64,000 nucleotides of DNA, from assembly GCF_024919275.1 (NCBI RefSeq), contig NZ_JANWGH010000001.1, positions 1 through 64,000 of the forward strand, written 5' to 3'. The translations under genes were made by a program, and so were the position numbers. The stretch comes from Algoriphagus limi. GTDB taxonomy: Bacteria > Bacteroidota > Bacteroidia > Cytophagales > Cyclobacteriaceae. Every line of letters starts with the position of its first letter. Position 1 is the first letter of the stretch. This document shows positions 1 through 64,000 of this stretch, one piece after another. The notes under the pieces are model-generated. The model did no database searches. It was not told the origin of the DNA and worked only from the letters and a program-made list of their open reading frames with translations.

Positions 1-102
1 GCCTGGCGCAGGGGTCCCACCTCTTCCCATCCCGAACAGAGAAGTTAAGCCCTGCAGCGCCGATGGTACTGGGGTTACACCCGGGAGAGTAGGTCGCCGC
101 CT
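1..102 (+). rRNA. rrf: 5S ribosomal RNA, 3' part
   Basis: The first about 102 bases match the body and 3' end of bacterial 5S rRNA: the conserved loop segment CCCATCCCGAACAGAGAAG, then CGATGGTACTGGGG and the 3' GGGAGAGTAGGTCGCCGCC. About ten 5' bases lie outside the window. It is presumably the end of an rRNA operon running in from the left. The exact 3' end is uncertain by a few bases. Confidence 0.95.
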
Positions 103-112
103 CATTCATTCT

Positions 113-137
113 AAGCCCCTTCATAGGGGCTTTTTTT
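113..137 (+). terminator. Rho-independent terminator of the rRNA operon
   Basis: Perfect 8-bp stem AAGCCCCT/AGGGGCTT with a TCAT loop, followed by a run of seven T, about 10 bases after the 5S end. It closes the rRNA transcription unit. The convergent mutS2 stop lies 45 bases further on. Confidence 0.9.
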
Positions 138-181
138 ATGAGCTTTTCTATAGCTAGTTGACCTGTAAAATTTATTTTAGC

Positions 182-2563
182 TTATTTTAAAGTTACAAGG
201 GAGACACCTGCACCTCCTCGGTCAGCGTGTTCGTCCTGTACTTTTTGTACGTTTGGCATCGTACGTAATAAATTGCGGGTGATTTCTCTTAGGATTCCAT
301 CTCCTTTTCCATGCACTATCCGTAATTCTTTGATTCCGAGCATATAACCCTCATCAATAAAATTTTGAATCAAAGGAAGAACTTCTTCACCTCTTTTTCC
401 CCTCAAATCCAAATTGGTTGAGAAGTCCATTAACTTTTGCTGAGTTTGGTAAGCTGCAGAACTTTTAGAGTGAGTTTTTTTACGGAATTCTGATCTAGAA
501 ACTTTTTCAAGCCGAGATAATTTTACCATGGATTTAAGATCTCCAATGGATATTTCCGCTTCTTTATTTTTCAGATTTAAGACTTCAGCAATAGCACCAT
601 TGTCTTTAACTTGAACCCAGTCACCTACTTTAATTTCACCTCCGATTTTCTTGTATGCTTGTTCTACTACGGGTTTTTCCGGCTTAACTTCTTGTTTAAA
701 TTGTTCAAGGACTTTTCTGGCTTCTTTGGTTTTTTCTTTATCTGCTTTTTCCTCTTTAATTACTCGGATCGTCCTTTCAATTTTTTTATTGGTTTCATCC
801 AAAAGTCTTTTGGCTTCTACCTTAGCTTCTTGAATAACTCGCTTTTTTGCTTGCTCTAAAGTTTCTTTAAGTTGATTGTATTCCTGAAGCCGAGTTTTAA
901 GTAAATCTTCCTTCTCCTTCGCTTCTTTGATTAATTGGTTATACTGATTTTTTTCATTTTCCAATTGGGTAAGGAGTCGATCATAGCGGACTCTTTCATC
1001 TCCAATTTGAGATTTGGCATAATTCAATATTTCTTTCCGTATTCCAATTTTTGAAGCTATTTCCAAGGCGAAAGAGGATCCTGGCTTTCCGATTTGAAGT
1101 TGGTAAAGGGGAGCAAGGTGATCCACATCATATCGCATAGCTCCATTAACTAATCCAGGATTTTTCTCAGCAGTTTGTTTAAGGTTACCATAGTGGGTTG
1201 TAATTACTCCAAAAACTCCTTTTCTATTCAGTTCTAATAAGACTGCCTCTGCGATTGCTCCTCCAAACTGAGGTTCTGTACCAGTTCCGAATTCATCTAT
1301 GAAAAGGATGGTCTTTTTATCTGCAAAATCGGTAAAGTATCGCATGCTCATGAGATGTGAGCTGTAAGTGGAAAGGTCATTTTCCAAATTCTGTTCATCT
1401 CCAATGTCAATGAAAAAGTTTTTGAATAATGTGCATTTCGAGTCTGGGTGAACCGGTATCAATAAACCACATTGCAGCATATATTGTAGCAAAGCCACAG
1501 TTTTGAGAGTAACGGATTTACCCCCAGCATTGGGTCCAGAAATAACCAGTAACCTTGCGTTTTTGGTTAATTCGATATCTAGCGGGACTATTTTTCTATC
1601 CTGAGCTTTTAGGGCAAGTTCCAAAAGTGGATGCCTGGCTTTGGCCCAGGAAAGCTGCTGTTCCTTAAAAAGTTGAGGTTTATTACTATCTGTTTTTAAT
1701 GCAAATTTTGCTTTTCCACGGATGAAATCAATCAATCCCAAAAAGCTAGTAGCCTTTCGCAAAGCCGGGATGCTAGGACGGACTCTATCCGTTAATTCGG
1801 TCAAAATCTTAATGATTTCTCTTCGCTCCATGTATTCCAAGTCTCGGATTTCATTGTTGATATCCAAGGCTTCTTCTGGTTCCATAAAGACAGTCTGTCC
1901 TGTGGCTGATTCATCATGGATAAAACCCCTAAGCTTGCGCTTATTTTCAGCAGCAACAGGGATTACCATTCTTCCAGAGCGAATCGTAATTCCCGCATCT
2001 TCCACGGTCAAACCTTTAGCTTTGGCTTCCTTAAAAATCCGCTCCATGACTTTTCGAAGTCTGGATTCCTCATAGATTATTTGACCTCGTATTAATTGAA
2101 GCTCTTTGCTGGCATTACTTTTTATTTTTCCCTTTTCATCAATGATTCGATTGATTTCTTTCAATAACGAAAGATCCACCTCCATCACCATACCCAAAAG
2201 TTGGGATAGTGCAGGGTATTGTTCACCATTTTTTGCAAAAAAATTCAAGCATCCCTGAAGGGTTTGTAAGGCTAATTTGATTTCGTGAAACTCCTCCTCA
2301 TCTAAAAAAGTACCTTCCAGTTTTGCCTTTTCAAGGTAAAGATTCAAATCTGTGAAGTTAGAACCAGGGAAAGACTCTCCGGAAACAAGGATTTCTTTAA
2401 ACTCTGCTGTTTGATCGAGGAGCTTTTGGATGAGTTTTATGTCTGAAGAAAATGAGACTTTATCTACAAAACTTTTTCCCAAAGAAGAAGTACACTCTTC
2501 TTTGATAAGATCCTTTATCTTTTGAAAATTTATTTTTTGTTCAAGATTTTTGGGGTATAGCAT
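182..2563 (-). CDS. mutS2: MutS2 family ATPase/nuclease with C-terminal Smr domain
   Basis: 793 residues, the usual MutS2 length. There is no mismatch-recognition N-terminal domain. A lever/clamp region is followed by the MutS ATPase with Walker A GPNAGGKS near residue 340 and Walker B ILFIDEFGTG. A long charged coiled coil covers about residues 515-640, and a C-terminal Smr domain (LDLRGKRGEE, HGKGDGIL) spans about 718-793. Family members suppress homologous recombination or act on collided ribosomes; which role applies here cannot be read from sequence. The ATG overlaps the stop of the upstream DUF4296 lipoprotein gene by one base (TGATG), so the two are probably translationally coupled. 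Confidence 0.95.
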   Translation of the reverse strand: MLYPKNLEQKINFQKIKDLIKEECTSSLGKSFVDKVSFSSDIKLIQKLLDQTAEFKEILVSGESFPGSNFTDLNLYLEKAKLEGTFLDEEEFHEIKLALQTLQGCLNFFAKNGEQYPALSQLLGMVMEVDLSLLKEINRIIDEKGKIKSNASKELQLIRGQIIYEESRLRKVMERIFKEAKAKGLTVEDAGITIRSGRMVIPVAAENKRKLRGFIHDESATGQTVFMEPEEALDINNEIRDLEYMERREIIKILTELTDRVRPSIPALRKATSFLGLIDFIRGKAKFALKTDSNKPQLFKEQQLSWAKARHPLLELALKAQDRKIVPLDIELTKNARLLVISGPNAGGKSVTLKTVALLQYMLQCGLLIPVHPDSKCTLFKNFFIDIGDEQNLENDLSTYSSHLMSMRYFTDFADKKTILFIDEFGTGTEPQFGGAIAEAVLLELNRKGVFGVITTHYGNLKQTAEKNPGLVNGAMRYDVDHLAPLYQLQIGKPGSSFALEIASKIGIRKEILNYAKSQIGDERVRYDRLLTQLENEKNQYNQLIKEAKEKEDLLKTRLQEYNQLKETLEQAKKRVIQEAKVEAKRLLDETNKKIERTIRVIKEEKADKEKTKEARKVLEQFKQEVKPEKPVVEQAYKKIGGEIKVGDWVQVKDNGAIAEVLNLKNKEAEISIGDLKSMVKLSRLEKVSRSEFRKKTHSKSSAAYQTQQKLMDFSTNLDLRGKRGEEVLPLIQNFIDEGYMLGIKELRIVHGKGDGILREITRNLLRTMPNVQKVQDEHADRGGAGVSLVTLK

Positions 2564-2925
2564 CAGAATGTTTCTTGACTATCCGGTTCAGATTCTTTTT
2601 CAGACTCTTTTACAACCAATGAATCAATGACTCGGGCATAAAGTTCATCCATTTGATCCGGAAACTGTAAGTAATAGCGCATACTTTCTTTAAAAATCGA
2701 ATCGCTTACCTGATGTTTGGTAAAAACTTCCTTTTCCATCAAAGTATAAACAGTTTGCGAAGAGTCATAGGAAATTGGAAGTGCACTGGCGATTCCCTCG
2801 GTTAGATGAATATCTATGAGGACGCTGATCATTTTTTCTTTAGAAAGTACATAAGAAGGCTTTTTTTTGCTTTCACAACTGAGGATGACAAAAAGTAGTA
2901 GAATAGCCCAAATAGGTGATTTCAT
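2563..2925 (-). CDS. DUF4296 domain lipoprotein
   Basis: 120 residues with a short signal peptide and lipobox (FVILSC, Cys at about residue 17), so it is predicted to be a lipid-anchored periplasmic protein. The body resembles the Bacteroidota-specific DUF4296 family (SKEKMISVLIDIHLTEG near the N terminus), whose function is unknown. It is first in a two-gene unit with mutS2 and divergent from the DUF58 gene. The acidic, Ser/Glu-rich C terminus looks disordered. Family assignment is from recall of the motif. Confidence 0.75.
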   Translation of the reverse strand: MKSPIWAILLLFVILSCESKKKPSYVLSKEKMISVLIDIHLTEGIASALPISYDSSQTVYTLMEKEVFTKHQVSDSIFKESMRYYLQFPDQMDELYARVIDSLVVKESEKESEPDSQETF

Positions 2926-3031
2926 GGCTTAAAATTAGCTTTTTTTAACTGAAAATCGCACGACCCTTCCTGTAAGCTTGATTTTATTATTGGACAGGGA
3001 GGTTTATCTTAGGCCGTCAAATTGTGAAGAG

Positions 3032-3913
3032 ATGAATCAACAGCTTTTTAGTAAGCTTCGAAAATATGAAATCATGATCCGGAAGGTGGCAAACAATCAT
3101 CTTCAAGGGGATTATCAGTCTCTTTTCAAAGGTTCGGGTCTTGAATTTGACGATTTGCGTCCTTATCAATATGGGGATGATGTCCGAACGATAGAGTGGA
3201 AGGTGTCAGCAAAAGGTCACGGCACTTTTGTCAAGACTTTCAGGGAAGACAAGGAGCAATCCGTTTACTTCCTTTTGGATATTTCCGGTAGTCAGGATAT
3301 AGGTCAAGCAGGACAGAAAAAAATTGATCAGGGAAAAATCATTGCAGGAGTTTTAACCCTGGCAGCAATTTTTGAAGGAAGTCAAGTTGGTCTGATTAGC
3401 TTTTCCGACCAAAAGGAAAAAGTTGTGCTTCCTGGAAAAGGCAGTAAACAAGCGGTTAAGGTTGTCAGAGGGATTTTTGATCATCAGAATATTTCTTTAA
3501 AAACAGACCTAAATGAGATGTTTTCCTATGCTTTAAACCTGATAAAAAAGCGAAGTATCATCGTCGTGATTTCAGATTTTATTGACGAAGGTTACGAGCG
3601 GTCTTTCCGGGCAATGGCCGAAAAACACGATTTGGTAGCCATTCAATTGACTGATCCACGAGAATCTGCTTTGCCTTCTTTGGGGATTATTCCGGTTTTT
3701 GATAAGGAAAAAGGACGGACTACTTGGGTAAATACGGCATTTGGAGGATTCTCAAAAAAAATATCCGAAACCTTTACGACCGAACGAGATCATTTAAAAT
3801 TGATTTGCAAAAAGAATCAGATCAATTACCTGGCGATTGATACGACGGAGGATATCGTACTGCCTTTAATGGAATTGTTTAAATACCGAAACAAATCAAT
3901 GAAACGTGGCTAA
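3032..3913 (+). CDS. DUF58 domain protein (Bat-type operon)
   Basis: About 293 residues from the ATG at 3032. An upstream in-frame TTG at 2978 would add 18 residues of low quality. The hallmark DUF58 motif is clear (LRPYQYGDDVRTIEWKVSA, about residues 45-63), followed by a vWA-like fold beginning YFLLDISGS, a DxSxS-like MIDAS in which the third position is retained. Proteins of this family are encoded with MoxR ATPases and BatA/B in Bacteroidota and are linked to aerotolerance or membrane complex assembly. No moxR gene lies upstream; the neighbour is the divergent DUF4296 gene. The stop overlaps the next start. Confidence 0.85.
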   Translation: MNQQLFSKLRKYEIMIRKVANNHLQGDYQSLFKGSGLEFDDLRPYQYGDDVRTIEWKVSAKGHGTFVKTFREDKEQSVYFLLDISGSQDIGQAGQKKIDQGKIIAGVLTLAAIFEGSQVGLISFSDQKEKVVLPGKGSKQAVKVVRGIFDHQNISLKTDLNEMFSYALNLIKKRSIIVVISDFIDEGYERSFRAMAEKHDLVAIQLTDPRESALPSLGIIPVFDKEKGRTTWVNTAFGGFSKKISETFTTERDHLKLICKKNQINYLAIDTTEDIVLPLMELFKYRNKSMKRG

Positions 3914-4802
3914 AGTTAGAATTCTGCTAGTTTTCCTTTGGTTTCCTTTCTCATTGATCGCTCAAGAGGTTAAAGTTGATGGGTATTTCTTGGCTGATTC
4001 GGCCAAATTAGGGGAGCGAGTTGGCTATGTGTTGAAAGCGACTTACCCTGCTGAGAGACAATTGATTTTCCCGGATTCTACTTTTGATTTCTCTCCATTT
4101 GTTCTTCTTGAAAAACAGACCTTTCTGAGTAGTACACAGGATTCTGTGACTTCAGATAGTACCATTTATTATTTGTCCAATTTTGAATTGGATTCTGTGG
4201 CTTATTTAACGTTGCCGGTTTTTGAGCTTTCCCGATATGATAGTATTACCCATTTTCCGCTTGAGGCAAGTATTGCGGTAAAATGGACCATAGATAGCAT
4301 TCCTGAGGAATTAATGTTTCAGGAGAATAATGTCTATCAACCGATTCCAAAAAAATGGGATTGGGTCCTTATTGGTATCGTTTCTTCAGTAATTCTCATC
4401 CTAATTAGGGGAGGTTATTGGTTGTTTGGAGCGAGAATTCGAAGATTCTTATTTGAACGAAATGAGAAAAGAAGATGGAAGAAATTTGAGAAACGCTGGA
4501 AAGATTCAACAGCAAGTTTAGAATCCAATCCAAGTATGGAAGCAGCTGATGAGCTTCTTGGAATTTGGAAAGGATACATGGAATCCATTACAAGTCTTCC
4601 GATTCGGGAATGGACTTCCAGCGAGCTTGGAGAAAAATTGGATGACATTAAAATATTCAGTTCATTGAGAACCATTGAATTGATTATTTATGCGGGAGCA
4701 AAATCAGAGATTAAAAACTCTTCAGAATACCTACTGCAAATCGCTAAGGAAAAGTATGAGCAAAAACTAAAAAACATCAAACATGATCGAGCAACTGTCT
4801 GA
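3906..4802 (+). CDS. BatD-like membrane protein with signal peptide
   Basis: 298 residues starting from GTG at 3906, overlapping the DUF58 stop by 8 bases; no better in-frame ATG is near. It has an N-terminal signal peptide ending SLIAQ, a roughly 125-residue periplasmic beta-rich domain similar to the oxygen-tolerance BatD N terminus, one membrane segment (about residues 153-172, WVLIGIVSSVILILIRGG) and a basic cytoplasmic C-terminal helical domain. It lies between DUF58 and batA and overlaps batA by 20 bases, so it is co-translated with both. The role is probably as part of the Bat membrane complex. The family name is inferred from position and topology. Confidence 0.65.
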   Translation: MAKVRILLVFLWFPFSLIAQEVKVDGYFLADSAKLGERVGYVLKATYPAERQLIFPDSTFDFSPFVLLEKQTFLSSTQDSVTSDSTIYYLSNFELDSVAYLTLPVFELSRYDSITHFPLEASIAVKWTIDSIPEELMFQENNVYQPIPKKWDWVLIGIVSSVILILIRGGYWLFGARIRRFLFERNEKRRWKKFEKRWKDSTASLESNPSMEAADELLGIWKGYMESITSLPIREWTSSELGEKLDDIKIFSSLRTIELIIYAGAKSEIKNSSEYLLQIAKEKYEQKLKNIKHDRATV

Positions 4803-5826
4803 TTTTTTTAGGCTTTCATGGTTTTCACTAGATACATTCAGAAGTTTTGAATGGGAAAAACCCTTACTCCTTCATCTGATTTGGGTGATTTTGCTATTGA
4901 TGCTTTTAAGGAAAGCAGTCAAATTTTTGAAGAATCCCGTTTTGGAGCTTTCTCTTCCTAAAAAAGTAGCTCAGAACAATCCTTGGACCTATTTAAGGCT
5001 TATTCCATCCTTCCTCTTTTTCTTTAGTTTAATCTTAATCATTATCGCTTTGGCAAGGCCTCAGCGGACAAATGAGCGAGTTGAGCAGTACACGGAAGGG
5101 ATTGATATCATGCTGGTGATGGATATATCAGAATCCATGGATTTGCAGGATTTTTCTCCAAACAGATTGGAAGCTGCCAAGCAAACGGCTATAGATTTTA
5201 TCCAAGGAAGACTCGGAGATCGAATAGGGATTGTGGTGTTCGCAGGTGAAGCTTTCTCTTTGGCACCTTTGACGAATGATTACAAGTTGTTAACCGAGTT
5301 GATATCGGAGATTTCTTTCAATATCATGGAGGCGAAGGGGACGGCTATTGGTTCTGCCATTGCAGCTGGTACCAATCGCTTGAAGGATGCAGAATCAGTC
5401 TCCAAGGTGATGATTTTATTGAGTGACGGGGAAAGTAATGCAGGAAACGTCGATCCGCTTTTTGCTGCACAATTGGCTTCAGCCTTGGGTATTAAGATTT
5501 ATACTATTGCTGTTGGGAAAGATGGGATGGTACCTTATGGGACAGACTTTTTTGGTAGACCTCAAATGGTTGAAAGTTACCTGGATGAGACTAACCTTCG
5601 AGAAATCGCAAACTTGACTCAGGCGGAGTTTTTTAGGGCTTCTGATGGTAATGCCCTCCAAGCAATTTTTGATCGAATAGATCAGCTTGAAAAAAGTGAA
5701 ATCATGGAGAACAGATATCGGGAGACTACGGATTATTACCGGATTTATTTATTTTGGGGAATGGTCTTTTTCCTCCTTTGGCTGATTCTCAAAAGCAGCT
5801 TTCTCAATAATTTCTTATTGGACTGA
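4783..5826 (+). CDS. batA: BatA-like vWA domain membrane protein
   Basis: 347 residues. There are two N-terminal membrane segments (about 27-43 and 72-91), then a von Willebrand A domain with a complete MIDAS (DISES, residues 114-118; the T and D MIDAS positions follow in GEAFSLAPLTND and LSDGESNAG), and one C-terminal membrane segment (about 322-340). This topology is typical of BatA. The ATG at 4783 overlaps the previous gene. The operon ends here: no batB, batC or batD follows, and the convergent alkB stop overlaps this gene's 3' end by 12 bases. Confidence 0.88.
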   Translation: MIEQLSDFFRLSWFSLDTFRSFEWEKPLLLHLIWVILLLMLLRKAVKFLKNPVLELSLPKKVAQNNPWTYLRLIPSFLFFFSLILIIIALARPQRTNERVEQYTEGIDIMLVMDISESMDLQDFSPNRLEAAKQTAIDFIQGRLGDRIGIVVFAGEAFSLAPLTNDYKLLTELISEISFNIMEAKGTAIGSAIAAGTNRLKDAESVSKVMILLSDGESNAGNVDPLFAAQLASALGIKIYTIAVGKDGMVPYGTDFFGRPQMVESYLDETNLREIANLTQAEFFRASDGNALQAIFDRIDQLEKSEIMENRYRETTDYYRIYLFWGMVFFLLWLILKSSFLNNFLLD

Positions 5827-6870
5827 TCCTTGGAAGGTTTTCTCTTTCCACTGTTTCAATCTTGGATTCATGATGGAAAACCAAATTGGTGGAAAAAAAG
5901 CCAAGATTATCATGGCTGAGTATCCGGCAGGAAGTTGGGGACTTTCATCGTAATGATTCAAGACTTGATAAGGCTTGTGTGCAAAAGCATGATGGTCTGA
6001 GTGACGTTGGAGTTGAAATAAAAGGAAATTACTTACTCGGTGGCTGGCATTCCATGAATGAATGGGGGTAACTCTTTCATAGCGACCATCGGCTAGAAGC
6101 TTTCGCTCCATTCCATAATGTTCCAAATAATTTACTGCTTCCAATAAGCTGAAAGCCAAGAAGCTTTGTGCAAAAAAGAAAACGGGTACTTCCCAAACCC
6201 ATCGATCCAAAGCCAATGAGAATCCAATAAATATTAATCCTATAAAAATAATTGGAGCTAGGGAGAATTGAATCATCTCATTTTTAAAGGAAAAGAAAGG
6301 GATGGATTTTCTTTCTAATCTTTCCTTTTCAAGCCTCCATGCGCTTAGATATCCATCTTTAACTGACCGAAGCCAAAAGGAGTAGAAATTTTCTCCCAAG
6401 CGGCTCGTAGCAGGATCTTCAGGAGTTGTAACTATTACATGATGCCCACGATTATGCTCAATGACAAAGTGCATGTAGCAAACGGTCATCAGTAAAATCT
6501 TGGCATAAAACTGTTCTAATTTCCCCTTTTTATGCCCTAATTCATGTGCAACGGTGATTCCGATTCCTCCTGTAACCAAAGCCATTCCAGTGGTTAATGA
6601 CACCCAATCCCCAATCGATAATTTATCAGTGGCTACCACATAAAATCCCCAAATGAGCACCGCCATTTGAATGTAAACCCAAACAAATGTGACCAATTTG
6701 TAAAACTGTTCCTTCGCTACCTGAGATACAGCTTCCTTTGGGATGTTGGAGGTATCAGTACTGATCATATAATCCATCAAAGGAACCGCCATAAAAACAA
6801 AAATATGGATCAGCCAACGATTAGCTCCACCCAAATAATATCCCGAAACCAGCAATAAGGGCAGGACCAA
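5815..6870 (-). CDS. alkB: AlkB-type alkane/fatty-acid monooxygenase, start probably frame-disrupted
   Basis: Integral-membrane di-iron hydroxylase of the alkane 1-monooxygenase family. All histidine boxes are present: HELGHK (about 109-114), EHNRGHH (138-144), NYLEHYG and QRHSDHH near the C terminus, with six hydrophobic segments. The open frame begins only at TTG (6870). A good ATG at 6905 reads MRFIKKIGFF in another frame, and adding one base (for example in the T7 run at 6887-6893, A7 on the coding strand) would join it to the rest. Either a sequencing error, a real frameshift or slippage is possible. The gene is convergent with batA and divergent from hemN. Confidence 0.85.
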   Translation of the reverse strand: MVLPLLLVSGYYLGGANRWLIHIFVFMAVPLMDYMISTDTSNIPKEAVSQVAKEQFYKLVTFVWVYIQMAVLIWGFYVVATDKLSIGDWVSLTTGMALVTGGIGITVAHELGHKKGKLEQFYAKILLMTVCYMHFVIEHNRGHHVIVTTPEDPATSRLGENFYSFWLRSVKDGYLSAWRLEKERLERKSIPFFSFKNEMIQFSLAPIIFIGLIFIGFSLALDRWVWEVPVFFFAQSFLAFSLLEAVNYLEHYGMERKLLADGRYERVTPIHSWNASHRVSNFLLFQLQRHSDHHAFAHKPYQVLNHYDESPQLPAGYSAMIILAFFPPIWFSIMNPRLKQWKEKTFQGSVQ

Positions 6871-6989
6871 GCACTGAAAAATCCGATTTTTTTGATAAAA
6901 CGCATGGTGAACTTCAGAATACCCGAATCTAATTTAATCACTTAGAAAAGTCAATGTTATTTAGGTTGTTAGTCCTGTTGATTCGATTC

Positions 6990-7003
6990 CTGATTTTTGT
7001 CAG
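6990..7003. promoter_or_regulatory. Possible FNR/CRP-like site upstream of hemN
   Basis: CTGATTTTTGTCAG has the TGA-N6-TCA core and 5-4-5 spacing of FNR-type sites (consensus TTGAT-N4-ATCAA; 7 of 10 positions match). It lies 66 bases before the hemN ATG. A site with the same core lies upstream of ccoI. The regulator is not in the window and the match is weak. Confidence 0.3.
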
Positions 7004-7068
7004 TCTTGAACCTAGTTGCTGTCACATCTTTAATGTTTGATCGTAGCCATTTTTGCAAAAAACAGCTT

Positions 7069-8421
7069 ATGATCACTTCTGCTCTAATTCAAAAATACAA
7101 CACTCCTGCTCCCCGATATACCAGTTATCCAACTGTCCCTCTTTGGGAAAATAATGTGAATTCAGAGGATTGGAATGAATTGGTTACTAAGTCATTTTCA
7201 TTGTATGGCAAAGAGGAGGGAATTACGCTTTACATCCATCTTCCTTTTTGTGAGAGTCTATGTACATATTGTGGCTGTAATAAACGGATCACAAAAAATC
7301 ATGCAGTAGAAGATCCCTATATTGATGCGGTTCTACATGAATGGAATAATTATTTGAAACTATTTGGAGAAAAACCAAAACTAGCTGGTATTCACTTAGG
7401 AGGAGGAACTCCTACATTTTTTGCTCCAGAGTCATTGAATATGCTACTTTCCAACATATTGGATTCATCGATTGTATTGGAAAATGCTGAGTTTAGTTTT
7501 GAAGGACATCCAAATAATACTACACGAGATCATCTTCAAGTTTTAGCTGAGTTAGGGTTTGATCGAGTGAGTTATGGAATTCAGGACTTTGATGAGACAG
7601 TTCAGAAAGCAATTCATCGCATTCAACCTTTTGAAAAGGTGAAGCAGGCTACAGAAGAGGCGAGACAATTAGGTTACAGTTCAGTCAACTTTGATTTGAT
7701 TTATGGCTTGCCCTATCAGACCAAAATGACCTTGGCCGATACTTTTGAGAAAGTGGTAGAGCTCGCTCCGGATCGGATTGCATTTTATAGTTATGCTCAT
7801 GTTCCGAGCTCTTTTCCTGCTCAAAAAAGCTATGAGGCTCATTTGCCTAGTGAACTGGAAAAACGGGAACTATATGAATTTGGGAAGCAAAAATTGAAAG
7901 CGGCTGAATATGTTGAAATTGGCATGGACCACTTTTCAAAAAAGGATGATCCTCTGTATTTAGCATATGAAAAAGGAACCTTACACCGGAATTTCATGGG
8001 CTTTACCACTACTCCATCTAAGATTTTACTTGGGCTTGGTGCAAGTAGTATCAGTGACATTTATTTAGCATATGCCCAAAATGAAAAAAGCATTGATTCC
8101 TATCAATCTGTCATAGCTAAAGGAGATTGGGCTATTACTAAAGGTCATCTCATGACTGCTGAGGATTTAATAATTCGTGATTTTATCTTGGACTTGATTT
8201 GTAATCACCGGGCTGTTATTTCAAGGGATATTTGGGATGCTCTGGGAGAAAGTCAATTGGATCAATTGGGAGAGATGCAAGCTGAAAAACTAGTGGACTT
8301 GGATGGGAATCAAATTCAAGTTACCCAAGATGGGGTTTTGTTTATTCGTCAAATCTGTAAGGTGTTTGATAACCGGCTTCAAAACCAAAAGAAGGAACTT
8401 GTCTTCAGTAAAGCGATTTGA
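7069..8421 (+). CDS. hemN: Oxygen-independent coproporphyrinogen III dehydrogenase
   Basis: Radical SAM enzyme of anaerobic haem synthesis that oxidatively decarboxylates coproporphyrinogen III. From ATG 7069 it is 450 residues, close to the usual size; an upstream in-frame extension to 6997 lacks conservation. It starts with the characteristic YNTPAPRYTSYP segment and carries the HemN cluster motif CESLCTYCGC (Cys 61, 65, 68, 70). GGGTP follows about 50 residues on. The fourth Cys distinguishes true HemN from HemW. It faces the cbb3 oxidase cluster convergently, which fits a haem supply at low oxygen. Confidence 0.93.
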   Translation: MITSALIQKYNTPAPRYTSYPTVPLWENNVNSEDWNELVTKSFSLYGKEEGITLYIHLPFCESLCTYCGCNKRITKNHAVEDPYIDAVLHEWNNYLKLFGEKPKLAGIHLGGGTPTFFAPESLNMLLSNILDSSIVLENAEFSFEGHPNNTTRDHLQVLAELGFDRVSYGIQDFDETVQKAIHRIQPFEKVKQATEEARQLGYSSVNFDLIYGLPYQTKMTLADTFEKVVELAPDRIAFYSYAHVPSSFPAQKSYEAHLPSELEKRELYEFGKQKLKAAEYVEIGMDHFSKKDDPLYLAYEKGTLHRNFMGFTTTPSKILLGLGASSISDIYLAYAQNEKSIDSYQSVIAKGDWAITKGHLMTAEDLIIRDFILDLICNHRAVISRDIWDALGESQLDQLGEMQAEKLVDLDGNQIQVTQDGVLFIRQICKVFDNRLQNQKKELVFSKAI

Positions 8422-8423
8422 CT

Positions 8424-9128
8424 CTATTTGCAAATGGTAATTCCAACTTGCTCCGCTCCGTAATTGAAGACTTGAATGTCTGGACTAAGTCCATGAATGC
8501 CTAGACCTAGTCCTCTAAAAATGAAAAGTACCCCCAATAGTACTCCCAAATAAGGAATTGCTTTTTGGAAATTAAGTCGAGTTTTTAGGCTAATTAATTT
8601 TCCCGAAAACATCAAAAAGAGTAGGAGGGGAATCGTGCCTATTCCAAAGAAAAACATGTAGGTTGCTCCTAAATAAGGGTTTTGAAATCCCAAAGCTGCT
8701 ATTAAAGCCATGTAGACCATCCCGCAAGGAAGTAAGCCATTTGCCAAGCCTGTTGCGAAAAAAGCTGGTTTGCCACCTTTTTTTAGAAAATATGAAAGCT
8801 TGCTTTTCACCCAATAAACTACTCCTGAAAGCCATGGAATAGTTAAAATCTGCTCTGACTTCTTATAGTTTAAGGAAAGCAAAACCAAAAGAACTCCCAT
8901 CCCTATAGAAAAGCCTTGTTGTATACCTGTAAGGGAGAGGGAAAAGCCCAAAAAACCGATCACTAATCCCAAAGCGGCATAGGTGACGCTTCGGCCAAGG
9001 TTATAAAGAACTTTGTTCCACAGAAAGCCAGAATTCCCTGCATTTCCAACTGCCAATGCAATAGGGCCGCACATTCCTACACAGTGGAATGAGCCTAAAA
9101 AACCCAAAAGAAAGGCAGTCCAAAGCAT
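8424..9128 (-). CDS. SafE/TauE-like (DsbD/UreH-type) membrane protein of the cbb3 cluster
   Basis: 234 residues, about six membrane segments. The N terminus GSFHCVGMCGPIALA, with its paired Cys, and a second LPCGMVYMAL motif are typical of the sulfite exporter TauE/SafE or cytochrome c biogenesis (DsbD-like) family found in cbb3 oxidase clusters. It may move copper or reducing power for oxidase assembly; this is inference from location. Its ATG directly follows the ccoH stop, so it is the last gene of the cluster. hemN is convergent, with 2 bases between the stops. Confidence 0.8.
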   Translation of the reverse strand: MLWTAFLLGFLGSFHCVGMCGPIALAVGNAGNSGFLWNKVLYNLGRSVTYAALGLVIGFLGFSLSLTGIQQGFSIGMGVLLVLLSLNYKKSEQILTIPWLSGVVYWVKSKLSYFLKKGGKPAFFATGLANGLLPCGMVYMALIAALGFQNPYLGATYMFFFGIGTIPLLLFLMFSGKLISLKTRLNFQKAIPYLGVLLGVLFIFRGLGLGIHGLSPDIQVFNYGAEQVGITICK

Positions 9129-9554
9129 TTAGATTGTGATTTTCTTTTCCTGATAATATTCGACTCCATTTTCGGTCCAATTCAATTGAACACGCCAGTA
9201 ACCTGGTTTTAGGTCAGCCATTGAAACTTGCTTTTTCCCTTCCTCTTTGATTTCGATGGAAAGGGCTTTATCCAAGCTTGCATCTGAAGGTCTAAAGAGT
9301 TGAAGATTTCCTTTGGCACCAACCGGCAAGTCCAGGATCATGGATTTGGTTTGAACGTCATATTGAAGGACTTCACGATTCAATGCTAGCGTAGAAGCCT
9401 CTTTATCAATTTGATCTTGATATTTGATCTCTGCTTCGTAATAATTGTCTCTGACCAGTTCTATTCCTTCCATACGGACAGAAATCACAACCATCGTCAT
9501 GATGATGCCAATAAAAGCAATGATGGATAGTAATATTCCTTTTCCCCAATTCAT
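9129..9554 (-). CDS. ccoH: CcoH/FixH family protein
   Basis: 141 residues with one N-terminal membrane anchor (GILLSIIAFIGIIMTMVVISV) and a small periplasmic domain ending in GYWRVQLNW, the conserved FixH signature. CcoH stabilises assembly of cbb3 oxidase and works with the CcoI copper pump. It sits between ccoG (4 bases away) and the SafE-like gene (abutting), so the three are one unit. Confidence 0.87.
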   Translation of the reverse strand: MNWGKGILLSIIAFIGIIMTMVVISVRMEGIELVRDNYYEAEIKYQDQIDKEASTLALNREVLQYDVQTKSMILDLPVGAKGNLQLFRPSDASLDKALSIEIKEEGKKQVSMADLKPGYWRVQLNWTENGVEYYQEKKITI

Positions 9555-9557
9555 AAT

Positions 9558-10976
9558 TTAATCTTTTGATACAGGTGCCATAAAGCTAGTTTCGATTTTA
9601 TCGATGGATTTTTCTCTGTGAATTAGCGAAAGCTCAACGTCTTGTTGTGGTGTATGTACGTCCCCTTGATCAGTTACCAAGAAAAAACGTCCTTCCACTT
9701 TGGATTGAGGTTCCAAAACCCATTCTTTTCCACCAACGACTTCCACATCAATTCCATCAACCAAAGATGATAGGTTCACTGTTTGTGGTTCGAAGGTCTT
9801 ATTTATCAAGGTGATTTGATACAAATTCGATACGGTTCCATTATCCCGCAATTGATACGTCATACCAGGGAATCTTGTAATGGTAGCCTGAAGTTCATCT
9901 CGTGTTGCAATCAAAGTAATGAACCCTGCTAGCAACAACACCAAAACAAATGAATATGCTTTAACCCTTCCTGTAAATAATTTTTGAAAGCCTTGCTGAA
10001 TGCTGTTTTCGGAGGCGTATCGGATTAATCCTGTTGGGCGGTCAACTTTGACCATGACCTCATCACAAGCATCGATACAAGCTGTACAGTTTACACATTC
10101 CATCTGTACCCCATTTCGAATATCGATTCCAGTAGGGCATACATGAACACAAATTCCACAATCAATACAGTCTCCTTTTGGTGATTCTTCCACTTTGTTT
10201 TTTCTGATTGGAGCTCGAGGTTCTCCTCGGACATAATCATACATCACATTGATGGAATTGTTGTCCAAAAGTACCCCCTGAAGTCTTCCGTAAGGACAAA
10301 CTACGGTACAGGCTTGTTCTCGGAACCAGGTAAAAACAAACATGAAAATTCCCGAGAATGCAACCAAGCCAATAAAGCCGGCTAAATTTTCAGAAGGAGA
10401 CATTGTTACAATTTCTTTCACTTGATCAATGCCAATTAAGTATGCCATTACCAAGTGTCCAATTAATAAAGAGATAGCTAAGAAAATGAGCAATTTCGAC
10501 CCTTTCTTGACTATCTTATTGGTATTCCATGGACTTGCATCTAGGGCTCGCTGTTGGTTGGCATCTCCCTCGATGAGGTATTCAATTTTTCGAAATACCA
10601 TTTCCATGAAGAGGGTTTGGGGGCAAGCCCAACCACACCAAATCCTTCCAAAAACAGCCGTAAACAGGATGACAAAGACAAAGAAGATTAATAAAAGAAA
10701 AATCAGCAAATACGTGTCTTGAGGCCAAAAAACGGCTCCAAAGATGATGAATTTGCGCTCAAAAATATTGAATAGCAGCCAAGGTCTTCCATCCACCCTG
10801 ATAAAGGGTCCGACAAATAAGATTGCTAATAAAATCCAGGATAGGTATGTTCTATAACGGTAAAAAAAGCCTCTAACTTTTTTGGGGTATACCCAATTTC
10901 GTTTTCCATCATCCTTTACGGTAGAAAGTGCATCTCGAAAGGTTTCTGGATTGAGGTGTGGATTCTTTTGTGCCAT
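9558..10976 (-). CDS. ccoG: CcoG/FixG/RdxA family polyferredoxin
   Basis: 472 residues. Membrane segments in the N-terminal half include the CGWACPQTLFMEMVFRK motif of the NapH/FixG family, and the two [4Fe-4S] motifs CIDCGICVHVCP and CVNCTACIDACD lie at about residues 275-315. A further membrane segment precedes a C-terminal Ig-like IgG-fold domain (FixG C). In cbb3 assembly it is a cupric reductase that supplies Cu(I). It follows ccoP after a 49-base gap containing a strong hairpin, and precedes ccoH by 4 bases. Confidence 0.93.
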   Translation of the reverse strand: MAQKNPHLNPETFRDALSTVKDDGKRNWVYPKKVRGFFYRYRTYLSWILLAILFVGPFIRVDGRPWLLFNIFERKFIIFGAVFWPQDTYLLIFLLLIFFVFVILFTAVFGRIWCGWACPQTLFMEMVFRKIEYLIEGDANQQRALDASPWNTNKIVKKGSKLLIFLAISLLIGHLVMAYLIGIDQVKEIVTMSPSENLAGFIGLVAFSGIFMFVFTWFREQACTVVCPYGRLQGVLLDNNSINVMYDYVRGEPRAPIRKNKVEESPKGDCIDCGICVHVCPTGIDIRNGVQMECVNCTACIDACDEVMVKVDRPTGLIRYASENSIQQGFQKLFTGRVKAYSFVLVLLLAGFITLIATRDELQATITRFPGMTYQLRDNGTVSNLYQITLINKTFEPQTVNLSSLVDGIDVEVVGGKEWVLEPQSKVEGRFFLVTDQGDVHTPQQDVELSLIHREKSIDKIETSFMAPVSKD

Positions 10977-10991
10977 TGGAATTAAAATTTA

Positions 10992-11018
10992 GGACTACCG
11001 GAAAATGCCCGGTAGTCC
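10992..11018 (-). terminator. Intercistronic hairpin between ccoP and ccoG
   Basis: A perfect 10-bp stem (GGACTACCGG/CCGGTAGTCC) with a 7-base loop lies in the ccoP-ccoG gap. On the minus strand it is followed by TAAATTTTAAT, not a strong T run. It may act as a leaky attenuator or as an mRNA-stabilising element giving more CcoNOQP than CcoGH. Confidence 0.5.
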
Positions 11019-11025
11019 AAATGTA

Positions 11026-11949
11026 TCAAAGGGTGGCAATTTCCGATGTGCTTTCGGTCACTGTTTCAACCTCAGATTCAGGAGCAAAGAGTTCTCCTTG
11101 TGGTTCTTTTGGATTAGCAGGAGTGGTGCCTACCAGCGTTAGGATATAGCTGGAAACCTGTTGGATCTCCTGTGGTGAAAGTTGATCTTCCCAAGGAACC
11201 ATCCCTTTGCTAACAACCCCGTATTTGACTACGCTGAAGACATCTTCTATAGATCCTCCATGTATCCAGTATTGGTCAGTTAGGTTTGGACCAACACCCC
11301 CGCCACCATCATTTGCATGACAAGCTGCACAATTGGCTTCAAAGATGGACTTACCAGTTGCTAGACTTGCTTGGGAATCATCGAAGGTTACATTGGTTTC
11401 ATCAATTGAAGCTGCCATTGTGGCCATTCTTGCCTCTGCAGCAATTGCTTCCAATCTAAGTTCTTCCTCGTATTCTTCAATCCCTGTTTTTCCAAATCCA
11501 AGAACTGAATAATTCACAAAGTAAACTACACCAAACACAATGGTGAGAATGAATACCCACTGCAACCACGGAGGCATAAAATTATCCAATTCGGTAATCC
11601 CGTCGTAGGAGTGATCGGCCATCATTTTGGCCTTCTCTTCCTTGCCACCGACAGTATCCATTTTTCCTGTAACAAAACGCTCTTTGAATTTTTCCCACCA
11701 AGTCGGTTCATTGGCCAATTCAGGATTTTCCTTTTTGAATACTGCAACCATGAAAGACATGAGGTAAACCATTAAAAGGAGTAACAATACAATCACAATC
11801 AGAACGATACCCAGAATTATCAAAAGGGTCATTTGGGCAGGGTCCATAGCTTGAAGATTTGCATACCATTCAGAGCTTTCGGTCTGAGCAAAAGCACTTA
11901 GGGTGGGGAGCCACCCGATGGTCATTAAGAGTGTTAGAAACTTTTTCAT
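11026..11949 (-). CDS. ccoP: cbb3 cytochrome oxidase subunit III (monohaem CcoP)
   Basis: 307 residues: signal peptide (ending AFAQ), one membrane helix (about 40-68), a cytoplasmic linker, the conserved helix WLQWVFILTIVFGVVYFVNY, then a cytochrome c domain with one CAACH haem motif (about residue 208) and an axial Met region (GMVPWEDQLS). Classical proteobacterial CcoP has two CxxCH motifs; only one is present here, as is usual for Bacteroidota. Electrons pass from this subunit through CcoO to CcoN. The start overlaps the ccoQ stop by 4 bases. The C-terminal tail is Thr/Ser/Glu-rich. Confidence 0.93.
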   Translation of the reverse strand: MKKFLTLLMTIGWLPTLSAFAQTESSEWYANLQAMDPAQMTLLIILGIVLIVIVLLLLLMVYLMSFMVAVFKKENPELANEPTWWEKFKERFVTGKMDTVGGKEEKAKMMADHSYDGITELDNFMPPWLQWVFILTIVFGVVYFVNYSVLGFGKTGIEEYEEELRLEAIAAEARMATMAASIDETNVTFDDSQASLATGKSIFEANCAACHANDGGGGVGPNLTDQYWIHGGSIEDVFSVVKYGVVSKGMVPWEDQLSPQEIQQVSSYILTLVGTTPANPKEPQGELFAPESEVETVTESTSEIATL

Positions 11950-12131
11950 GGCTGGGGTTTGGTTATTTCATCATCATTTTCCATTGGTAGGGACTTCATA
12001 TGGTCCACAAGTTCTTTGGGTAAGCTCCTTACCCAAACGAATACTCCCAGAAAAAACAGCACAAAGATGAGCAGGGAAATCACTGGGTAGATTTCGATAT
12101 TTTCGATAGATCTTAAGACTTCTTTATACAT
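11946..12131 (-). CDS. ccoQ: CcoQ-like small cbb3 subunit
   Basis: 61 residues with one membrane helix (about 17-35, PVISLLIFVLFFLGVFVWV) followed by a short charged cytoplasmic tail. Size, topology and position between ccoNO and ccoP match CcoQ, which stabilises CcoP in the complex. Sequence similarity to proteobacterial CcoQ is low, so the name rests mainly on position. Confidence 0.75.
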   Translation of the reverse strand: MYKEVLRSIENIEIYPVISLLIFVLFFLGVFVWVRSLPKELVDHMKSLPMENDDEITKPQP

Positions 12132-12143
12132 GATTTCCTGAGA

Positions 12144-14270
12144 TTAATTTGATGCTGTTGCTTTTATATCTGTACCTAGTCGCTGTAGATAAGCGATCAA
12201 TGCCACGATTTCTGTATTCGGCATTACCTCTACTCCGGCATCTTTCAAATTGGTGACAATTTGATTGGCTTGATTTTCCAAATCTGCCATCGCTTGCTCA
12301 TCATATCCTTCTGGATACGGAACGCCCAATTTTTGGAGTGTTCTGATTTTTGCTGGGAGATCAGAGTAATCCATTACATTTTCTTTCATCCAAGGGTATG
12401 GTGGCATCAAAGACCCTGGAGACATGGAAGTAGGATCTTCCATATGGAAATAGTGCCATGAATCAGGGTATTTTCCACCGATTCTATGCAAATCAGGTCC
12501 AGTTCGTTTGGATCCCCAAAGGAATGGACGATCATAAACAAATTCACCTGCTTTTGAATATTCGCCATATCGCTCTGTTTCAAAACGGAATGGTCGGATC
12601 ATTTGAGAGTGACAACCCACACAGCCATTTGCAATGTATAGGTCCCTACCTTCCAGTTCAAGAGGGGTGTAAGGCTTCACAGAAGAAATGGTAGGCACAT
12701 TGGATTTTACCAAAATGGTTGGGATGATCTCTATAGCGCCACCAATAGCGATCGCAACTGTTGCCAAAACAGTGAAGAAAATAGGCTTTCTTTCCCATGC
12801 TCTGTGCCAGAATTCTCCAGCAGGGTTGTAGTTTTTAGCAAGTGCAGGAGCTTGATCTTCTTCATAAGCTTCAAATGTTCCTTTTTGAGCTGTTTTGTAC
12901 ATGTTGTACACCATTAAGATGGCTCCAGTCAAGTAAAGCAAACCTCCAAATGCTCGAAGAACATACATTGGAACGATTTCCACTACAGTCTGTAGGAAGT
13001 TGCCATAAGCCAAGCGACCCATTTCATCAAACTCTCGAAGCATCAAGAATTGAGTCAATGCTGACACATACATAGGAAGGGCGTAGAAAATAATTCCTAA
13101 GGTTCCAATCCAGAAGTGAGCATTGGCCATTTTCTGAGAATATATCGTAGTCTTGAATAATCTTGGCCACATCCAGTATAGCATACCGAAGGTCAAGAAA
13201 CCATTCCATCCTAGTCCTCCAATGTGTACGTGTGCTACGATCCAGTCAGTATAGTGCGCAATAGCATTCACATTTTTAAGAGAAAGCATTGGACCTTCAA
13301 AGGTGGACATACCGTAGGCAGTTACAGCTACCACCATGAATTTTAACACTGGCTCGTTTCTAACCTTGTCCCAAGCTCCGCGAAGAGTCAAAAGACCATT
13401 TACCATACCTCCCCAAGAAGGAGCGATCAGCATGACTGAGAAAACTGTTCCTAGCACCTGAGCCCACTCAGGAAGAGCTGTGTACAACAAATGGTGAGGA
13501 CCTGCCCACATGTAAATGAAGATCAAGGACCAAAAGTGTACGATTGAAAGTTTGTAAGAGTAAACAGGACGATTAGCTGCTTTTGGCAAGAAATAATACA
13601 TCAGTCCTAAGAATGGAGTGGTCAGGAAGAATGCCACTGCATTGTGTCCATACCACCACTGAACCAAAGCATCCTGAACGCCCGCATAGGCAGAATAACT
13701 CTTGGTAAATGATACAGGAAGTTCTAGGGAGTTAAAAATGTGCAGAACAGCTACCGTAACAAATGAGGCCAAATAAAACCAGATAGCCACATACATGTGA
13801 CGCTCCCTTCTTTTGATCAGGGTACCGATCATATTTGCTCCAAATGCCACCCATACCAAAGCAATAGCAATGTCAATTGGCCATTCCAATTCAGCGTATT
13901 CTTTGGAGGTCGTCAGACCAAGGGGTAGGGTGATGGCAGCAGCCAAAATAATTAATTGCCAACCCCAGAAGTGGAACCAACTTAGGGATTTATTCCACAT
14001 CGGGGTTTTGAGCAATCTCGGCATGGAGTAGTATACCCCAGCAAAAATCGCATTTCCCACAAAGGCAAAAATTACTGCATTAGTATGCAGGGGGCGAATC
14101 CTACCAAAAGTAGTGTAGGGATTGCCCAAATTTGCCTCAGGCCAAAATAGCTGGGTGGCGGCAATAACCCCCACGAGCATACCTACTAGGCCCCAGATAA
14201 TTGTAGCGGCTCCAAAATACTTGACGATCTTATTGTCGTATTGGAACCTTTCCAGTGTAGCGTCATTCAT
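12144..14270 (-). CDS. ccoN: cbb3 cytochrome oxidase subunits I and II, fused (CcoNO)
   Basis: 708 residues. The first roughly 490 are the CcoN haem-copper core, with twelve hydrophobic segments and the Cu(B)/haem ligand region (WWYGHNAVAFFLT, GPHHLLY, HVHIGGLGWNG). The remainder is CcoO, with a membrane anchor and the haem c motif CVGCHSQMIRPF near residue 550. The single reading frame joins the catalytic and monohaem subunits, a known arrangement in Bacteroidota. It performs oxygen reduction with proton pumping at low oxygen. The start overlaps ccoS by 8 bases; ccoQ follows after 12 bases. Confidence 0.96.
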   Translation of the reverse strand: MNDATLERFQYDNKIVKYFGAATIIWGLVGMLVGVIAATQLFWPEANLGNPYTTFGRIRPLHTNAVIFAFVGNAIFAGVYYSMPRLLKTPMWNKSLSWFHFWGWQLIILAAAITLPLGLTTSKEYAELEWPIDIAIALVWVAFGANMIGTLIKRRERHMYVAIWFYLASFVTVAVLHIFNSLELPVSFTKSYSAYAGVQDALVQWWYGHNAVAFFLTTPFLGLMYYFLPKAANRPVYSYKLSIVHFWSLIFIYMWAGPHHLLYTALPEWAQVLGTVFSVMLIAPSWGGMVNGLLTLRGAWDKVRNEPVLKFMVVAVTAYGMSTFEGPMLSLKNVNAIAHYTDWIVAHVHIGGLGWNGFLTFGMLYWMWPRLFKTTIYSQKMANAHFWIGTLGIIFYALPMYVSALTQFLMLREFDEMGRLAYGNFLQTVVEIVPMYVLRAFGGLLYLTGAILMVYNMYKTAQKGTFEAYEEDQAPALAKNYNPAGEFWHRAWERKPIFFTVLATVAIAIGGAIEIIPTILVKSNVPTISSVKPYTPLELEGRDLYIANGCVGCHSQMIRPFRFETERYGEYSKAGEFVYDRPFLWGSKRTGPDLHRIGGKYPDSWHYFHMEDPTSMSPGSLMPPYPWMKENVMDYSDLPAKIRTLQKLGVPYPEGYDEQAMADLENQANQIVTNLKDAGVEVMPNTEIVALIAYLQRLGTDIKATASN

Positions 14271-14448
14271 TGGACTTAGGTTTTATTGGTTGATTTTTAT
14301 TTGGTTTTTTATGATTATCAAAGAGAATCCGAACGGAAGGGGTATAGTCATCTTCAAACTGACCGCTTTTTACTGCTTTGAAAAACAGAAATAAAAAGCT
14401 TCCTGCTAGAACCAGACTTACACCGATTAAAAGAAAGATGACCTCCAT
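14263..14448 (-). CDS. ccoS: cbb3 oxidase maturation protein CcoS
   Basis: 61 residues: one N-terminal membrane helix, then the conserved GQFEDDYTPSVRILFD stretch that defines CcoS. It is needed for cofactor insertion into CcoN. The gene lies one base after the ccoI stop and overlaps the ccoNO start by 8 bases, so translation is probably coupled. Confidence 0.92.
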   Translation of the reverse strand: MEVIFLLIGVSLVLAGSFLFLFFKAVKSGQFEDDYTPSVRILFDNHKKPNKNQPIKPKSNE

Positions 14449-14449
14449 A

Positions 14450-16882
14450 TTAGTTTTCGGTTTTAGAATGAATTAATCCCATCTTCCAGGCTAGCGCATT
14501 GGTTGATAGGGTGGTGAATACGACTACCGAAATACTTGATAGTGGCATCAGAATCGCACAAATCACAGGGCTTAAAATCCCCTGTACCGCCAAGCTTATT
14601 CCGATCACGTTATACAAAAAGCTCAATGCAAAGCTGGCTTTGATGATGTTTCGGCTTTTCTTGGCAAAGCTCAAATAGCTTGGAATCTTGTCGAAAGAGC
14701 TTGCATCCAGAATTGCATCACTGGCTGGAGAAAAATGACTCACCCGATCAGATACTGCAATTCCTACCTCACTTTCCTGTAAAGCCCCAGCATCATTTAG
14801 ACCATCTCCGATCATTAGGGTTCTTTTTCCTTCCTGATTGAGTTCTTTTAGATAGTTTAGCTTTTCTAAAGGACTTTGTTGAAAATGGTAATGGATTCCT
14901 TTTCCAAGATTTTGCTTTAAAGAATTCAATTCATGGGAATGATCTCCGGATAAAAGATGGAGATCATAGACAGGTTCCAGCGCACCCACAACCTCTGGTG
15001 CTTTTTCTCGAAGGCCAGATAAAATATGAAAGTATCCTAGCTCTACTCCCGATATGCTGAGATAAACCACATTTCCTTCATGTAGATGGACTGGGTTTTC
15101 GATTTCGCAAAATGCAGCTGAGCCTAAGCGGATTTCTTGTTCCAAATAAGTTGCTCTGATTCCCAGACCTTTTTCTTCGTGAATTGAGTCTAGCTTTTTA
15201 GAAGGAATATTTCCGAGCCACCCATTGATTCGGTTGCTGAGAGGATGGGTAGATCTTGAAACCATGGCCTTTAGTATTGCTTTGGTTTCTTCAGATAATT
15301 CTTCACCAAAGAATGAAATCTGTGCTCTTGCTGGATCAGTGAGCGTGCCTGTTTTATCAAAAACCACAGTATCTACCAAAGCCAAGCGTTCAACGACACT
15401 CGCATTTTTTAGGTAAAATTTCCCACGTCCAAAGATTCGCAGCGTATTTCCAAGGGTAAATGGAGTGGACATGGCAAGAGCACAAGGACATGCCACGATC
15501 AACACCGAAGCAAGAGCTTTGATAGCAAAAGAAAAGTCTGTTGGAGCCCAGAATAGGAAAGCAGCAAAGGCTATACTTAAAACTGTCCAAGTAAAGATTC
15601 CTGAAATTTTATTCGAAAGTGGTTCGAGTAACTTATCCTTAGGTTTTTCAAAACTCTCATTGTTCCAAAGATCTGTCAGATATCCTTGTGAAGGCGACTT
15701 TTGGATGGTCAATAGGATAGGGTCTCCTTTTTGACGACCACCGGCATAGATCAATTCCCCTTTTCTTTTTGGTACAGGAACCTCTTCGCCTGTTACAAAA
15801 CTGTAATCAATCTGAGCTGAATCACTTAAAAGAAGTGAGTCTGCAGGAATCAATTCCTCATCCCGAACCAAAATCACATCTCCAACCTCCAGTTTAGTTA
15901 ATGGGATAACTTCTTCTTGGTTTTGAACCAGCTTGGTAACAGCAATTGGAAAATAAGATTTGTAATCCCGATCAAATTCCAGTGCAGAAAAGGTCTTTTG
16001 CTGATAGATTTTTCCTAATAGCAAAAAGAACAATAAACCACCCAAGCTATCCATATAGCCTGCATTTCCATGGGCGAAGATTTCCCAAAGGCTATAAACA
16101 AACAAGGATATAATTCCCAACACGATAGGAACATCCATATTAATTCGTCTTTGCTTGACCGAATTCCAAGCAGAGATGTAATAATCGCTAGCAGCATAAG
16201 TGACAACTGGAATGGCTAAAAGGACATTTAAGTAATTAAATAGTCCCCGAAAGTTTTCAGCGATCAATTCAACTTCCGAAAAGTATTCAGGAACGCTGAA
16301 CAACATCATGTTCCCAAAACAAAAACCAGCAACTGCCAATCGCTTTACCGTCCGCTTATCTACTGTATTATTCTTTGCTTTTTTATCAAGATTGGAGAGC
16401 GAAATCTTCGGCTCGTAACCAATAGTAGAAAGTAGGCTTACTACTTCCTGAAGGCTGATTTTTTGATGTTGGAATTTGATTTGGACCTTTTTCTTGATAA
16501 AATCTACTCGGCTAAAGGTTATTCCCGGATGGATTTGATACAAATTTTCCAGAAGCCAAATGCAGGATGCGCAATGAATTAAAGGAATATAAAAAGTGAC
16601 GTGACTCTCTGTGTCATTTTGGAAATCAAGAAGCTTTCTCGCGGTATCCGGATCTTTTAAATAATCAAAACGGTTACTTCTTCCGCTTTTCTCTTTCTGG
16701 CTTTCACCTGGATGCGCTCCCAAATCATAATAGGTGCACATGTCATTTTCGGAAAGTACTTCATAGACAAGTTTGCATCCTTGACAGCAAAAAACCTTAT
16801 CGCCCACCTTCAATGCATCATTTTCGCAGTTTTCACCGCAATGGTAGCATTTCGTTTTTTCTGTTTGTATAGTTGTGGGCAT
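14450..16882 (-). CDS. ccoI: Copper-translocating P1B-type ATPase CcoI/FixI
   Basis: 810 residues. An N-terminal Cys-rich segment (CYHCGENC and CCQGC, residues 12-36) is followed by an HMA-like metal site (HCASC, about 103) and eight membrane segments. The CPC transport motif sits in VACPCALAMSTPF (about 465), the phosphorylation motif DKTGTLT at about 510 and the hinge GDGLNDAGAL near 690. This is the CtpA/CcoI-type pump that exports Cu(I) for the cbb3 binuclear centre. It is the first gene of the cco unit; the promoter must lie in the 70 bases upstream, where an FNR-like palindrome is visible. Confidence 0.93.
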   Translation of the reverse strand: MPTTIQTEKTKCYHCGENCENDALKVGDKVFCCQGCKLVYEVLSENDMCTYYDLGAHPGESQKEKSGRSNRFDYLKDPDTARKLLDFQNDTESHVTFYIPLIHCASCIWLLENLYQIHPGITFSRVDFIKKKVQIKFQHQKISLQEVVSLLSTIGYEPKISLSNLDKKAKNNTVDKRTVKRLAVAGFCFGNMMLFSVPEYFSEVELIAENFRGLFNYLNVLLAIPVVTYAASDYYISAWNSVKQRRINMDVPIVLGIISLFVYSLWEIFAHGNAGYMDSLGGLLFFLLLGKIYQQKTFSALEFDRDYKSYFPIAVTKLVQNQEEVIPLTKLEVGDVILVRDEELIPADSLLLSDSAQIDYSFVTGEEVPVPKRKGELIYAGGRQKGDPILLTIQKSPSQGYLTDLWNNESFEKPKDKLLEPLSNKISGIFTWTVLSIAFAAFLFWAPTDFSFAIKALASVLIVACPCALAMSTPFTLGNTLRIFGRGKFYLKNASVVERLALVDTVVFDKTGTLTDPARAQISFFGEELSEETKAILKAMVSRSTHPLSNRINGWLGNIPSKKLDSIHEEKGLGIRATYLEQEIRLGSAAFCEIENPVHLHEGNVVYLSISGVELGYFHILSGLREKAPEVVGALEPVYDLHLLSGDHSHELNSLKQNLGKGIHYHFQQSPLEKLNYLKELNQEGKRTLMIGDGLNDAGALQESEVGIAVSDRVSHFSPASDAILDASSFDKIPSYLSFAKKSRNIIKASFALSFLYNVIGISLAVQGILSPVICAILMPLSSISVVVFTTLSTNALAWKMGLIHSKTEN

Positions 16883-16925
16883 ACGTACTTTTTTACAAAA
16901 ATTACCTAATAATCACCCGATAAAC

Positions 16926-16939
16926 ATGACATTCATCAG
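16926..16939. promoter_or_regulatory. Possible FNR/CRP-like site upstream of ccoI
   Basis: ATGACATTCATCAG has a TGA-N6-TCA core with 5-4-5 spacing and matches 7 of 10 consensus FNR positions. It is centred about 50 bases before the ccoI start, a suitable place for an activator. It has the same core as the site before hemN. No FNR gene is in the window. Confidence 0.3.
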
Positions 16940-16952
16940 GTTTCAAAATGAC

Positions 16953-17618
16953 TTATACGGATAAGTAAAAGGATAATTGATCGCTCCAGAGTTTACTCTT
17001 GTAAAAATGATAGAGTACTTTAATGAGATCTGATTGGTAATTTTTGGTGGTGACTAAAAGCGTACAATGATGTTTGACAGCATAAGACCAAAAGTCTCCA
17101 ATTCGCATAAAATTAAATTTAATAAAACTGGTTTCACGGGTGGATTTTGCAACTAATTGAATGAGATCCTGTTCTTCTTTGATTTTAGATTTTGGGATAA
17201 AGGAAGGAGAAATGATCGTTGCCTTGCTGTTCTTGATTTTGTTTTGGAACAAGTTGATGAAATGCCGAATCAACTGTGCCGATTGGGGAGTCCCATCGTA
17301 ATGAAAGAGTAAATGATTGGTAGAGAAGTCTGGAACGAATAGTAAAACAGGAATGTCACATACTTCTTTTTCCAAAGGTTTAGGGAGTTCTTCTTGACGA
17401 AGCCAATCTAAAATTTTGACTAGGTCAATGGTAACCAAGGAAGGGTCGCCATCGATCGAATCGCACATTAGGCTTTCGTCTTGTCCAGGCCAAAAATCCC
17501 GAGCGAGAACTGGACAATTATATTCTCGCATAATCTCATCAGGGAGATGAAACTTGATGCTTAAGGGTGTTTTGATTTCCATAGACTTGGGCATTTGTAC
17601 AAATCTACAGGTAGTCAT
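16953..17618 (-). CDS. Hypothetical protein, weakly universal-stress-protein-like
   Basis: 221 residues from ATG 17618; in-frame ATGs at residues 9 and 13 are alternatives. It has no signal peptide or membrane segment. Two stretches look like degenerate halves of UspA folds: VPDFSTNHLLFHYDGTPQSA (about residues 101-120, similar to the D-G-S/T-P pattern of USP C-terminal domains) and a final alpha/beta segment. No ATP-binding GxxG motif is obvious. USP genes are common next to oxygen-responsive respiratory clusters, and this one lies 70 bases upstream of ccoI on the same strand. I do not recognise it firmly. Confidence 0.5.
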   Translation of the reverse strand: MTTCRFVQMPKSMEIKTPLSIKFHLPDEIMREYNCPVLARDFWPGQDESLMCDSIDGDPSLVTIDLVKILDWLRQEELPKPLEKEVCDIPVLLFVPDFSTNHLLFHYDGTPQSAQLIRHFINLFQNKIKNSKATIISPSFIPKSKIKEEQDLIQLVAKSTRETSFIKFNFMRIGDFWSYAVKHHCTLLVTTKNYQSDLIKVLYHFYKSKLWSDQLSFYLSV

Positions 17619-17734
17619 CTAGGAGGCGAGTGACCAATTCCATAAGCTCGTATGATTAAAGTCAGCTTTTATGAGCTTGATTTGGAAGGAGGGAATTGGT
17701 ATAAAGTCTTAAATCATGAAATTTTAGGGCAAAA

Positions 17735-17758
17735 AAAAGAGGGCCTAAGCCCTCTTTT
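17735..17758 (-). terminator. Terminator after the small lipoprotein gene
   Basis: A 10-bp stem AAAAGAGGGC/GCCCTCTTTT with a 4-base loop. On the minus strand it is followed by a run of T (A8 on the plus strand). It lies 22 bases after the stop of the 17780-18268 gene and separates it from the USP-like gene. Confidence 0.88.
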
Positions 17759-17779
17759 CATCAAAATTTATATTTGTGG

Positions 17780-18268
17780 TTATTTTTTCGAAAGGTTGAA
17801 GACATAGCTTCCAGCTACTGCCTGAACTCCATTGATTCGTGCTCCTGGTGCAGGGATATTGAATTCTAATCTTAAATTATCCCCAGTCCGTGTAAATGAA
17901 ATTTCTCTTCCTGCTGCTGGTTTTCCTCCAGTTAGCATGAATTTATCGAAATTGGTGCCTGAAAAACTCCAATTTCCAGACGCATCAAAAAGATCATTGT
18001 TATTTAATGTAGTGTAGGTTTTCGAAGAACCTGAATTCATGATCAATTCGAAATTCTGATACAAGTCGGTAACATTGGTGCCACTTCGAGTCACCGAACC
18101 GCCTCCGGCAATCGACCACGCTTGCGTACCTGTACCGGTAAGCGCTTCAATTGCTAACTCTTCAGGAGTTTTTTGTGGGGGTTGGGGAGTAGGAGAGTCA
18201 CCACCGCAAGCCCAAAAAAATGTGATTAAAAAGGTGAATAAAAACCACCTTCCAGCTGTCTTCATCAT
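17780..18268 (-). CDS. Small lipoprotein of unknown function
   Basis: 162 residues. Signal peptide with lipobox FWAC (Cys at about residue 21) followed by GGD and a Pro/Thr-rich linker, then a beta-rich domain of about 115 residues with many Gly, Ser, Thr and Asn. It resembles the many small outer-surface lipoproteins of Bacteroidota, but I do not recognise the family. It stands alone, with its own terminator; the ABC ATPase gene upstream ends 60 bases away. Confidence 0.75.
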   Translation of the reverse strand: MMKTAGRWFLFTFLITFFWACGGDSPTPQPPQKTPEELAIEALTGTGTQAWSIAGGGSVTRSGTNVTDLYQNFELIMNSGSSKTYTTLNNNDLFDASGNWSFSGTNFDKFMLTGGKPAAGREISFTRTGDNLRLEFNIPAPGARINGVQAVAGSYVFNLSKK

Positions 18269-18328
18269 ACTCTGTTTCTATTAGAACTTTAAAATTAGCT
18301 ATATCCCGTTAAGATCAAAGCAGGGACT

Positions 18329-18946
18329 TTATTTATAATCTTCTAAAACCAATTTTTGTTGGCAAAAATCATATTCACGTTGCTCATTTGAACATACGAT
18401 TAATATTCGATCCATTTGATAGGCGCCTATAAGCTCTTGATACCAGGCTATTCCTTTTTTGTCGAGATTGGAAGTAGGTTCATCAAGAAATATCACATCT
18501 GACTCAGACATCAGAGCCAGCGCCAGTTTCAGCCTTTGCTTCATGCCTGACGAAAACTGAGACACGAATTTCCCATGATGTTCTTTCAAATAGACCAATT
18601 CAAGAATTTCTTCTAAAGAAATCCCTTTAATAGGGTTTTTAAACTTGAAATGAAAATCCAGTAATTCGGAGAGAGTGAATTCTTCTGGTAATTCCAAATA
18701 TGGTGCTGCAATGCTTAGATGCCTAAACCAATCCGAGTCTTCGATATCTTTTCCTTCAATTGAGTATTTGATCTTTCCAGAAGTCAAAGGTATGGATCCG
18801 GTCAAGCATTTCAGCAAAGTGGATTTTCCAGAACCATTACTCCCAGTAATTGCTAAAGAATCACCTGATTCGAGATTGATCGAAAGGTTTTTGAAAATCC
18901 ATTCGTACTGAAAGCGTTTGGAGGCTTCTACAACCTGGATTTTCAT
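18329..18946 (-). CDS. ABC transporter ATP-binding protein
   Basis: 205 residues, a compact ATPase. Walker A GSNGSGKS (35-42), signature FSSGMKQRLKL (about 131-141), Walker B VIFLDEPTSNLD. The short length resembles CcmA-type haem export or cell-division ATPases, but no permease gene is adjacent, so the partner is unknown. It lies 5 bases after lpxA and is probably the last gene of the lpx transcription unit. Confidence 0.85.
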   Translation of the reverse strand: MKIQVVEASKRFQYEWIFKNLSINLESGDSLAITGSNGSGKSTLLKCLTGSIPLTSGKIKYSIEGKDIEDSDWFRHLSIAAPYLELPEEFTLSELLDFHFKFKNPIKGISLEEILELVYLKEHHGKFVSQFSSGMKQRLKLALALMSESDVIFLDEPTSNLDKKGIAWYQELIGAYQMDRILIVCSNEQREYDFCQQKLVLEDYK

Positions 18947-18951
18947 GGGTT

Positions 18952-19731
18952 TTAGTTGATATAACCTTTCATTACACCTCTTTCAGAAGAGCGAATGAAA
19001 TTTAGGATTTCGTCTCTTTCCTTCGTTGCTGGAAGGTTTACTTCGATTTCTTCCAAAGCTCTGGAATTGTTCATGCTGTTCAGGAATAGATAGCGGTAAA
19101 CTTCCTGAATGTGGGAGATGGTTTCCGAGGTAAATCCTCTTCTTCGCAAACCTAAAGAATTAACACCTGCATAAGAAAGTGGTTCGCGAGCGGCTTTGGT
19201 GAAAGGAGGGACGTCTTTTCGAACCAAGGACCCACCGGAGATCATTGCATGCATTCCGATTTTTACGAACTGGTGAATAGCACTTGAACCTCCCACAATA
19301 GCCCAATCATCAATGGATACGTGACCGGCAATCTGCACCGAATTGGCAATGATCACATTGCTTCCTATGACACAATCATGAGCTACATGAACATAAGCCA
19401 TCAGCAAGCAATTGCTGCCAACTACCGTTGTTTGCTTGTCTACTGTTCCTCGGCTGATAGTTACACATTCACGAATGGTAGTATTATCACCAATTACAAC
19501 AGTCGAGTCCTCACCTTGAAATTTCAAGTCTTGAGGAATCCCTGCAATGACAGCACCGGGGAAAATTTTGCATTTTTTCCCAATACGCGCACCTGGGAAG
19601 ATAGTGACATTAGGACCAATCCAAGTATCATCTCCAATGACCACATCCTCATGGATCATAGTGAAGGGATCAATTTTTACATTTTTGCCAATAGTGGCAT
19701 CTGGGCTTACATGTGCGAGCGGACTGATCAT
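18952..19731 (-). CDS. lpxA: UDP-N-acetylglucosamine acyltransferase LpxA
   Basis: 259 residues with left-handed beta-helix hexapeptide repeats from the start (HVSPDATIGKNVKIDPF) and the active-site region VHVAHDCVIG, plus the C-terminal helical domain with GLRRRGF. It carries out the first step of lipid A synthesis, transferring a 3-hydroxyacyl group from ACP to UDP-GlcNAc. Its start overlaps the lpxC-fabZ stop by 4 bases, so the consecutive steps of the pathway are coupled. Confidence 0.96.
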   Translation of the reverse strand: MISPLAHVSPDATIGKNVKIDPFTMIHEDVVIGDDTWIGPNVTIFPGARIGKKCKIFPGAVIAGIPQDLKFQGEDSTVVIGDNTTIRECVTISRGTVDKQTTVVGSNCLLMAYVHVAHDCVIGSNVIIANSVQIAGHVSIDDWAIVGGSSAIHQFVKIGMHAMISGGSLVRKDVPPFTKAAREPLSYAGVNSLGLRRRGFTSETISHIQEVYRYLFLNSMNNSRALEEIEVNLPATKERDEILNFIRSSERGVMKGYIN

Positions 19732-21122
19732 GATTCCTTACGGGTTATGCTGGCTGTCATGACCGCTTCACACACAAGAGTGTTGCCTACATAGGCTTCA
19801 CCTCTCATTTTTGCGATTCCACGACGGATTGGGGCCAAAAGTTCACACTTAAAAATCAATGTATCTCCTGGAAGTACCATTTTCCTGAATTTGCAGCTTT
19901 CAATTCCGAGGAAGTAGGTCCAGTAATTTTCAGGATCGTCAACCGTACTCAAAACCAAAATCCCCCCTGTTTGAGCCATAGCTTCTACTTGAAGTACACC
20001 AGGCATAACTGGGTTTCCCGGAAAATGTCCCAAAAAGAAAGGTTCGTTCATGGTCACATTTTTCACCCCAGCTACTACTGTATCATCCAAATAGATGATT
20101 TTATCTAAAAGCTGAAAAGGATAGCGGTGAGGAAGGATATTACTGATTTGGTTGATATCCATCACCGGTGGAAGCTTCGGATCATAGTAAGGGATATGCG
20201 AGGTGGAGGATTTTTCCATGGCTCGCTTAATTTTCTTTGCAAAAGCAACATTCGCTGCATGTCCTGGTCTAGCAGCCAAGATTTGTGCTTTCAACGGTCT
20301 TCCAACCAATGCCAAATCACCAACCACATCTAAAAGTTTGTGTCGAGCTGGCTCATTTCTGTATCGAAGGTCAACATTGTTGAGAATCCCTTCTTTTTTT
20401 ACTTCTACATGTGGCTTGTTGAACATTTTGGCGAGGTGCTGTAACTCTTCTTTTTCAACCACCCGATCAACAACCACAATTGCATTATTCAAATCCCCAC
20501 CTTTAATCAGGTTGGAATTATATAGCATTTCAAGTTCATGCAAAAAACAGAAAGTTCTGCAGGACGCAATCTCAGATTTGAATTGGCTGATATCAGTAAT
20601 AGAAGCATGTTGACTTCCTAAAACCGGTGAGTTGTAATCCACCATCACAGTCACTCGGTAGTTATCCGTAGGAAGTGCTACCATCTCTACTTCGCGAGAT
20701 GAATCTTTGTATTGAATGCTTTCCTGAACTTCAAAAAATCTTCGAAGTGCATTTTGCTCTTCCAATCCAGCCTCCTCTAGAACTTCGATGAATTGGATAG
20801 AAGAACCATCCATGATAGGTGGTTCTGGACCATCCAATTGGATCAAAACATTATCGATTTCCAAACCCACTAAAGCTGCTAACACGTGCTCCACGGTGTA
20901 GACACGGGCTCCATTTTGTTCCAAAGTGGTTCCTCTAGATACATCTACAACCAAATCACAGTCTGCATCAACAGTTGGTCTTCCTTCCAAATCCACTCTT
21001 TGGAATTTTATTCCATGGTTTGGAGGTGCAGGCAAAAAGGTCATGTTTGAAATTACCCCAGTGTGAAGCCCCACACCGGAAAGTTCCACCTGCTTTTTTA
21101 TGGTATGCTGTTTTACTTTCAT
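19728..21122 (-). CDS. lpxC: Bifunctional LpxC deacetylase / FabZ dehydratase
   Basis: 464 residues. Residues 1-300 are UDP-3-O-acyl-N-acetylglucosamine deacetylase (zinc motif EHVLAAL, HKLLDVVGDLAL with the second His/Asp). About 310-464 are the hotdog dehydratase FabZ (HRYPFQLLDKI, then HFPGNPVMPGVLQVEAMAQ with the catalytic His and Glu). The fusion joins the committed lipid A step to the fatty acid cycle that provides 3-hydroxyacyl-ACP; it is characteristic of Bacteroidota. lpxD lies upstream (38 bases) and lpxA overlaps downstream. Confidence 0.97.
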   Translation of the reverse strand: MKVKQHTIKKQVELSGVGLHTGVISNMTFLPAPPNHGIKFQRVDLEGRPTVDADCDLVVDVSRGTTLEQNGARVYTVEHVLAALVGLEIDNVLIQLDGPEPPIMDGSSIQFIEVLEEAGLEEQNALRRFFEVQESIQYKDSSREVEMVALPTDNYRVTVMVDYNSPVLGSQHASITDISQFKSEIASCRTFCFLHELEMLYNSNLIKGGDLNNAIVVVDRVVEKEELQHLAKMFNKPHVEVKKEGILNNVDLRYRNEPARHKLLDVVGDLALVGRPLKAQILAARPGHAANVAFAKKIKRAMEKSSTSHIPYYDPKLPPVMDINQISNILPHRYPFQLLDKIIYLDDTVVAGVKNVTMNEPFFLGHFPGNPVMPGVLQVEAMAQTGGILVLSTVDDPENYWTYFLGIESCKFRKMVLPGDTLIFKCELLAPIRRGIAKMRGEAYVGNTLVCEAVMTASITRKES

Positions 21123-21160
21123 TTGTTAATCAACCAATTGGATTGTGTTGGGGCGCAAAA

Positions 21161-22183
21161 TTAAGGCTTTTTTTCGAGTTCTTTGATTCGGCTCTCCAAG
21201 TCCTCCAGATTTTTGAAGATGGAGTAGGATTTCAAAAATTGTTTCATTTCCATCCCGATGTATCCAAAAAAGGTTTGGCCAGGCTTTTTAATGGATTTTA
21301 TTACTCCTGTATTTGCGCCTATTGTGGTTTTATCTGCGATTTTTATATGTCCTACAATTCCGGCTTTTCCAGCAATAACACAATTCTTTCCTAACTCAGA
21401 AGAACCGGAAACTCCTGCTTGCGCAGCGATAACCGTATTTTCTCCAATGATTACATTATGGGCGATTTGAACCAAATTATCAATTTTGGCTCCTTTTCGA
21501 ATGATGGTTGATCCCATAGTAGCGCAGTCTACAGTGACATTCGCTCCAATACTTACCCAATCTTCCAAAATCACATTTCCAATCTGAGGTATAGCCTTGT
21601 AGCTTCCGTCTTCCTGAGGAGCGAAGCCAAAGCCATCCGACCCGATAACTGCACCAGGGTGGATTTCACAATGATTCCCAATCACGGATCCATCACAAAT
21701 TTTGGCTCCCGGGTGTATGATACAGTTATCACCAATCTTTACTTGATTTCCGATGTAGGAATGGGGGTGGATTTTTACCTGATTTCCGATCTGGGTATTT
21801 TTCCCGATGTAAGAAAATGCACCTCTATAATGCCCTTTACCAATTTGGCTGCTCGGATCCATATAACTCGGTTCTTCTATACCTTGAAAGGAAGCTTTTG
21901 TGAATTGCGAGTAGGTTTCCAAGATTTGGGTAAAACTGGAATAAGCATCTTTTACTCGAATTAGGTTAGTTTGATAAGCCTTAGAGGGCTTGAAACCTTC
22001 TGAAACGATTACCGCCGAAGCAGCTGTTTGATAGAGGTAAGGTTCGTATTTTTCGTTGGCTAAAAAACTGATTCCTCCAGGCTTACCTTCCTGGATTTTA
22101 TCCAGACGATTTACCTTTACGCTTTCATCTCCTTCTACTTTTCCTCCGAGCAGATCAGCTAGTTGCCTTAAGGTGAATTCCAT
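21161..22183 (-). CDS. lpxD: UDP-3-O-(3-hydroxyacyl)glucosamine N-acyltransferase LpxD
   Basis: 340 residues: an N-terminal uridine-binding domain (about 1-100), long hexapeptide repeats (about 105-290) with the catalytic region VQIAHNVIIG, and a C-terminal helix. It adds the second acyl chain in lipid A synthesis. It sits between the HD hydrolase gene (15 bases upstream) and lpxC-fabZ in the same unit. Confidence 0.95.
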   Translation of the reverse strand: MEFTLRQLADLLGGKVEGDESVKVNRLDKIQEGKPGGISFLANEKYEPYLYQTAASAVIVSEGFKPSKAYQTNLIRVKDAYSSFTQILETYSQFTKASFQGIEEPSYMDPSSQIGKGHYRGAFSYIGKNTQIGNQVKIHPHSYIGNQVKIGDNCIIHPGAKICDGSVIGNHCEIHPGAVIGSDGFGFAPQEDGSYKAIPQIGNVILEDWVSIGANVTVDCATMGSTIIRKGAKIDNLVQIAHNVIIGENTVIAAQAGVSGSSELGKNCVIAGKAGIVGHIKIADKTTIGANTGVIKSIKKPGQTFFGYIGMEMKQFLKSYSIFKNLEDLESRIKELEKKP

Positions 22184-22198
22184 GCAGTAAATTTGGGT

Positions 22199-23431
22199 TT
22201 AACGATCTAAAATTAGGTTTTTAGCCTTACATATATAGTGTTTCTTCACGACTTTACTCATGATTTTGATATTAGGTAAGTCGGCTGCTTGAGCCACATC
22301 CACGACATCTCCTTTTTTGGTTAAAATGGAAATTCGGTCCTTTGCTAAATATCCGTAATTACTCAGAGATCCTGATGAAAAGAAATAAGTCAAATCTTCT
22401 TCTGGTATCCCCAACTTATTTATGGTTTTTGTCCTTGAAGTTTCCAAGGTCTCCTCTTTAAAAGGATCATTGCTGAGTTGAATTTTGAAAAGATTTCTTG
22501 TCAAAAACATGGTCGAAATATTTCGAAGCACGTAATCTTCTGACTTTTTCCAAAGTTTGATGGCTCCCCAAATATCAAAATCATCAAGCTCTAGGAAAAT
22601 ACGCAACAATTCTGGATTTTTCTCAAAATCAGTTAGTTGTAAATTGTTTTCCAATAAGAAATTAAATTCATCAGAGACTGGATAATTTGCTCCTGCTGAC
22701 TTTTGATCTTTTGCCCGTTGAATCAAATTGATGAGCATTTTTTCAGCACTCACGGTTGTTTTGTGCAAATAAACCTGCCAATACATCAACCGTCGTGCAC
22801 TTAGGAAGTTTTCGATAGAATAGATTCCCTTTTCCTCAATGACGATTTGGTCATTTTTGACATCCATCATTTTGATGATTCTATCAGCTCCGATAGTTCC
22901 TTCTGAAACTCCGGTGAAAAAGCAATCCCGCTGCAAATAATCTAGTCGGTCAATATCCAACTGACTTGAAACCAATTGATGGAAAAATTTCCGTTTGTAT
23001 TGATTTTTAAAAATTTTAAGGGCTAAATCCAGACCCCCATTCAGTTCCTGGTTGAGCAGGTCAATGATCATTAAAGACAGCTTTTCATGCGGTACACCTT
23101 GCAGCAAGCTGTATTCTAAAGCATGGGAAAATGGTCCATGGCCGATATCATGAAGCAAAATCGCAATAAGTGCCGCTTCAAATTCCTGATCACTGATTTC
23201 AGTACCTTTATTTCGGAGATTTTCTAAAGTGATCTGCATCAGATGCATAGCGCCCAAGGCGTGGTGAAATCGGGTATGCAACGCCCCCGGATAGACAAAA
23301 TCAGTCAAACCCAATTGCTTGATCCGGCGTAATCTCTGAAAGAAAGGATGGTCAATGATCTCAAAAATCAGCTCACTTGGAATCGTGATAAAACCATAAA
23401 CAGGATCATTGAGTATTTTCTGGCTTTTCAA
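22199..23431 (-). CDS. HD domain phosphohydrolase (dNTPase-like)
   Basis: 410 residues, starting at TTG (23431); no ATG lies nearby. It has the HD metal site: TRFHHALGAMHL (about 53-64), HDIGHGPFSH (about 93-102) and LDIDRLDYLQRD (about 157-168), as in the SAMHD1/dGTPase-like family. The substrate is unknown. It is the first gene of the lpx transcription unit, and a TACTTTTG promoter element lies 21 bases upstream. It is divergent from porX. Confidence 0.88.
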   Translation of the reverse strand: MKSQKILNDPVYGFITIPSELIFEIIDHPFFQRLRRIKQLGLTDFVYPGALHTRFHHALGAMHLMQITLENLRNKGTEISDQEFEAALIAILLHDIGHGPFSHALEYSLLQGVPHEKLSLMIIDLLNQELNGGLDLALKIFKNQYKRKFFHQLVSSQLDIDRLDYLQRDCFFTGVSEGTIGADRIIKMMDVKNDQIVIEEKGIYSIENFLSARRLMYWQVYLHKTTVSAEKMLINLIQRAKDQKSAGANYPVSDEFNFLLENNLQLTDFEKNPELLRIFLELDDFDIWGAIKLWKKSEDYVLRNISTMFLTRNLFKIQLSNDPFKEETLETSRTKTINKLGIPEEDLTYFFSSGSLSNYGYLAKDRISILTKKGDVVDVAQAADLPNIKIMSKVVKKHYICKAKNLILDR

Positions 23432-23451
23432 GGAGGCCTATTTTGTTTACC

Positions 23452-23459
23452 CAAAAGTA
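23452..23459 (-). promoter_or_regulatory. Bacteroidota -7 element for the HD hydrolase-lpx unit
   Basis: CAAAAGTA on the plus strand reads TACTTTTG on the minus strand, an exact TAnnTTTG match 21 bases before the TTG start. No clear -33 TTTG was found. Confidence 0.6.
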
Positions 23460-23489
23460 GTTATAATTTTAAAAGAATCAGAAATCAGT

Positions 23490-25046
23490 ATGACGCAAAA
23501 AGCAAGGATTCTCTGGGCAGATGATGAAATAGACCTGCTCAAACCTCACATTTTATTTTTGGAACAAAAAGGCTATGAAATCATTACGGTGAATTCAGGG
23601 GTGGATGCCGTGGAGGAAATTGAAAAAGAATCCTTCGACTTGGTTTTTTTGGATGAAATGATGCCAGGGATGACAGGACTGGAGACACTTCAGCAGATCA
23701 AACAGATCAAACCTCAAATTCCAGTTGTCATGATCACCAAAAGTGAAGAGGAGCAGATCATGAATGATGCGATTGGAGGAAAAATTGCTGATTATCTAAT
23801 CAAACCGCTCAATCCCAGTCAGATTTGGCTTTCTGTTAAGAAAATCCTTCAAAACCGTCAGCTCATTGAAGAAAAAACCACCCTCAGCTATCAGCAGGAT
23901 TTTATGAATATCAGTACTGCTTTGGGAGAGGCGGTAGATCATGAGGACTGGTCTAATATTTATAAAAAGCTGACTTATTGGGAACTGCAGATTGATCAGA
24001 CAGAGAACAAAAGCATGCAGGAAGTCTTGGAAACCCAAAAGACAGAAGCCAATGCAAATTTTGCCCGCTTTATAAAAAAGGAATATTTGAGTTGGATGGA
24101 TGAGCGAAATGCAGAGAAGCCTTTGCTTTCTCATCAAGTCATGCGAAAAAAAGTTTTTCCTAGGATCAAGGCTGGAACTCCTTTGTTTTTTATTGTCATA
24201 GACAATTTAAGACTAGATCAATGGGAAGATATGGAGCCTTTGATTGCACCTTATTTTACTATGCAGGAAAAGGATACCTACTACAGTATTTTGCCTACAA
24301 CCACTGCATTTGCCAGAAATGCATTATTCAGTGGAATGATGCCTATGGATATGGCGCGTTTCTATCCTCAATTTTGGGAAAATGAGGATTCGGATGAAGG
24401 AAAAAACAACTACGAGGAGGAATGGCTGCGAATAAATCTTGAGAAAAACCGGCTGAACATTAAATTTTCTTACACCAAAATTCTTCAAGCTAACCAAGGT
24501 AAAAATGCCTTGGATCAGTTCCATAATATGCTCCAAAACGACTTAAATGTTTTGGTTTACAATTTTGTGGATATGGTTTCCCATGCAAGGACGGATATGA
24601 AAATGATCCGGGAATTGGCTCCGGATGAATCTGCCTATCGATCTTTGACCAAAAGTTGGTTTGAACATTCGACACTTTTCGAAATGCTGAAAAAAATTCA
24701 GCAAGCGGGAGCAGAAGTGATTATTACTACCGATCATGGTACAAAAAGAGTTAATAAGCCTTACCGAATTGTTGGGGATAAAAATGTCACAACAAACCTG
24801 AGATATAAGCAAGGTAAAAACCTCAGTTTCGAGCATGGAAAAGTATTTGAGATTTCAAGGCCTGAGGAAGCCAAACTTCCTAAGCTGAATGTCTCAAGTG
24901 CCTACGTTTTCGCTGTGGAGGACTATTTTTTCGCCTATCCAAATAATTATAATTACTACGTCAATTATTACAAGGATACATTTCAGCACGGTGGTGTATC
25001 TTTGGAGGAAATGATCGTTCCAATCCTGTATCTCAGGTCAAAATAA
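23490..25046 (+). CDS. porX: PorX-type response regulator with PglZ phosphatase-like domain
   Basis: 518 residues from ATG 23490; the longer frame from 23409 would add 27 residues overlapping the promoter region. The N-terminal receiver has D11, D12, phospho-acceptor D55 (LVFLDEMMPG) and the Lys in LIKPLN. A helical linker leads to a C-terminal PglZ/alkaline phosphatase-like domain (FIVIDNLRLDQW, LPTTTAFARNA, TDHG). In Porphyromonas and Flavobacterium PorX acts with PorY in controlling the type IX secretion system. No porY or por genes are nearby. The neighbours are the divergent HD gene and tsaE 7 bases downstream. Confidence 0.9.
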   Translation: MTQKARILWADDEIDLLKPHILFLEQKGYEIITVNSGVDAVEEIEKESFDLVFLDEMMPGMTGLETLQQIKQIKPQIPVVMITKSEEEQIMNDAIGGKIADYLIKPLNPSQIWLSVKKILQNRQLIEEKTTLSYQQDFMNISTALGEAVDHEDWSNIYKKLTYWELQIDQTENKSMQEVLETQKTEANANFARFIKKEYLSWMDERNAEKPLLSHQVMRKKVFPRIKAGTPLFFIVIDNLRLDQWEDMEPLIAPYFTMQEKDTYYSILPTTTAFARNALFSGMMPMDMARFYPQFWENEDSDEGKNNYEEEWLRINLEKNRLNIKFSYTKILQANQGKNALDQFHNMLQNDLNVLVYNFVDMVSHARTDMKMIRELAPDESAYRSLTKSWFEHSTLFEMLKKIQQAGAEVIITTDHGTKRVNKPYRIVGDKNVTTNLRYKQGKNLSFEHGKVFEISRPEEAKLPKLNVSSAYVFAVEDYFFAYPNNYNYYVNYYKDTFQHGGVSLEEMIVPILYLRSK

Positions 25047-25053
25047 GAAGACG

Positions 25054-25482
25054 TTGAATTCGAAGGTTTATGAATTGAAGGACTTGGAAGAGGTGGCCGA
25101 ATGGCTCATCGAACAAGCTTCAGGTGAGAAAATTTGGATTTTCCAAGGGCAAATGGGGGCAGGGAAAACCACCCTGATCAAGATTATTGGAAAGAAATTA
25201 GGATTGGTTGATGAAGTGAGCAGTCCTACATTTTCCTTAGTCAATCACTACGAGACCGATCAGGGTGAAACCATCTATCATTTTGATTTTTATCGGCTTG
25301 AAGACCCGGAAGAGGCCTTGGATATCGGAATAGAAGAGTATTTTTATAGTGGGAATTATTGCTGGATAGAATGGCCGGAAAAACTAGGGGACTACCTCCC
25401 GGATCACTTTCTTTTGGTAAAAATTGACTATAATAGTCCCACAAGCCGAAAAATTACCCTAGAACATTTCCAAGATGCCTAA
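25054..25482 (+). CDS. tsaE: tRNA threonylcarbamoyladenosine biosynthesis ATPase TsaE
   Basis: 142 residues from TTG 25054, with AAGAAG as a likely ribosome site just before it. Walker A GQMGAGKTT (32-40) and the conserved SSPTFSLVNHYE and HFDFYRLEDPEEALDIG segments are diagnostic. It works with TsaB and TsaD to make t6A37 in tRNAs. It lies 7 bases after porX and overlaps the ald start by 8 bases. Confidence 0.93.
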   Translation: MNSKVYELKDLEEVAEWLIEQASGEKIWIFQGQMGAGKTTLIKIIGKKLGLVDEVSSPTFSLVNHYETDQGETIYHFDFYRLEDPEEALDIGIEEYFYSGNYCWIEWPEKLGDYLPDHFLLVKIDYNSPTSRKITLEHFQDA

Positions 25483-26686
25483 CGAAATCAAAGAAATTGC
25501 AGCCGCAAGCTTAATCCCGAAGGAAGCCCCTGCGGTAGTTCAAAAAGGACAGCGATCCATAACTATCGGCTTGCCCAAAGAAAAATCATCGGAAGAAAGA
25601 AGGGTAGTACTAACTCCGGAAGCAGTAGGGCTTCTGACGAATAATGGTTTAGAAGTAGTGGTGGAGACAGGAGCAGGGAAGGCTTCCAAATTTTCTGATC
25701 AGGATTATTCAGATGCCGGAGCCAAAGTTGTGTATTCTCCTGAAGAAGCTCTTCAAGCTCAAGTGGTTTTGAAGGTAGATGCACCTGATTTAGGAGAAAT
25801 CGAAAAAATGACTCCGGGGAGCTGCTTGATTTCGGCACTTCAAATAGGTCGGCAAAACCGGGAGTTTATCGAGGCCTTGAATGCAAAAAAAATCACCGCA
25901 ATTGCTTTCGAATATTTGGAAGACAAGGTGGGGGGAATGCCTGTTGTGCGTGCAATGTCAGAGATTGCAGGAAGTACTGTTATGCTTATTGCTGCCGAAT
26001 ATCTTTCCAGTGTTAATGATGGAAAAGGCTTAATCATGGGAGGGGTGACTGGAGTGCCGCCTACACAAGTAGTGATTATTGGTGCAGGCACTGTAGCAGA
26101 ATATGCTGCAAGAACGGCTTTGGGACTTGGAGCTAATATCAAGGTTTTCGATAACCATATTTACAAGCTGAGAAGGCTGAAGCAGCTTTTAGGACAGCAG
26201 ATTTATACTTCCACCATTGATAATCTAACCTTAACTCAGGCTTTGGCAGAAGCTGATGTGGTCATTGGGGCTCTTCGCGCTGAGAAGGGAAGAAATAAAA
26301 TCGTGGTTAATGAAGAGATGGTGGCGAACATGATGCATGGAAGCATCATTATAGATGTGGGGATTGATCAGGGTGGATGTATAGAAACAGCAAGAATGAC
26401 TACACATCAGGATCCAACTTTTATGGTGCACGATGTAATTCATTATTGCGTGCCAAATATTGCGTCCCGAGTATCACGCACTGCCTCCTATTCTCTCTCT
26501 AATATTTTTACCCCTATAATTCTACAAATGGCTGATTTAGGCGGGGCAGAAGAAATGATTTTCAACTATCGCTGGTTTTTGAGAGGGGTATATACCTATA
26601 GAGGCAGCTTAACCAATGCTTATTTAGCAAGGAAATTTGACCTTACACATAAGGAACTTCAGCTATTGCTCGCTGCCAGATATTAA
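25475..26686 (+). CDS. ald: Alanine dehydrogenase
   Basis: 403 residues of the AlaDH/PNT family. After an about 28-residue N-terminal extension the catalytic domain begins TIGLPKEKSSEERRVVLTPE. The NAD-binding Rossmann motif is VVIIGAGTVAEYAAR (about 207-221), and the conserved HDVIHYCVPNIAS-type loop lies near residue 320. It interconverts alanine with pyruvate and ammonia. The ATG lies within the 3' end of tsaE, suggesting coupled translation. Confidence 0.92.
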   Translation: MPNEIKEIAAASLIPKEAPAVVQKGQRSITIGLPKEKSSEERRVVLTPEAVGLLTNNGLEVVVETGAGKASKFSDQDYSDAGAKVVYSPEEALQAQVVLKVDAPDLGEIEKMTPGSCLISALQIGRQNREFIEALNAKKITAIAFEYLEDKVGGMPVVRAMSEIAGSTVMLIAAEYLSSVNDGKGLIMGGVTGVPPTQVVIIGAGTVAEYAARTALGLGANIKVFDNHIYKLRRLKQLLGQQIYTSTIDNLTLTQALAEADVVIGALRAEKGRNKIVVNEEMVANMMHGSIIIDVGIDQGGCIETARMTTHQDPTFMVHDVIHYCVPNIASRVSRTASYSLSNIFTPIILQMADLGGAEEMIFNYRWFLRGVYTYRGSLTNAYLARKFDLTHKELQLLLAARY

Positions 26687-26687
26687 A

Positions 26688-27161
26688 TCAGGAAAGTAGG
26701 TTTTGTCGGAGTAAAAACTCCAATTGCTCATTAGCTTTGATCAATGCCTGAGTAAGACGTTCATTTTCTCGACGTAATGAGAAAACTTCATAGGCATTTT
26801 TAATTACAGTTCGGAGGTAATCCTCCTCCCAAGGCTTGGTGAGGTAGTGATAGACTTGACCTTTGTTAATTGCATCAATTACCGCCTGAATATCAGTGTA
26901 TCCAGTCAAAAGGATTCGGATCGGACTTGGATAAATAGGGATAATAGACTCCAAAAATTCCACCCCAGTTTGTTCTGGCATTCGTTGGTCGGTAATGATT
27001 ATTTCGATATCCTCGTTTTTGAGGATTTCGCGACCTTCGTCTGCCGAAATAGCTAAAAAAATCTTATAATCTCTTCGGAAAGTAGCCTTAAACGCTTGAA
27101 GATTATTTTCTTCATCGTCCACATATAGAATTCTGATTTTCTCTTCTTTCTTCTCTTCCAT
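26688..27161 (-). CDS. Receiver-only response regulator with short coiled-coil tail
   Basis: 157 residues: a CheY-like receiver with acidic pocket DDE (15-17), phospho-acceptor D58 (IIITDQRMP) and LTKPWEED, then a coiled coil (RENERLTQALIKANEQLEFLL). There is no DNA-binding or enzymatic output domain. The receiver is clearly related to that of the hybrid at 32438 (shared DDExNNLxxFxATxRRDxKIF and [20 protein letters not shown] patterns). It lies divergent to the ThiF-nitroreductase operon and probably works with that operon's kinases. It is convergent with ald. Confidence 0.88.
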   Translation of the reverse strand: MEEKKEEKIRILYVDDEENNLQAFKATFRRDYKIFLAISADEGREILKNEDIEIIITDQRMPEQTGVEFLESIIPIYPSPIRILLTGYTDIQAVIDAINKGQVYHYLTKPWEEDYLRTVIKNAYEVFSLRRENERLTQALIKANEQLEFLLRQNLLS

Positions 27162-27358
27162 TTGTTGACCCAGCCGGGAACCGATTAAAATTTCTCCAAA
27201 TAATTATTTTTTCTTGGCAAAAACAAACAACAATTGTTTTTCATGTTTGCTCCATAAAGATGTTGAATTTAACTTATAAAATTAATTTTGAATTTAATTT
27301 GAGAATAAAAATCAAAAACTAACTTTACCAAGCATATCACCCTTATTGTGCTTCATAA

Positions 27359-29629
27359 ATGTTAGCTTCACCAAAAATCACTTTGGAGAATAGTGTTCAA
27401 CCCATACTTCTCGACCCAAAATTGCCTCGGCAAAAGGAGGAGATTTTGAGGTTGAGGGAGTTGCCTTATGTAGTCGTTGTAGATCAAATCGAAAGCCAGG
27501 TAAAAGACCTTATCAAGGCTGGTAGCCCTTCTATATCTTTTTCACCTGAAGAATTAGCTAAAAAGGCGAAAGAGTTTTTTCAAAAAGTAGACCGGGAAAC
27601 CTACGGACTTTGGGTTTATTACCCTTGGAAAAATCATTTAGTACATATTCTTCCTGAAGAAGATTTTATTCGAATTCGTACAATTCGCAATAATTACAAA
27701 ATTACTCCTCAAGAACATGAGTTTCTAGCAGGCAAAAAGATTGGGATTGTTGGACTTTCTGTCGGCCAGAGTATTGCCTTAGCGATGGCTTTGGAGCGAA
27801 GCTGCGGAGAAATGAGGCTTGCTGATTTTGATACTCTCGAACTGAGTAATTTAAATAGACTGAAGGCTGGAGTGACTAGTCTAGGACTTGAGAAAGTAGT
27901 AATCGCTGCAAGAGAAATTTCTGAAATTGATCCCTATTTGAATCTCACACTGTTTAGGGAGGGAGTTACTGAACAAAATATAGACGACTTTTTCACAGAA
28001 AATGGAAAGTTGGACTTGGTAATAGATGAATGTGATAGCTTGGATATGAAGATTTTACTTCGTGAAAAAGCCAAGTTCTATGGTATTCCTGTATTAATGG
28101 ATACTTCTGATCGAGGCATGCTAGATGTGGAGCGCTTCGATTTAGAACCTAATCGTCCCATTTTCCATGGGTTGATGGGGAATATTGATTTGAATTCCTT
28201 AAAAAACCTTACTACCCAACAGAAGGTAGGGATTGGCTTAAAAATTACCGGAACCGATACGCTTTCTCCAAGAATGAAAGCATCCTTATTGGAAGTTGGC
28301 CAAACCATCAGCAGCTGGCCTCAACTTGCCTCAGCTGTTTTTTTAGGTGGAGCTTCAGTGGCACATGTTGGGCGTAAATTATTGCTCGGTGATCCTGTGA
28401 AATCTGGTCGCTACTATGTGGATTTAGATGAGATCGTTCATTTGGAGACTTTGGAGGAAATCAAAATTCCTGAGTTGAAAAATGTGCAAAATGGAGATTT
28501 CAAGGCTGCAGTTCCAGATGATATTCTCCCTTCAGGTTATCTCCCCACCGAGAAAGAGTTGGAGGAGATGATCTCTTTCGCCAATCTAGCTCCTTCGGGT
28601 GGAAATGTTCAACCTTGGATATGGGTTTTGGATCAAAGAGGCGTTTTACATCTTTTCCATGATAAAGTTCGAAGTTATTCTTTGCTAGATTATAAAGGGA
28701 CAGGGTCTTTAATTGCTTTTGGAGCTGCTCTTGAAAATTTGAGAATTTTTTGCGGAAAGCATGGGATCGAAATTGAAGTGATATCTCAAATCAAGGAATT
28801 TGATGATGATTTAATTGCAAGTGTTCGGTTTGCAAGCAAACAAAATCAATCCTTGGATATTCCTCATTTGGATTTATATGAAGGGGCTGGGCTTCGCTGT
28901 ACTAATAGAAAAAATCCAAAGAGGAAATTATTAGATGATGATCAATTAGAAGCCATCCTTTCTTTTGTGGATTCTGAAGAAATGAGTTTAGATTTTTTGA
29001 CAGAAGAAAAAGATCTTGAAAAACTTTCTGAGGTGTTGGGTGGAATGGATCGAATGCGATTATTTCATGAGCAAGGTCTCCAGGATTTTATTCATGAAGT
29101 GAGATGGAACGATAAAGAAGCTCGGGAAACAAAAGATGGGATTGACTTAGCTACATTGGAATTAAGTGGGGCCGAAAGAGCAGCAATGGGGCTCTTGAAA
29201 GATCCAAGAACGGTTAAGTTTTTCAGGAAATTTTTAATGGGATATGGCTTGACCAAGATATCTCATTCAACTTTGATGGCAAGCTCGGCCATATTTTTGC
29301 TGCAGAGTAAAAAGTACACACCCGAATCAATTTTGGAAGCAGGAAAAATTCTACAACGTATTTGGATAAAAGCCAATATGATGGGGATTGCTTTCCAACC
29401 TGTAACTGCTTCCTTATTTATCTTCCAAAGAGTAAAACGTGAAAATGACCATGGTTTTGAGGAGCGGGAAACTCAACTGATTGCAGAACATTATAAAGCT
29501 TTAAAAAAATTGTATGGTGTGAAGGATGGTATGGAAGAAATTTTTATGTTCAGGTTGAATTTTGCTGGAGAGCCAAGTATGCGCTCTTATCGCAGGGATG
29601 TAAGTGAGACGTTAATTAAGTTGGGGTAA
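27359..29629 (+). CDS. ThiF/E1-like adenylyltransferase fused to nitroreductase (Rv1355c/MoeY-like)
   Basis: 756 residues in three parts. Residues 1-120 are of unknown type. About 121-340 form a ThiF/E1-like Rossmann domain (KKIGIVGLSVGQS, 126-138; ADFDTLELSNLNR, 155-167; LVIDECDSLDMK), which in relatives adenylates a carboxylate. About 395-740 form an FMN-nitroreductase-like domain (FANLAPSGGNVQPW, 406-419). This combination matches the Rv1355c (MoeY) family, whose reaction is not established. No Cys-based zinc site typical of ThiF/MoeB was seen. Its stop overlaps the next gene's ATG by one base. It is first of a four-gene operon with an acyltransferase and two kinases. Confidence 0.85.
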   Translation: MLASPKITLENSVQPILLDPKLPRQKEEILRLRELPYVVVVDQIESQVKDLIKAGSPSISFSPEELAKKAKEFFQKVDRETYGLWVYYPWKNHLVHILPEEDFIRIRTIRNNYKITPQEHEFLAGKKIGIVGLSVGQSIALAMALERSCGEMRLADFDTLELSNLNRLKAGVTSLGLEKVVIAAREISEIDPYLNLTLFREGVTEQNIDDFFTENGKLDLVIDECDSLDMKILLREKAKFYGIPVLMDTSDRGMLDVERFDLEPNRPIFHGLMGNIDLNSLKNLTTQQKVGIGLKITGTDTLSPRMKASLLEVGQTISSWPQLASAVFLGGASVAHVGRKLLLGDPVKSGRYYVDLDEIVHLETLEEIKIPELKNVQNGDFKAAVPDDILPSGYLPTEKELEEMISFANLAPSGGNVQPWIWVLDQRGVLHLFHDKVRSYSLLDYKGTGSLIAFGAALENLRIFCGKHGIEIEVISQIKEFDDDLIASVRFASKQNQSLDIPHLDLYEGAGLRCTNRKNPKRKLLDDDQLEAILSFVDSEEMSLDFLTEEKDLEKLSEVLGGMDRMRLFHEQGLQDFIHEVRWNDKEARETKDGIDLATLELSGAERAAMGLLKDPRTVKFFRKFLMGYGLTKISHSTLMASSAIFLLQSKKYTPESILEAGKILQRIWIKANMMGIAFQPVTASLFIFQRVKRENDHGFEERETQLIAEHYKALKKLYGVKDGMEEIFMFRLNFAGEPSMRSYRRDVSETLIKLG

Positions 29630-30330
29630 TGTTTACTTTCAAGGCTTTCCGGGCTGTAGATGAACCTGAAATCTGTGAACAATTCATAGAAGGACATGCA
29701 AATGTTCTAAAGGAATACGGAGTCACCAAAGTAACTTCCTCCAATAACGATTGGAAGGACAATCCCTATGTTTTTGTAGTGACTGTTCATGAAAACTCCA
29801 CTGGAAAAGTAGTAAGTGGTCTAAGAATCCATGTTGCCTCAAAAGAATATCCACTTCCACTAGAAGGTGCAATTGCGCCTGTTGATTCTGGAATTTATGA
29901 TCTAGTTGCCAAATATCGCGAGGCTGGAACGGGCGAAATTGGTGGCCTGTGGAATAGTCGAGCAATTTCTGGATATGGAATCGGAGCCATTTTTTTATCG
30001 AGAACTTCCTTGGTTATAGCTGAACAAATTCAAGTACCAACTCTATTTGCGCTTTGTGCAGAATATACATTAAAGCCGACCTTACAAAAAGGTTTCGAAA
30101 TTGAAGAAGGTATTGGTAATAATGGAACCTTTTTTTACCCTAAACTGGACCTTGTGGCCACACTTGCCATTTTAAGAGATGTCGAAAACTTGCCTCTCGC
30201 TCTTCCTGTTGAAAGAGATTTTATTTTAGAGTTAAGACAAAATCTTGTCTGCACTCGAGTTGAACAGACACTTAAAGGTCCGGTTGAAATCACTTATGAT
30301 TTAAGAATAAAAAATCCTAATTGGAGATAA
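29629..30330 (+). CDS. GNAT-fold acyltransferase, autoinducer-synthase-like
   Basis: 233 residues. The N terminus (FRAVDEPEICEQFIEGHANVLKEYG), the central EIGGLWNSRAISGYGIG stretch (about 106-122; beta strand plus loop resembling the CoA/ACP-binding turn) and LFALCAEYTLKPTLQKGF resemble GNAT enzymes of the LuxI/N-acyl amino acid synthase type. The usual RxxGxG/A motif is only approximate, so substrate and donor are unknown. The ATG overlaps the preceding stop (TAATG) and the kinase gene follows after 3 bases. The context suggests it acts with the ThiF-nitroreductase protein. Confidence 0.65.
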   Translation: MFTFKAFRAVDEPEICEQFIEGHANVLKEYGVTKVTSSNNDWKDNPYVFVVTVHENSTGKVVSGLRIHVASKEYPLPLEGAIAPVDSGIYDLVAKYREAGTGEIGGLWNSRAISGYGIGAIFLSRTSLVIAEQIQVPTLFALCAEYTLKPTLQKGFEIEEGIGNNGTFFYPKLDLVATLAILRDVENLPLALPVERDFILELRQNLVCTRVEQTLKGPVEITYDLRIKNPNWR

Positions 30331-30333
30331 TAT

Positions 30334-32445
30334 ATGATATTTAGTTTCATTTCTTTTATCCTGCTATTTTTTAATCAATCACCCATATTAATTCAAGGTT
30401 CTAATATTAACCTGGATAAGTATGAGTATTTGATTTTGAATGAAGATGATCCTCTTTCGATTAAAGAGGTTATGGGTCGTGAAGATTTTTCTCTTTTAGA
30501 GAACAAGAACATTAATTTTGGGATCAATAATGACGTAGTTTGGTTAAAATATTATGTTGAAAACCAAGGCCTTGATTCTCAAAAATACCTCTACATAAAC
30601 AATCCGTCCCTCGATAGTTTGGAATTGTTTGTGGTTCACCAAGGTGAGGTTATTGAACAAGTTATGGGAGGACGATTGGTTGATTTTGATTCAAAGCCAA
30701 TACCATCTAAATCGATTATTTTCAAGGTTAATCTTCCAGTCAATTCACCTTCTGATATTTACCTAAGAGTCCACAGCGTTAATAAAAAAATCATTACTTC
30801 AACAGTTGCTGATCGGGACTTCTTAGAAAAATTGATCAATAGGGAGAATATCCTGTTTGGGATTTTTACAGGTGTCATTGTTGGCTTGTTCTTTTACAAC
30901 CTCTTCCTTTATTTTTCTGTAAGAGATAAACTATACCTTATTTATGTAATCCATACCATCTTGGTTTGGTTTGCTCAATCTTCCATTCTTGGATATACGC
31001 AGGAATTATTATGGCCTGATTCAGTTTGGCTAAACCTAAGGTCAGGAGTGATTTTTTCCTCCATGGTAAGTATTGTGGGAATCTGGTTTTTGAGAGTGTT
31101 TCTCTCCACTGATAAATTTGTTCCAAAACTGGATAAAGGATTTTACTTTATCTATGTGGTATATGCCTTCATTTTGGTGAATGCATTCTTTTTCTCCATC
31201 ACCATAAGCTATCAAACCTTACTGGTTACCCAGTCTATTGTTGTTTTATTCGTTTTGCTTGTAGCATTTTCTGTATTGAAAATGGGGTATCGACCAGCAA
31301 GATATTACCTCTTGGCTTGGTCCATTTTTATGTTTGGAATTTTCCTTTTCGTATTAAGCGAAATGGGTGTAATCCCTACAAATGACCTTACGGCATACAT
31401 TATGCCTCTTGGGTCTGCCTTAGAAGTAGTATTACTCTCTTTCGCCTTGGCGGATAAGATCAATATCTTGAAAAAAGAGAAAGAAGAAGAGCAGGCAGAG
31501 CGCTTGAAGGTGTTAAAGGAAAATGAAGAATTGGTGAGGGAGCAAAATACTTTGCTAGAAGAAAAAGTAAGGGTGCGGACAGACGAATTGGAACAAGCAC
31601 TTCGTAACCTTCAAAATACCCAAAGTCAGTTAGTGAGTCAGGAAAAAATGGCTTCGCTTGGTCAATTAACAGCTGGTATTGCCCATGAGATCAATAACCC
31701 AATCAACTTTGTGAGTTCAAATATCACGCCTCTGAAACGCGATATCAATGATATTATGGAGGTTATTGATTTCTATCGGGAAACAGCACAAAAAGAATTC
31801 CAAGAGGGCTCTAAAAAGAAGGCAGCAGACTTGGAAGAGGAGCTGGAATTAGATTATGTGTTGGAAGAAGTTAACCAACTTCTCAAAGGGATGGAAGAGG
31901 GTGCAAAGCGTACTGTTGAGATAGTGAAAGGATTGCGACTTTTCTCCCGTGTGGATGAACAGGATGTCAAGAAAGTGGATCTACACGATGGTATTAATAG
32001 TACCTTGATTCTCTTGAATAGCTCTATTCCTGGAAAAATCAGAATCGTACGGGATTTCGGAGAACTGCCAATGGTAGAATGCTTGGCTGGTAAAATCAAC
32101 CAGGTATTCATGAATATCATCAATAATGCTGTTCATGCTTTAAGTGATCATATGGAGGAAATTAAGGATCCAAAAATCGAGATTCGGACCCGTTCTCATG
32201 GAGATACTGTTTCAGTGGAAATTGGGGATAATGGCCCTGGAATGCCAGAGCATGTTAAGCAACGAATTTTCGAACCATTCTTTACCACAAAGGCTGTTGG
32301 TAAGGGTACCGGTTTGGGGCTTTCAATTGTTTATTCTATAATTGAAAATCATAAGGGAACGATGGAAGTAGAAACTGAAGTCGGCCAAGGAACCACTTTT
32401 ATAATTACACTACCTGTACACCAAAGCAACGTAAAGCATGAATAG
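30334..32445 (+). CDS. 7TM-DISM sensor histidine kinase
   Basis: 703 residues. After a signal-like N terminus comes an extracytoplasmic 7TMR-DISMED2 domain (about 25-165), a carbohydrate-binding-like fold that usually binds small ligands. Seven membrane helices follow (about 172-372), then a coiled coil (375-440), a HisKA-like helix with phospho-acceptor His451 ([10 protein letters not shown]) and a HATPase with N box [16 protein letters not shown]1 DNGPGMP and G2 [11 protein letters not shown]. It would sense a ligand in the periplasm and signal to receivers. The stop overlaps the next gene by 8 bases. Confidence 0.9.
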
Positions 32446-33529
32446 TAGTGACATTCGGGTGCTCTACATCGATGATGAAGACAACAACCTAAAATCTTTT
32501 AGGGCTACTTTAAGAAGAGACTTCAAAATTTTTACCGCAATCGATGCGTTTGAAGGACTTAAAATCGTCCAAGAGGAAGAAATCCATGTAGTCATTGCTG
32601 ACCAGCGAATGCCTGGAATGACAGGTACTGAATTTTTTGAAAAAATGATTCAGATTAATCCGGATCCTGTTCGAATCCTTCTGACAGGTTATTCGGATAT
32701 CGCTTCTGTAATTGACGCGATCAATAAAGGGGAGGTGTATCGATTTATCGATAAGCCTTGGAATATTGAGCAAATCAAAAACTCCATCAAAAACGCTGCT
32801 GATATTTACTTCATGCGGCAGGAGCTAAAGGAGAAAAACATCAAACTTCAAAAGCTTCATACTGAGATGAACCAGTTTGTTTACAGTTTGTCTCATGAAT
32901 TGAGAGGTCCATTAATGAGTATTTCAGGTGTCTCTAAACTCGCTAAAATGGAGATTCAAGATCCTCATGTGTTGGAGTTTTTTGAAATGATTGATTCAGC
33001 TACCACTAAGCTGGATGATTTTATTTACAAAATGCTCGACTTTTATCGCTCCACGAAAATTGATCATAAGATTACTTCGATCAATTTCAAAGAAGTGGTC
33101 AATCAACAGATGGAAGCCTATCGGGCAAAATTTGACTTGAGCCATTTTCATGTAGAAATCCAGGTCAATCAGAATGAGGAATTCTTATCTGATGATTCCA
33201 AGATTCGGGTGATTTTGAATAACCTATTTTCCAACTCTGTACAATTTCAGAAAAACGAACCTGGAGAAAAGCGTATCGCCTTGACTGTCGATGTGCGAGA
33301 TGGGCAAGCCTATATTATGTTGGAGGATAATGGAATCGGAATCGAAGATCGACATCATCCGGAAGTATTTAATCTTTTCACCCGAGCAACCCAGAAAAAT
33401 GTAGGCACTGGCTTGGGCTTGTATATGGTCAAGGAAGCCGTCGAGCAATTGGGTGGAAATGTGGAACTTGAGTCAATTTTGAATGAGGGAACTACCGTTC
33501 GTGTGGTTCTGCCTTCATTGAATTTGTAA
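32438..33529 (+). CDS. Receiver-histidine kinase hybrid response regulator
   Basis: 363 residues. The N-terminal receiver (DDED at 12-15, phospho-acceptor D55 in [16 protein letters not shown]) is followed by a short coiled coil and a soluble HisKA domain with His153 ([13 protein letters not shown]), then a HATPase ([26 protein letters not shown]). It has no membrane segment, so it is likely a cytoplasmic second kinase in a phosphorelay from the 7TM-DISM kinase. The receiver is paralogous to the 26688-27161 protein. The gene overlaps the kinase by 8 bases; ppa follows 68 bases later. Confidence 0.9.
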
Positions 33530-33558
33530 GGAAAGCTGGGCTTTTGCCCTTGAAAGCC

Positions 33559-33566
33559 TATCTTTG
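33559..33566 (+). promoter_or_regulatory. Bacteroidota -7 element for ppa
   Basis: TATCTTTG matches TAnnTTTG and lies 31 bases before the chosen ppa ATG at 33598. This supports that start over the longer frame, whose extra 18 residues would run through the promoter. Confidence 0.55.
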
Positions 33567-33597
33567 CAAAAACTTTTTCTCAACAAAACAAATCCGT

Positions 33598-34137
33598 ATG
33601 ATTAATCCTTGGCACGATGTAAACATCGGGAAAAATGCGCCTGAGATTGTGATGGGCGTAGTGGAAATTCCTAAAGGAAGTAAAGGTAAATATGAGCTTC
33701 ACAAAAAATCCGGTATGCTTATGCTGGATAGGGTGTTGTTTTCAGCAGTTCATTACCCTGCGAATTATGGGTTTATTCCACAAACTTATTGTGAAGACCA
33801 TGACCCTTTGGATATTCTGATTATCTCCCAGATCGATATTCCTTCAATGACTTTGGTGGAGGCTAAGGTAATTGGTGTGATGCGTATGGTCGATGGAGGT
33901 GAGGCTGATGATAAAATCATCGCTGTGGCTGCAGGAGATCAATCAGTGAATTACATCAATGACATAGATGAGCTTCCCCCTCATTTGATGAAAGAGGTGC
34001 ATCGATTCTTTGAAGACTACAAAAAATTGGAGAATAAAGAAGTGAAAGTGGAGGATTTCTTGGGTAAGGAAGAAGCCTTACGAATCATCACGGAGAGCAT
34101 TCAACTCTACGATAAGCACTTTAGAAATCAACGATAA
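33598..34137 (+). CDS. ppa: Inorganic pyrophosphatase, family I
   Basis: 179 residues from ATG 33598. The metal-binding signature DHDPLD (67-72) follows [11 protein letters not shown], and further acidic/Lys residues are in place ([19 protein letters not shown]). It hydrolyses PPi to two phosphates, driving biosynthesis. It has its own promoter element and a terminator 5 bases after the stop, and is separate from the kinase operon upstream. Confidence 0.95.
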
Positions 34138-34141
34138 AAGG

Positions 34142-34165
34142 AAGCCTGAGAAATCAGGCTTTTTT
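34142..34165 (+). terminator. Terminator of ppa
   Basis: AAGCCTGA/TCAGGCTT stem with a GAAA tetraloop, followed by TTTTTGTTTTT. It lies immediately after the ppa stop and overlaps the 3' end of the convergent gene. Confidence 0.9.
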
Positions 34166-34612
34166 GTTTTTCACCTCTTTTTTAGGTGCTTTTTTTCGGA
34201 GATATTTCACCAGTTCTGTGTAGGAATTGTGCTCATGGTTTGATACGGAGAATGATTGTTGATCCGAAAAAGCAACTGTAAGCTGTCGGAATTCCTTTTT
34301 ATTAGCTATCACAATTTCCTCTTCCCAAGCGAGGATTTCTGAAATAGGATAGGCCTTTTGAAAGCTCCTTAAAGGTAATTTAAGTACGATGTGATCTTTT
34401 CCTGCTGTGATAAACCGAAACCCTGCCATCATTTTGACCAAAAGCATCAAAAGCACTAACGTGATAATCGTAGCGGAAACTAGATAAAACCAAAGCCCAA
34501 AGCTCCCTTTGTAGGCGAAATCCCGAAGTATCATGATAAGGCCTGCTAATAACACAAGGACGATAAGTCCCAAAGAGAAATACGTGGAACCTTTTGGTTT
34601 GATGACAATCAT
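34154..34612 (-). CDS. Two-helix membrane protein with PH-like domain
   Basis: 152 residues. Two N-terminal membrane helices (about 13-30 and 41-62) precede a small cytoplasmic domain of about 80 residues and a Lys-rich tail (KKAPKKEVKNKKA). The strand pattern (GKDHIVLKLPL, ISEILAWEEEIV) recalls bacterial PH-like domains of the STM3941 type, but this is tentative. The ATG overlaps the acpH stop by 4 bases (ATGA), so the pair is coupled. Confidence 0.65.
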   Translation of the reverse strand: MIVIKPKGSTYFSLGLIVLVLLAGLIMILRDFAYKGSFGLWFYLVSATIITLVLLMLLVKMMAGFRFITAGKDHIVLKLPLRSFQKAYPISEILAWEEEIVIANKKEFRQLTVAFSDQQSFSVSNHEHNSYTELVKYLRKKAPKKEVKNKKA

Positions 34613-35205
34613 GTTTGATTTTCCAGTTCGGTTAATTTTTCTGAGGCAAAACTCTCCAATTCCTTGAAAAAAGCGAAGAAAATAAGCTCAAATTCATCCT
34701 CATTTTCAACTAAAGCCAAGTGAGCTTGTTCCATTTTTGATTCAAACTGGGCTCTTCTTGCCATACCAGTCAAAGCTCGCCGAATCCCATCTATTTCACC
34801 ATAGTGTAAGAGCCAGTTGTCTTTTTTCATCCAATGGTACATTCCAGCAAATCGGGCTGGGAAAACCAGCGCATAGCGATCAAGAGTGTTGTAGACGTTT
34901 TGGATAAATTTCTCTACAGGTTCTCCTGAATATTGATTCCAATTTTTTACCAGAAAATAGTCAAAAAAGACATCCGTGATAACAGAGGAATAATGTCCAA
35001 ATTTGGGCCTTAAGTAAGCTTGGGCTGCTTTTACCAAAGGATGAGAATCTGTAAAAAAATCAATTGCTCGGTGGAGTTGAATTCCGATTTGAATCTGTTT
35101 TTCAAACTTTTCCAGCTGCTTTCCTTTGACAAAATCAGCTATGAAATTCCCGACGAGGATTTTTTCATGACCAAACGATAGAAATGCATGAGCGAGGAAA
35201 TTCAT
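34609..35205 (-). CDS. acpH: ACP phosphodiesterase-like protein
   Basis: 198 residues. The sequence MNFLAHAFLS, GNFIADFVKG, HRAIDFFTDSHP and the metal-ligand pattern match the AcpH/DUF479 family, HD-fold hydrolases that remove 4'-phosphopantetheine from acyl carrier protein. It is divergent from the SF1 helicase gene and coupled to the downstream PH-like protein gene. Confidence 0.85.
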   Translation of the reverse strand: MNFLAHAFLSFGHEKILVGNFIADFVKGKQLEKFEKQIQIGIQLHRAIDFFTDSHPLVKAAQAYLRPKFGHYSSVITDVFFDYFLVKNWNQYSGEPVEKFIQNVYNTLDRYALVFPARFAGMYHWMKKDNWLLHYGEIDGIRRALTGMARRAQFESKMEQAHLALVENEDEFELIFFAFFKELESFASEKLTELENQT

Positions 35206-35267
35206 GTTTGATGATTATCGGAAAACTCTCTCGGTTTTGATTAGTTTCGTCCACAAAATACGGATTG

Positions 35268-37196
35268 ATGGACAAAGTCACGGAGGAATTAAAAAAAGGA
35301 CTGAAACTTTTGCGTTTGGAATGGGAGGAGGACTTAGCCCAATACAAAAAGAAATTTTTGAATACTTCCCTTGCTGACAAGAAAAAGGAAGGTATCACTT
35401 GGCATCCCATTCAGGTAAAAAAGGCAAAAATCGGTATGGGTGAGCGGCTTTTAGTGGAAATTGAAAGACTAGACTCCAATCAAAACTCTGCTTTCCAGTC
35501 TGGGAAATCCGTGGCATTTTTCTCCACTCAGGAAGGTTATTCCAAATCTGAAAACCGTATCAATGGCGTGATCAATCAGGTCAAAAAAGACTCCATGATC
35601 GTGACACTCCAAGTGGATGAACTTCCAGAATGGATGGATAGCACCCGTTTAGGAGTTGATTTATTGTTTGATGAAGGAAGCTATCGGGAAATGGAGTTTG
35701 CCTTGAAAAAAGTCATTAATCCTGAAAATATCCGTCTCCGTGAGTTGAAAGAAATCCTTTTGGGGGATAAAGAACCTTCATTTTCGAGTCAATCAACTAG
35801 GCAGCGGCTAGCCTTGAATTTTTCTCAAAACCAAGCTTGCCAAAAGGTGCTTGAAGCTAAAGATGTTGCTGTTATTCACGGGCCTCCGGGGACAGGGAAA
35901 ACCACAACCTTGATTCAGGCAATTTATGAGGCTGTGAAGGCAGGTCAGTCTGTTTTGGTTTGTGCACCGAGTAATGCGGCGGTGGATTTGCTGGTTGAAA
36001 AATTGACAGATCAAGGAATCAATACCCTCCGCATAGGTCATCCTGCAAGGGTGGAGGAAAAGATTTTGAATCAAACTCTTGATGCCAAAACAGCTTTTCA
36101 TGAAAGCTATCGGGATCTAAAAAAGCTTCGAAAAGACATAGCTCAGTACCTCAAATTGGCGAAGCAGTACAAGCGAAACTTTGGACCAGAGGAGCGTAGA
36201 CAACGGAAATTACTTTTTGATGAAGTGGGTAGGATACGTGAAGCAGCCAAGCATCTAGAAGAGTATATTTCCTATGATATTTTTCAAAAAAACCAGGTTT
36301 TTGCCAGTACGCTAGTTGGTGCCTCTTCGGTTCATTTGAGGGGGATGATCTTTGATGTGGTTTTTATCGATGAAGCGGCTCAAGGATTGGAAGCAGCTAC
36401 TTGGATCCCCATTTTGAAAGCCAAAAAAGTGGTTTTTGCTGGAGATCATCTCCAACTTCCACCGACTATCAAATCATTTGAGGCAGCCAAATCTGGATTA
36501 GAAGTAACGCTTTTTGAAAAAGTAATCCAGCGAAAACCTCAATCTGCTCATATGCTTCAGGTTCAATACCGAATGAAGGAAGAGATCATGGGCTTCTCGA
36601 ATGAATATTTTTATGGAGGAAAACTAGAGGCTGCAGAAAACACCCAGTCTCATTTCTTTGAAAATGAACCTATTCTTGAATGGATCGATACCGCAGGAGC
36701 TGGATATACTGACCGGCAGGAGGAGGAGAGTCTGAGCACCTTTAACCCTGAGGAGGCAAAATTTGCCTGCCGCTATTTGGAGGATTTAATCAAGCGAATT
36801 GGAGTTTCCAGATTCAAGGAGAATCAATGGACGATTGGTTTGATTGCTCCCTATTCCGCTCAAGTTCGATATTTAAGACATTTGATATTTGAAACCTTTG
36901 ATTTCCCCAATTTAAAGGCCTTTTCAGACTTAATTACCATCGATACAGTAGATGGTTTTCAAGGGCAAGAGCGGGATTTGATGTTGATTTCCCTGACCCG
37001 ATCCAATGACCGGGGAGAGATTGGTTTTTTGGCAGACGAAAGAAGAATGAATGTAGCTTTGACTCGAGCCAAGCGAAAACTAGTCTTGTTTGGTGACAGC
37101 GGAACCTTGGCAATCAATCCTTTCTTTGATTCGCTTTTGGGCTATTTTGAAGAAAAGGGAGGCTATCGAAGCGTTTGGGAGTTTTTGGTGGATTGA
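35268..37196 (+). CDS. SF1B helicase, IGHMBP2/UPF1-like
   Basis: 642 residues from ATG 35268. A beta-barrel-containing N-terminal part is followed by RecA-like domains with Walker A GPPGTGKTT (about 204-212), DEAAQ (about 367), QYRM and VDGFQGQERD, SF1 motifs I, II, IV and V. The family includes DNA/RNA helicases with a stalk domain inserted between motifs I and II, here the charged coiled coil. The biological role in bacteria is unsettled. It stands alone, convergent with DUF4924. Confidence 0.9.
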   Translation: MDKVTEELKKGLKLLRLEWEEDLAQYKKKFLNTSLADKKKEGITWHPIQVKKAKIGMGERLLVEIERLDSNQNSAFQSGKSVAFFSTQEGYSKSENRINGVINQVKKDSMIVTLQVDELPEWMDSTRLGVDLLFDEGSYREMEFALKKVINPENIRLRELKEILLGDKEPSFSSQSTRQRLALNFSQNQACQKVLEAKDVAVIHGPPGTGKTTTLIQAIYEAVKAGQSVLVCAPSNAAVDLLVEKLTDQGINTLRIGHPARVEEKILNQTLDAKTAFHESYRDLKKLRKDIAQYLKLAKQYKRNFGPEERRQRKLLFDEVGRIREAAKHLEEYISYDIFQKNQVFASTLVGASSVHLRGMIFDVVFIDEAAQGLEAATWIPILKAKKVVFAGDHLQLPPTIKSFEAAKSGLEVTLFEKVIQRKPQSAHMLQVQYRMKEEIMGFSNEYFYGGKLEAAENTQSHFFENEPILEWIDTAGAGYTDRQEEESLSTFNPEEAKFACRYLEDLIKRIGVSRFKENQWTIGLIAPYSAQVRYLRHLIFETFDFPNLKAFSDLITIDTVDGFQGQERDLMLISLTRSNDRGEIGFLADERRMNVALTRAKRKLVLFGDSGTLAINPFFDSLLGYFEEKGGYRSVWEFLVD

Positions 37197-37200
37197 AAAA

Positions 37201-37737
37201 TCAATTCCTAGAAATAATCTCCTGCTGATAAACCAAATTCAACAAGCTTAATACTTCTCCAAAAGCCTCTGCCGATTTCAATTGCTCATCAGATACCTTC
37301 TTTCCCAATAACCTACAAAGCAATAAGCCATAAACACCATTGAGGCAAATCTGAACCTCATTTCCCAAGCCTTGGCCTTCAGCATCCATCACGGCTTGAA
37401 GAATATGTGGTTTGGCCTTTTGAAAAGTCTCAAAATAAGTTTTATCCGATTTCACAAGTTGCCAATGTAAAGAGGAGAGTTCATCGACGAGTTTTTTGGT
37501 CTCGGAAAGATGTCCTTTTTCTAAAATCCCCTCGCTCTCCATTTGATTGCGAAGATTTTGATACCACTCTAAAATGGATTCTTTTTCTACTTCCTCAACA
37601 GGGAAATGTGAAACTACATATTGACGGATTTCTTCCAGATTTCCCTGAAAAGACCGAATCAAATCTTCTTGCTGATATAGATAGATGATGTATTCGGCGA
37701 TGTTTTGGGATTTTTTTCTGTCAGCTATGGATTGCAT
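37201..37737 (-). CDS. DUF4924 family protein
   Basis: 178 residues from ATG 37737. The longer frame from TTG 37761 would start inside a promoter element (TACCTTTG), so the shorter one is preferred. It is all helical with the KKSQNIAEYIIYLYQQEDLIR opening and GVYGLLLCRLLGKK near the end, as in the Bacteroidota-specific DUF4924 family of unknown function. No signal peptide. It is convergent with the helicase (4 bases). Confidence 0.8.
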   Translation of the reverse strand: MQSIADRKKSQNIAEYIIYLYQQEDLIRSFQGNLEEIRQYVVSHFPVEEVEKESILEWYQNLRNQMESEGILEKGHLSETKKLVDELSSLHWQLVKSDKTYFETFQKAKPHILQAVMDAEGQGLGNEVQICLNGVYGLLLCRLLGKKVSDEQLKSAEAFGEVLSLLNLVYQQEIISRN

Positions 37738-37758
37738 GAAGTTAAATTTATTCCTTGA

Positions 37759-37766
37759 CAAAGGTA
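37759..37766 (-). promoter_or_regulatory. Bacteroidota -7 element for the DUF4924 gene
   Basis: CAAAGGTA on the plus strand is TACCTTTG on the minus strand, a TAnnTTTG match 21 bases before ATG 37737. Confidence 0.6.
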
Positions 37767-37777
37767 AGAATTAAGAA

Positions 37778-37875
37778 AAGATAGCTGCGCAGATAATTTT
37801 TAAGATAGGCTGCGCCAAGATAAAGAAAGATAGCTGCTCAGATAGTTTAAGATAGGGTTTAGCTCAGATAGGGGA
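37778..37875. repeat. Four degenerate tandem repeats of about 24 bases
   Basis: Copies start at 37778, 37802, 37827 and 37849 with the common core AAGATAG...CTG(C/-)(G/T)C(A)AGATA. They are spaced 24, 25 and 22 bases apart. Copies 1 and 3 are the most alike (AAGATAGCTGCGCAGATA and AAGATAGCTGCTCAGATA). The tract carries no gene. Part of the 37738-38069 gap between DUF4924 and lepA. Confidence 0.7.
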
Positions 37876-37925
37876 GGATAACTTCGGGGATGATTTTGAA
37901 GCTACCCCTTATTAAATATCTTGCC

Positions 37926-37962
37926 GAAGGCATATCTCGCTAAACGAAGTGAAGCATATCTT
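37926..37962. repeat. Short direct repeat GAAG(G)CATATCT
   Basis: GAAGGCATATCT (37926-37937) and GAAGCATATCTT (37951-37962) are spaced 25 bases, like the tandem tract just upstream. No gene is visible. Confidence 0.45.
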
Positions 37963-38047
37963 GTAAAACACTTTCTTTCAACATTTGGAACCATTTATTG
38001 TTAAGCTATTTAACCTAGTTTCGGGGAATATTCTCCTTCTTTTTCCC

Positions 38048-38055
38048 TACTTTTG
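38048..38055 (+). promoter_or_regulatory. Bacteroidota -7 element for lepA
   Basis: TACTTTTG matches TAnnTTTG and ends 15 bases before ATG 38070. The close spacing gives a very short leader and supports that start. Confidence 0.6.
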
Positions 38056-38069
38056 CGGCACAATTGGCT

Positions 38070-39857
38070 ATGAAAAACATTCGAAATTTCTGTATCATCG
38101 CCCATATTGACCATGGGAAGAGTACACTGGCGGATAGGTTGTTGCAGTTTACCAATACGGTAACTGACCGGGAGATGCAAAATCAATTATTGGACGATAT
38201 GGATTTGGAGCGTGAGCGAGGTATCACGATCAAATCCCATGCGATCCAGATGAAATATAATTACAAGGGAGAAGAGTATATCTTCAATCTGATCGATACG
38301 CCGGGACACGTCGATTTTTCCTATGAAGTTTCCCGTTCCATTGCTGCCTGCGAAGGAGCACTATTGATCGTGGATGCTTCTCAAGGTATCGAAGCCCAAA
38401 CTATTTCCAATTTGTATTTGGCAATGGGTCATGACTTGGAGATCATCCCTGTTCTCAATAAGATTGACCTACCTGGTGCTGATCCAGAATTGCGAGCGGA
38501 TGAAGTGATTGATTTGATCGGTTGTGATCGAGAAGACATCATTTTGGCTTCCGGAAAAGAAGGGATTGGTATCGAGGATATTCTGAATGCTGTGGTTGAG
38601 AAAATCCCAGCACCGAAAGGAGACCCGGATGCACCATTACAGGCGATGATTTTTGATTCGGAATTCAATTCGTTCCGTGGGGTAGAGGTAATCTTCCGGA
38701 TTTTTAACGGAACCCTCAGAAAGGGAGATAAAATTAAATTCGTCAATACTGGACGAGAATACGACGCCGATGAAATTGGGATTCTTGGTTTGAATCAAAT
38801 TCCTCAACAGGCGATGAGTGCCGGAAACGTAGGTTACTTGATTTCCGGTATTAAGGTAGCAAAGGAAGTTAAAGTAGGCGATACTATTACCCACACTAAG
38901 CGGCCTTGCGAAAAAGCGATTCAAGGCTTTGAAAACGTAAAGCCAATGGTATTTGCAGGTATATATCCGGTGGATACTTCTGAATTTGAGGAATTGAGGG
39001 CTTCCATGGAGAAGCTTCAGTTAAATGATGCATCTTTGGTTTGGGAACCTGAAACCTCTGCGGCATTGGGATTTGGTTTCCGATGTGGTTTCTTGGGAAT
39101 GCTACATATGGAGATCGTTCAGGAGCGCCTAGAACGTGAATTTGACATGACTGTCATCACGACAGTTCCTTCCGTTCAATTCCGAGCCTTGATGAATGAC
39201 AACACCTACAATGTCATCAATGCTCCCTCAGATATGCCTGACCCGAACAAATACAAGCATATCGAGGAGCCATTTGTAAAAGCTTCCATCATCACAGCGG
39301 CAGAGTACGTGGGTCCGGTAATTCAGTTGTGTATGGAAAAACGGGGACAGATTAAAAATCAGGTTTACCTGACTTCCGATCGAGTTGAGCTGCAATTTGA
39401 TATGCCTTTGGCAGAGATTGTATTTGACTTCTTTGATAAGTTGAAGACGATTTCCCGAGGATATGCTTCTTTAGATTATGAATTGAAAGGTTTCCAGCCG
39501 TCTCACATGGTTCGTTTGGATATCATGTTAAACGGAGAACCTGTAGATGCCTTGTCAGCAATTGTTCACCGAGACAAGGCCTATGAATGGGGTAAGCGAC
39601 TTTGTGAAAAGTTGAAAGAATTAGTACCTCGTCAAATGTTTGAAATCGCGATTCAGGCGGCAATTGGAACCAAGATTATTGCCCGAGAAACAATCAAGGC
39701 ATTGCGTAAAAACGTATTGGCCAAATGTTACGGAGGTGATATTTCCCGAAAGCGAAAATTGCTTGAGAAGCAGAAAAAAGGAAAGAAACGCATGCGCCAA
39801 GTAGGAAATGTCGAGGTTCCTCAGGAGGCGTTTATGGCGGTTTTGAAATTAGATTAA
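38070..39857 (+). CDS. lepA: Elongation factor 4 (LepA)
   Basis: 595 residues. GTPase motifs G1 AHIDHGKS (11-18), RGITIKSHA switch I, DTPGH G3 and [11 protein letters not shown]4, followed by EF-G-like domains and the LepA-specific C-terminal domain ([30 protein letters not shown], given here in part). It back-translocates or helps assemble ribosomes under stress. ATG 38070 is preferred over the upstream TTG 38064. Confidence 0.97.
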
Positions 39858-39875
39858 GAGTACGAAGTATTTCAA

Positions 39876-39914
39876 CTTCAATATTCGACATTCGATGTTC
39901 CTCATTCATTATTT
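39876..39914. repeat. Left flank of the four-helix-bundle cassette
   Basis: AT-rich segment containing ATATTCGACATTCGATGTTC. Its sequence is similar in inverted orientation to the segment right after the four-helix-bundle gene (40338-40376), sharing the ATTCGA(C/T)GTTC core. Confidence 0.5.
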
Positions 39915-39976
39915 ATAAATATTGGTAGTTGGATATAGAAAATTAAGATCTGAGATTGTCCAACTAGATACTTGTC

Positions 39977-40339
39977 ATGGAAAGAAAATATGATTTGGAA
40001 GTGCGTCTGATAGATTTTGCTGCCTCCATCATTGCTTTCACGGACTCAATGGTTAATTCAAAAGCTGGAAACCATTTAGCAAATCAGCTTTTACGAAGTG
40101 GAACCTCTCCAGCTTTGAATTATGGTGAAGCACAATCTGGAGAATCTAGAAAGGATTTTATCCATAAACTGAAAATAGTTCTCAAAGAATTGAGAGAAAC
40201 TAGAGTCGCAATCAAAATAATTGAAAAATCGATTTTACATCTTGATAAAGGAGAAATCAACAATCTCTTGGACGAGTGTAACCAATTGATTTCAATCTTT
40301 GTGAAAAGTATAGAAATTGCTGAACGAAATAAAAACTAA
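39977..40339 (+). CDS. Four-helix bundle protein (23S rRNA intervening-sequence/Avd-like)
   Basis: 120 residues, all helical, with the hallmark LANQLLRSGTSPALNYGEAQS and KDFIHKLKIVLKELRETRVA segments of the four-helix bundle family that includes 23S rRNA intervening-sequence proteins and Avd of diversity-generating retroelements. No reverse transcriptase or variable repeat is nearby, so it is a stand-alone copy. The gene lies between lepA and folD, flanked by related inverted TTCGA-rich repeats, so it is probably a mobile cassette. Function unknown. Confidence 0.85.
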   Translation: MERKYDLEVRLIDFAASIIAFTDSMVNSKAGNHLANQLLRSGTSPALNYGEAQSGESRKDFIHKLKIVLKELRETRVAIKIIEKSILHLDKGEINNLLDECNQLISIFVKSIEIAERNKN

Positions 40340-40376
40340 ATATCGAATAATGAACGTCGAATGATGAATTTCGAAG
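40338..40376. repeat. Right flank of the four-helix-bundle cassette
   Basis: Segment with ATCGAATAATGAACGTCGAATGATGAA-type sequence beginning at the gene's stop codon. Read on the minus strand it resembles the 39876-39914 flank. folD starts 21 bases further on. Confidence 0.5.
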
Positions 40377-40396
40377 TTCTCCAAACCCATAAGCAA

Positions 40397-41281
40397 ATGC
40401 CTACAATCATCGACGGAAAAAAAACCTCACAAGACATAAAAAATGAAATTGCTGCGCGGGTGGCCGAAATCAAAGCCGAGGGCGGAAAAACTCCTCATTT
40501 GGCGGCGGTACTTGTAGGGAATGATGGCGCAAGTCAAACCTATGTAGGAGCAAAAGTAAAAGCCTGTGAGCAAGTGGGATTTGAATCTACCTTGGTTCGT
40601 TTGGAGGAAAGTGTTTCGGAAAGTGAATTGCTTCGTGTGGTAGAAGACATTAACAATAATCCTGAAATCGACGGCTTGATCGTTCAATTGCCTCTTCCAA
40701 AACATATCTCTGTTGAGCGTGTGACTGATAAAATCAAACCTGAAAAGGATGTGGATGGCTTTACACCAGCCAATGTTGGAAGGATGACTCTCCACTGGCC
40801 TGCTTATGTCGCTGCAACTCCTTATGGAATTGTAGAGCTGTTGAAGCGCTATGAAATTGAAACTTCTGGAAAGCACTGCGTGGTGATCGGTCGAAGTCAT
40901 ATTGTCGGTAGCCCGATGAGTATTCTGATGGCTAGAAATAGCTATCCTGGAAATGCAACCGTTACCTTGACTCATAGCCGAACCAAGAACTTGGCTGAAA
41001 TCACCAAAACTGCAGATATTCTGATAGTGGCGATTGGTAAACCTGAATTTGTGACTGCTGATATGGTGAAGGAAGGTGCTGTGGTAATTGATGTGGGGAT
41101 TCACAGAATTGAAGATTCCAGCAAGAAATCTGGTTTTAGATTAATTGGGGACGTGAAATTTGATGAAGTTTCCCAAAAAGCTTCAGCGATTACGCCTGTT
41201 CCAGGGGGAGTTGGACCGATGACAATTGCCTCTCTTTTGTACAATACTTTGCTTGCTGCAGAGGGTAAAATTTACCATTAA
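40397..41281 (+). CDS. folD: Bifunctional methylenetetrahydrofolate dehydrogenase/cyclohydrolase
   Basis: 294 residues from ATG 40397; the longer frame from 40361 begins inside the cassette flank and its 12 extra residues look spurious. FolD motifs: [14 protein letters not shown] (with the active-site Lys region), [24 protein letters not shown] (NADP-binding loop) and [15 protein letters not shown]. It interconverts methylene-, methenyl- and formyl-THF. tRNA-Leu follows 71 bases after the stop. Confidence 0.96.
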
Positions 41282-41308
41282 AATATTTTTGCAAAAGCTA
41301 GGAAAGGG

Positions 41309-41340
41309 TTTGCATGAGATGCTGTCCCTTTCTACTTTTG
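41309..41340 (+). promoter_or_regulatory. Promoter of tRNA-Leu (TTTG-N20-TACTTTTG)
   Basis: A full Bacteroidota-type promoter: TTTG at 41309-41312 and TACTTTTG at 41333-41340, separated by 20 bases. The tRNA begins 13 bases downstream of the -7 element. Confidence 0.8.
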
Positions 41341-41352
41341 CAATCCTAATCC

Positions 41353-41435
41353 GCGCATGTGGTGAAACTGGTAGACACGCCATCTTGAGGGGGTGGTGCT
41401 CTATGGGCGTGGAGGTTCGAATCCTCTCATGCGCA
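41353..41435 (+). tRNA. tRNA-Leu (anticodon GAG)
   Basis: An 83-base class II tRNA: acceptor stem GCGCATG/CATGCGC with discriminator A, D-arm GTGAAACTGGTAGACAC, anticodon stem CCATC/GGTGG with loop TTGAGGG giving anticodon GAG, a long variable arm, and T-arm GGAGGTTCGAATCCTCT. CCA is not encoded. It decodes CUC/CUU. Confidence 0.96.
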
Positions 41436-41438
41436 CAA

Positions 41439-41466
41439 AACCTTCCCAAATCGGGAAGGTTTTTTT
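41439..41466 (+). terminator. Terminator of tRNA-Leu
   Basis: Stem AACCTTCCC/GGGAAGGTT, 5-base loop AAATC, followed by a run of T, four bases after the tRNA 3' end. Confidence 0.9.
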
Positions 41467-41524
41467 ATTAATGGCGAGTTTTTAAACTGGATTTTTGGCT
41501 ATTTTTCGATCAAATCAACTTGCC

Positions 41525-42064
41525 ATGAAAAAGACCTTACTCTCCCTTTTATTTCTTGCTTTCTTGGGTATTTCTAGCATTCAAGCTCAAACCCCTCAAT
41601 ATCCTATTGTAAAGGGTTTTGGAGGGATTTATGAAGTTCCGGATGCAACCGAAAGACCCGATCCCACGCTGGAATATAAAATCTTGGTTGATCTGATAAG
41701 TGGAGCAGACGACCCCAAAGTTATCAATCGCTATGTGGACAATGTGGCTCGCTTGATGAATTTGCATGGATTGGCAGGTGTGCCTAAAGACCGACTTCAT
41801 GTGAAAGTGGTGGTTCATGGTGGAGCGATTTTTTCTCTGCTAAATGATGAAAAATACAAGGATCGCTTCGAAGTAGAAAACCCGAATTTGAAAGTGCTCG
41901 ATGCTTTGAAAGAAGCAGGAGCAGATATTCTCGTTTGTGGCCAATCCATGGTGGTGCGCAAATTGAAAAAAGAAGACCTTTGGCCAGGAGTGGAAATCGC
42001 TCATTCTATGCTTACTACGGCGACGACCTACGTGCCACAAGGCTATGTGATGCTTCGGTTTTAA
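41525..42064 (+). CDS. Exported DsrE/DsrF family protein
   Basis: 179 residues from ATG 41525 (the frame opens ten codons earlier without support). The signal peptide ends IQAQ. The C-terminal half has the DsrE pattern: KVVVHGGAIFSLL, DILVCGQSMVVRKL and PQGYVMLRF. Family members are sulfur-carrier/relay related, with the Cys in VCGQS a candidate sulfane acceptor. The role in this organism is unknown. It lies alone after tRNA-Leu, and the purF-like gene follows. Confidence 0.82.
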   Translation: MKKTLLSLLFLAFLGISSIQAQTPQYPIVKGFGGIYEVPDATERPDPTLEYKILVDLISGADDPKVINRYVDNVARLMNLHGLAGVPKDRLHVKVVVHGGAIFSLLNDEKYKDRFEVENPNLKVLDALKEAGADILVCGQSMVVRKLKKEDLWPGVEIAHSMLTTATTYVPQGYVMLRF

Positions 42065-42136
42065 GGCTTTTGGGGTATTGTTTGAATCCGAAATCTAGAT
42101 TTGAACTTTTCGCCCTGAAATTCCTTTAAATTGCTG

Positions 42137-42144
42137 TACCTTTG
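42137..42144 (+). promoter_or_regulatory. Bacteroidota -7 element for the purF-like gene
   Basis: TACCTTTG matches TAnnTTTG, 29 bases before ATG 42174. No matching -33 element at the usual distance was seen. Confidence 0.55.
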
Positions 42145-42173
42145 TATCATCACGCTAACATATCACCCGGTCA

Positions 42174-44057
42174 ATGAGTGACGCAATTAAACACGAATGC
42201 GGTATAGCCATGGTTAGGCTCCGCAAATCACCCCAATACTACATTGATAAATATGGTACGCCTGCCTATGCTTCAAACAGGATGTATGTCCTGATGCAAA
42301 AGCAAATCAACCGAGGTCAGGATGGTGCAGGCGTCGCCAATGTGAAAATCAACACCAAGCCCGGTACTCGCTACATCAGCCGATATCGATCTGTTGAGCC
42401 TTCAGCTGTCAATTACATCTTTGAAAAGATCAGCAAAAAGTATAAAAAGGCGAAAAAGCTTGGAGGTCATGATGGATTAAGCGACGCGGAATGGTTGAAG
42501 GAAAATATTGCTTTCACCGGGGAAGTTTGGTTGGGACACTTGAGATACGGGACGCATGGTGAAAACAGCATCGAGACTTGCCATCCTTTTTTAAAGCAAA
42601 ATAACTGGCGAAGCCGAAATTTGGTCATGGCAGGCAACTTCAACATGACCAATGTGGAGGAGCTTTTTGGAAAGTTGGTTCAGCTGGGTCAGCATCCGAA
42701 GGAAAAAACCGATACAGTGACCGTAATGGAGAAAATCGGCCACTTCTTGGATGAAGAAAATCAGCGAATTTTTGATAAGTACAAGCATCAGTACACCAAC
42801 GAACAAATTACCCAATTCATTGAAGACGAGTTGGATGTGGCTCGGATTTTAAGAAGATCTTGTCGGGACTTTGACGGTGGCTATGCGATGTGTGGACTAA
42901 TTGGAAACGGTTCCAGTTTCGTGGTACGAGATCCATCTGGAATCCGTCCGGCCTATTACTATGCTGATGATGAGATTATCGTCGTAGCATCTGAAAAGCC
43001 AGCGATTAAATCTGCATTTAATATTGATTTCAAAGCCATCAAAGAGATTCAGCCAGGGCATGCTTTGGTAATCAATAAAGATGGCTCTTACTCCGAAGAG
43101 GAAATTTTACCGGCTCGGGAGAAAAAATCCTGTTCTTTTGAGCGAATCTATTTTTCAAGAGGAACAGACCCTGATATCTACCAAGAGCGAAAGAACTTAG
43201 GAAAGGCCTTGATTCCTCAGATTTTGAAGGCTATCGACTTTGATTTGAAGAATACAGTATTCTCCTACATTCCAAATACCGCAGAAACTGCTTTTTTGGG
43301 TATGATTGAAGGGTTGGAAGAATACCTTGTTGCTAAGAGAAAAGAAGTCTTCTTGGAAGGAAAGCCTCATGTAGGAGATTTGGAGGAATTGTTGAATTTC
43401 CGTCCTCGGGTTGAAAAGTTGGTGAGCAAAGACGTCAAACTTCGAACTTTCATCACCAATGATGACGACCGCGATACCATGGTGAGTTCGGTGTATGACA
43501 CGACTTATGAAGTGGTAAGGCCTGGCGTGGATACCTTGGTAGTGATCGACGACAGTATCGTTCGTGGCACTACTTTGGAAAAAAGTATTTTGACCACCTT
43601 GGATAAATTGAATCCAAAACGAATCATCATCGTGTCTTCCGCTCCACAAATTCGCTATCCGGATTGCTATGGAATTGATATGTCCAGAATGAAGGACTTT
43701 ATTGCTTTCCGAGCAGCGACAGCTTTGCTGAAAGAGCGCAAGATTGATAATATCATGGAGGAAGTTTATGAAGCTTGCCAAGCGAACCAAAGAGCTTCCG
43801 AAAACTTTGTAAAGCGAGTGTATGAGCCATTTACTGATGAGGAAATCTCTGATAAAATCGCTGAAATTGTTACTTCTCCTGAAATTCGTGCAGAAGTGAA
43901 AGTTATTTATCAAACAGTTGATTCTCTTCATCGCTGCATTCCTGATCATCTTGGAGACTGGTACTTTACAGGCGATTACCCAACCGATGGAGGAACTTGG
44001 GTGGTAAATAAAGCTTTCAAAAACTACATGGAAGGAAAGACTATTCGAGCATATTAA
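42174..44057 (+). CDS. Amidophosphoribosyltransferase-like protein, long form
   Basis: 627 residues, longer than classical PurF (about 470-510). An N-terminal class II glutamine amidotransferase domain begins after a short propeptide (HECGIAM; Cys9 nucleophile, GHLRYGT, NFN/GxxxD-like GGYAMCG). A C-terminal phosphoribosyltransferase domain has the PRPP loop VVIDDSIVRGTT (about 456-468). It would make phosphoribosylamine from PRPP and glutamine. Extra segments lie between the domains and at the C terminus. It is probably a Bacteroidota-specific PurF form or paralogue; I cannot tell whether a canonical purF exists elsewhere. Confidence 0.82.
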   Translation: MSDAIKHECGIAMVRLRKSPQYYIDKYGTPAYASNRMYVLMQKQINRGQDGAGVANVKINTKPGTRYISRYRSVEPSAVNYIFEKISKKYKKAKKLGGHDGLSDAEWLKENIAFTGEVWLGHLRYGTHGENSIETCHPFLKQNNWRSRNLVMAGNFNMTNVEELFGKLVQLGQHPKEKTDTVTVMEKIGHFLDEENQRIFDKYKHQYTNEQITQFIEDELDVARILRRSCRDFDGGYAMCGLIGNGSSFVVRDPSGIRPAYYYADDEIIVVASEKPAIKSAFNIDFKAIKEIQPGHALVINKDGSYSEEEILPAREKKSCSFERIYFSRGTDPDIYQERKNLGKALIPQILKAIDFDLKNTVFSYIPNTAETAFLGMIEGLEEYLVAKRKEVFLEGKPHVGDLEELLNFRPRVEKLVSKDVKLRTFITNDDDRDTMVSSVYDTTYEVVRPGVDTLVVIDDSIVRGTTLEKSILTTLDKLNPKRIIIVSSAPQIRYPDCYGIDMSRMKDFIAFRAATALLKERKIDNIMEEVYEACQANQRASENFVKRVYEPFTDEEISDKIAEIVTSPEIRAEVKVIYQTVDSLHRCIPDHLGDWYFTGDYPTDGGTWVVNKAFKNYMEGKTIRAY

Positions 44058-44078
44058 TCGAATTGATTATAAAAATTT

Positions 44079-44110
44079 AAAAGGCGTCGGGAAAAATCTC
44101 TACGCCTTTT
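44079..44110 (+). terminator. Terminator of the purF-like gene
   Basis: Nine-bp stem AAAAGGCGT/ACGCCTTTT with a 14-base loop followed by T-rich sequence, 21 bases after the stop. Confidence 0.8.
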
Positions 44111-44161
44111 TTCATTTTAGTATTTTAGCAATTGATTCAAAAAAGATAAATCTCAAGACAA

Positions 44162-45214
44162 ATGACTATCGATATTTCCCTGTTAAAGCAAGTGTGTGAA
44201 ATTGCCGGAGCGCCGGGTTTTGAAAAACGTATCCGTGATTTAGTGATTGACCTAGTTCGGCCCCATGTGGATGAAATCCGAACTGACAATCTTGGAAACG
44301 TGATCGCGATAAAAAAAGGAAAGCGAAATCCAGATGGAAAGCGGGTAATGGTGGCCGCCCACATGGATGAGATTGGTTTTATCGTGACTCATATCGATGA
44401 TCAAGGATTTGTTCGTTTCCACACGCTAGGCGGTTTTGATCCAAAGACATTGACTGCTCAGCGAGTAATTGTACATGGAAAGAAAGACTTGATAGGAGTG
44501 ATGGGGACAAAGCCCATCCACGTTATGAGTCCTGAGGAGCGAAATAAACTTCCCAAAACAACAGACTTTTTTATTGACTTGGGGATGTCCAAAGAAGAGG
44601 TTGAAAAGTATGTTTCTGTAGGTGACCCAATAACGAGAGAGCGTCATTTGGTGGAAATGGGAAGCTGTGTCAACTGTAAATCCATTGACAATCGTGTAGC
44701 AGTGTACATTTTGATTGAAGCTTTGAAAAAAATCCAGAATCCTGCCTATGATGTCTATGCAACCTTTACGGTTCAGGAGGAAGTAGGAATTCGGGGAGCA
44801 AATGTTGCAGCTCATGGGATAAACCCGGATTTTGGCATTGCCTTAGATACCACGATCGCCTTTGATGTGCCGGGAGCTCAGCCTCATGAGAAAGTAACCG
44901 AACTTGGAAAAGGAACTGCAATCAAAATCATGGATGCGATGACTATATGCGATTACCGCATGGTGGAGTTTATGAAGCAGACAGCCAAGAAAGAAAATAT
45001 CACTTGGCAGCCTGAAATCTTAACTGCTGGAGGAACAGATACAGCGGGGGTTCAGCGAATGGGTAAACAAGGTGCAATTGCCGGTGCGATTTCAATCCCA
45101 ACTAGACATTTGCACCAGGTAATTGAAATGGCGCATAAAAAAGATATCGCAGATTCAATTCAATTGCTTGTTGCTTGCCTTGAGCAGATTGATGGCTACA
45201 ATTGGAGCCATTAA
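44162..45214 (+). CDS. M42 family metallo-aminopeptidase
   Basis: 350 residues. M42 metal ligands are seen in order: AAHMDEIGF (His and Asp), QEEVGIRGA (Glu pair), ALDTT (Asp) and THLHQ-type HLHQVIEM near the end, with SIDNRVA before the metal loop. It is a cytosolic dinuclear peptidase releasing N-terminal residues from peptides. It follows the purF-like gene and its terminator; a repeat element lies after its stop. Confidence 0.92.
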   Translation: MTIDISLLKQVCEIAGAPGFEKRIRDLVIDLVRPHVDEIRTDNLGNVIAIKKGKRNPDGKRVMVAAHMDEIGFIVTHIDDQGFVRFHTLGGFDPKTLTAQRVIVHGKKDLIGVMGTKPIHVMSPEERNKLPKTTDFFIDLGMSKEEVEKYVSVGDPITRERHLVEMGSCVNCKSIDNRVAVYILIEALKKIQNPAYDVYATFTVQEEVGIRGANVAAHGINPDFGIALDTTIAFDVPGAQPHEKVTELGKGTAIKIMDAMTICDYRMVEFMKQTAKKENITWQPEILTAGGTDTAGVQRMGKQGAIAGAISIPTRHLHQVIEMAHKKDIADSIQLLVACLEQIDGYNWSH

Positions 45215-45217
45215 AAA

Positions 45218-45362
45218 AGAGGCTGTCTGAAATTACCAAATGTCACATTGGGCGTAGTCGAAATGTAATCACCTTGAATGGAAATAGCTTTCGACTCCCT
45301 GCCAGCCGGCAAGGCAGGTGCTCAGGCTTATAATAGAAGGCTTTTGAAATAGCCTCTCGAAA
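45218..45362. repeat. REP/MITE-like repeat with imperfect terminal inverted repeats
   Basis: Bounded by GAGGCTGTCTGAAA (45219-) and, in inverse, TTTTGAAATAGCCTC (ending 45357), with about 11 of 15 positions shared. Inside, GTAGTCGAAATG and GCTTTCGACTCCC form another inverted pair, and CCTGCCAGCCGGCAAGGCAGG is a third palindrome (two arms CCTGCC/GGCAGG). It encodes nothing. The structure is similar in type to Bacteroidota intergenic repeats; copies elsewhere cannot be counted here. Confidence 0.6.
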
Positions 45363-45371
45363 TATCTAAGA

Positions 45372-45405
45372 AACTCTCCCTAGAAAAACCAGGGAGAGTT
45401 TTTTT
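45372..45405 (+). terminator. Bidirectional terminator between M42 peptidase and valS
   Basis: Stem AACTCTCCCT/AGGGAGAGTT (10 bp) with a 9-base loop and a following run of T on the plus strand. It is immediately before the convergent valS stop at 45404. Confidence 0.85.
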
Positions 45406-48037
45406 ATCCCAATTTTGCCAAGCTATCTTCCAAGGCCTTGATTTTGGCCTCAGCGTCAGCTTGTTTTTTCTTTTCCATTTCTACCACCTGAGCAGGGGCA
45501 TTGTTGACAAAGCGCTCATTGGAAAGCTTTTTCATCACAGATGCCAGGAAGCCTTTCGTGTACTCTAGTTCCTTCTGCAAATTGGCCTTCTCTTCCTCTA
45601 CATCGATGGAATCACCCATAGGAATAAAGCACTCATCAGCCTTCACAACAAAGCTCATGGCGTTTTCCACCTTCTCTCCAAAATTAAGTGAAGATAGGTT
45701 TGCCAATTTGGTGAGTACTGATTCAAATCGAGTGTATAACTCAGGGTTTTTGGAATTGATCGTCAAATCCAAAGCCTCTTTTGGAGACATGCCTTTGGAG
45801 GCTCGAAGATTTCTGATTTGAGATACCACTTCAAATACTTGAGCAGCTTCTTCAATGATTTTCTCGTCAAAAGAAGTCTGACTTGGCCAAGTTGCCAAAA
45901 TCAGAGATTCTTCCACACTTCTTTCTTGAATTTGATGCCAAATCTCCTCCGACAAGAAAGGCATGAAAGGATGCAAAAGCTTCAAAATGCCTTCAAAGAA
46001 CACAATTGTCTGATCGTAAGTCTTTTGATCGATTGGCTGCTGATAGGCAGGTTTGATCATTTCCAGATACCAAGAACAGAAATCATCCCAAACCAACTTG
46101 TAAGTAGCCATCAAAGCATCCGAAATACGGAATTTCTCGAAATGATCATTGATCTCTGCCAAGGCTTGCTGGAATCGGTTTTCGAACCATTCTATACTTG
46201 CATCATTTGCTGAACCATCCAAGTTTGGATCAATTTCCCAGCCTTTTACCAAGCGGAATGCGTTCCAGATTTTATTGGCGAAATTCCTTCCTTGCTCGAC
46301 AAGCTTTTCATCAAAAGGCAGGTCGTTTCCAGCAGGAGAGGAGAAGAGCATGCCTGTTCTGACACCATCTGCTCCGTATTGAGCAATCAATTCTAAAGGA
46401 TCAGGTGAATTGCCCAAAGACTTGGACATTTTTCTACCCAATTTATCCCGTACGATCCCTGTCAGATAGACATTTCGGAATGGCTTATCGCCCATGTACT
46501 CGTAGCCTGCAATGATCATTCGAGCAACCCAGAAAAAGAGAATTTCAGGAGCTGTCACCAAATCATTGGTAGGGTAGTAATATTTTAAATCTTCATTTGG
46601 TTTTCCAGTAGTGAAGACATCCGTATCAAAAACCGAAATCGGCCACAACCAGGAGCTAAACCAAGTGTCCAATACATCTTCATCCTGCTTTAGGTCTTCT
46701 AGGGTGAAGTTAGCATTGAATTGTTCATTGGCAAGTTGAAGCGCTTCTTCAGCAGTTTTCGCTACCATAAATTCTCCATTTGGGAGGTGATAGGCAGGAA
46801 TTCGATGTCCCCACCAAAGTTGTCGGGAGATACACCAATCCCGAACATTCTCCATCCAAACTCGGTACATGTTTTTGAACTTCGGAGGATGAAGTTGAAT
46901 GATATCATCCATTACAGCCTTAAAAGCAGGCTTGGTGATTTCATCCATTTTCAAAAACCACTGCAAGGAAAGCTTTGGTTCGATAACCGCATCTGTCCGT
47001 TCGGAGTGACCAATATTTGATTTGTAGTCCTCGATCTTTTCCAGTTGACCAGCTTCTTCAAGAAGCTTTCCTATTTTCTTTCTTGCTACAAAACGGTCCT
47101 CACCAACGAGAATTTGCGCCTTTTCATTTAAGGTGCCGTCATCATTGAGAATGTCGATTACCTCGAGTTTGTGCCTCACTCCAAGTTCGTAGTCATTCAG
47201 ATCGTGAGCTGGTGTTACTTTTAGGCAGCCCGTACCAAATTCCATATCCACATACTCATCCTCAATGATTGGAACGGACCGATTGATCAAAGGAATGATC
47301 GCTCTTTTTCCCTTCAAATGAGTAAAACGTGGATCGTTTGGATTGATGCAAATGGCTGAGTCGGCCATGATAGTTTCCGGTCTGGTAGTGGCGATGGTCA
47401 AATATTCATTTTCAGAACCCTCGATTTTATACTTGATGTAGTATAATTTCGAAGCCACTTCCTTCATGAATACCTCATCATCCGAAAGGGCTGTTTGTCC
47501 CTTTGGGTCCCAGTTGACCATACGGATTCCTCGGTAAATTTTTCCCTTTCGGTAGAGGTCAACGAAAACAGAAATCACGGCATCACTCAAACCCGGATCC
47601 ATGGTGAAGGCAGTTCTATCCCAGTCACAGGAAGCACCGAGTTTTTTCAATTGCTCTAGGATAATTCCTCCGTACTTTTCCTTCCATTCCCAAGCATGCT
47701 TAAGGAAATCTTCCCTTGAAATATCTTTTTTGTCGATGCCTTTTTCCTTTAAAAGCTGAACGACTTTGGTTTCAGTAGCAATGGAAGCATGATCTGTCCC
47801 GGGAACCCAGCAGGCATTTTTGCCCTGCATACGAGCGCGTCGAATCAAGACATCCTGGATGGTATTGTTTAGCATATGACCCATGTGAAGGACGCCGGTT
47901 ACGTTTGGTGGCGGGATCACAATGGTGTAGGGTTCTTTGTTGTAATCAACTTTCGATGAAAAAAGCTTGTGCTCCATCCAATAGGCATACCATTTGGCCT
48001 CGGCCTGTGACGGATCGTATTTACTGGAAATAGACAT
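45404..48037 (-). CDS. valS: Valyl-tRNA synthetase
   Basis: 877 residues of class I. HIGH-like HMGH (51-54, after PPPNVTGVL), editing domain with [18 protein letters not shown] (about residue 535) and a C-terminal coiled coil ([13 protein letters not shown] to LAKLG). It charges tRNA-Val. A TATTTTTG promoter element lies 25 bases upstream of the start. It has no near neighbours on its strand. Confidence 0.97.
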
Positions 48038-48062
48038 GCTATGATTTTATTTTTCGAAGTCG

Positions 48063-48070
48063 CAAAAATA
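48063..48070 (-). promoter_or_regulatory. Bacteroidota -7 element for valS
   Basis: CAAAAATA on the plus strand reads TATTTTTG on the minus strand, a TAnnTTTG match 25 bases upstream of the valS ATG. Confidence 0.5.
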
Positions 48071-48119
48071 GCAGAAAAAGGGGAAAAGGCCTTGATTGAA
48101 TGGGTTTGTAAAAAATAAA

Positions 48120-48152
48120 AAGAGGCTGTCTCTACTAATTAGACAGCCTCAA
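48120..48152 (-). terminator. Terminator of the CocE/NonD hydrolase gene
   Basis: Stem GAGGCTGTCT/AGACAGCCTC (10 bp) with a 9-base loop; on the minus strand it is followed by a T-rich run (AAAAATAAAAAG on the plus strand). The arm GAGGCTGTCT is the same as the end of the 45218-45362 repeat. Confidence 0.85.
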
Positions 48153-48173
48153 ATATGGAATCAAAATATATTT

Positions 48174-50060
48174 TTACTTTTTAATCATCGGCAATACCAC
48201 TCGGCTAAGAAACTTTCCACCATGGTGAATAGAATTCGTAGCAACTACTCCTTCGCTTTCATTATAATTATTACCTCCGGTATTCATATTGCGATCGAAT
48301 CTCGGGAAGTTTGAGCTCGTGATTTCAATTCGAATTCGATGTCCCTTATCGAAATAATTGGATGTACTCATAGGGGTCATTTTGATTTCGTAGACCTTCC
48401 CTTCTTCCATCCAAACCTCTTTATCATAGCCTTCGCGATAGCGAACACGTTGGATCGTTTCATCCAAGTTGTAAGCCGTTCCGTCTGGATAGACATCAAT
48501 TAATTTGATTGTAACGTCAGTGTCTTTTACGTCTGAACTGAGGTATAGATAGGATTCAATAAATCCTGATACTTCGACCCCTTCTTCCAATGGCTCGGAG
48601 GTATAAACTAATATATCATCCCGCAATTCCATTTCTGATTGATCAAAAGCGCCTCCTTGGACGGCATTTCCGGTACAGCACACATTCCCTCCATAGGAAG
48701 GAACAGGATTCATCGGGTCATAGGTAAAGATGTCCTGATTTTCTTTTTTTGGAGCTTTTGAAACAAGTCTTCCATCTCCATTTCGGGTATTTGCATTTCC
48801 CTCTGAGTCCAAATAAAAGGAAGTCATAACTGCATCCTTTGGAGGCCAGACATCGGAAGACTGCCATTCGTTTGTACCCATGGTGAAGTAGGTGACCTTT
48901 GGTAATGCATCAATTGTCTGATTGGATTCTCCCTTGAGCCACTTGTCAAACCAAGCTGTGATTACTTCATCGTAATTCCAGCGCGCATCGCCCATACTTC
49001 GCTCACCAACTACTGTGTTTTCTGTTGCTCGAGTGTAGGAGCAATGCAAAACAGGCGCAATGACCAAGTATTGGTTATCTCTGGCCATTTGGCTGATGGC
49101 GTTTTGGCGCACATGATTGTACAAAGCAATATTTGGAGAAGAGGAGACATCATACCAAGACACAAACCACATGCTTGGCTTATCAAAAGGCATATCATCA
49201 TGGTATAATCCGCCTTGATACCAGCGCGCATCATTTGGTTTCCGGGTGATCATTTCTTCATAGATTCCCTGAGGTCCATTTACATTTTTGATAATGTCCT
49301 GAACAGGTAAATGTGCCAATCCTTCCTTCCAATCCACTCGTGGATATTCTGGAGCCATATCATAAAATCGCTGAAGGCGTAGTAAGTCTTCTTGACTGAT
49401 TCCTCTTCGCAGTTTAGGTGCCAAGGGATCATGTTGTGTGCCATAGAGCCATGCTGTAAAAAGCATTTGACCTGCTCCACCTCTATACCAGTTTCCTTGC
49501 TCAAAATATTCTCCAATTTGGCCTACGCCGGCACCATATCCCTGAGGAACCAAAGCTGCCAAAGCTGGGTGATTTAAGGAAGCGGCAGCCATTTGCCATT
49601 CAGCTGTGGAAGAACAGCCCAACAGGCCGATTTTGCCATTACTCCAGGCTTGTTTTGACATCCAATCAAAAGCATCATAACTATCCGTCAGAGGTGTGCC
49701 GAGAATATCCCATTCTCCTTCTGAGAAGAATCTTCCTCGTTCATTTTGAACGACATAGGCATAACCCTTTTTTACCCAATCCAGGGCAGTTTGGAGAGTA
49801 CGGGTTCGCATTTCTCCATCTCCATAGGTATTGAAATTATATGGGGTCCGGGAGAATACAATAGGAACAGGTTGATCTGTTTTAGGCCGATAAATATCAG
49901 TTGCCAAACGAATACCATCTCGCATTGGCATCATGACCTTTTGATCGACGATGGCTACTTCCTCTAATTGATCCAGGATCGAAATTTCCTGGGCTTGAAT
50001 TTGTAGCGTAAAGAGGAAAAACAAAAAGAGCACGAGCGCTCGAGGATTGAATCTATACAT
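48174..50060 (-). CDS. Exported CocE/NonD (X-Pro dipeptidyl-peptidase S15-like) hydrolase
   Basis: 628 residues with a signal peptide ending IQAQ. The alpha/beta hydrolase part starts [22 protein letters not shown]; the nucleophile is probably the Ser in GLLGCSS (about residue 149), where the usual GxSYxG is modified, and a C-terminal beta-sandwich (CBD) domain covers about 420-628. Relatives are cephalosporin/glutaryl acylases, cocaine esterases and prolyl peptidases. The substrate is unknown. It is divergent from the fumarylacetoacetase gene. Confidence 0.88.
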
Positions 50061-50177
50061 AAGATTAAATTTTGGACTGACTGAATTTACTTGAAAGCTT
50101 TAAAAGATTAGATAATGCTTTGAGATTTTCTTTTCCAAGTAAATTTTCCTTTCACTTTTCATTTCATGGATAAGCCT

Positions 50178-50185
50178 TAAATTTG
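50178..50185 (+). promoter_or_regulatory. Bacteroidota -7 element for fumarylacetoacetase
   Basis: TAAATTTG matches TAnnTTTG, 32 bases before ATG 50218. No -33 element seen. Confidence 0.45.
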
Positions 50186-50217
50186 CCCTCTCAAATTTTT
50201 AATTTGTAGCGAAACGA

Positions 50218-51480
50218 ATGATGATGTCTGAGCTGAAAACGTGGGTTGAAATACCGAAAAACTCCGATTTTACAATTTACAACCTACCCTTTGGTGTTTT
50301 TAAAAATAAGCGCCTTAGTCCCAGAATTGGAATTGCAATTGGAGATAAAATTGTAGACTTGAGTGTATTGGATCAAGAGGGCTTCTTCTCGGATCTTTTC
50401 CTTCCTGAAGGAATATTTCTTCAGGATTCACTCAATGAACTCATTGCTTTAGGCAAAAACCAAACTCGAAAAATTCGAGAGCGGGTACAGGATTTATTGC
50501 TTACTGATAATGAGAAACTTCGTGATCATTCAATCCGAGGGAAAGTAATGGTCAACCGCAAGGAGGCCGAAATGCTTCTACCCGTCAAAATTGGTGATTA
50601 TACAGATTTTTACAGCTCCATGGAACATGCCACTAATGTGGGTAAAATGTTCCGCGATCCCGAAAATGCCCTTTTGCCAAACTGGAAGCATTTGCCTGTT
50701 GGCTATCATGGTCGGGCATCTTCCATCATTCCTTCAGGGGTAAATATTCACAGACCAAAAGGTCAGTTTAAGGATCCTGATATGGAAAGCCCTTCTTTCG
50801 GACCTAGTAGAAGAATGGATTTCGAGCTGGAATTGGCATTTATCACCGGCAAACCAACCAAATTAGGCGACTCGGTTTCTACTGCCGAAGCAGAAGATTA
50901 CATTTTTGGCTTTGTGCTATTTAATGACTGGTCTGCGCGTGATATTCAAGCATGGGAATATGTTCCCCTAGGACCTTTCTTGGGTAAAAACTTCGCTTCT
51001 TCCATTTCTCCTTGGGTAGTGACTTTGGAGGCTTTGGATTATTTCCGAGTGGAAGGACCAAAGCAAGACCCGGAAGTTTTGCCTTATCTACAGTGTGAAG
51101 GTGCTCATAGTTTTGATATTAATCTGGAGGCTTACATACAGCCTGAGGGAGCGAAGCAAGCGAGCCGAGTATGTCGCTCCAATTTCAAATACATGTATTG
51201 GAATATTGCCCAGCAATTGGCTCACCATACTGTCAATGGCTGTAATATCAATGTGGGCGATATGATGGCTTCGGGTACTATTTCCGGTCCAACGGAGGAT
51301 TCATTTGGATCCATGTTGGAATTAAGTTGGAAAGGAAGTAAACCTGTCAAATTGGAAACAGGGGAGGAGCGGAAGTTTATTGAAGATGGGGATACTGTCA
51401 TCATGAAAGGCTATGCCGAAAAAGATGGTGTCCGAGTTGGATTTGGTGAGGTAAGATCCAAACTACTTCCAGCGAAGTAA
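50218..51480 (+). CDS. fahA: Fumarylacetoacetase
   Basis: 420 residues, the full-length eukaryotic-like FAH. N-terminal SH3-like domain, then DYTDFYSSMEHATNVGKMFR with active-site Asp/His, GYHGRASSI and the metal ligands in MDFELELAFI and FVLFNDWSARDIQ. It hydrolyses fumarylacetoacetate to fumarate and acetoacetate in tyrosine/phenylalanine degradation. No homogentisate dioxygenase gene is adjacent, so the pathway must be completed elsewhere. Strong terminator after the stop. Confidence 0.95.
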   Translation: MMMSELKTWVEIPKNSDFTIYNLPFGVFKNKRLSPRIGIAIGDKIVDLSVLDQEGFFSDLFLPEGIFLQDSLNELIALGKNQTRKIRERVQDLLLTDNEKLRDHSIRGKVMVNRKEAEMLLPVKIGDYTDFYSSMEHATNVGKMFRDPENALLPNWKHLPVGYHGRASSIIPSGVNIHRPKGQFKDPDMESPSFGPSRRMDFELELAFITGKPTKLGDSVSTAEAEDYIFGFVLFNDWSARDIQAWEYVPLGPFLGKNFASSISPWVVTLEALDYFRVEGPKQDPEVLPYLQCEGAHSFDINLEAYIQPEGAKQASRVCRSNFKYMYWNIAQQLAHHTVNGCNINVGDMMASGTISGPTEDSFGSMLELSWKGSKPVKLETGEERKFIEDGDTVIMKGYAEKDGVRVGFGEVRSKLLPAK

Positions 51481-51502
51481 ACAAGATATATTTTATTAAA
51501 AG

Positions 51503-51539
51503 AAAATTCCCTGAGCGTTAGCAATCAGGGATTTTTTTT
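51503..51539 (+). terminator. Terminator of fumarylacetoacetase
   Basis: Stem TCCCTGA/TCAGGGA with a 10-base loop and a run of eight T after it, 28 bases after the stop. Confidence 0.88.
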
Positions 51540-51670
51540 GACTATGGTTAAATTTTTTTTATCTGGAATTCAGAAAGTTTAATAAGGGTAAATCAGTTTC
51601 CAATTATGTTATACAACGTGTACCTATGTAATAAATAAGGTCTCGTAATCTTTGGTTCAAAGTCAAAATA

Positions 51671-51787
51671 ACCACATAGTTACATAGAAAACATAGCAAA
51701 AATCACCAATAATTAGGATGCTTAGGGTTTAGGTATTTGCTGTATTTCCTTCTCCAAAACGCTATGTGAGCTATGATTCTATGTGGT
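51671..51787. repeat. Inverted repeat of CATAG units, MITE-like
   Basis: Arms at 51671-51697 and 51761-51787, 27 bases each, match at 21 positions when inverted. Each arm carries three CATAG units spaced 8-9 bases apart (ACCACATAG, CATAG, CATAGC). The 63-base spacer is non-coding. It lies inside the 380-base gap between fumarylacetoacetase and the glycerophosphodiesterase; nothing else was seen in that gap. Confidence 0.7.
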
Positions 51788-51861
51788 GAAAAAATTCTGA
51801 TTTTGTTAAATCATCTCAGTTGCTAAAATTCCATACTTCTAAGAAATCAAATTAGTGTTTT

Positions 51862-52644
51862 CTACTTCCTAGATTCTAGAATTTCCAGCAATAACTCAGG
51901 TTCATCTGTGGTTATCTGATCAATCCCTTGATCCAATAGCCAATTCATAGTTTCGGGGTCATTGACAGTCCAGGAATTCGTGATAAGTCCATGCTCTCTT
52001 GCTTCCTGAATCCATTCAGGTTTCATTTTTAAAACCCGATAATTGTAGTCAAACCCATAAAATCCCGACTCCTTCAATTCAGCTGGAGATTTGTTTCCTG
52101 TGAGGTAGGAGATCTTAGCTTCGGGATCAGTCGCTATTGCTTTCAACCCGCCTTCATAGCTAAAGGTGATGTATTCTACCCAATCTTGCGCTTGAAGTTC
52201 ATGAACCATCTTTACAACTAATTCACCGATTTTTTCACTTCGCTCTACGCTGATTTCAGAAGGCTTAAACTCCAAGATCAACTTAGTTTTTTGCTGCTTC
52301 ATCCCTTCCTGAAGATACTCTTTAAGGGTAGGGATTTTTTCTCCATTCGGAAGTTTCTTGGTCAGAAGTTCTTCATAAGTTGCGTGCTCAATATCCATTC
52401 CTTCAAATTCCGCATCGTGATTGACTACCAAAACTTCATCAGCTGTCATCCAGACATCAAACTCAGAACCTTCGCAACCTAAACGAATGGCTTCGCGAAG
52501 GGAAGCGAGGGAGTTTTGAGGAAATGAATTCTTCTTCCAAGCTCCACGATGAGCAATCACTTTATTTTGAATAAAAGTCGACTGGGCAAGTGTGGAAAGA
52601 GAAAGTGAGAAAAGGAAAAACATGGTCAAGAGTAATCTTTGCAT
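51862..52644 (-). CDS. Exported glycerophosphodiester phosphodiesterase
   Basis: 260 residues with a signal peptide ending TLAQ. GDPD motifs: IAHRGAWKKNSFPQNSLAS (with HR and the E replaced by Q in this position), GCEGSEFDVWMTADEVLVVNHD (with the Glu, Asp and His ligands) and the C-terminal NSWTVNDPETM. It would hydrolyse periplasmic glycerophosphodiesters. The N of the usual PENT is retained while E is Q, so full activity should be tested by structure comparison. Confidence 0.88.
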   Translation of the reverse strand: MQRLLLTMFFLFSLSLSTLAQSTFIQNKVIAHRGAWKKNSFPQNSLASLREAIRLGCEGSEFDVWMTADEVLVVNHDAEFEGMDIEHATYEELLTKKLPNGEKIPTLKEYLQEGMKQQKTKLILEFKPSEISVERSEKIGELVVKMVHELQAQDWVEYITFSYEGGLKAIATDPEAKISYLTGNKSPAELKESGFYGFDYNYRVLKMKPEWIQEAREHGLITNSWTVNDPETMNWLLDQGIDQITTDEPELLLEILESRK

Positions 52645-52680
52645 GAGAAATCGCTTGAGGTAAATAAGGTTGTTGATTTT

Positions 52681-52812
52681 TTAGTTATCGTCATGATTGG
52701 AGTCTTCGTTTTTATCCGAACCTGACATTTTATAGATCAGCCAGCCGATTCCAACCAGAAAGTGAAGTGCCAAGATAGATACGACTATAATTATTGTTGT
52801 ATTGTCTTGCAT
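52681..52812 (-). CDS. Small single-helix membrane protein
   Basis: 43 residues, below common length cut-offs. One membrane helix (about residues 6-27, IIIVVSILALHFLVGIGWLIY) is followed by a short hydrophilic, acidic C-terminal tail with Ser, Asp, Asn and His. ATG at 52812 has AGAAGG close upstream on the minus strand (TTCCCCTTCTAATAATCCC region is the plus view). It lies between GDPD and the sugar isomerase-like gene. I do not recognise the family. Confidence 0.55.
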   Translation of the reverse strand: MQDNTTIIIVVSILALHFLVGIGWLIYKMSGSDKNEDSNHDDN

Positions 52813-52847
52813 GGGATTATTAGAAGGGGAAGAATTTAAAAATAAAA

Positions 52848-52869
52848 AAGCCAACCCGAAGGTTGGCTT
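52848..52869 (-). terminator. Terminator of the sugar isomerase-like lipoprotein gene
   Basis: Stem AAGCCAACC/GGTTGGCTT with a CGAA tetraloop, followed by T-rich sequence on the minus strand. Confidence 0.88.
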
Positions 52870-52881
52870 GTTAAGTTTGGT

Positions 52882-53787
52882 TTATTGAAAACCGAATTTT
52901 TTCAATCCTTCATGGCTAATTTTTATTGCCTCCAATGGATCTAATCCAAAGGTGTTATCCTGCTCTACCAAATAGTAAACCATTCCTGATTTATCTTTTT
53001 CAGCCAGAATTCTGGCAAAATCAATATTTCCAGTTCCTACAGGAGCGAAGTTGCCTTCATCGTTCATATCTTTCACATGCCATGCTTTGAATCGGCCCGG
53101 ATATTTTTCGAAATATGCTAAAGGATCAGCACCTGCTTTGGTAACCCAGAAAAGGTCCATCTGGTAATTCACATGAGCCGGATCTGTATTTTCTAAGATA
53201 TAGTCAGTCAAGATAGTACCATCCTCCATAGGCTTAAATTCAAAGTCATGGTTGTGGTACAAAAGTTTCAGTCCTGCAGCACTGCACTTTTCACCAATGG
53301 TGGAAAGAATATTCACCAAATCTTCTTTGGTGCCTTTCATTCCCATACCATCTGGCCCGAAGGTAAACATACCCATAGGAGGGACGGGAATGACAAAGTA
53401 TTCAAATCCGGCAGCCTTGGTTGCTGCGATTTGTTCATCTGCATTTTCCAAGGTCACACCGCCCATGTGGGTACTTTTTGGTTCAAGGCCAATAGATTCC
53501 AAGTAGCTCTTGAATTCAGCTGGCTCCATACCATAGAATTTTCCGTCAGCATAACCTGCAGCCTCAACATAAGCGTAGCCTGCATCTGCAACTTTTTGAA
53601 GGGTTCCTTTAGGGTCAGTACCCATCGCATCTCGTAAGGTGTATAGGGCCAAGCCTCCAAAATTAGAAGAAGTCATCTCGGTAGTTCCTGTCGTTTCTGT
53701 CGATTCAGTTGTCTCTGCGGGTTGTTGGCTGCAAGAAGCCAGCCCGACTGCCAATAAGGCGCTCAATAAGAAGGGGTATTTTTTCAT
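52882..53787 (-). CDS. Sugar phosphate isomerase/epimerase-like lipoprotein
   Basis: 301 residues from ATG 53787 (an ATG four codons upstream is possible). The signal peptide ends in a lipobox GLASC, followed by a Glu/Thr-rich linker. The xylose isomerase-like TIM barrel begins GLALYTLRDAMGTDPKGTLQ and carries YHNHDFEF, HVKDMND and the final VEQDNTF, typical metal ligands. Many Bacteroidota have such secreted isomerase-like proteins near sugar catabolism genes. The substrate is unknown; it lies alone here. Confidence 0.85.
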   Translation of the reverse strand: MKKYPFLLSALLAVGLASCSQQPAETTESTETTGTTEMTSSNFGGLALYTLRDAMGTDPKGTLQKVADAGYAYVEAAGYADGKFYGMEPAEFKSYLESIGLEPKSTHMGGVTLENADEQIAATKAAGFEYFVIPVPPMGMFTFGPDGMGMKGTKEDLVNILSTIGEKCSAAGLKLLYHNHDFEFKPMEDGTILTDYILENTDPAHVNYQMDLFWVTKAGADPLAYFEKYPGRFKAWHVKDMNDEGNFAPVGTGNIDFARILAEKDKSGMVYYLVEQDNTFGLDPLEAIKISHEGLKKFGFQ

Positions 53788-53873
53788 AGTGATAAGCATT
53801 TGGTCACTAATTTACCCAAAAAAGGGATTTGAAGTGATTTTAACCTCATAAAGGATTCAATTATTATTTCTTC

Positions 53874-55118
53874 TTATGAAAATCCAAATAGGATTGGGAA
53901 TAAGAAAATGACGATAGCAGACCAAATGAAATAAACTGGCAGGTAGGAGGAGATAACATTTCCTACTTGTTGTGTTTCAGTTCTTCCTTTGACTGCTAGA
54001 AGTAATTTTTTACCTACCAGAACTAGATGAATCATCATCAAAACATTGATTCCTAAAACAGCCATTCGGTTAGGAGTTAATCCCCATTCATTGATTCGGA
54101 ATACAATGGCTGAAAGCGCAATGGCATTAACGATCAAAGTGACCAAAGACAAAAGCATTAGAATCCAGGTCCCGGATTTTTTACTTTTTTCATCAGAGCT
54201 TTCAGCAATGGAGAAAAAGATCAAAGCCATTACTCCGATTAATAGCAGATTGAAGAGAAGGAGAAATTCCCTGTCGTTGTAAGGATCTTTTCCAGAAAAG
54301 ACAATTGCTCCAAGGTAAATGACCAGCATAACCAATACGATTGGGCTGAAAATCTTTGCGATGATAGGGGAAACTTTGTTGACCAATTGAGGATTGGTTT
54401 GAGTAAGGTGGGTAGCAAGAAGGGGGATAGCCGCTGCTCCGAAGATCCCTATATACTCCATGTAAAATTTCTCAATATTAATCCCGATCAAGCCAAATAA
54501 GCCAATAGTGATACCGGATAGAAGCATTCCGGATAGTACCAAGATTGCACCCATTACGACAGCATCTCCATTGAATCGAAGGAAAGCAAGTCGGCTTGTT
54601 AAGTCTTTTAGATTACCAGCACCATAGGTATAGCCCAAAATTGCCCAAAGAAGTAATGGTAAATGGATACAGGCTAGAATGAGCGTGTCACTTGATTCAT
54701 CATTTGGTAAAATATTGATATAAAGTAGGGAAGCGACAAAGAGGGAGCCTACTGTAAGGATGGTTTTTGAGGTCAGTTTGTTGATCCAAATGAAGTATAT
54801 GGAGACAAATGGAAAAACCATCAAGCCTAGGTTTTTTGCATAAAACAGGTCGTTTTCAATGGAGAAAATTTCCGGGAGTTTTGCATAAAGCCCAGCTAAA
54901 AGAGAAGCAATAATCACGACTCTCCAGTCTTTCAAACTTCCCCAATTGATGGCATCCGATTCATAATGCAGTCGGGTATGCCAAAATTCCGCCAGGCCAC
55001 GATCTTGGATTTGGGGATACAATTCATCGAATTCTTTCTTGAATTCCGATTTGTTTTTGCGGTAGAGTTTTTCGAGTTCTGCCGGATTATCAAGGTTGCT
55101 TTGGAGTAGCTCTTTCAT
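53874..55118 (-). CDS. Polytopic membrane protein, DUF4153-like
   Basis: 414 residues: a helical cytoplasmic N terminus of about 65 residues, then about ten membrane segments. It resembles DUF4153-type membrane proteins, but I am not sure of the family. It follows the small three-helix protein gene and is likely in an operon with it, downstream of the palindromic operator at 55509. Confidence 0.6.
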   Translation of the reverse strand: MKELLQSNLDNPAELEKLYRKNKSEFKKEFDELYPQIQDRGLAEFWHTRLHYESDAINWGSLKDWRVVIIASLLAGLYAKLPEIFSIENDLFYAKNLGLMVFPFVSIYFIWINKLTSKTILTVGSLFVASLLYINILPNDESSDTLILACIHLPLLLWAILGYTYGAGNLKDLTSRLAFLRFNGDAVVMGAILVLSGMLLSGITIGLFGLIGINIEKFYMEYIGIFGAAAIPLLATHLTQTNPQLVNKVSPIIAKIFSPIVLVMLVIYLGAIVFSGKDPYNDREFLLLFNLLLIGVMALIFFSIAESSDEKSKKSGTWILMLLSLVTLIVNAIALSAIVFRINEWGLTPNRMAVLGINVLMMIHLVLVGKKLLLAVKGRTETQQVGNVISSYLPVYFIWSAIVIFLFPILFGFS

Positions 55119-55166
55119 ATCTGTGTGGGCTATGTGTTGAATAATTTACGAAGATTTGAAGGTTAA

Positions 55167-55490
55167 TTAATGCCAGTGTCCGGTATAGTTGAAGACAAAG
55201 ACAGAAGTCAACCAAAGGATAATAAAGTATAGTATACTGCTGAAAATGATTGCGATAAGTTTTTTGGCTCCATGGGGAAACCAGTGAAATCCCATGAAGT
55301 AAAAGAATATGGCTCCTGCTGAACCGCTCAGGGGAATGAGGGTGAGTGGGAGGTACATCCAGGGTTGGAAGATGTTTTCATTGGCCAAGGCAAGAAAAAC
55401 CAACCAAACTGTAGGGAGAACAAGACCAAGAATTGCTGGAAGCAGTAGGTCTTTTATTCGAATTGGAGGATTGGAAGAAATTGGATTCAT
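55167..55490 (-). CDS. Small three-helix membrane protein
   Basis: 107 residues with three membrane helices (about 13-31, 42-66, 77-99). No recognised family. The ATG at 55490 lies 19 bases downstream of a TACTTTG-N5-CAAAGTA palindrome, so expression is likely controlled by the winged-helix regulator encoded next door. The next gene (53874-55118) starts 48 bases after its stop. Confidence 0.65.
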   Translation of the reverse strand: MNPISSNPPIRIKDLLLPAILGLVLPTVWLVFLALANENIFQPWMYLPLTLIPLSGSAGAIFFYFMGFHWFPHGAKKLIAIIFSSILYFIILWLTSVFVFNYTGHWH

Positions 55491-55508
55491 GATTTACGGG
55501 TTTGAAAG

Positions 55509-55527
55509 TACTTTGAAATTCAAAGTA
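55509..55527. promoter_or_regulatory. Palindromic operator TACTTTG-N5-CAAAGTA, copy 1
   Basis: Perfect 7-bp inverted repeat with a 5-base spacer (AAATT), 19 bases before the start of the 107-residue membrane protein. An identical arrangement occurs at 56462-56480. The likely binder is the winged-helix protein encoded at 55544-55837. Confidence 0.75.
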
Positions 55528-55543
55528 TATGAATAAATTTTTT

Positions 55544-55837
55544 TTAGCTTTTATTGGATTTGATCAAATTTTCAAGGAATTCTAGATGGGCCTCAAAAGC
55601 CTTTTTGCCATCCTTGGTGGCTTGGTAATTGGTTTGGGGTTTGCGACCCACAAAGGTTTTTTCAATCTGGATATACCCTTGGTTTTCCAGATTGCGTAGA
55701 TGAGAGGCTAAATTTCCATCAGTGACCTCCAAGATTTCCTTGAAGGAATTAAAGTCATATTGCTCATTAGCCATCAGAATAGACATAATGCGCAATCGGA
55801 CTATATTCTCAAAGGCCTTATCGTATTCTCCCTTCAC
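55544..55837 (-). CDS. Winged-helix transcriptional regulator
   Basis: 97 residues. A compact winged-helix DNA-binding domain with HTH around FKEILEVTDGNLASHLRNLENQGYIQI and wing IEKTFVGRKPQTNYQAT, as in the HTH_34/PadR-MarR-like group. It is one base downstream of a membrane-protein gene and in the same unit, and both are preceded by an operator palindrome; autoregulation is likely (inference). Confidence 0.85.
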   Translation of the reverse strand: MKGEYDKAFENIVRLRIMSILMANEQYDFNSFKEILEVTDGNLASHLRNLENQGYIQIEKTFVGRKPQTNYQATKDGKKAFEAHLEFLENLIKSNKS

Positions 55838-55838
55838 C

Positions 55839-56453
55839 TTATCGATCGTATCGGTAATACATCATGGAGCCGTAGATTACATGTAGCAATCCAAAGCCTA
55901 AAGCCCAACATATCAATCCAAAATCAGGGAAAAAGGCTGCCAAAATCCCTAATAGTAATTGACCAATACCCAAGTTTCTTATTTCTCCTAGGGTAAAATG
56001 CGAAGCACTGATTAAGCCTAGTCCATAGAAAGTCAAGGTTGCAGGGGCGAGAAATTCATATGCGTTTTTATGAATTAAAGCGAAAGAGAAAAGCCCTCCG
56101 GCAATAACTGGGATGAATAGTGCAAGAAGAAACCGTTTGCTTGCTGGAGTCCAAAATTTCTGTGATTTCTTTTGGCTTTTGCTTTGGCTAAGCAGGTAGG
56201 CTGTTCCAATCGCCAAAACCAAAACCAATATAGCCACCACCAATAATTTGCTTTGCAAATCCGCGGTGGAGTTTATTTCTGAATCAAACCCTAATCCAGA
56301 ACTTGGATAATAAACCCAATACCAGGCAATTCCGGCACCAAGAAATGCATAGATTCCTGCCAAAACTCCAGAAAGCCCACTGAGAGAAATGAAGCGTGTA
56401 CTTCGCTCCATCATGGACTTGATTTCGGCTAATTCTTTTTCGGGATTTTTCAT
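55839..56453 (-). CDS. Six-helix membrane protein co-transcribed with the winged-helix regulator
   Basis: 204 residues with about six membrane segments (about 18-36, 67-87, 107-127, 132-152, 160-172, 177-197). N-terminal cytoplasmic helix with ELAEIKSMMERSTRFIS. The pairing of such a protein with a winged-helix regulator is recurrent in Bacteroidota, but its function is unknown. The operator at 56462-56480 is just upstream of its ATG. Confidence 0.7.
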   Translation of the reverse strand: MKNPEKELAEIKSMMERSTRFISLSGLSGVLAGIYAFLGAGIAWYWVYYPSSGLGFDSEINSTADLQSKLLVVAILVLVLAIGTAYLLSQSKSQKKSQKFWTPASKRFLLALFIPVIAGGLFSFALIHKNAYEFLAPATLTFYGLGLISASHFTLGEIRNLGIGQLLLGILAAFFPDFGLICWALGFGLLHVIYGSMMYYRYDR

Positions 56454-56461
56454 TTTAAAAG

Positions 56462-56480
56462 TACTTTGTAATGCAAAGTA
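56462..56480. promoter_or_regulatory. Palindromic operator TACTTTG-N5-CAAAGTA, copy 2
   Basis: Same 7-bp arms and spacer length as copy 1 (spacer TAATG), 9 bases upstream of ATG 56453. It could also affect the divergent GMC oxidoreductase gene, whose ATG is about 93 bases away. Confidence 0.75.
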
Positions 56481-56572
56481 AATTAATATTTTTGATTTTA
56501 TATGGTTTGGGAAAAATTTTTAGAAAAATTTAGACAGAGAAAGATCTATAGAGAAACCCAAATATACTTTCA

Positions 56573-58264
56573 ATGGAAAATTCATTTGATGCAATTGTAG
56601 TAGGTTCAGGAATTTCCGGTGGCTGGGCTGCAAAAGAATTGTGTGAAAAAGGACTCAAGACTTTGGTTTTGGAGAGGGGAAGGTCTGTAGTCCACAATAA
56701 AAATTATCCAACTGCTAACTTAAAACCATGGGAAATTCCACACCGGGGACGGGTTACTCAGGATTATTTAAAAGATAACCCATTGATAAGCAAGGCCGCA
56801 GGCTTTGGAGAAGAGACAAAACATTTTTTCATTCAAGACAAGGACCATCCGTATGTTCAAGAAAAACCATTTGATTGGATTCGTGGCTATCAAGTAGGTG
56901 GAAAGTCCCTTACATGGGGAAGAGCTACTCAGCGTTGGAGTGAGTTTGAATTCAAAGCTCCAGAATTACAGGGTTATGGGATGAATTGGCCAATTGGCTA
57001 TGAAGATGTCGCGCCATGGTATTCCCATGTTGAGAAGTTTATCGGAGTTTGTGGGACTCGAGATGGAATTGTCGCTATGCCAGATGGGGAGTTTATGAGG
57101 CCTTTCGATTTCAATTGTGCTGAAAGCTATTTGAGTCAAAAAATTAAAGAGTATTATCCAGACCGACATATGGTTCACGCAAGATGGGCCCATTTGACCG
57201 ATCCACAGGAGATTCATATACAGCAAGGAAGGGGGCAATGCCAAGCTAGGAATATGTGCATGCGTGGTTGTCCGTTTGGGGGGTATTTCAGTTCTGTTTC
57301 CTCGACTTTGCCTTGGGCTGATCGTACGGGAAATTTAACTATTCGTCCATATTCAGTAGTCCATTCGGTGATTTATGATGAAAAAACCGGAAAGGCTGGT
57401 GGGGTAAGGGTGATTGATGCGAATACCAAGGAAACCATTGAATTTAAAGCCAAAATTATTTTCCTGAATGCTTCAGCGTTGAATAGTGTGCTAATTATGC
57501 TCAATTCCAAATCCAATCGCTTTCCCAATGGCTTGGGGAATGATTATGATCTTTTGGGGAAATATGTAGCTTTTCATAACTACAGAGGTTGGGTTTCTGG
57601 AGAATTGGAAAAGTTTCAGGATAAGTATTATTTCGGTAGAAACCCCACTGAACCCATCATTGCTAATTTTCGGAATTTGGGTCAAAAAGATCCAAATCTA
57701 GATTTTGTAGGTGGTTATACCATTTTTTCGGGAGCATGGAGAGGAAGAGGGAAAGAAATGTCCAATCCGACTTTTGGGAAAGAGTTTAAAGAGGCTCAAA
57801 GTCAACCTGGAAATTGGCATGTGTATATGTATATGCAAGGGGAGACTATTCCCAAATCGGAAAATCATGTGAGGTTAAGTGAAAAAGAAGTGGATCCTTT
57901 TGGAATTCCGCAATTGGTGACCTCAGTGGGATATGATGAAAATGATGAAAAAATGTTGCAGGATTTTCTCTCTCAGGCTCAGGAGATGATGGAAAGGGCA
58001 GGAGTGAAAAATATAGAAATCAGCGATAGCGAGCAGGCGCCTGGCTTGGATATACATGAAATGGGAGGGGCTCGAATGGGAACTTCACCAGAAAATTCTT
58101 TGCTTAATTCCTGGAATCAAGTTCATGCCTGTAAAAATGTTTTTGTGACGGACGGAGCTTGTATGACGAGTACAGGTAACCAGAGTCCTTCACTTTTGTA
58201 TATGGCTTTGACTGCAAGAGCTGCTAATTATGCAGCTGAAGAATTCAAAAAAGGAAATCTTTGA
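56573..58264 (+). CDS. GMC family oxidoreductase
   Basis: 563 residues. FAD Rossmann motif VVGSGISGGWAAKE (9-22), a GMC signature around VGGKSLTWGRATQ, and the C-terminal HEMGGARMGTSPENS with TSTGNQSPSLLYMALTARAA. It contains Cys pairs (CQARNMCMRGCPFGG, about 223-236), common in GMC dehydrogenases working with cytochrome c subunits. The substrate is unknown (glucose/gluconate dehydrogenase-like). It stands alone and has no signal peptide. Confidence 0.88.
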   Translation: MENSFDAIVVGSGISGGWAAKELCEKGLKTLVLERGRSVVHNKNYPTANLKPWEIPHRGRVTQDYLKDNPLISKAAGFGEETKHFFIQDKDHPYVQEKPFDWIRGYQVGGKSLTWGRATQRWSEFEFKAPELQGYGMNWPIGYEDVAPWYSHVEKFIGVCGTRDGIVAMPDGEFMRPFDFNCAESYLSQKIKEYYPDRHMVHARWAHLTDPQEIHIQQGRGQCQARNMCMRGCPFGGYFSSVSSTLPWADRTGNLTIRPYSVVHSVIYDEKTGKAGGVRVIDANTKETIEFKAKIIFLNASALNSVLIMLNSKSNRFPNGLGNDYDLLGKYVAFHNYRGWVSGELEKFQDKYYFGRNPTEPIIANFRNLGQKDPNLDFVGGYTIFSGAWRGRGKEMSNPTFGKEFKEAQSQPGNWHVYMYMQGETIPKSENHVRLSEKEVDPFGIPQLVTSVGYDENDEKMLQDFLSQAQEMMERAGVKNIEISDSEQAPGLDIHEMGGARMGTSPENSLLNSWNQVHACKNVFVTDGACMTSTGNQSPSLLYMALTARAANYAAEEFKKGNL

Positions 58265-58297
58265 GTCATTTTCCGCAAAATAATGATGGATACTAAA

Positions 58298-58317
58298 AAA
58301 GCTCCCGAAGGAGCTTT
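58298..58317 (-). terminator. Terminator of the esterase gene
   Basis: Stem AAAGCTCC/GGAGCTTT with a CGAA tetraloop; T6 follows on the minus strand. It serves the minus-strand esterase, and possibly the plus-strand GMC gene as a bidirectional element. Confidence 0.82.
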
Positions 58318-58339
58318 ATAGGTTTGAGAGAAAAATGCT

Positions 58340-59530
58340 TTAAAATAATCTTGGAGCGAATTGGCTTAGATAAACTCTCCAGTTTCTCCAAGTATGTCCG
58401 CCTTCACTTTCTACATATTCATAAGGCATTCCCATGGTGTCGAGTTTAGCTCTGTATTCTTTATTGGCATCGTACAAGAAATCTGTTTTTCCAATTGCTA
58501 TCCAATAAAGCTTATAACCATTGTCCATTTGCTTTTGTAAGGTTTCGTCAAAATTACTGTAAACCTTACCCGTTGCATCTTCACGAGGCATTATTGCTGC
58601 AGAAAACAAGCCGATGTAATCAAAAGTATTCGGGTAGTACCTTGAGATGTGCAAAGTATGGAAGCCACCCATAGAAAGACCTGCGATAGCCCGGGACGCT
58701 TTATCTGCTTTTACGCGATAGTTGCCTTCCACAAATTTGATAATATCTTCGAAAGCTCCTTCGTAAGTTCCATCCATGGTTCTTGGTACCATAAACTGAG
58801 GCTTATAGTAGCCCATGCTTCCTTCTCCAGGAGCCCCATCTTGGATCACATTTCCATTCGGCATTACGACGATCATCGGCTTTGCTTTTCCTTCAGCGAT
58901 CAGATTATCCATAATCTGTGCGGTTCGACCTAGCGAAATCCAAGCCTCCTCATCTCCGCCAGCTCCGTGCAATAGGTATAGAACAGGATATTTCTCATTG
59001 GATGTTTCGTAGCCGGGTGGGGTGTAAATAGTAATTCTACGATCCATTCCCAAGCCAGGAGAATCGTACCAGCGTCTTGCGACAGTGCCGTGAGGAATGT
59101 CATTGGTTTTGTAAAGTTCACCCTGACCTCCTCCAATGATAAAGATATTCGTGCTTGAGGCCACATCTCGGATCAAAAATGGATTGTTTGGATCAGTTGT
59201 CTTGAAACCATCGATAATAAAGGAGTAATTGTATAACTCAGGATTAAGAACCTCTGAGATAAAAGTCCAGACTCCCTGATCATTTTTTGTCATTTCCACC
59301 TTACCTGGGCCATCCATTTCACCCATTGGAGTTTTCATTTTTTCGGTTGGCAAAAAGTCTCCTGTGATCTCGACTTTCTCGGCATCAGGAGCCAGAAGTC
59401 TAAATGTGACGGTGTTGTTTGCATGGACTTCAGGTGAGATGATTTGCTGTCCTCCAAATAATGCTTCCTGTGAAAAGCCTAAAAGGCTGAATGATAGGAA
59501 GAAAAATGCGGATAGAAGTTGTTTCTTCAT
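58340..59530 (-). CDS. Exported esterase with N-terminal CBM48-like domain
   Basis: 396 residues. Signal peptide (ending LGFSQ), an E-set/CBM48-like Ig fold (about 30-125; VTFRLLAPDAEKVEITGDF) and an esterase D-type alpha/beta hydrolase (RRITIYTPPGYE, GAGGDEEAW, catalytic Ser in GLSMGGFHTL at about 287, His in ESEGGHTW). The architecture is that of feruloyl/acetyl xylan esterases or enterobactin-esterase-like enzymes. It would act on plant polysaccharides outside the cytoplasm; substrate not established. Confidence 0.88.
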   Translation of the reverse strand: MKKQLLSAFFFLSFSLLGFSQEALFGGQQIISPEVHANNTVTFRLLAPDAEKVEITGDFLPTEKMKTPMGEMDGPGKVEMTKNDQGVWTFISEVLNPELYNYSFIIDGFKTTDPNNPFLIRDVASSTNIFIIGGGQGELYKTNDIPHGTVARRWYDSPGLGMDRRITIYTPPGYETSNEKYPVLYLLHGAGGDEEAWISLGRTAQIMDNLIAEGKAKPMIVVMPNGNVIQDGAPGEGSMGYYKPQFMVPRTMDGTYEGAFEDIIKFVEGNYRVKADKASRAIAGLSMGGFHTLHISRYYPNTFDYIGLFSAAIMPREDATGKVYSNFDETLQKQMDNGYKLYWIAIGKTDFLYDANKEYRAKLDTMGMPYEYVESEGGHTWRNWRVYLSQFAPRLF

Positions 59531-59803
59531 GTTAAAAGGGTTCTATTGTGTCAATATGTGAAAATAGAAAAAGGGCTTTTGAAAACCTAGAGAAATATTA
59601 CAAAGCATTCTATGGATGATCAAAAGGTTAAGACAAATGCTATTTCTTCTATTCAAAATGAATTTTGTATTGTATTAAATAATTGTAATATTTCAATTTT
59701 TAGTTACAGCTTTAAAAGCCATATATTATTTAAAATCAGATAAGTATGATGATTTAATCAGGAAAAAATTATAACTTTTAGAACATTTACTCCCACAAAT
59801 TTC

Positions 59804-59938
59804 AAAGAGATTAGTTTAGGCTATGCTTAATCTCTTTTCTGATTACACGAATCTTCTGCCATAGCCTTTTTGGATTCTTAAAAATCTAAATCACCTAGTA
59901 ACAATTAATTTCTGACCACTTTAAGGAATTAAGGTGGT
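59804..59938. other. Structured non-coding tract upstream of the Tat-exported DsrE-like gene
   Basis: In the 443-base AT-rich gap 59562-60004 two hairpins occur: AAAGAGATTA/TAATCTCTTT (10 bp, 14-base loop, 59804-59837) and a second near-perfect one (59915-59938; ACCACTTTAA/TTAAGGTGGT with one G-T, GGAA loop). The first may be a terminator or part of a leader. No gene was found in the rest of the gap. Confidence 0.5.
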
Positions 59939-60004
59939 TTGAGATAAGGCCATAGCCAGAGCTTTATCCTTTCGATTTATTACTCATCTTAACCCCTTTA
60001 CACT

Positions 60005-60688
60005 ATGAAAACCCCAAAATCAAATACCAGAAGAGACTTTCTGAATTCAATTTTACTGAGTGGAGCTGCAGGCGGATTAGGAACTTTGATTTCACCTACT
60101 TTAGGATTCGCTGATTCATCTAAATCCTCGAAAATGCTCAATGAAGCCGAAGAATGGTTTAAAAAAATCAAAGGAGAACATCGAGTAGTATTTGATGGCT
60201 CAACCCCTCATGACGGTTTCCCGATAATTTGGAATTGGGCTTTCTATCTATCAAATAATCAAACTGGTTCGTTAGATGAAGATATTACAGCCATGTCTGT
60301 ATTGAGGCATTCGGCAGTTCCATTTGCTCTTAAGTCAGAGCTATGGGAAAAGTATGAATTGGGTGCGTTTGTGGGTGTGAATGATCAGCTTACTAAAAAG
60401 CCTGCATTAAGAAATCCATATTATGAACCAAAAGAAGGAGATTTTCCTGTTCCAATAGTACAAGGGATCAAAGATCTTCAGTCAAGAGGTGCTTTGTTCT
60501 GTGTTTGTGATTTGGCTCTAAACGTTTATAGTGGAAATAAAGCAAACCAAATGGGAATGGATCCTGCGGTGGTATATGAAGAATGGAAGAATGGGGTTTT
60601 ACCTGGGATTCAAATTGTACCATCTGGAGTTTGGGCTTTGCAACGGGCCCAAAAGCATGGTTGTGCTTACATATTCGCAGGTAATTGA
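60005..60688 (+). CDS. Tat-exported DsrE-like protein
   Basis: 227 residues. Twin-arginine signal NTRRDFLNSILLSGAAGG near the N terminus. The mature part (FCVCDLALNVYSGNK; LPGIQIVPSGVWALQRAQKHGCAYIFAG) follows the DsrE pattern, with Cys at the usual carrier site. It is the second exported DsrE-like protein in the window after 41525-42064. It is monocistronic with a terminator. Export by Tat suggests it folds or binds a cofactor before export. Confidence 0.75.
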   Translation: MKTPKSNTRRDFLNSILLSGAAGGLGTLISPTLGFADSSKSSKMLNEAEEWFKKIKGEHRVVFDGSTPHDGFPIIWNWAFYLSNNQTGSLDEDITAMSVLRHSAVPFALKSELWEKYELGAFVGVNDQLTKKPALRNPYYEPKEGDFPVPIVQGIKDLQSRGALFCVCDLALNVYSGNKANQMGMDPAVVYEEWKNGVLPGIQIVPSGVWALQRAQKHGCAYIFAGN

Positions 60689-60724
60689 TTTGGTATTGTT
60701 AAAGTCAAATAATTAAATGCTTTT

Positions 60725-60765
60725 CAGGTTTGTCATCTTTTGGAGAGGCAAACCTGTTTCGTTTA
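60725..60765 (+). terminator. Terminator of the Tat-exported DsrE-like gene
   Basis: Eight-bp stem CAGGTTTG/CAAACCTG with a 16-base loop, then TTTCGTTTATTTTT. Confidence 0.7.
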
Positions 60766-60847
60766 TTTTTTTCAATCTCTTCTTTAATACCTCAAACTTA
60801 GAAAGCGTATATTGAAGAGAAATCAAATCGTTTTTTACCTTTCTCTT

Positions 60848-62227
60848 ATGTCAAAAAATATCCTGCTCTCACTTTTCCTTTTTCTACTAGGGATTCCAGC
60901 TTTTTCCCAATATCAAATCATAACTGGAGGTTGGGTTTATGATACCGATACGAAAAACTTCAAAAAGAATTCGGCCATCTATTTGGTCAATGGGAAGTTT
61001 GGAACAGGAAGTGAGAATGTGATGAATTGGGATGTGAAAAAGCTATCGGATGATGATTATATCCTTCCGGGTTTGATTGATCTACATGCTCATTATCGTG
61101 TCAGTTTTGAAGGTAAGGCTTACGATGATACGCTTGCCATGCCGAAGATTTTTCTGGCAAATGGGGTGACGAGTACTTTTCCGGCTGGAGAAATTGAGCC
61201 GGAAAAAATGTGGGATTTGCAGAAAAAAATTGATGCTGGCCAAATTCCAGGACCTAGGATTCTTCACTCAGGGCCCTATTTTGGAACGGCTGCTCCGGAT
61301 TGGAATCCTGAAATTTCCGATGCTGAAATCCGTCAGCGTGTGGATTATTGGGCGAATCGGGGAGCTTATGGTTTCAAGGCAAAGGGAATTACAAGTGAAC
61401 AATTGAAAGTTCTAATTGATCAGGCGCATAAGCATGATTTAACTGTCACCGGCCATTTGAATTCAGGCTATAGAAATTCGGTCAATCCTCAGGAAGCTAT
61501 CCAAATGGGAATCGACCGGGTAGAGCATTTTCTGGGAGGGAGATTGCTTGCTGATTCCATTGATGCGTATCAAAGCTTGAAAAAGCTCGATCCAGCCGAT
61601 CCCATGTTAAATGAAATTATTCAGCTCTATATCGATAATGGGGTTTATTTCGATGCAACGTTGGCAACTTATGGCGCGATCGGAATGATTGATTCTCCTA
61701 TCTTTTTTGATTTTGCCATTGAAAATGAATATTTCACGGATTTCACCAAGGACATCATCAAATCAAAAAACACTCCATCTGCATTCAATGAACTTTGCGC
61801 CTTGATTTATCCAGTCAAGCAGGGAACTCTGAAGCGGTATTATGAGGCTGGCGGTTTGATTACAGTTGGGACTGACAGACCCTTATTATTGGATAATTAT
61901 CTAGGCGGAGGGATTGGTGGTTTTTTTATGCATCGAGAATTGGCTGCCATGGTTGAGATCGGGATTCCTCCGGGCGAAGTCATCTATTTTGCTACCCAGC
62001 AAAATGCAGAAGCCTTAGGAATTGCAGATAAAGCAGGAAGTATTAGTCCAGGAAAATGGGCGGATATGATGATTATCCGTGGCAATCCTATCGAAGATAT
62101 CAATCGAACCCGAAGTGTTCACACAGTTGTAAAAGACGGGAAATTTTATTCTTCCCATGATTTGAAAAATGCCGCTAAAGGGAAGTTGGGGCCTTCAGTT
62201 GAGGAAGTTCCGGATGAAATTCAGTGA
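60848..62227 (+). CDS. Exported amidohydrolase
   Basis: 459 residues from ATG 60848, which gives a clean signal peptide ending AFSQ; an earlier TTG (60812) is less convincing. Metal-binding pattern: IDLHAHYR (about 77-84), a Lys in GFKAKGI, HLNSG, DRVEHF and VGTDRPLL, typical of the imidazolonepropionase/prolidase-like amidohydrolases. The C terminus closes with SPGKWADMMIIRGNP. Substrate unknown. Its stop overlaps the convergent nucleoside hydrolase by 7 bases. Confidence 0.88.
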   Translation: MSKNILLSLFLFLLGIPAFSQYQIITGGWVYDTDTKNFKKNSAIYLVNGKFGTGSENVMNWDVKKLSDDDYILPGLIDLHAHYRVSFEGKAYDDTLAMPKIFLANGVTSTFPAGEIEPEKMWDLQKKIDAGQIPGPRILHSGPYFGTAAPDWNPEISDAEIRQRVDYWANRGAYGFKAKGITSEQLKVLIDQAHKHDLTVTGHLNSGYRNSVNPQEAIQMGIDRVEHFLGGRLLADSIDAYQSLKKLDPADPMLNEIIQLYIDNGVYFDATLATYGAIGMIDSPIFFDFAIENEYFTDFTKDIIKSKNTPSAFNELCALIYPVKQGTLKRYYEAGGLITVGTDRPLLLDNYLGGGIGGFFMHRELAAMVEIGIPPGEVIYFATQQNAEALGIADKAGSISPGKWADMMIIRGNPIEDINRTRSVHTVVKDGKFYSSHDLKNAAKGKLGPSVEEVPDEIQ

Positions 62228-63147
62228 AAAGCCCGCTCAAAGGATTCCCAAAAATCCTTCTCCATTTTCTCAGTATTAATTCTGCTATGAATTTTTACTT
62301 TTCTTCTGGTATTCTCCTCGGGAGTCCAAAATTCTTCCACTTTGCTCCATTCCGGGTGGATTAAGGCTTCAATAATGGCTACATCCCACATGATCCAACG
62401 CTCTTTCCCGGGGTCTTCATTTGTCCACCATCGGGTGTAGCTTTCCCATCGGTTAATCAAGTAATCCCCTAGTTCGGATTTCCCTCTAAGCTGCTGATCA
62501 ACTTTTTCCTTATCAAAAACCAAATGCTGACTAGTTGTGGCAGACATAATGGTCAAGTCCAATTCAGGCGTATCAAAAATTACATTGACTGCTAGCGTAT
62601 CGTTCCCGGAATTGAATTCCTTCTTGTTGAAGTTGTTGGTTTCTGGATCATGCCATATACCCAGATAATGAACCTTGATTTTCGGTATGATGCTAGGTTC
62701 TTGAAGGATGGCCGAGGCCACGTTTGTACAGCTGCCAAGAATAACTAGATTCAACTTTTCATCTCCTTCCATTTTGAGAGCCTGCTCAATAATAAAATCA
62801 GAGGCAGGGGATCGCTGAGGTTCAGAGTTTGATTTTAAAGGGAAGTTTGAACCTATGGGTAATGGAATTTCTTGTCGGTTTGCCAGCTCTATCAAGCGCT
62901 CATTAATCGTTTGACTTTCCTTGACTGTAGAATCACTCGCAAATGGAGATATATGGAATTGTGCAGATGTAATCCCTTTGATATCCAATTTCTCATCTGC
63001 TAAAGCCCTAGCTAAGGCAAAAAGATCATCCACCTCATTGGCTGTGTCTGCATCGATGATTACCGGGATTTTTTCTTCCTGAGAAATGGGGGTAAAGAAA
63101 GAGGGTTCTAGAAATGTCAAAAAGGAGAAAAGATAAAACAAAGTCAT
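62221..63147 (-). CDS. Inosine-uridine nucleoside hydrolase family protein
   Basis: 308 residues from ATG 63147, giving a signal-like N terminus; the frame extends to a TTG at 63177. Nucleoside hydrolase calcium site IDADTANEVDD (31-41), with NLVILGSCTNVASAI and a distal WDVAI (usual D-H replaced by D-V) motif. It would cleave ribonucleosides, probably outside the cytoplasm. Whether the active-site His is replaced should be checked by alignment. Confidence 0.88.
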   Translation of the reverse strand: MTLFYLFSFLTFLEPSFFTPISQEEKIPVIIDADTANEVDDLFALARALADEKLDIKGITSAQFHISPFASDSTVKESQTINERLIELANRQEIPLPIGSNFPLKSNSEPQRSPASDFIIEQALKMEGDEKLNLVILGSCTNVASAILQEPSIIPKIKVHYLGIWHDPETNNFNKKEFNSGNDTLAVNVIFDTPELDLTIMSATTSQHLVFDKEKVDQQLRGKSELGDYLINRWESYTRWWTNEDPGKERWIMWDVAIIEALIHPEWSKVEEFWTPEENTRRKVKIHSRINTEKMEKDFWESFERAFH

Positions 63148-63255
63148 AAATGAGGTGATAGACGGTTTTGGACCCAAAACTACAAAAGAGGATTCGGTCC
63201 AGTCAACTGCTGAAATTCCTATTCCGGTTTAATTGTTTTCATTCTTCAATCCCTA

Positions 63256-63287
63256 TTTGTCAATCCCCACCATCCACGGTATCTTTG
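63256..63287 (+). promoter_or_regulatory. Promoter of the carbon-nitrogen hydrolase gene (TTTG-N20-TATCTTTG)
   Basis: TTTG at 63256-63259 and TATCTTTG at 63280-63287, 20 bases apart: a full Bacteroidota-type promoter 24 bases before the GTG start at 63312. Confidence 0.75.
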
Positions 63288-63311
63288 TCCATTCATTTTA
63301 ACGTCGAAGCC

Positions 63312-64000
63312 GTGGCAAATAAAACCGTCAAAGTAGGTATGGTCCAGCTCAGTTGCTCTGGGAATGTGGCCGAAAATATGGAGAAAACTATTGCAGGTAT
63401 CCGTACAGCTGCTCAAAAAGGGGCACAGGTGGTAGTTTTACAGGAACTTTTTAGATCCCTCTACTTCTGCGATGTGGAGGATTATGAAAACTTCAAATTA
63501 GCGGAAGCCATTCCTGGTCCTTCTACCGATGCACTGGGTGTTTTAGCTAAGGAGCTAGGTGTAGTAATTGTAGCTTCCCTATTTGAAAAACGAGCTGAGG
63601 GTCTATATCACAATACCACAGCTGTTTTAGATGCAGATGGAAGCTATTTGGGCAAATACCGAAAAATGCATATTCCGGATGATCCTGGATATTATGAGAA
63701 GTTTTATTTCACCCCTGGCGATTTAGGATATAAAGTGTTCCCAACAAAGTTTGGAAAAATAGGTGTGTTGATTTGCTGGGATCAGTGGTATCCCGAGGCG
63801 GCTCGGATTACTGCTTTGAAAGGTGCTGACTTTTTGGTTTACCCCACTGCCATCGGCTGGCACAAGGATCAGGACGAATTGACCAATGAGGAACAATATG
63901 GAGCTTGGCAGACTATTCAAAGATCCCATGCAGTAGCCAATGGGATTCCTGTAGTTTCTGTTAATCGTACCGGTGTGGAAGGGGAGATGCAGTTTTGGGG
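63312..64000 (+). CDS. aguB: N-carbamoylputrescine amidase-like carbon-nitrogen hydrolase, truncated by window end
   Basis: The frame from GTG 63312 is open to the end of the window, about 229 residues seen of about 290. Nitrilase triad: Glu in VVVLQELFRS (residue about 42), Lys in GKYRKMHIPDDPGYYEKF (about 117) and Cys155 in LICWDQWYP. The KMHIPDDPGYYEKFYFTPGD segment is characteristic of AguB, which converts N-carbamoylputrescine to putrescine. An agmatine deiminase gene would be expected next to it outside the window. Confidence 0.9.
   Translation, partial: MANKTVKVGMVQLSCSGNVAENMEKTIAGIRTAAQKGAQVVVLQELFRSLYFCDVEDYENFKLAEAIPGPSTDALGVLAKELGVVIVASLFEKRAEGLYHNTTAVLDADGSYLGKYRKMHIPDDPGYYEKFYFTPGDLGYKVFPTKFGKIGVLICWDQWYPEAARITALKGADFLVYPTAIGWHKDQDELTNEEQYGAWQTIQRSHAVANGIPVVSVNRTGVEGEMQFW

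Follow-up and report, generated by a model that had tools for sequence, protein, structure and literature searches.

Two enzymes of apparent small-molecule biosynthesis are encoded directly beside two histidine kinases in Algoriphagus limi, which raises the question of whether the enzymes make a signal that the kinases read. The window, i.e. the whole stretch of 64,000 nucleotides that was analysed, carries these genes in a five-gene locus, and all five open reading frames lie where the original prediction had placed them.

Enzymes and kinases of the locus

The first gene (26688..27161, minus strand) is divergent from the operon and encodes a response regulator (RR) of 157 amino acids, with a single receiver domain (Pfam Response_reg, 1.1e-17; motifs VDDEENN and ITDQRMP) and a C-terminal coil. 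The four plus-strand genes are spaced, in order, by a 1-base overlap, a 3-base gap and an 8-base overlap, matching the tight packing predicted for them, and they are probably co-translated.

The gene at 27359..29629 (plus strand) encodes a TrzS-like protein of 756 amino acids in which a ThiF cyclase (residues ~1–370; Pfam ThiF, 1.3e-18) is fused to a flavin-dependent oxidase (FDO, residues ~396–756; Pfam Nitroreductase, 2.7e-6). It belongs to the Rv1355c/TrzS family (NCBIfam NF005901, 747.7 bits against a cut-off of 476), whose characterised members convert N-acyl amino acids to N-acyl oxazolones, according to two reports (PMC12856293, PMC10404671). The protein shares 36% and 33% identity with two homologues from actinobacteria. 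Its D226, R565 and Q680 fall at the inferred places of D217, R540 and Q651 of TrzS(Msmeg), as located through a Mycolicibacterium copy by an offset of 15 for D and R and, as a weaker guess, of 13 for Q. The D place is conserved in 96/96 rows and the Q place in 51/51 oxidase-bearing rows; the R565 place holds R in 45 of these 51, W in four and K in two. In the Rhodococcus copy the Q is replaced by H. The oxidase fusion is absent from 78/156 loci, and the stretches fetched around those 78 showed no oxidase encoded by a gene of its own. In loci L221 and L222 an ICMT-like methyltransferase occupies the position of the ThiF cyclase, with the other genes unchanged.

The next gene (29629..30330, plus strand) encodes a protein of 233 amino acids, TrzA, that has no Pfam or NCBIfam match. 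Since a sequence search of the PDB also returned nothing (best E 1), a structure was needed. The AlphaFold2 model (mean pLDDT 79) has an AHL-synthase/FeeM/GNAT fold, and in a Foldseek comparison with the PDB the top rank went to the AHL synthase BjaI (5w8e, E 3.1e-7), followed by the N-acyl amino acid synthase FeeM (2g0b, E 3.8e-7). General GNATs are not far below (PCAF at rank 8, E 7.9e-7), so the "LuxI/GNAT-like" label of the original prediction, which had also called for a structural model, is apt. The protein is a putative TrzA-like N-acyl amino acid synthase. Nineteen columns are invariant across 29 diverse homologues; these 29 gave only stray weak matches in Pfam (best E 0.018; one to Acetyltransf_1 at 0.14), and TrzA proteins had no match in PHROGs. 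A 260 amino acid neighbour of the Rhodococcus ThiF-FDO homologue shows weak sequence likeness to TrzA (hhalign E 0.006, probability 6%). The ThiF-adjacent GNAT of Streptomyces and the gene adjoining the Mycolicibacterium homologue were rejected as relatives, as hhalign detected no relation.

HK1 (30334..32445, plus strand; 703 amino acids) combines a periplasmic 7TMR-DISMED2 domain (Pfam, 3.4e-21), seven transmembrane helices (7TMR-DISM_7TM, 3.1e-48), a HisKA domain that falls below its Pfam cut-off and a HATPase (HATPase_c, 4.5e-26). The AlphaFold2 model of residues 1–400 (mean pLDDT 78.6) has a beta domain at ~18–159 and, within 161–399, seven long helices; the H-box is HEINN at 451. HK2 (32438..33529, plus strand; 363 amino acids) is a soluble receiver-HisKA-HATPase hybrid (Pfam Response_reg, HisKA and HATPase_c) with the receiver motif IADQRMP at 53 and the H-box HELRG at 153. 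No obvious output or target gene was seen in the operon.

TrzAS (N-acyl tryptazolone), OxzAB and TyzACB share with the window locus a ThiF cyclase and a flavin oxidase (fused in TrzS and OxzB) beside an amino acid N-acyltransferase, and the catalytic positions may match. The N-acyl tyrosine clusters (stieleriacines, thalassotalic and kyonggic acids) likewise combine genes for an N-acyl amino acid synthase, a ThiF protein and a nitroreductase, as far as the accessible text of PMC12479983 goes. However, the accessible portions of the TrzAS/OxzAB/TyzACB literature name no kinase partner, and those of PMC12479983 mention no histidine kinase, whereas the window locus has a 7TMR-DISM kinase, a receiver-kinase and a receiver. 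The original prediction, which knew of no described system of this make-up, was incomplete on the enzymes, which have counterparts in the TrzAS/OxzAB-type N-acyl oxazolone synthases (PMC12856293, PMC10404671); our literature search found no description of this synthase-receptor kinase locus.

Conservation of the locus across Bacteroidota

The genus search gave matches in 54/72 genomes, of which 52 were fetched (G609 and G615 were left out), and the family search in 70/295; 53 of these belong to other genera, and 39 of them were fetched. A further family, f4, had matches in 153/399 genomes; 60 were newly fetched and added to L151, L153 and L154. Family f5 was surveyed by coordinates alone, except for L152, L221 and L222. 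Eighteen named loci (L043–L060) stand outside the resulting tally of 156 loci, and several of them coincide with records already in it.

The original prediction would have been refuted if the enzyme pair usually occurred without kinases. Instead, HK1 was found in 151/154 Bacteroidota loci with both enzymes; two of the misses are contig ends and one (L205, with both enzymes and no kinase) is real. RR is present in 148/156 loci; it is missing from L149, L150, L152, L155, L165, L169, L171 and L205, with contig ends cutting L165, L169 and L171. In f5, an HK1 sensor lies on the same strand no more than 3 kb downstream at 52/54 TrzA places, and at the two exceptions TrzA is 684 and 17 bases from the contig start on its downstream side. 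Genomes of f5 with TrzA matched the HK1 sensor in 53/53 cases (the match in G1219 is weak and lies elsewhere), against 4/123 without TrzA. In L116, HK1 is broken into two open reading frames. L149 and L150 were rejected as members, being matches to the ThiF query that sit in different operons, with neither TrzA nor kinases. Two loci on actinobacterial plasmids, L157 and L159, carry a ThiF-FDO gene and showed no HK1 sensor among its neighbours.

The genes occur together far more often than chance would give, and the set is kept between families while gene order and flanks vary. The locus appears to occur patchily, in scattered Bacteroidota groups of several families.

Joint exchange of the synthase and the HK1 sensor half

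Near-identical Algoriphagus loci differ in one block, which comprises the synthase and the sensor/transmembrane half of HK1 and ends inside TM7. The exchange was seen in the pairs L065/L066 and L061/L062. Between L065 and L066, DNA identity is 38–62% within the cassette and 86–100% outside it, with one edge bin at 85%. With edges transferred from related locus pairs, the cassette spans ~1.8 kb of the window (29615..31435, plus strand) and includes the last few TrzS codons, TrzA and the exchangeable sensor half of HK1 (residues 1 to ~367; 30334..31435, plus strand), which was delimited by the partial correlation profile and the breakpoint. Residue breakpoints were taken from L065/L066 and, in HK1, from the window and L062; the HK1 breakpoint lies at [11 protein letters not shown].

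Across 43 Algoriphagus loci (L063 and L077 dropped), the partial r with TrzA distance given the flanks was 0.90 for the HK1 periplasmic domain and 0.90 for the 7TM region, against 0.08 for the kinase half, 0.10 for HK2, 0.12 for RR, 0.26 for ThiF and 0.23 for FDO; small values of partial r too pass most permutations. Along HK1 (L063 and L077 again dropped) the value was 0.76–0.92 up to residue 360, 0.64 at 361–375 and 0.07 at 371–385. TrzS in Algoriphagus was nearly uncorrelated with TrzA, at no more than 0.33 in every 40-residue bin. In 80 family loci (L063, L077, L106, L107, L116, L125, L133, L142 and L144 dropped), the values were 0.85 for the periplasmic domain, 0.91 for 7TM, 0.14 for the kinase half, 0.16 for HK2, 0.24 for RR and 0.59 for ThiF. 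Synthase type equalled sensor type in 51/51 loci at matched cut-offs (L077, which has no HK1, dropped), and parsimony on a tree built mostly from flanking genes gives 15 type changes. Joint exchange with such type agreement is the signature of a signal-receptor pair. As the exchanged block is contiguous, linkage accounts for part of the agreement.

Three genera of another family were analysed in the same way (L165, L169, L171, L205 and L217 dropped here and from the sensor-rate statistics). The partial r of TrzA with the HK1 sensor half was 0.96 in g8 and 0.83 in g20, against 0.19 and 0.15 for the kinase half. The cyclase that lies between TrzA and HK1 in g8 also travels with them (0.94), which rules out g8 as an argument beyond linkage. 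Covariation of TrzA and HK1 is not universal, as it fails in g22 (partial r 0.08; 116/499 permutations as high); there the gene exchanged with the sensor is the cyclase (0.48) and not TrzA.

A proposed signalling module and its alternatives

We consider it reasonably probable that this locus works as a module for signalling between cells (or by a cell to itself), in which the acyl-oxazolone product of TrzA and TrzS is the ligand of HK1 and types are swapped by recombination. TrzA would link the fatty acyl group of an acyl-CoA to an amino acid, and TrzS would adenylate the carboxylate, followed by oxazolone closure and desaturation. The N-acyl oxazolone or a close derivative would be read by the periplasmic DISMED2 domain and 7TM half of HK1, which may then alter phosphotransfer to the HK2 and RR receivers, with a cellular response as the presumed outcome. 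A signal-making gene, which is TrzA in Algoriphagus and in other groups the cyclase or both, would be replaced by recombination jointly with the HK1 sensor half while the kinase core, HK2 and RR stay, and because of this joint replacement species would form specificity types. The original prediction is supported in that the enzymes would make a small acylated molecule, that a kinase most likely reads it and that two receivers are present.

Kinases might instead govern or respond to the synthesis of a lipid that acts in the membrane, as an antioxidant or as an antimicrobial, with HK1 sensing envelope stress or product feedback within one cell. The operon has no obvious target gene, and in PMC12856293 the oxazolones of relatives are enriched in cells and the proteobacterial ones are antibiotic-induced. 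However, a stress sensor needs no new sensing half at each synthase change, a point that bears on stress sensing and not on product feedback, and changes of the synthase leave the HK1 kinase core, HK2 and RR almost untouched; we regard this explanation as unlikely. Less likely still is that physical linkage alone, with a fast-evolving sensor and an adjoining biosynthetic gene on one tract, produced the co-exchange with no functional pairing. The tract is contiguous, the A and B types are too diverged for easy recombination within the cassette, and the sensor evolves fast even between close loci. In g22 the cyclase, sited between TrzA and HK1, follows the sensor and TrzA does not, and g8 moves all three. 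Against this, TrzS, the other neighbour of TrzA in Algoriphagus, scarcely follows TrzA, the tract stops at the sensor/kinase boundary, and linkage alone gives no reason for families that differ in gene order and flanks to retain one gene set. A cofactor pathway (molybdopterin or thiamine) with incidental kinases is suggested by the ThiF/MoeB domain and by the former annotation of Rv2338c as MoeW (PMC10404671). This role is largely refuted and very improbable, given the Rv1355c-family ThiF-FDO fusion scoring above its cut-off, the AHL-synthase/FeeM-like partner and the near-constant presence of kinases.

In actinobacteria, tryptazolones are cell-enriched and their N-acyl-tryptophan precursors are found in the medium, according to PMC12856293; the enrichment in cells counts against the signalling model. 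The same study found that acids and alcohols attack the oxazolone ring. Further points against the model are the contiguity of the exchanged tract, the behaviour of TrzA in g22, the kinase-free locus L205, the four f5 genomes with a sensor match and no TrzA, the broken HK1 of L116, the operon's lack of a visible output gene, the weak likeness of TrzA to the actinobacterial neighbour gene, the near-equal scores of general GNATs and the W or K at the R565 place in six of 51 oxidase-bearing rows.

The signalling module would share with LuxI/LuxR the AHL-synthase fold and, as product, an amino acid derivative that is acylated and bears a five-membered ring, the ring here being predicted. Unlike in LuxI/LuxR, the 233 amino acid protein has no Pfam or NCBIfam AHL-synthase match and the putative receptor is a membrane histidine kinase; no LuxR domain was found among eight proteins scanned with Pfam. 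In CqsA/CqsS-type pairs a small-molecule synthase gene adjoins a membrane kinase that reads its product, with synthase chemistry and receptor fold unrelated to those of the window locus. In the ComQXP and Agr systems the sensor part of the receptor is jointly polymorphic with the signal. These Gram-positive pherotypes likewise have a polymorphic signal-making gene that is incongruent with the genome (comQ, PMC4408185). Unlike them, the window locus has no visible peptide precursor, and combines small-molecule enzymes with a 7TMR-DISM receptor in Bacteroidota.

It is an even question whether the locus represents a wider Bacteroidota communication system, in which N-acyl amino acids come from a FeeM/LuxI-fold synthase, an exchangeable enzyme caps their carboxylate and a 7TMR-DISM kinase reads the product, with dialect cassettes. 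Capping could neutralise the carboxylate charge by ThiF ring closure, by ring closure with desaturation or by an ICMT-like methyl ester, and trading of dialect cassettes (signal-making gene plus sensor half) may let neighbouring species change which cells they hear. A receptor kinase tied physically and evolutionarily to a synthase gives a named receptor and a ligand class, and the natural swapped pairs, near-identical loci with another synthase and sensor, are a resource on what 7TMR-DISM receptors bind. If the model is true, this would be a quorum-sensing-like system for Bacteroidota.

Linkage of the enzymes and the kinases

Open reading frames and domain searches placed the five genes, with their domains, as in the original prediction (26688–33529). 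They encode TrzS, a 756-aa ThiF cyclase fused to a flavin-dependent oxidase (FDO); TrzA, a 233-aa putative N-acyl amino acid synthase; the 703-aa 7TMR-DISM membrane kinase HK1; the soluble receiver-kinase hybrid HK2; and a lone receiver, RR. Successive plus-strand genes are joined by a 1-base overlap, a 3-base gap and an 8-base overlap. Just upstream (23409–25046) lies a gene for a PorX-like response regulator with a PglZ domain, a common flank in the window's family that was not seen next to the module in any other family read.

Loci were fetched around the cyclase from the window's genus and family, from a sample of the phylum and from one further family, and their ORFs were scored by profiles. 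Among the 156 loci, chosen through likeness to the cyclase, 154 encode both ThiF and TrzA (L217 counted from a raw ORF); L149 and L150 have ThiF but no TrzA, in unrelated operons. The proposed co-occurrence of kinases with the enzyme pair was borne out, as HK1 is present in 151 of the 154 Bacteroidota two-enzyme loci. Two of the remainder are contig ends (L077, L171) and one is a real absence (L205). HK2 is missing from L125, L133, L142, L144 and L205 and present in L107, while L077, L169 and L171 are cut. In L116, counted as HK1-positive, the kinase is split into ORFs of 145 and 542 aa beside intact-looking TrzS and TrzA, reflecting either a sequencing error or natural receptor loss. The ThiF of L149 (2956–6060) and L150 (38–1473) belongs to a different branch and adjoins a small GNAT without kinases; L149 also has TetR-like and enoyl-CoA hydratase-like genes, judged by eye.

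Flanking genes are largely common within the window's family and differ in other families, and the gene order is either ThiF-TrzA-HK1-HK2 or TrzA-ThiF-HK1-HK2, with the receiver on either side. Shared synteny therefore does not account for the set. Searching via TrzA gave matches in 13 of 395 genomes from the phylum (10 of 170 genera); in f5, another family, 53 of 176 genomes matched. In f5, a query of the HK1 sensor without the kinase domain matched at most 3 kb downstream on the same strand at 52 of 54 TrzA places; at the two exceptions the contig begins 684 and 17 bases away. A sensor match occurred in every one of the 53 genomes with TrzA (in G1219 a weak one, elsewhere in the genome) vs 4 of the 123 others (Fisher p ~1e-40, kinship not corrected for). 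The kinases belong to the enzyme module.

The four TrzA-less genomes (G1195, G1200, G1252 and G1275; E 2.5e-21 to 2.6e-28) are either listeners or just carriers of related 7TMR-DISM kinases. In another genome (G1203, C4:69316–71259) a tandem pair of TrzA genes precedes a single HK1, possibly two signals for one receptor.

Joint exchange of TrzA and the HK1 sensor

Two Algoriphagus loci, L065 and L066, share 96–100% identity across nearly every 50-residue bin of AlaDH, the receiver, TrzS, the HK1 kinase half, HK2 and PPase; the exceptions in TrzS are the first bin (92) and the final six residues (60). TrzA (21–52%) and HK1 residues 1–350 (7–38%) are divergent. DNA identity falls from ~98% to ~50% where trzS ends and is again at least 90% inside HK1. 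The edges of this cassette are the last three TrzS residues and an 11-residue HK1 stretch, which the model places in its seventh long helix (351–399). The window and L062 show the same pattern, which was not found in the one-type pairs L065/L067 and L061/L063.

Partial correlations with TrzA distance were computed given the flanks. In 43 Algoriphagus loci they were 0.90 for both the periplasmic and 7TM parts of HK1 and 0.08 for its kinase half, with HK2 at 0.10, RR 0.12, ThiF 0.26 and FDO 0.23. Over 80 family loci the values were 0.85, 0.91 and 0.14 for the HK1 parts, 0.16 for HK2, 0.24 for RR and 0.59 for ThiF. Along HK1, 15-residue windows dropped from 0.64 (start 361) to 0.07 (start 371). 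Effect size outweighs permutation counts here, because small partial correlations also pass most permutations and related rows are not independent. TrzA and sensor partitions of 51 Algoriphagus loci were identical at matched cut-offs, giving 25, 19 and 7 loci (TrzA 55–60%, sensor 35–40%) or 25, 19, 4 and 3 (62–65%, 45–50%). At finer cut-offs the exact match is lost: TrzA splits its first type 15/10, and the first splits of the sensor fall in others. Mapping the four types onto a tree of the PorX, AlaDH, PPase, HK2 and helicase genes takes 15 changes vs a shuffled mean of 21.4, and recombination among these flanking genes could inflate the 15.

Such co-exchange might reflect physical linkage and nothing else. 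The agreement is indeed partly mechanical, since the cassette is contiguous and its A and B types differ too much for easy recombination within it. Pure linkage is harder to reconcile with TrzS, which touches TrzA on its other side but is not carried in the A/B exchanges, with a tract that ends at the sensor/kinase boundary, and with a gene set maintained across families. In two genera outside the window's family, TrzA follows the HK1 sensor (g8, 0.96; g20, 0.83) and not the kinase half (0.19; 0.15), although in g8 the intervening cyclase also reaches 0.94. In a third, g22, TrzA does not track the sensor (0.08) whereas the cyclase does (0.48). One g22 pair (L179/L161) has similar TrzA (0.84) and differs in sensor and oxidase presence; in another (L164/L163) both have the oxidase and the sensors differ too. 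The sensor's travelling partner is thus a signal-making gene, not always TrzA.

Probable oxazolone chemistry, and the receivers

With 747.7 bits, TrzS exceeds the cut-off of 476 for the Rv1355c family (NCBIfam NF005901). According to PMC12856293 and PMC10404671, TrzS is Rv1355c, a fusion of a ThiF cyclase and an FMN oxidase that with the N-acyltransferase TrzA yields N-acyl tryptazolones; OxzAB and TyzACB give tyrosine- or phenylalanine-derived oxazolones, and D217, R540 and Q651 matter in the M. smegmatis enzyme. The window's TrzS is 36% identical to a Rhodococcus and 33% to a Mycolicibacterium homologue; by offset through the latter, D226, R565 and Q680 would be the matching residues. In a 96-row alignment the first place is D in every row, and among the 51 oxidase-bearing rows the second is R in 45 (4 W, 2 K) and the third Q in all. 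A ThiF relative (45% identical) was also seen on Streptomyces plasmids (L158, 4731–7628; L160, 5140–8054), beside MerR and GNAT genes or KAS III.

TrzA had no family match. Its model ranks the AHL synthase BjaI and the N-acyl amino acid synthase FeeM on top with general GNATs close behind, in keeping with the LuxI/GNAT-like label it was originally given, and its sequence is weakly like that of the actinobacterial partner protein. We consider it fairly probable that HK1 reads a signal of the N-acyl oxazolone class or a near derivative.

RR is 56% identical to the HK2 receiver. Extra single receivers (Pfam) occur in several distant loci (L151, L155, L059), and the receiver gene is doubled, or has an extra copy between HK1 and HK2, in others (L202, L203; L201, L210, L212, L217–L220). 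The receiver set is fluid, and no DNA-binding output was seen in the window's operon. The enzymes are of an already known kind, as are synthase/kinase signalling and pherotypes (PMC4408185). PMC12856293 likens oxazolones to quorum signals, with c-di-GMP genes nearby, and calls their role unresolved. We found no description of the enzyme-kinase combination in open-licence literature, mostly titles and abstract openings.

Variation in the capping enzyme

The oxidase domain is missing from half of the loci (78 of 156), with no separate oxidase gene within the fetched stretches. ThiF alone was seen in L106–L112, L119–L148 and L156; the first group, from Algoriphagus, has TrzA/HK1 types of its own. 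In L221 and L222 the 8.3 kb read contains no ThiF, and between TrzA and HK1 lies a 213-aa ICMT-like methyltransferase (L221, 5203–5844, minus strand, Pfam ICMT 1.5e-19; L222, 2262–2903, plus strand, Pfam ICMT 3.5e-18, PDB 4a2n 9.1e-15). By coordinates, six f5 genomes, these two included, have such a gene there; the f5 locus L152, read individually, has ThiF. Given this replacement and the oxidase-less loci, the most constant pair is TrzA plus HK1, and the carboxylate-capping enzyme varies. The cap would render the molecule neutral and membrane-permeable. The ICMT-like loci suggest that methyl esters of N-acyl amino acids serve as signals, and in oxidase-less loci a saturated oxazolone, or something else, would be the product.
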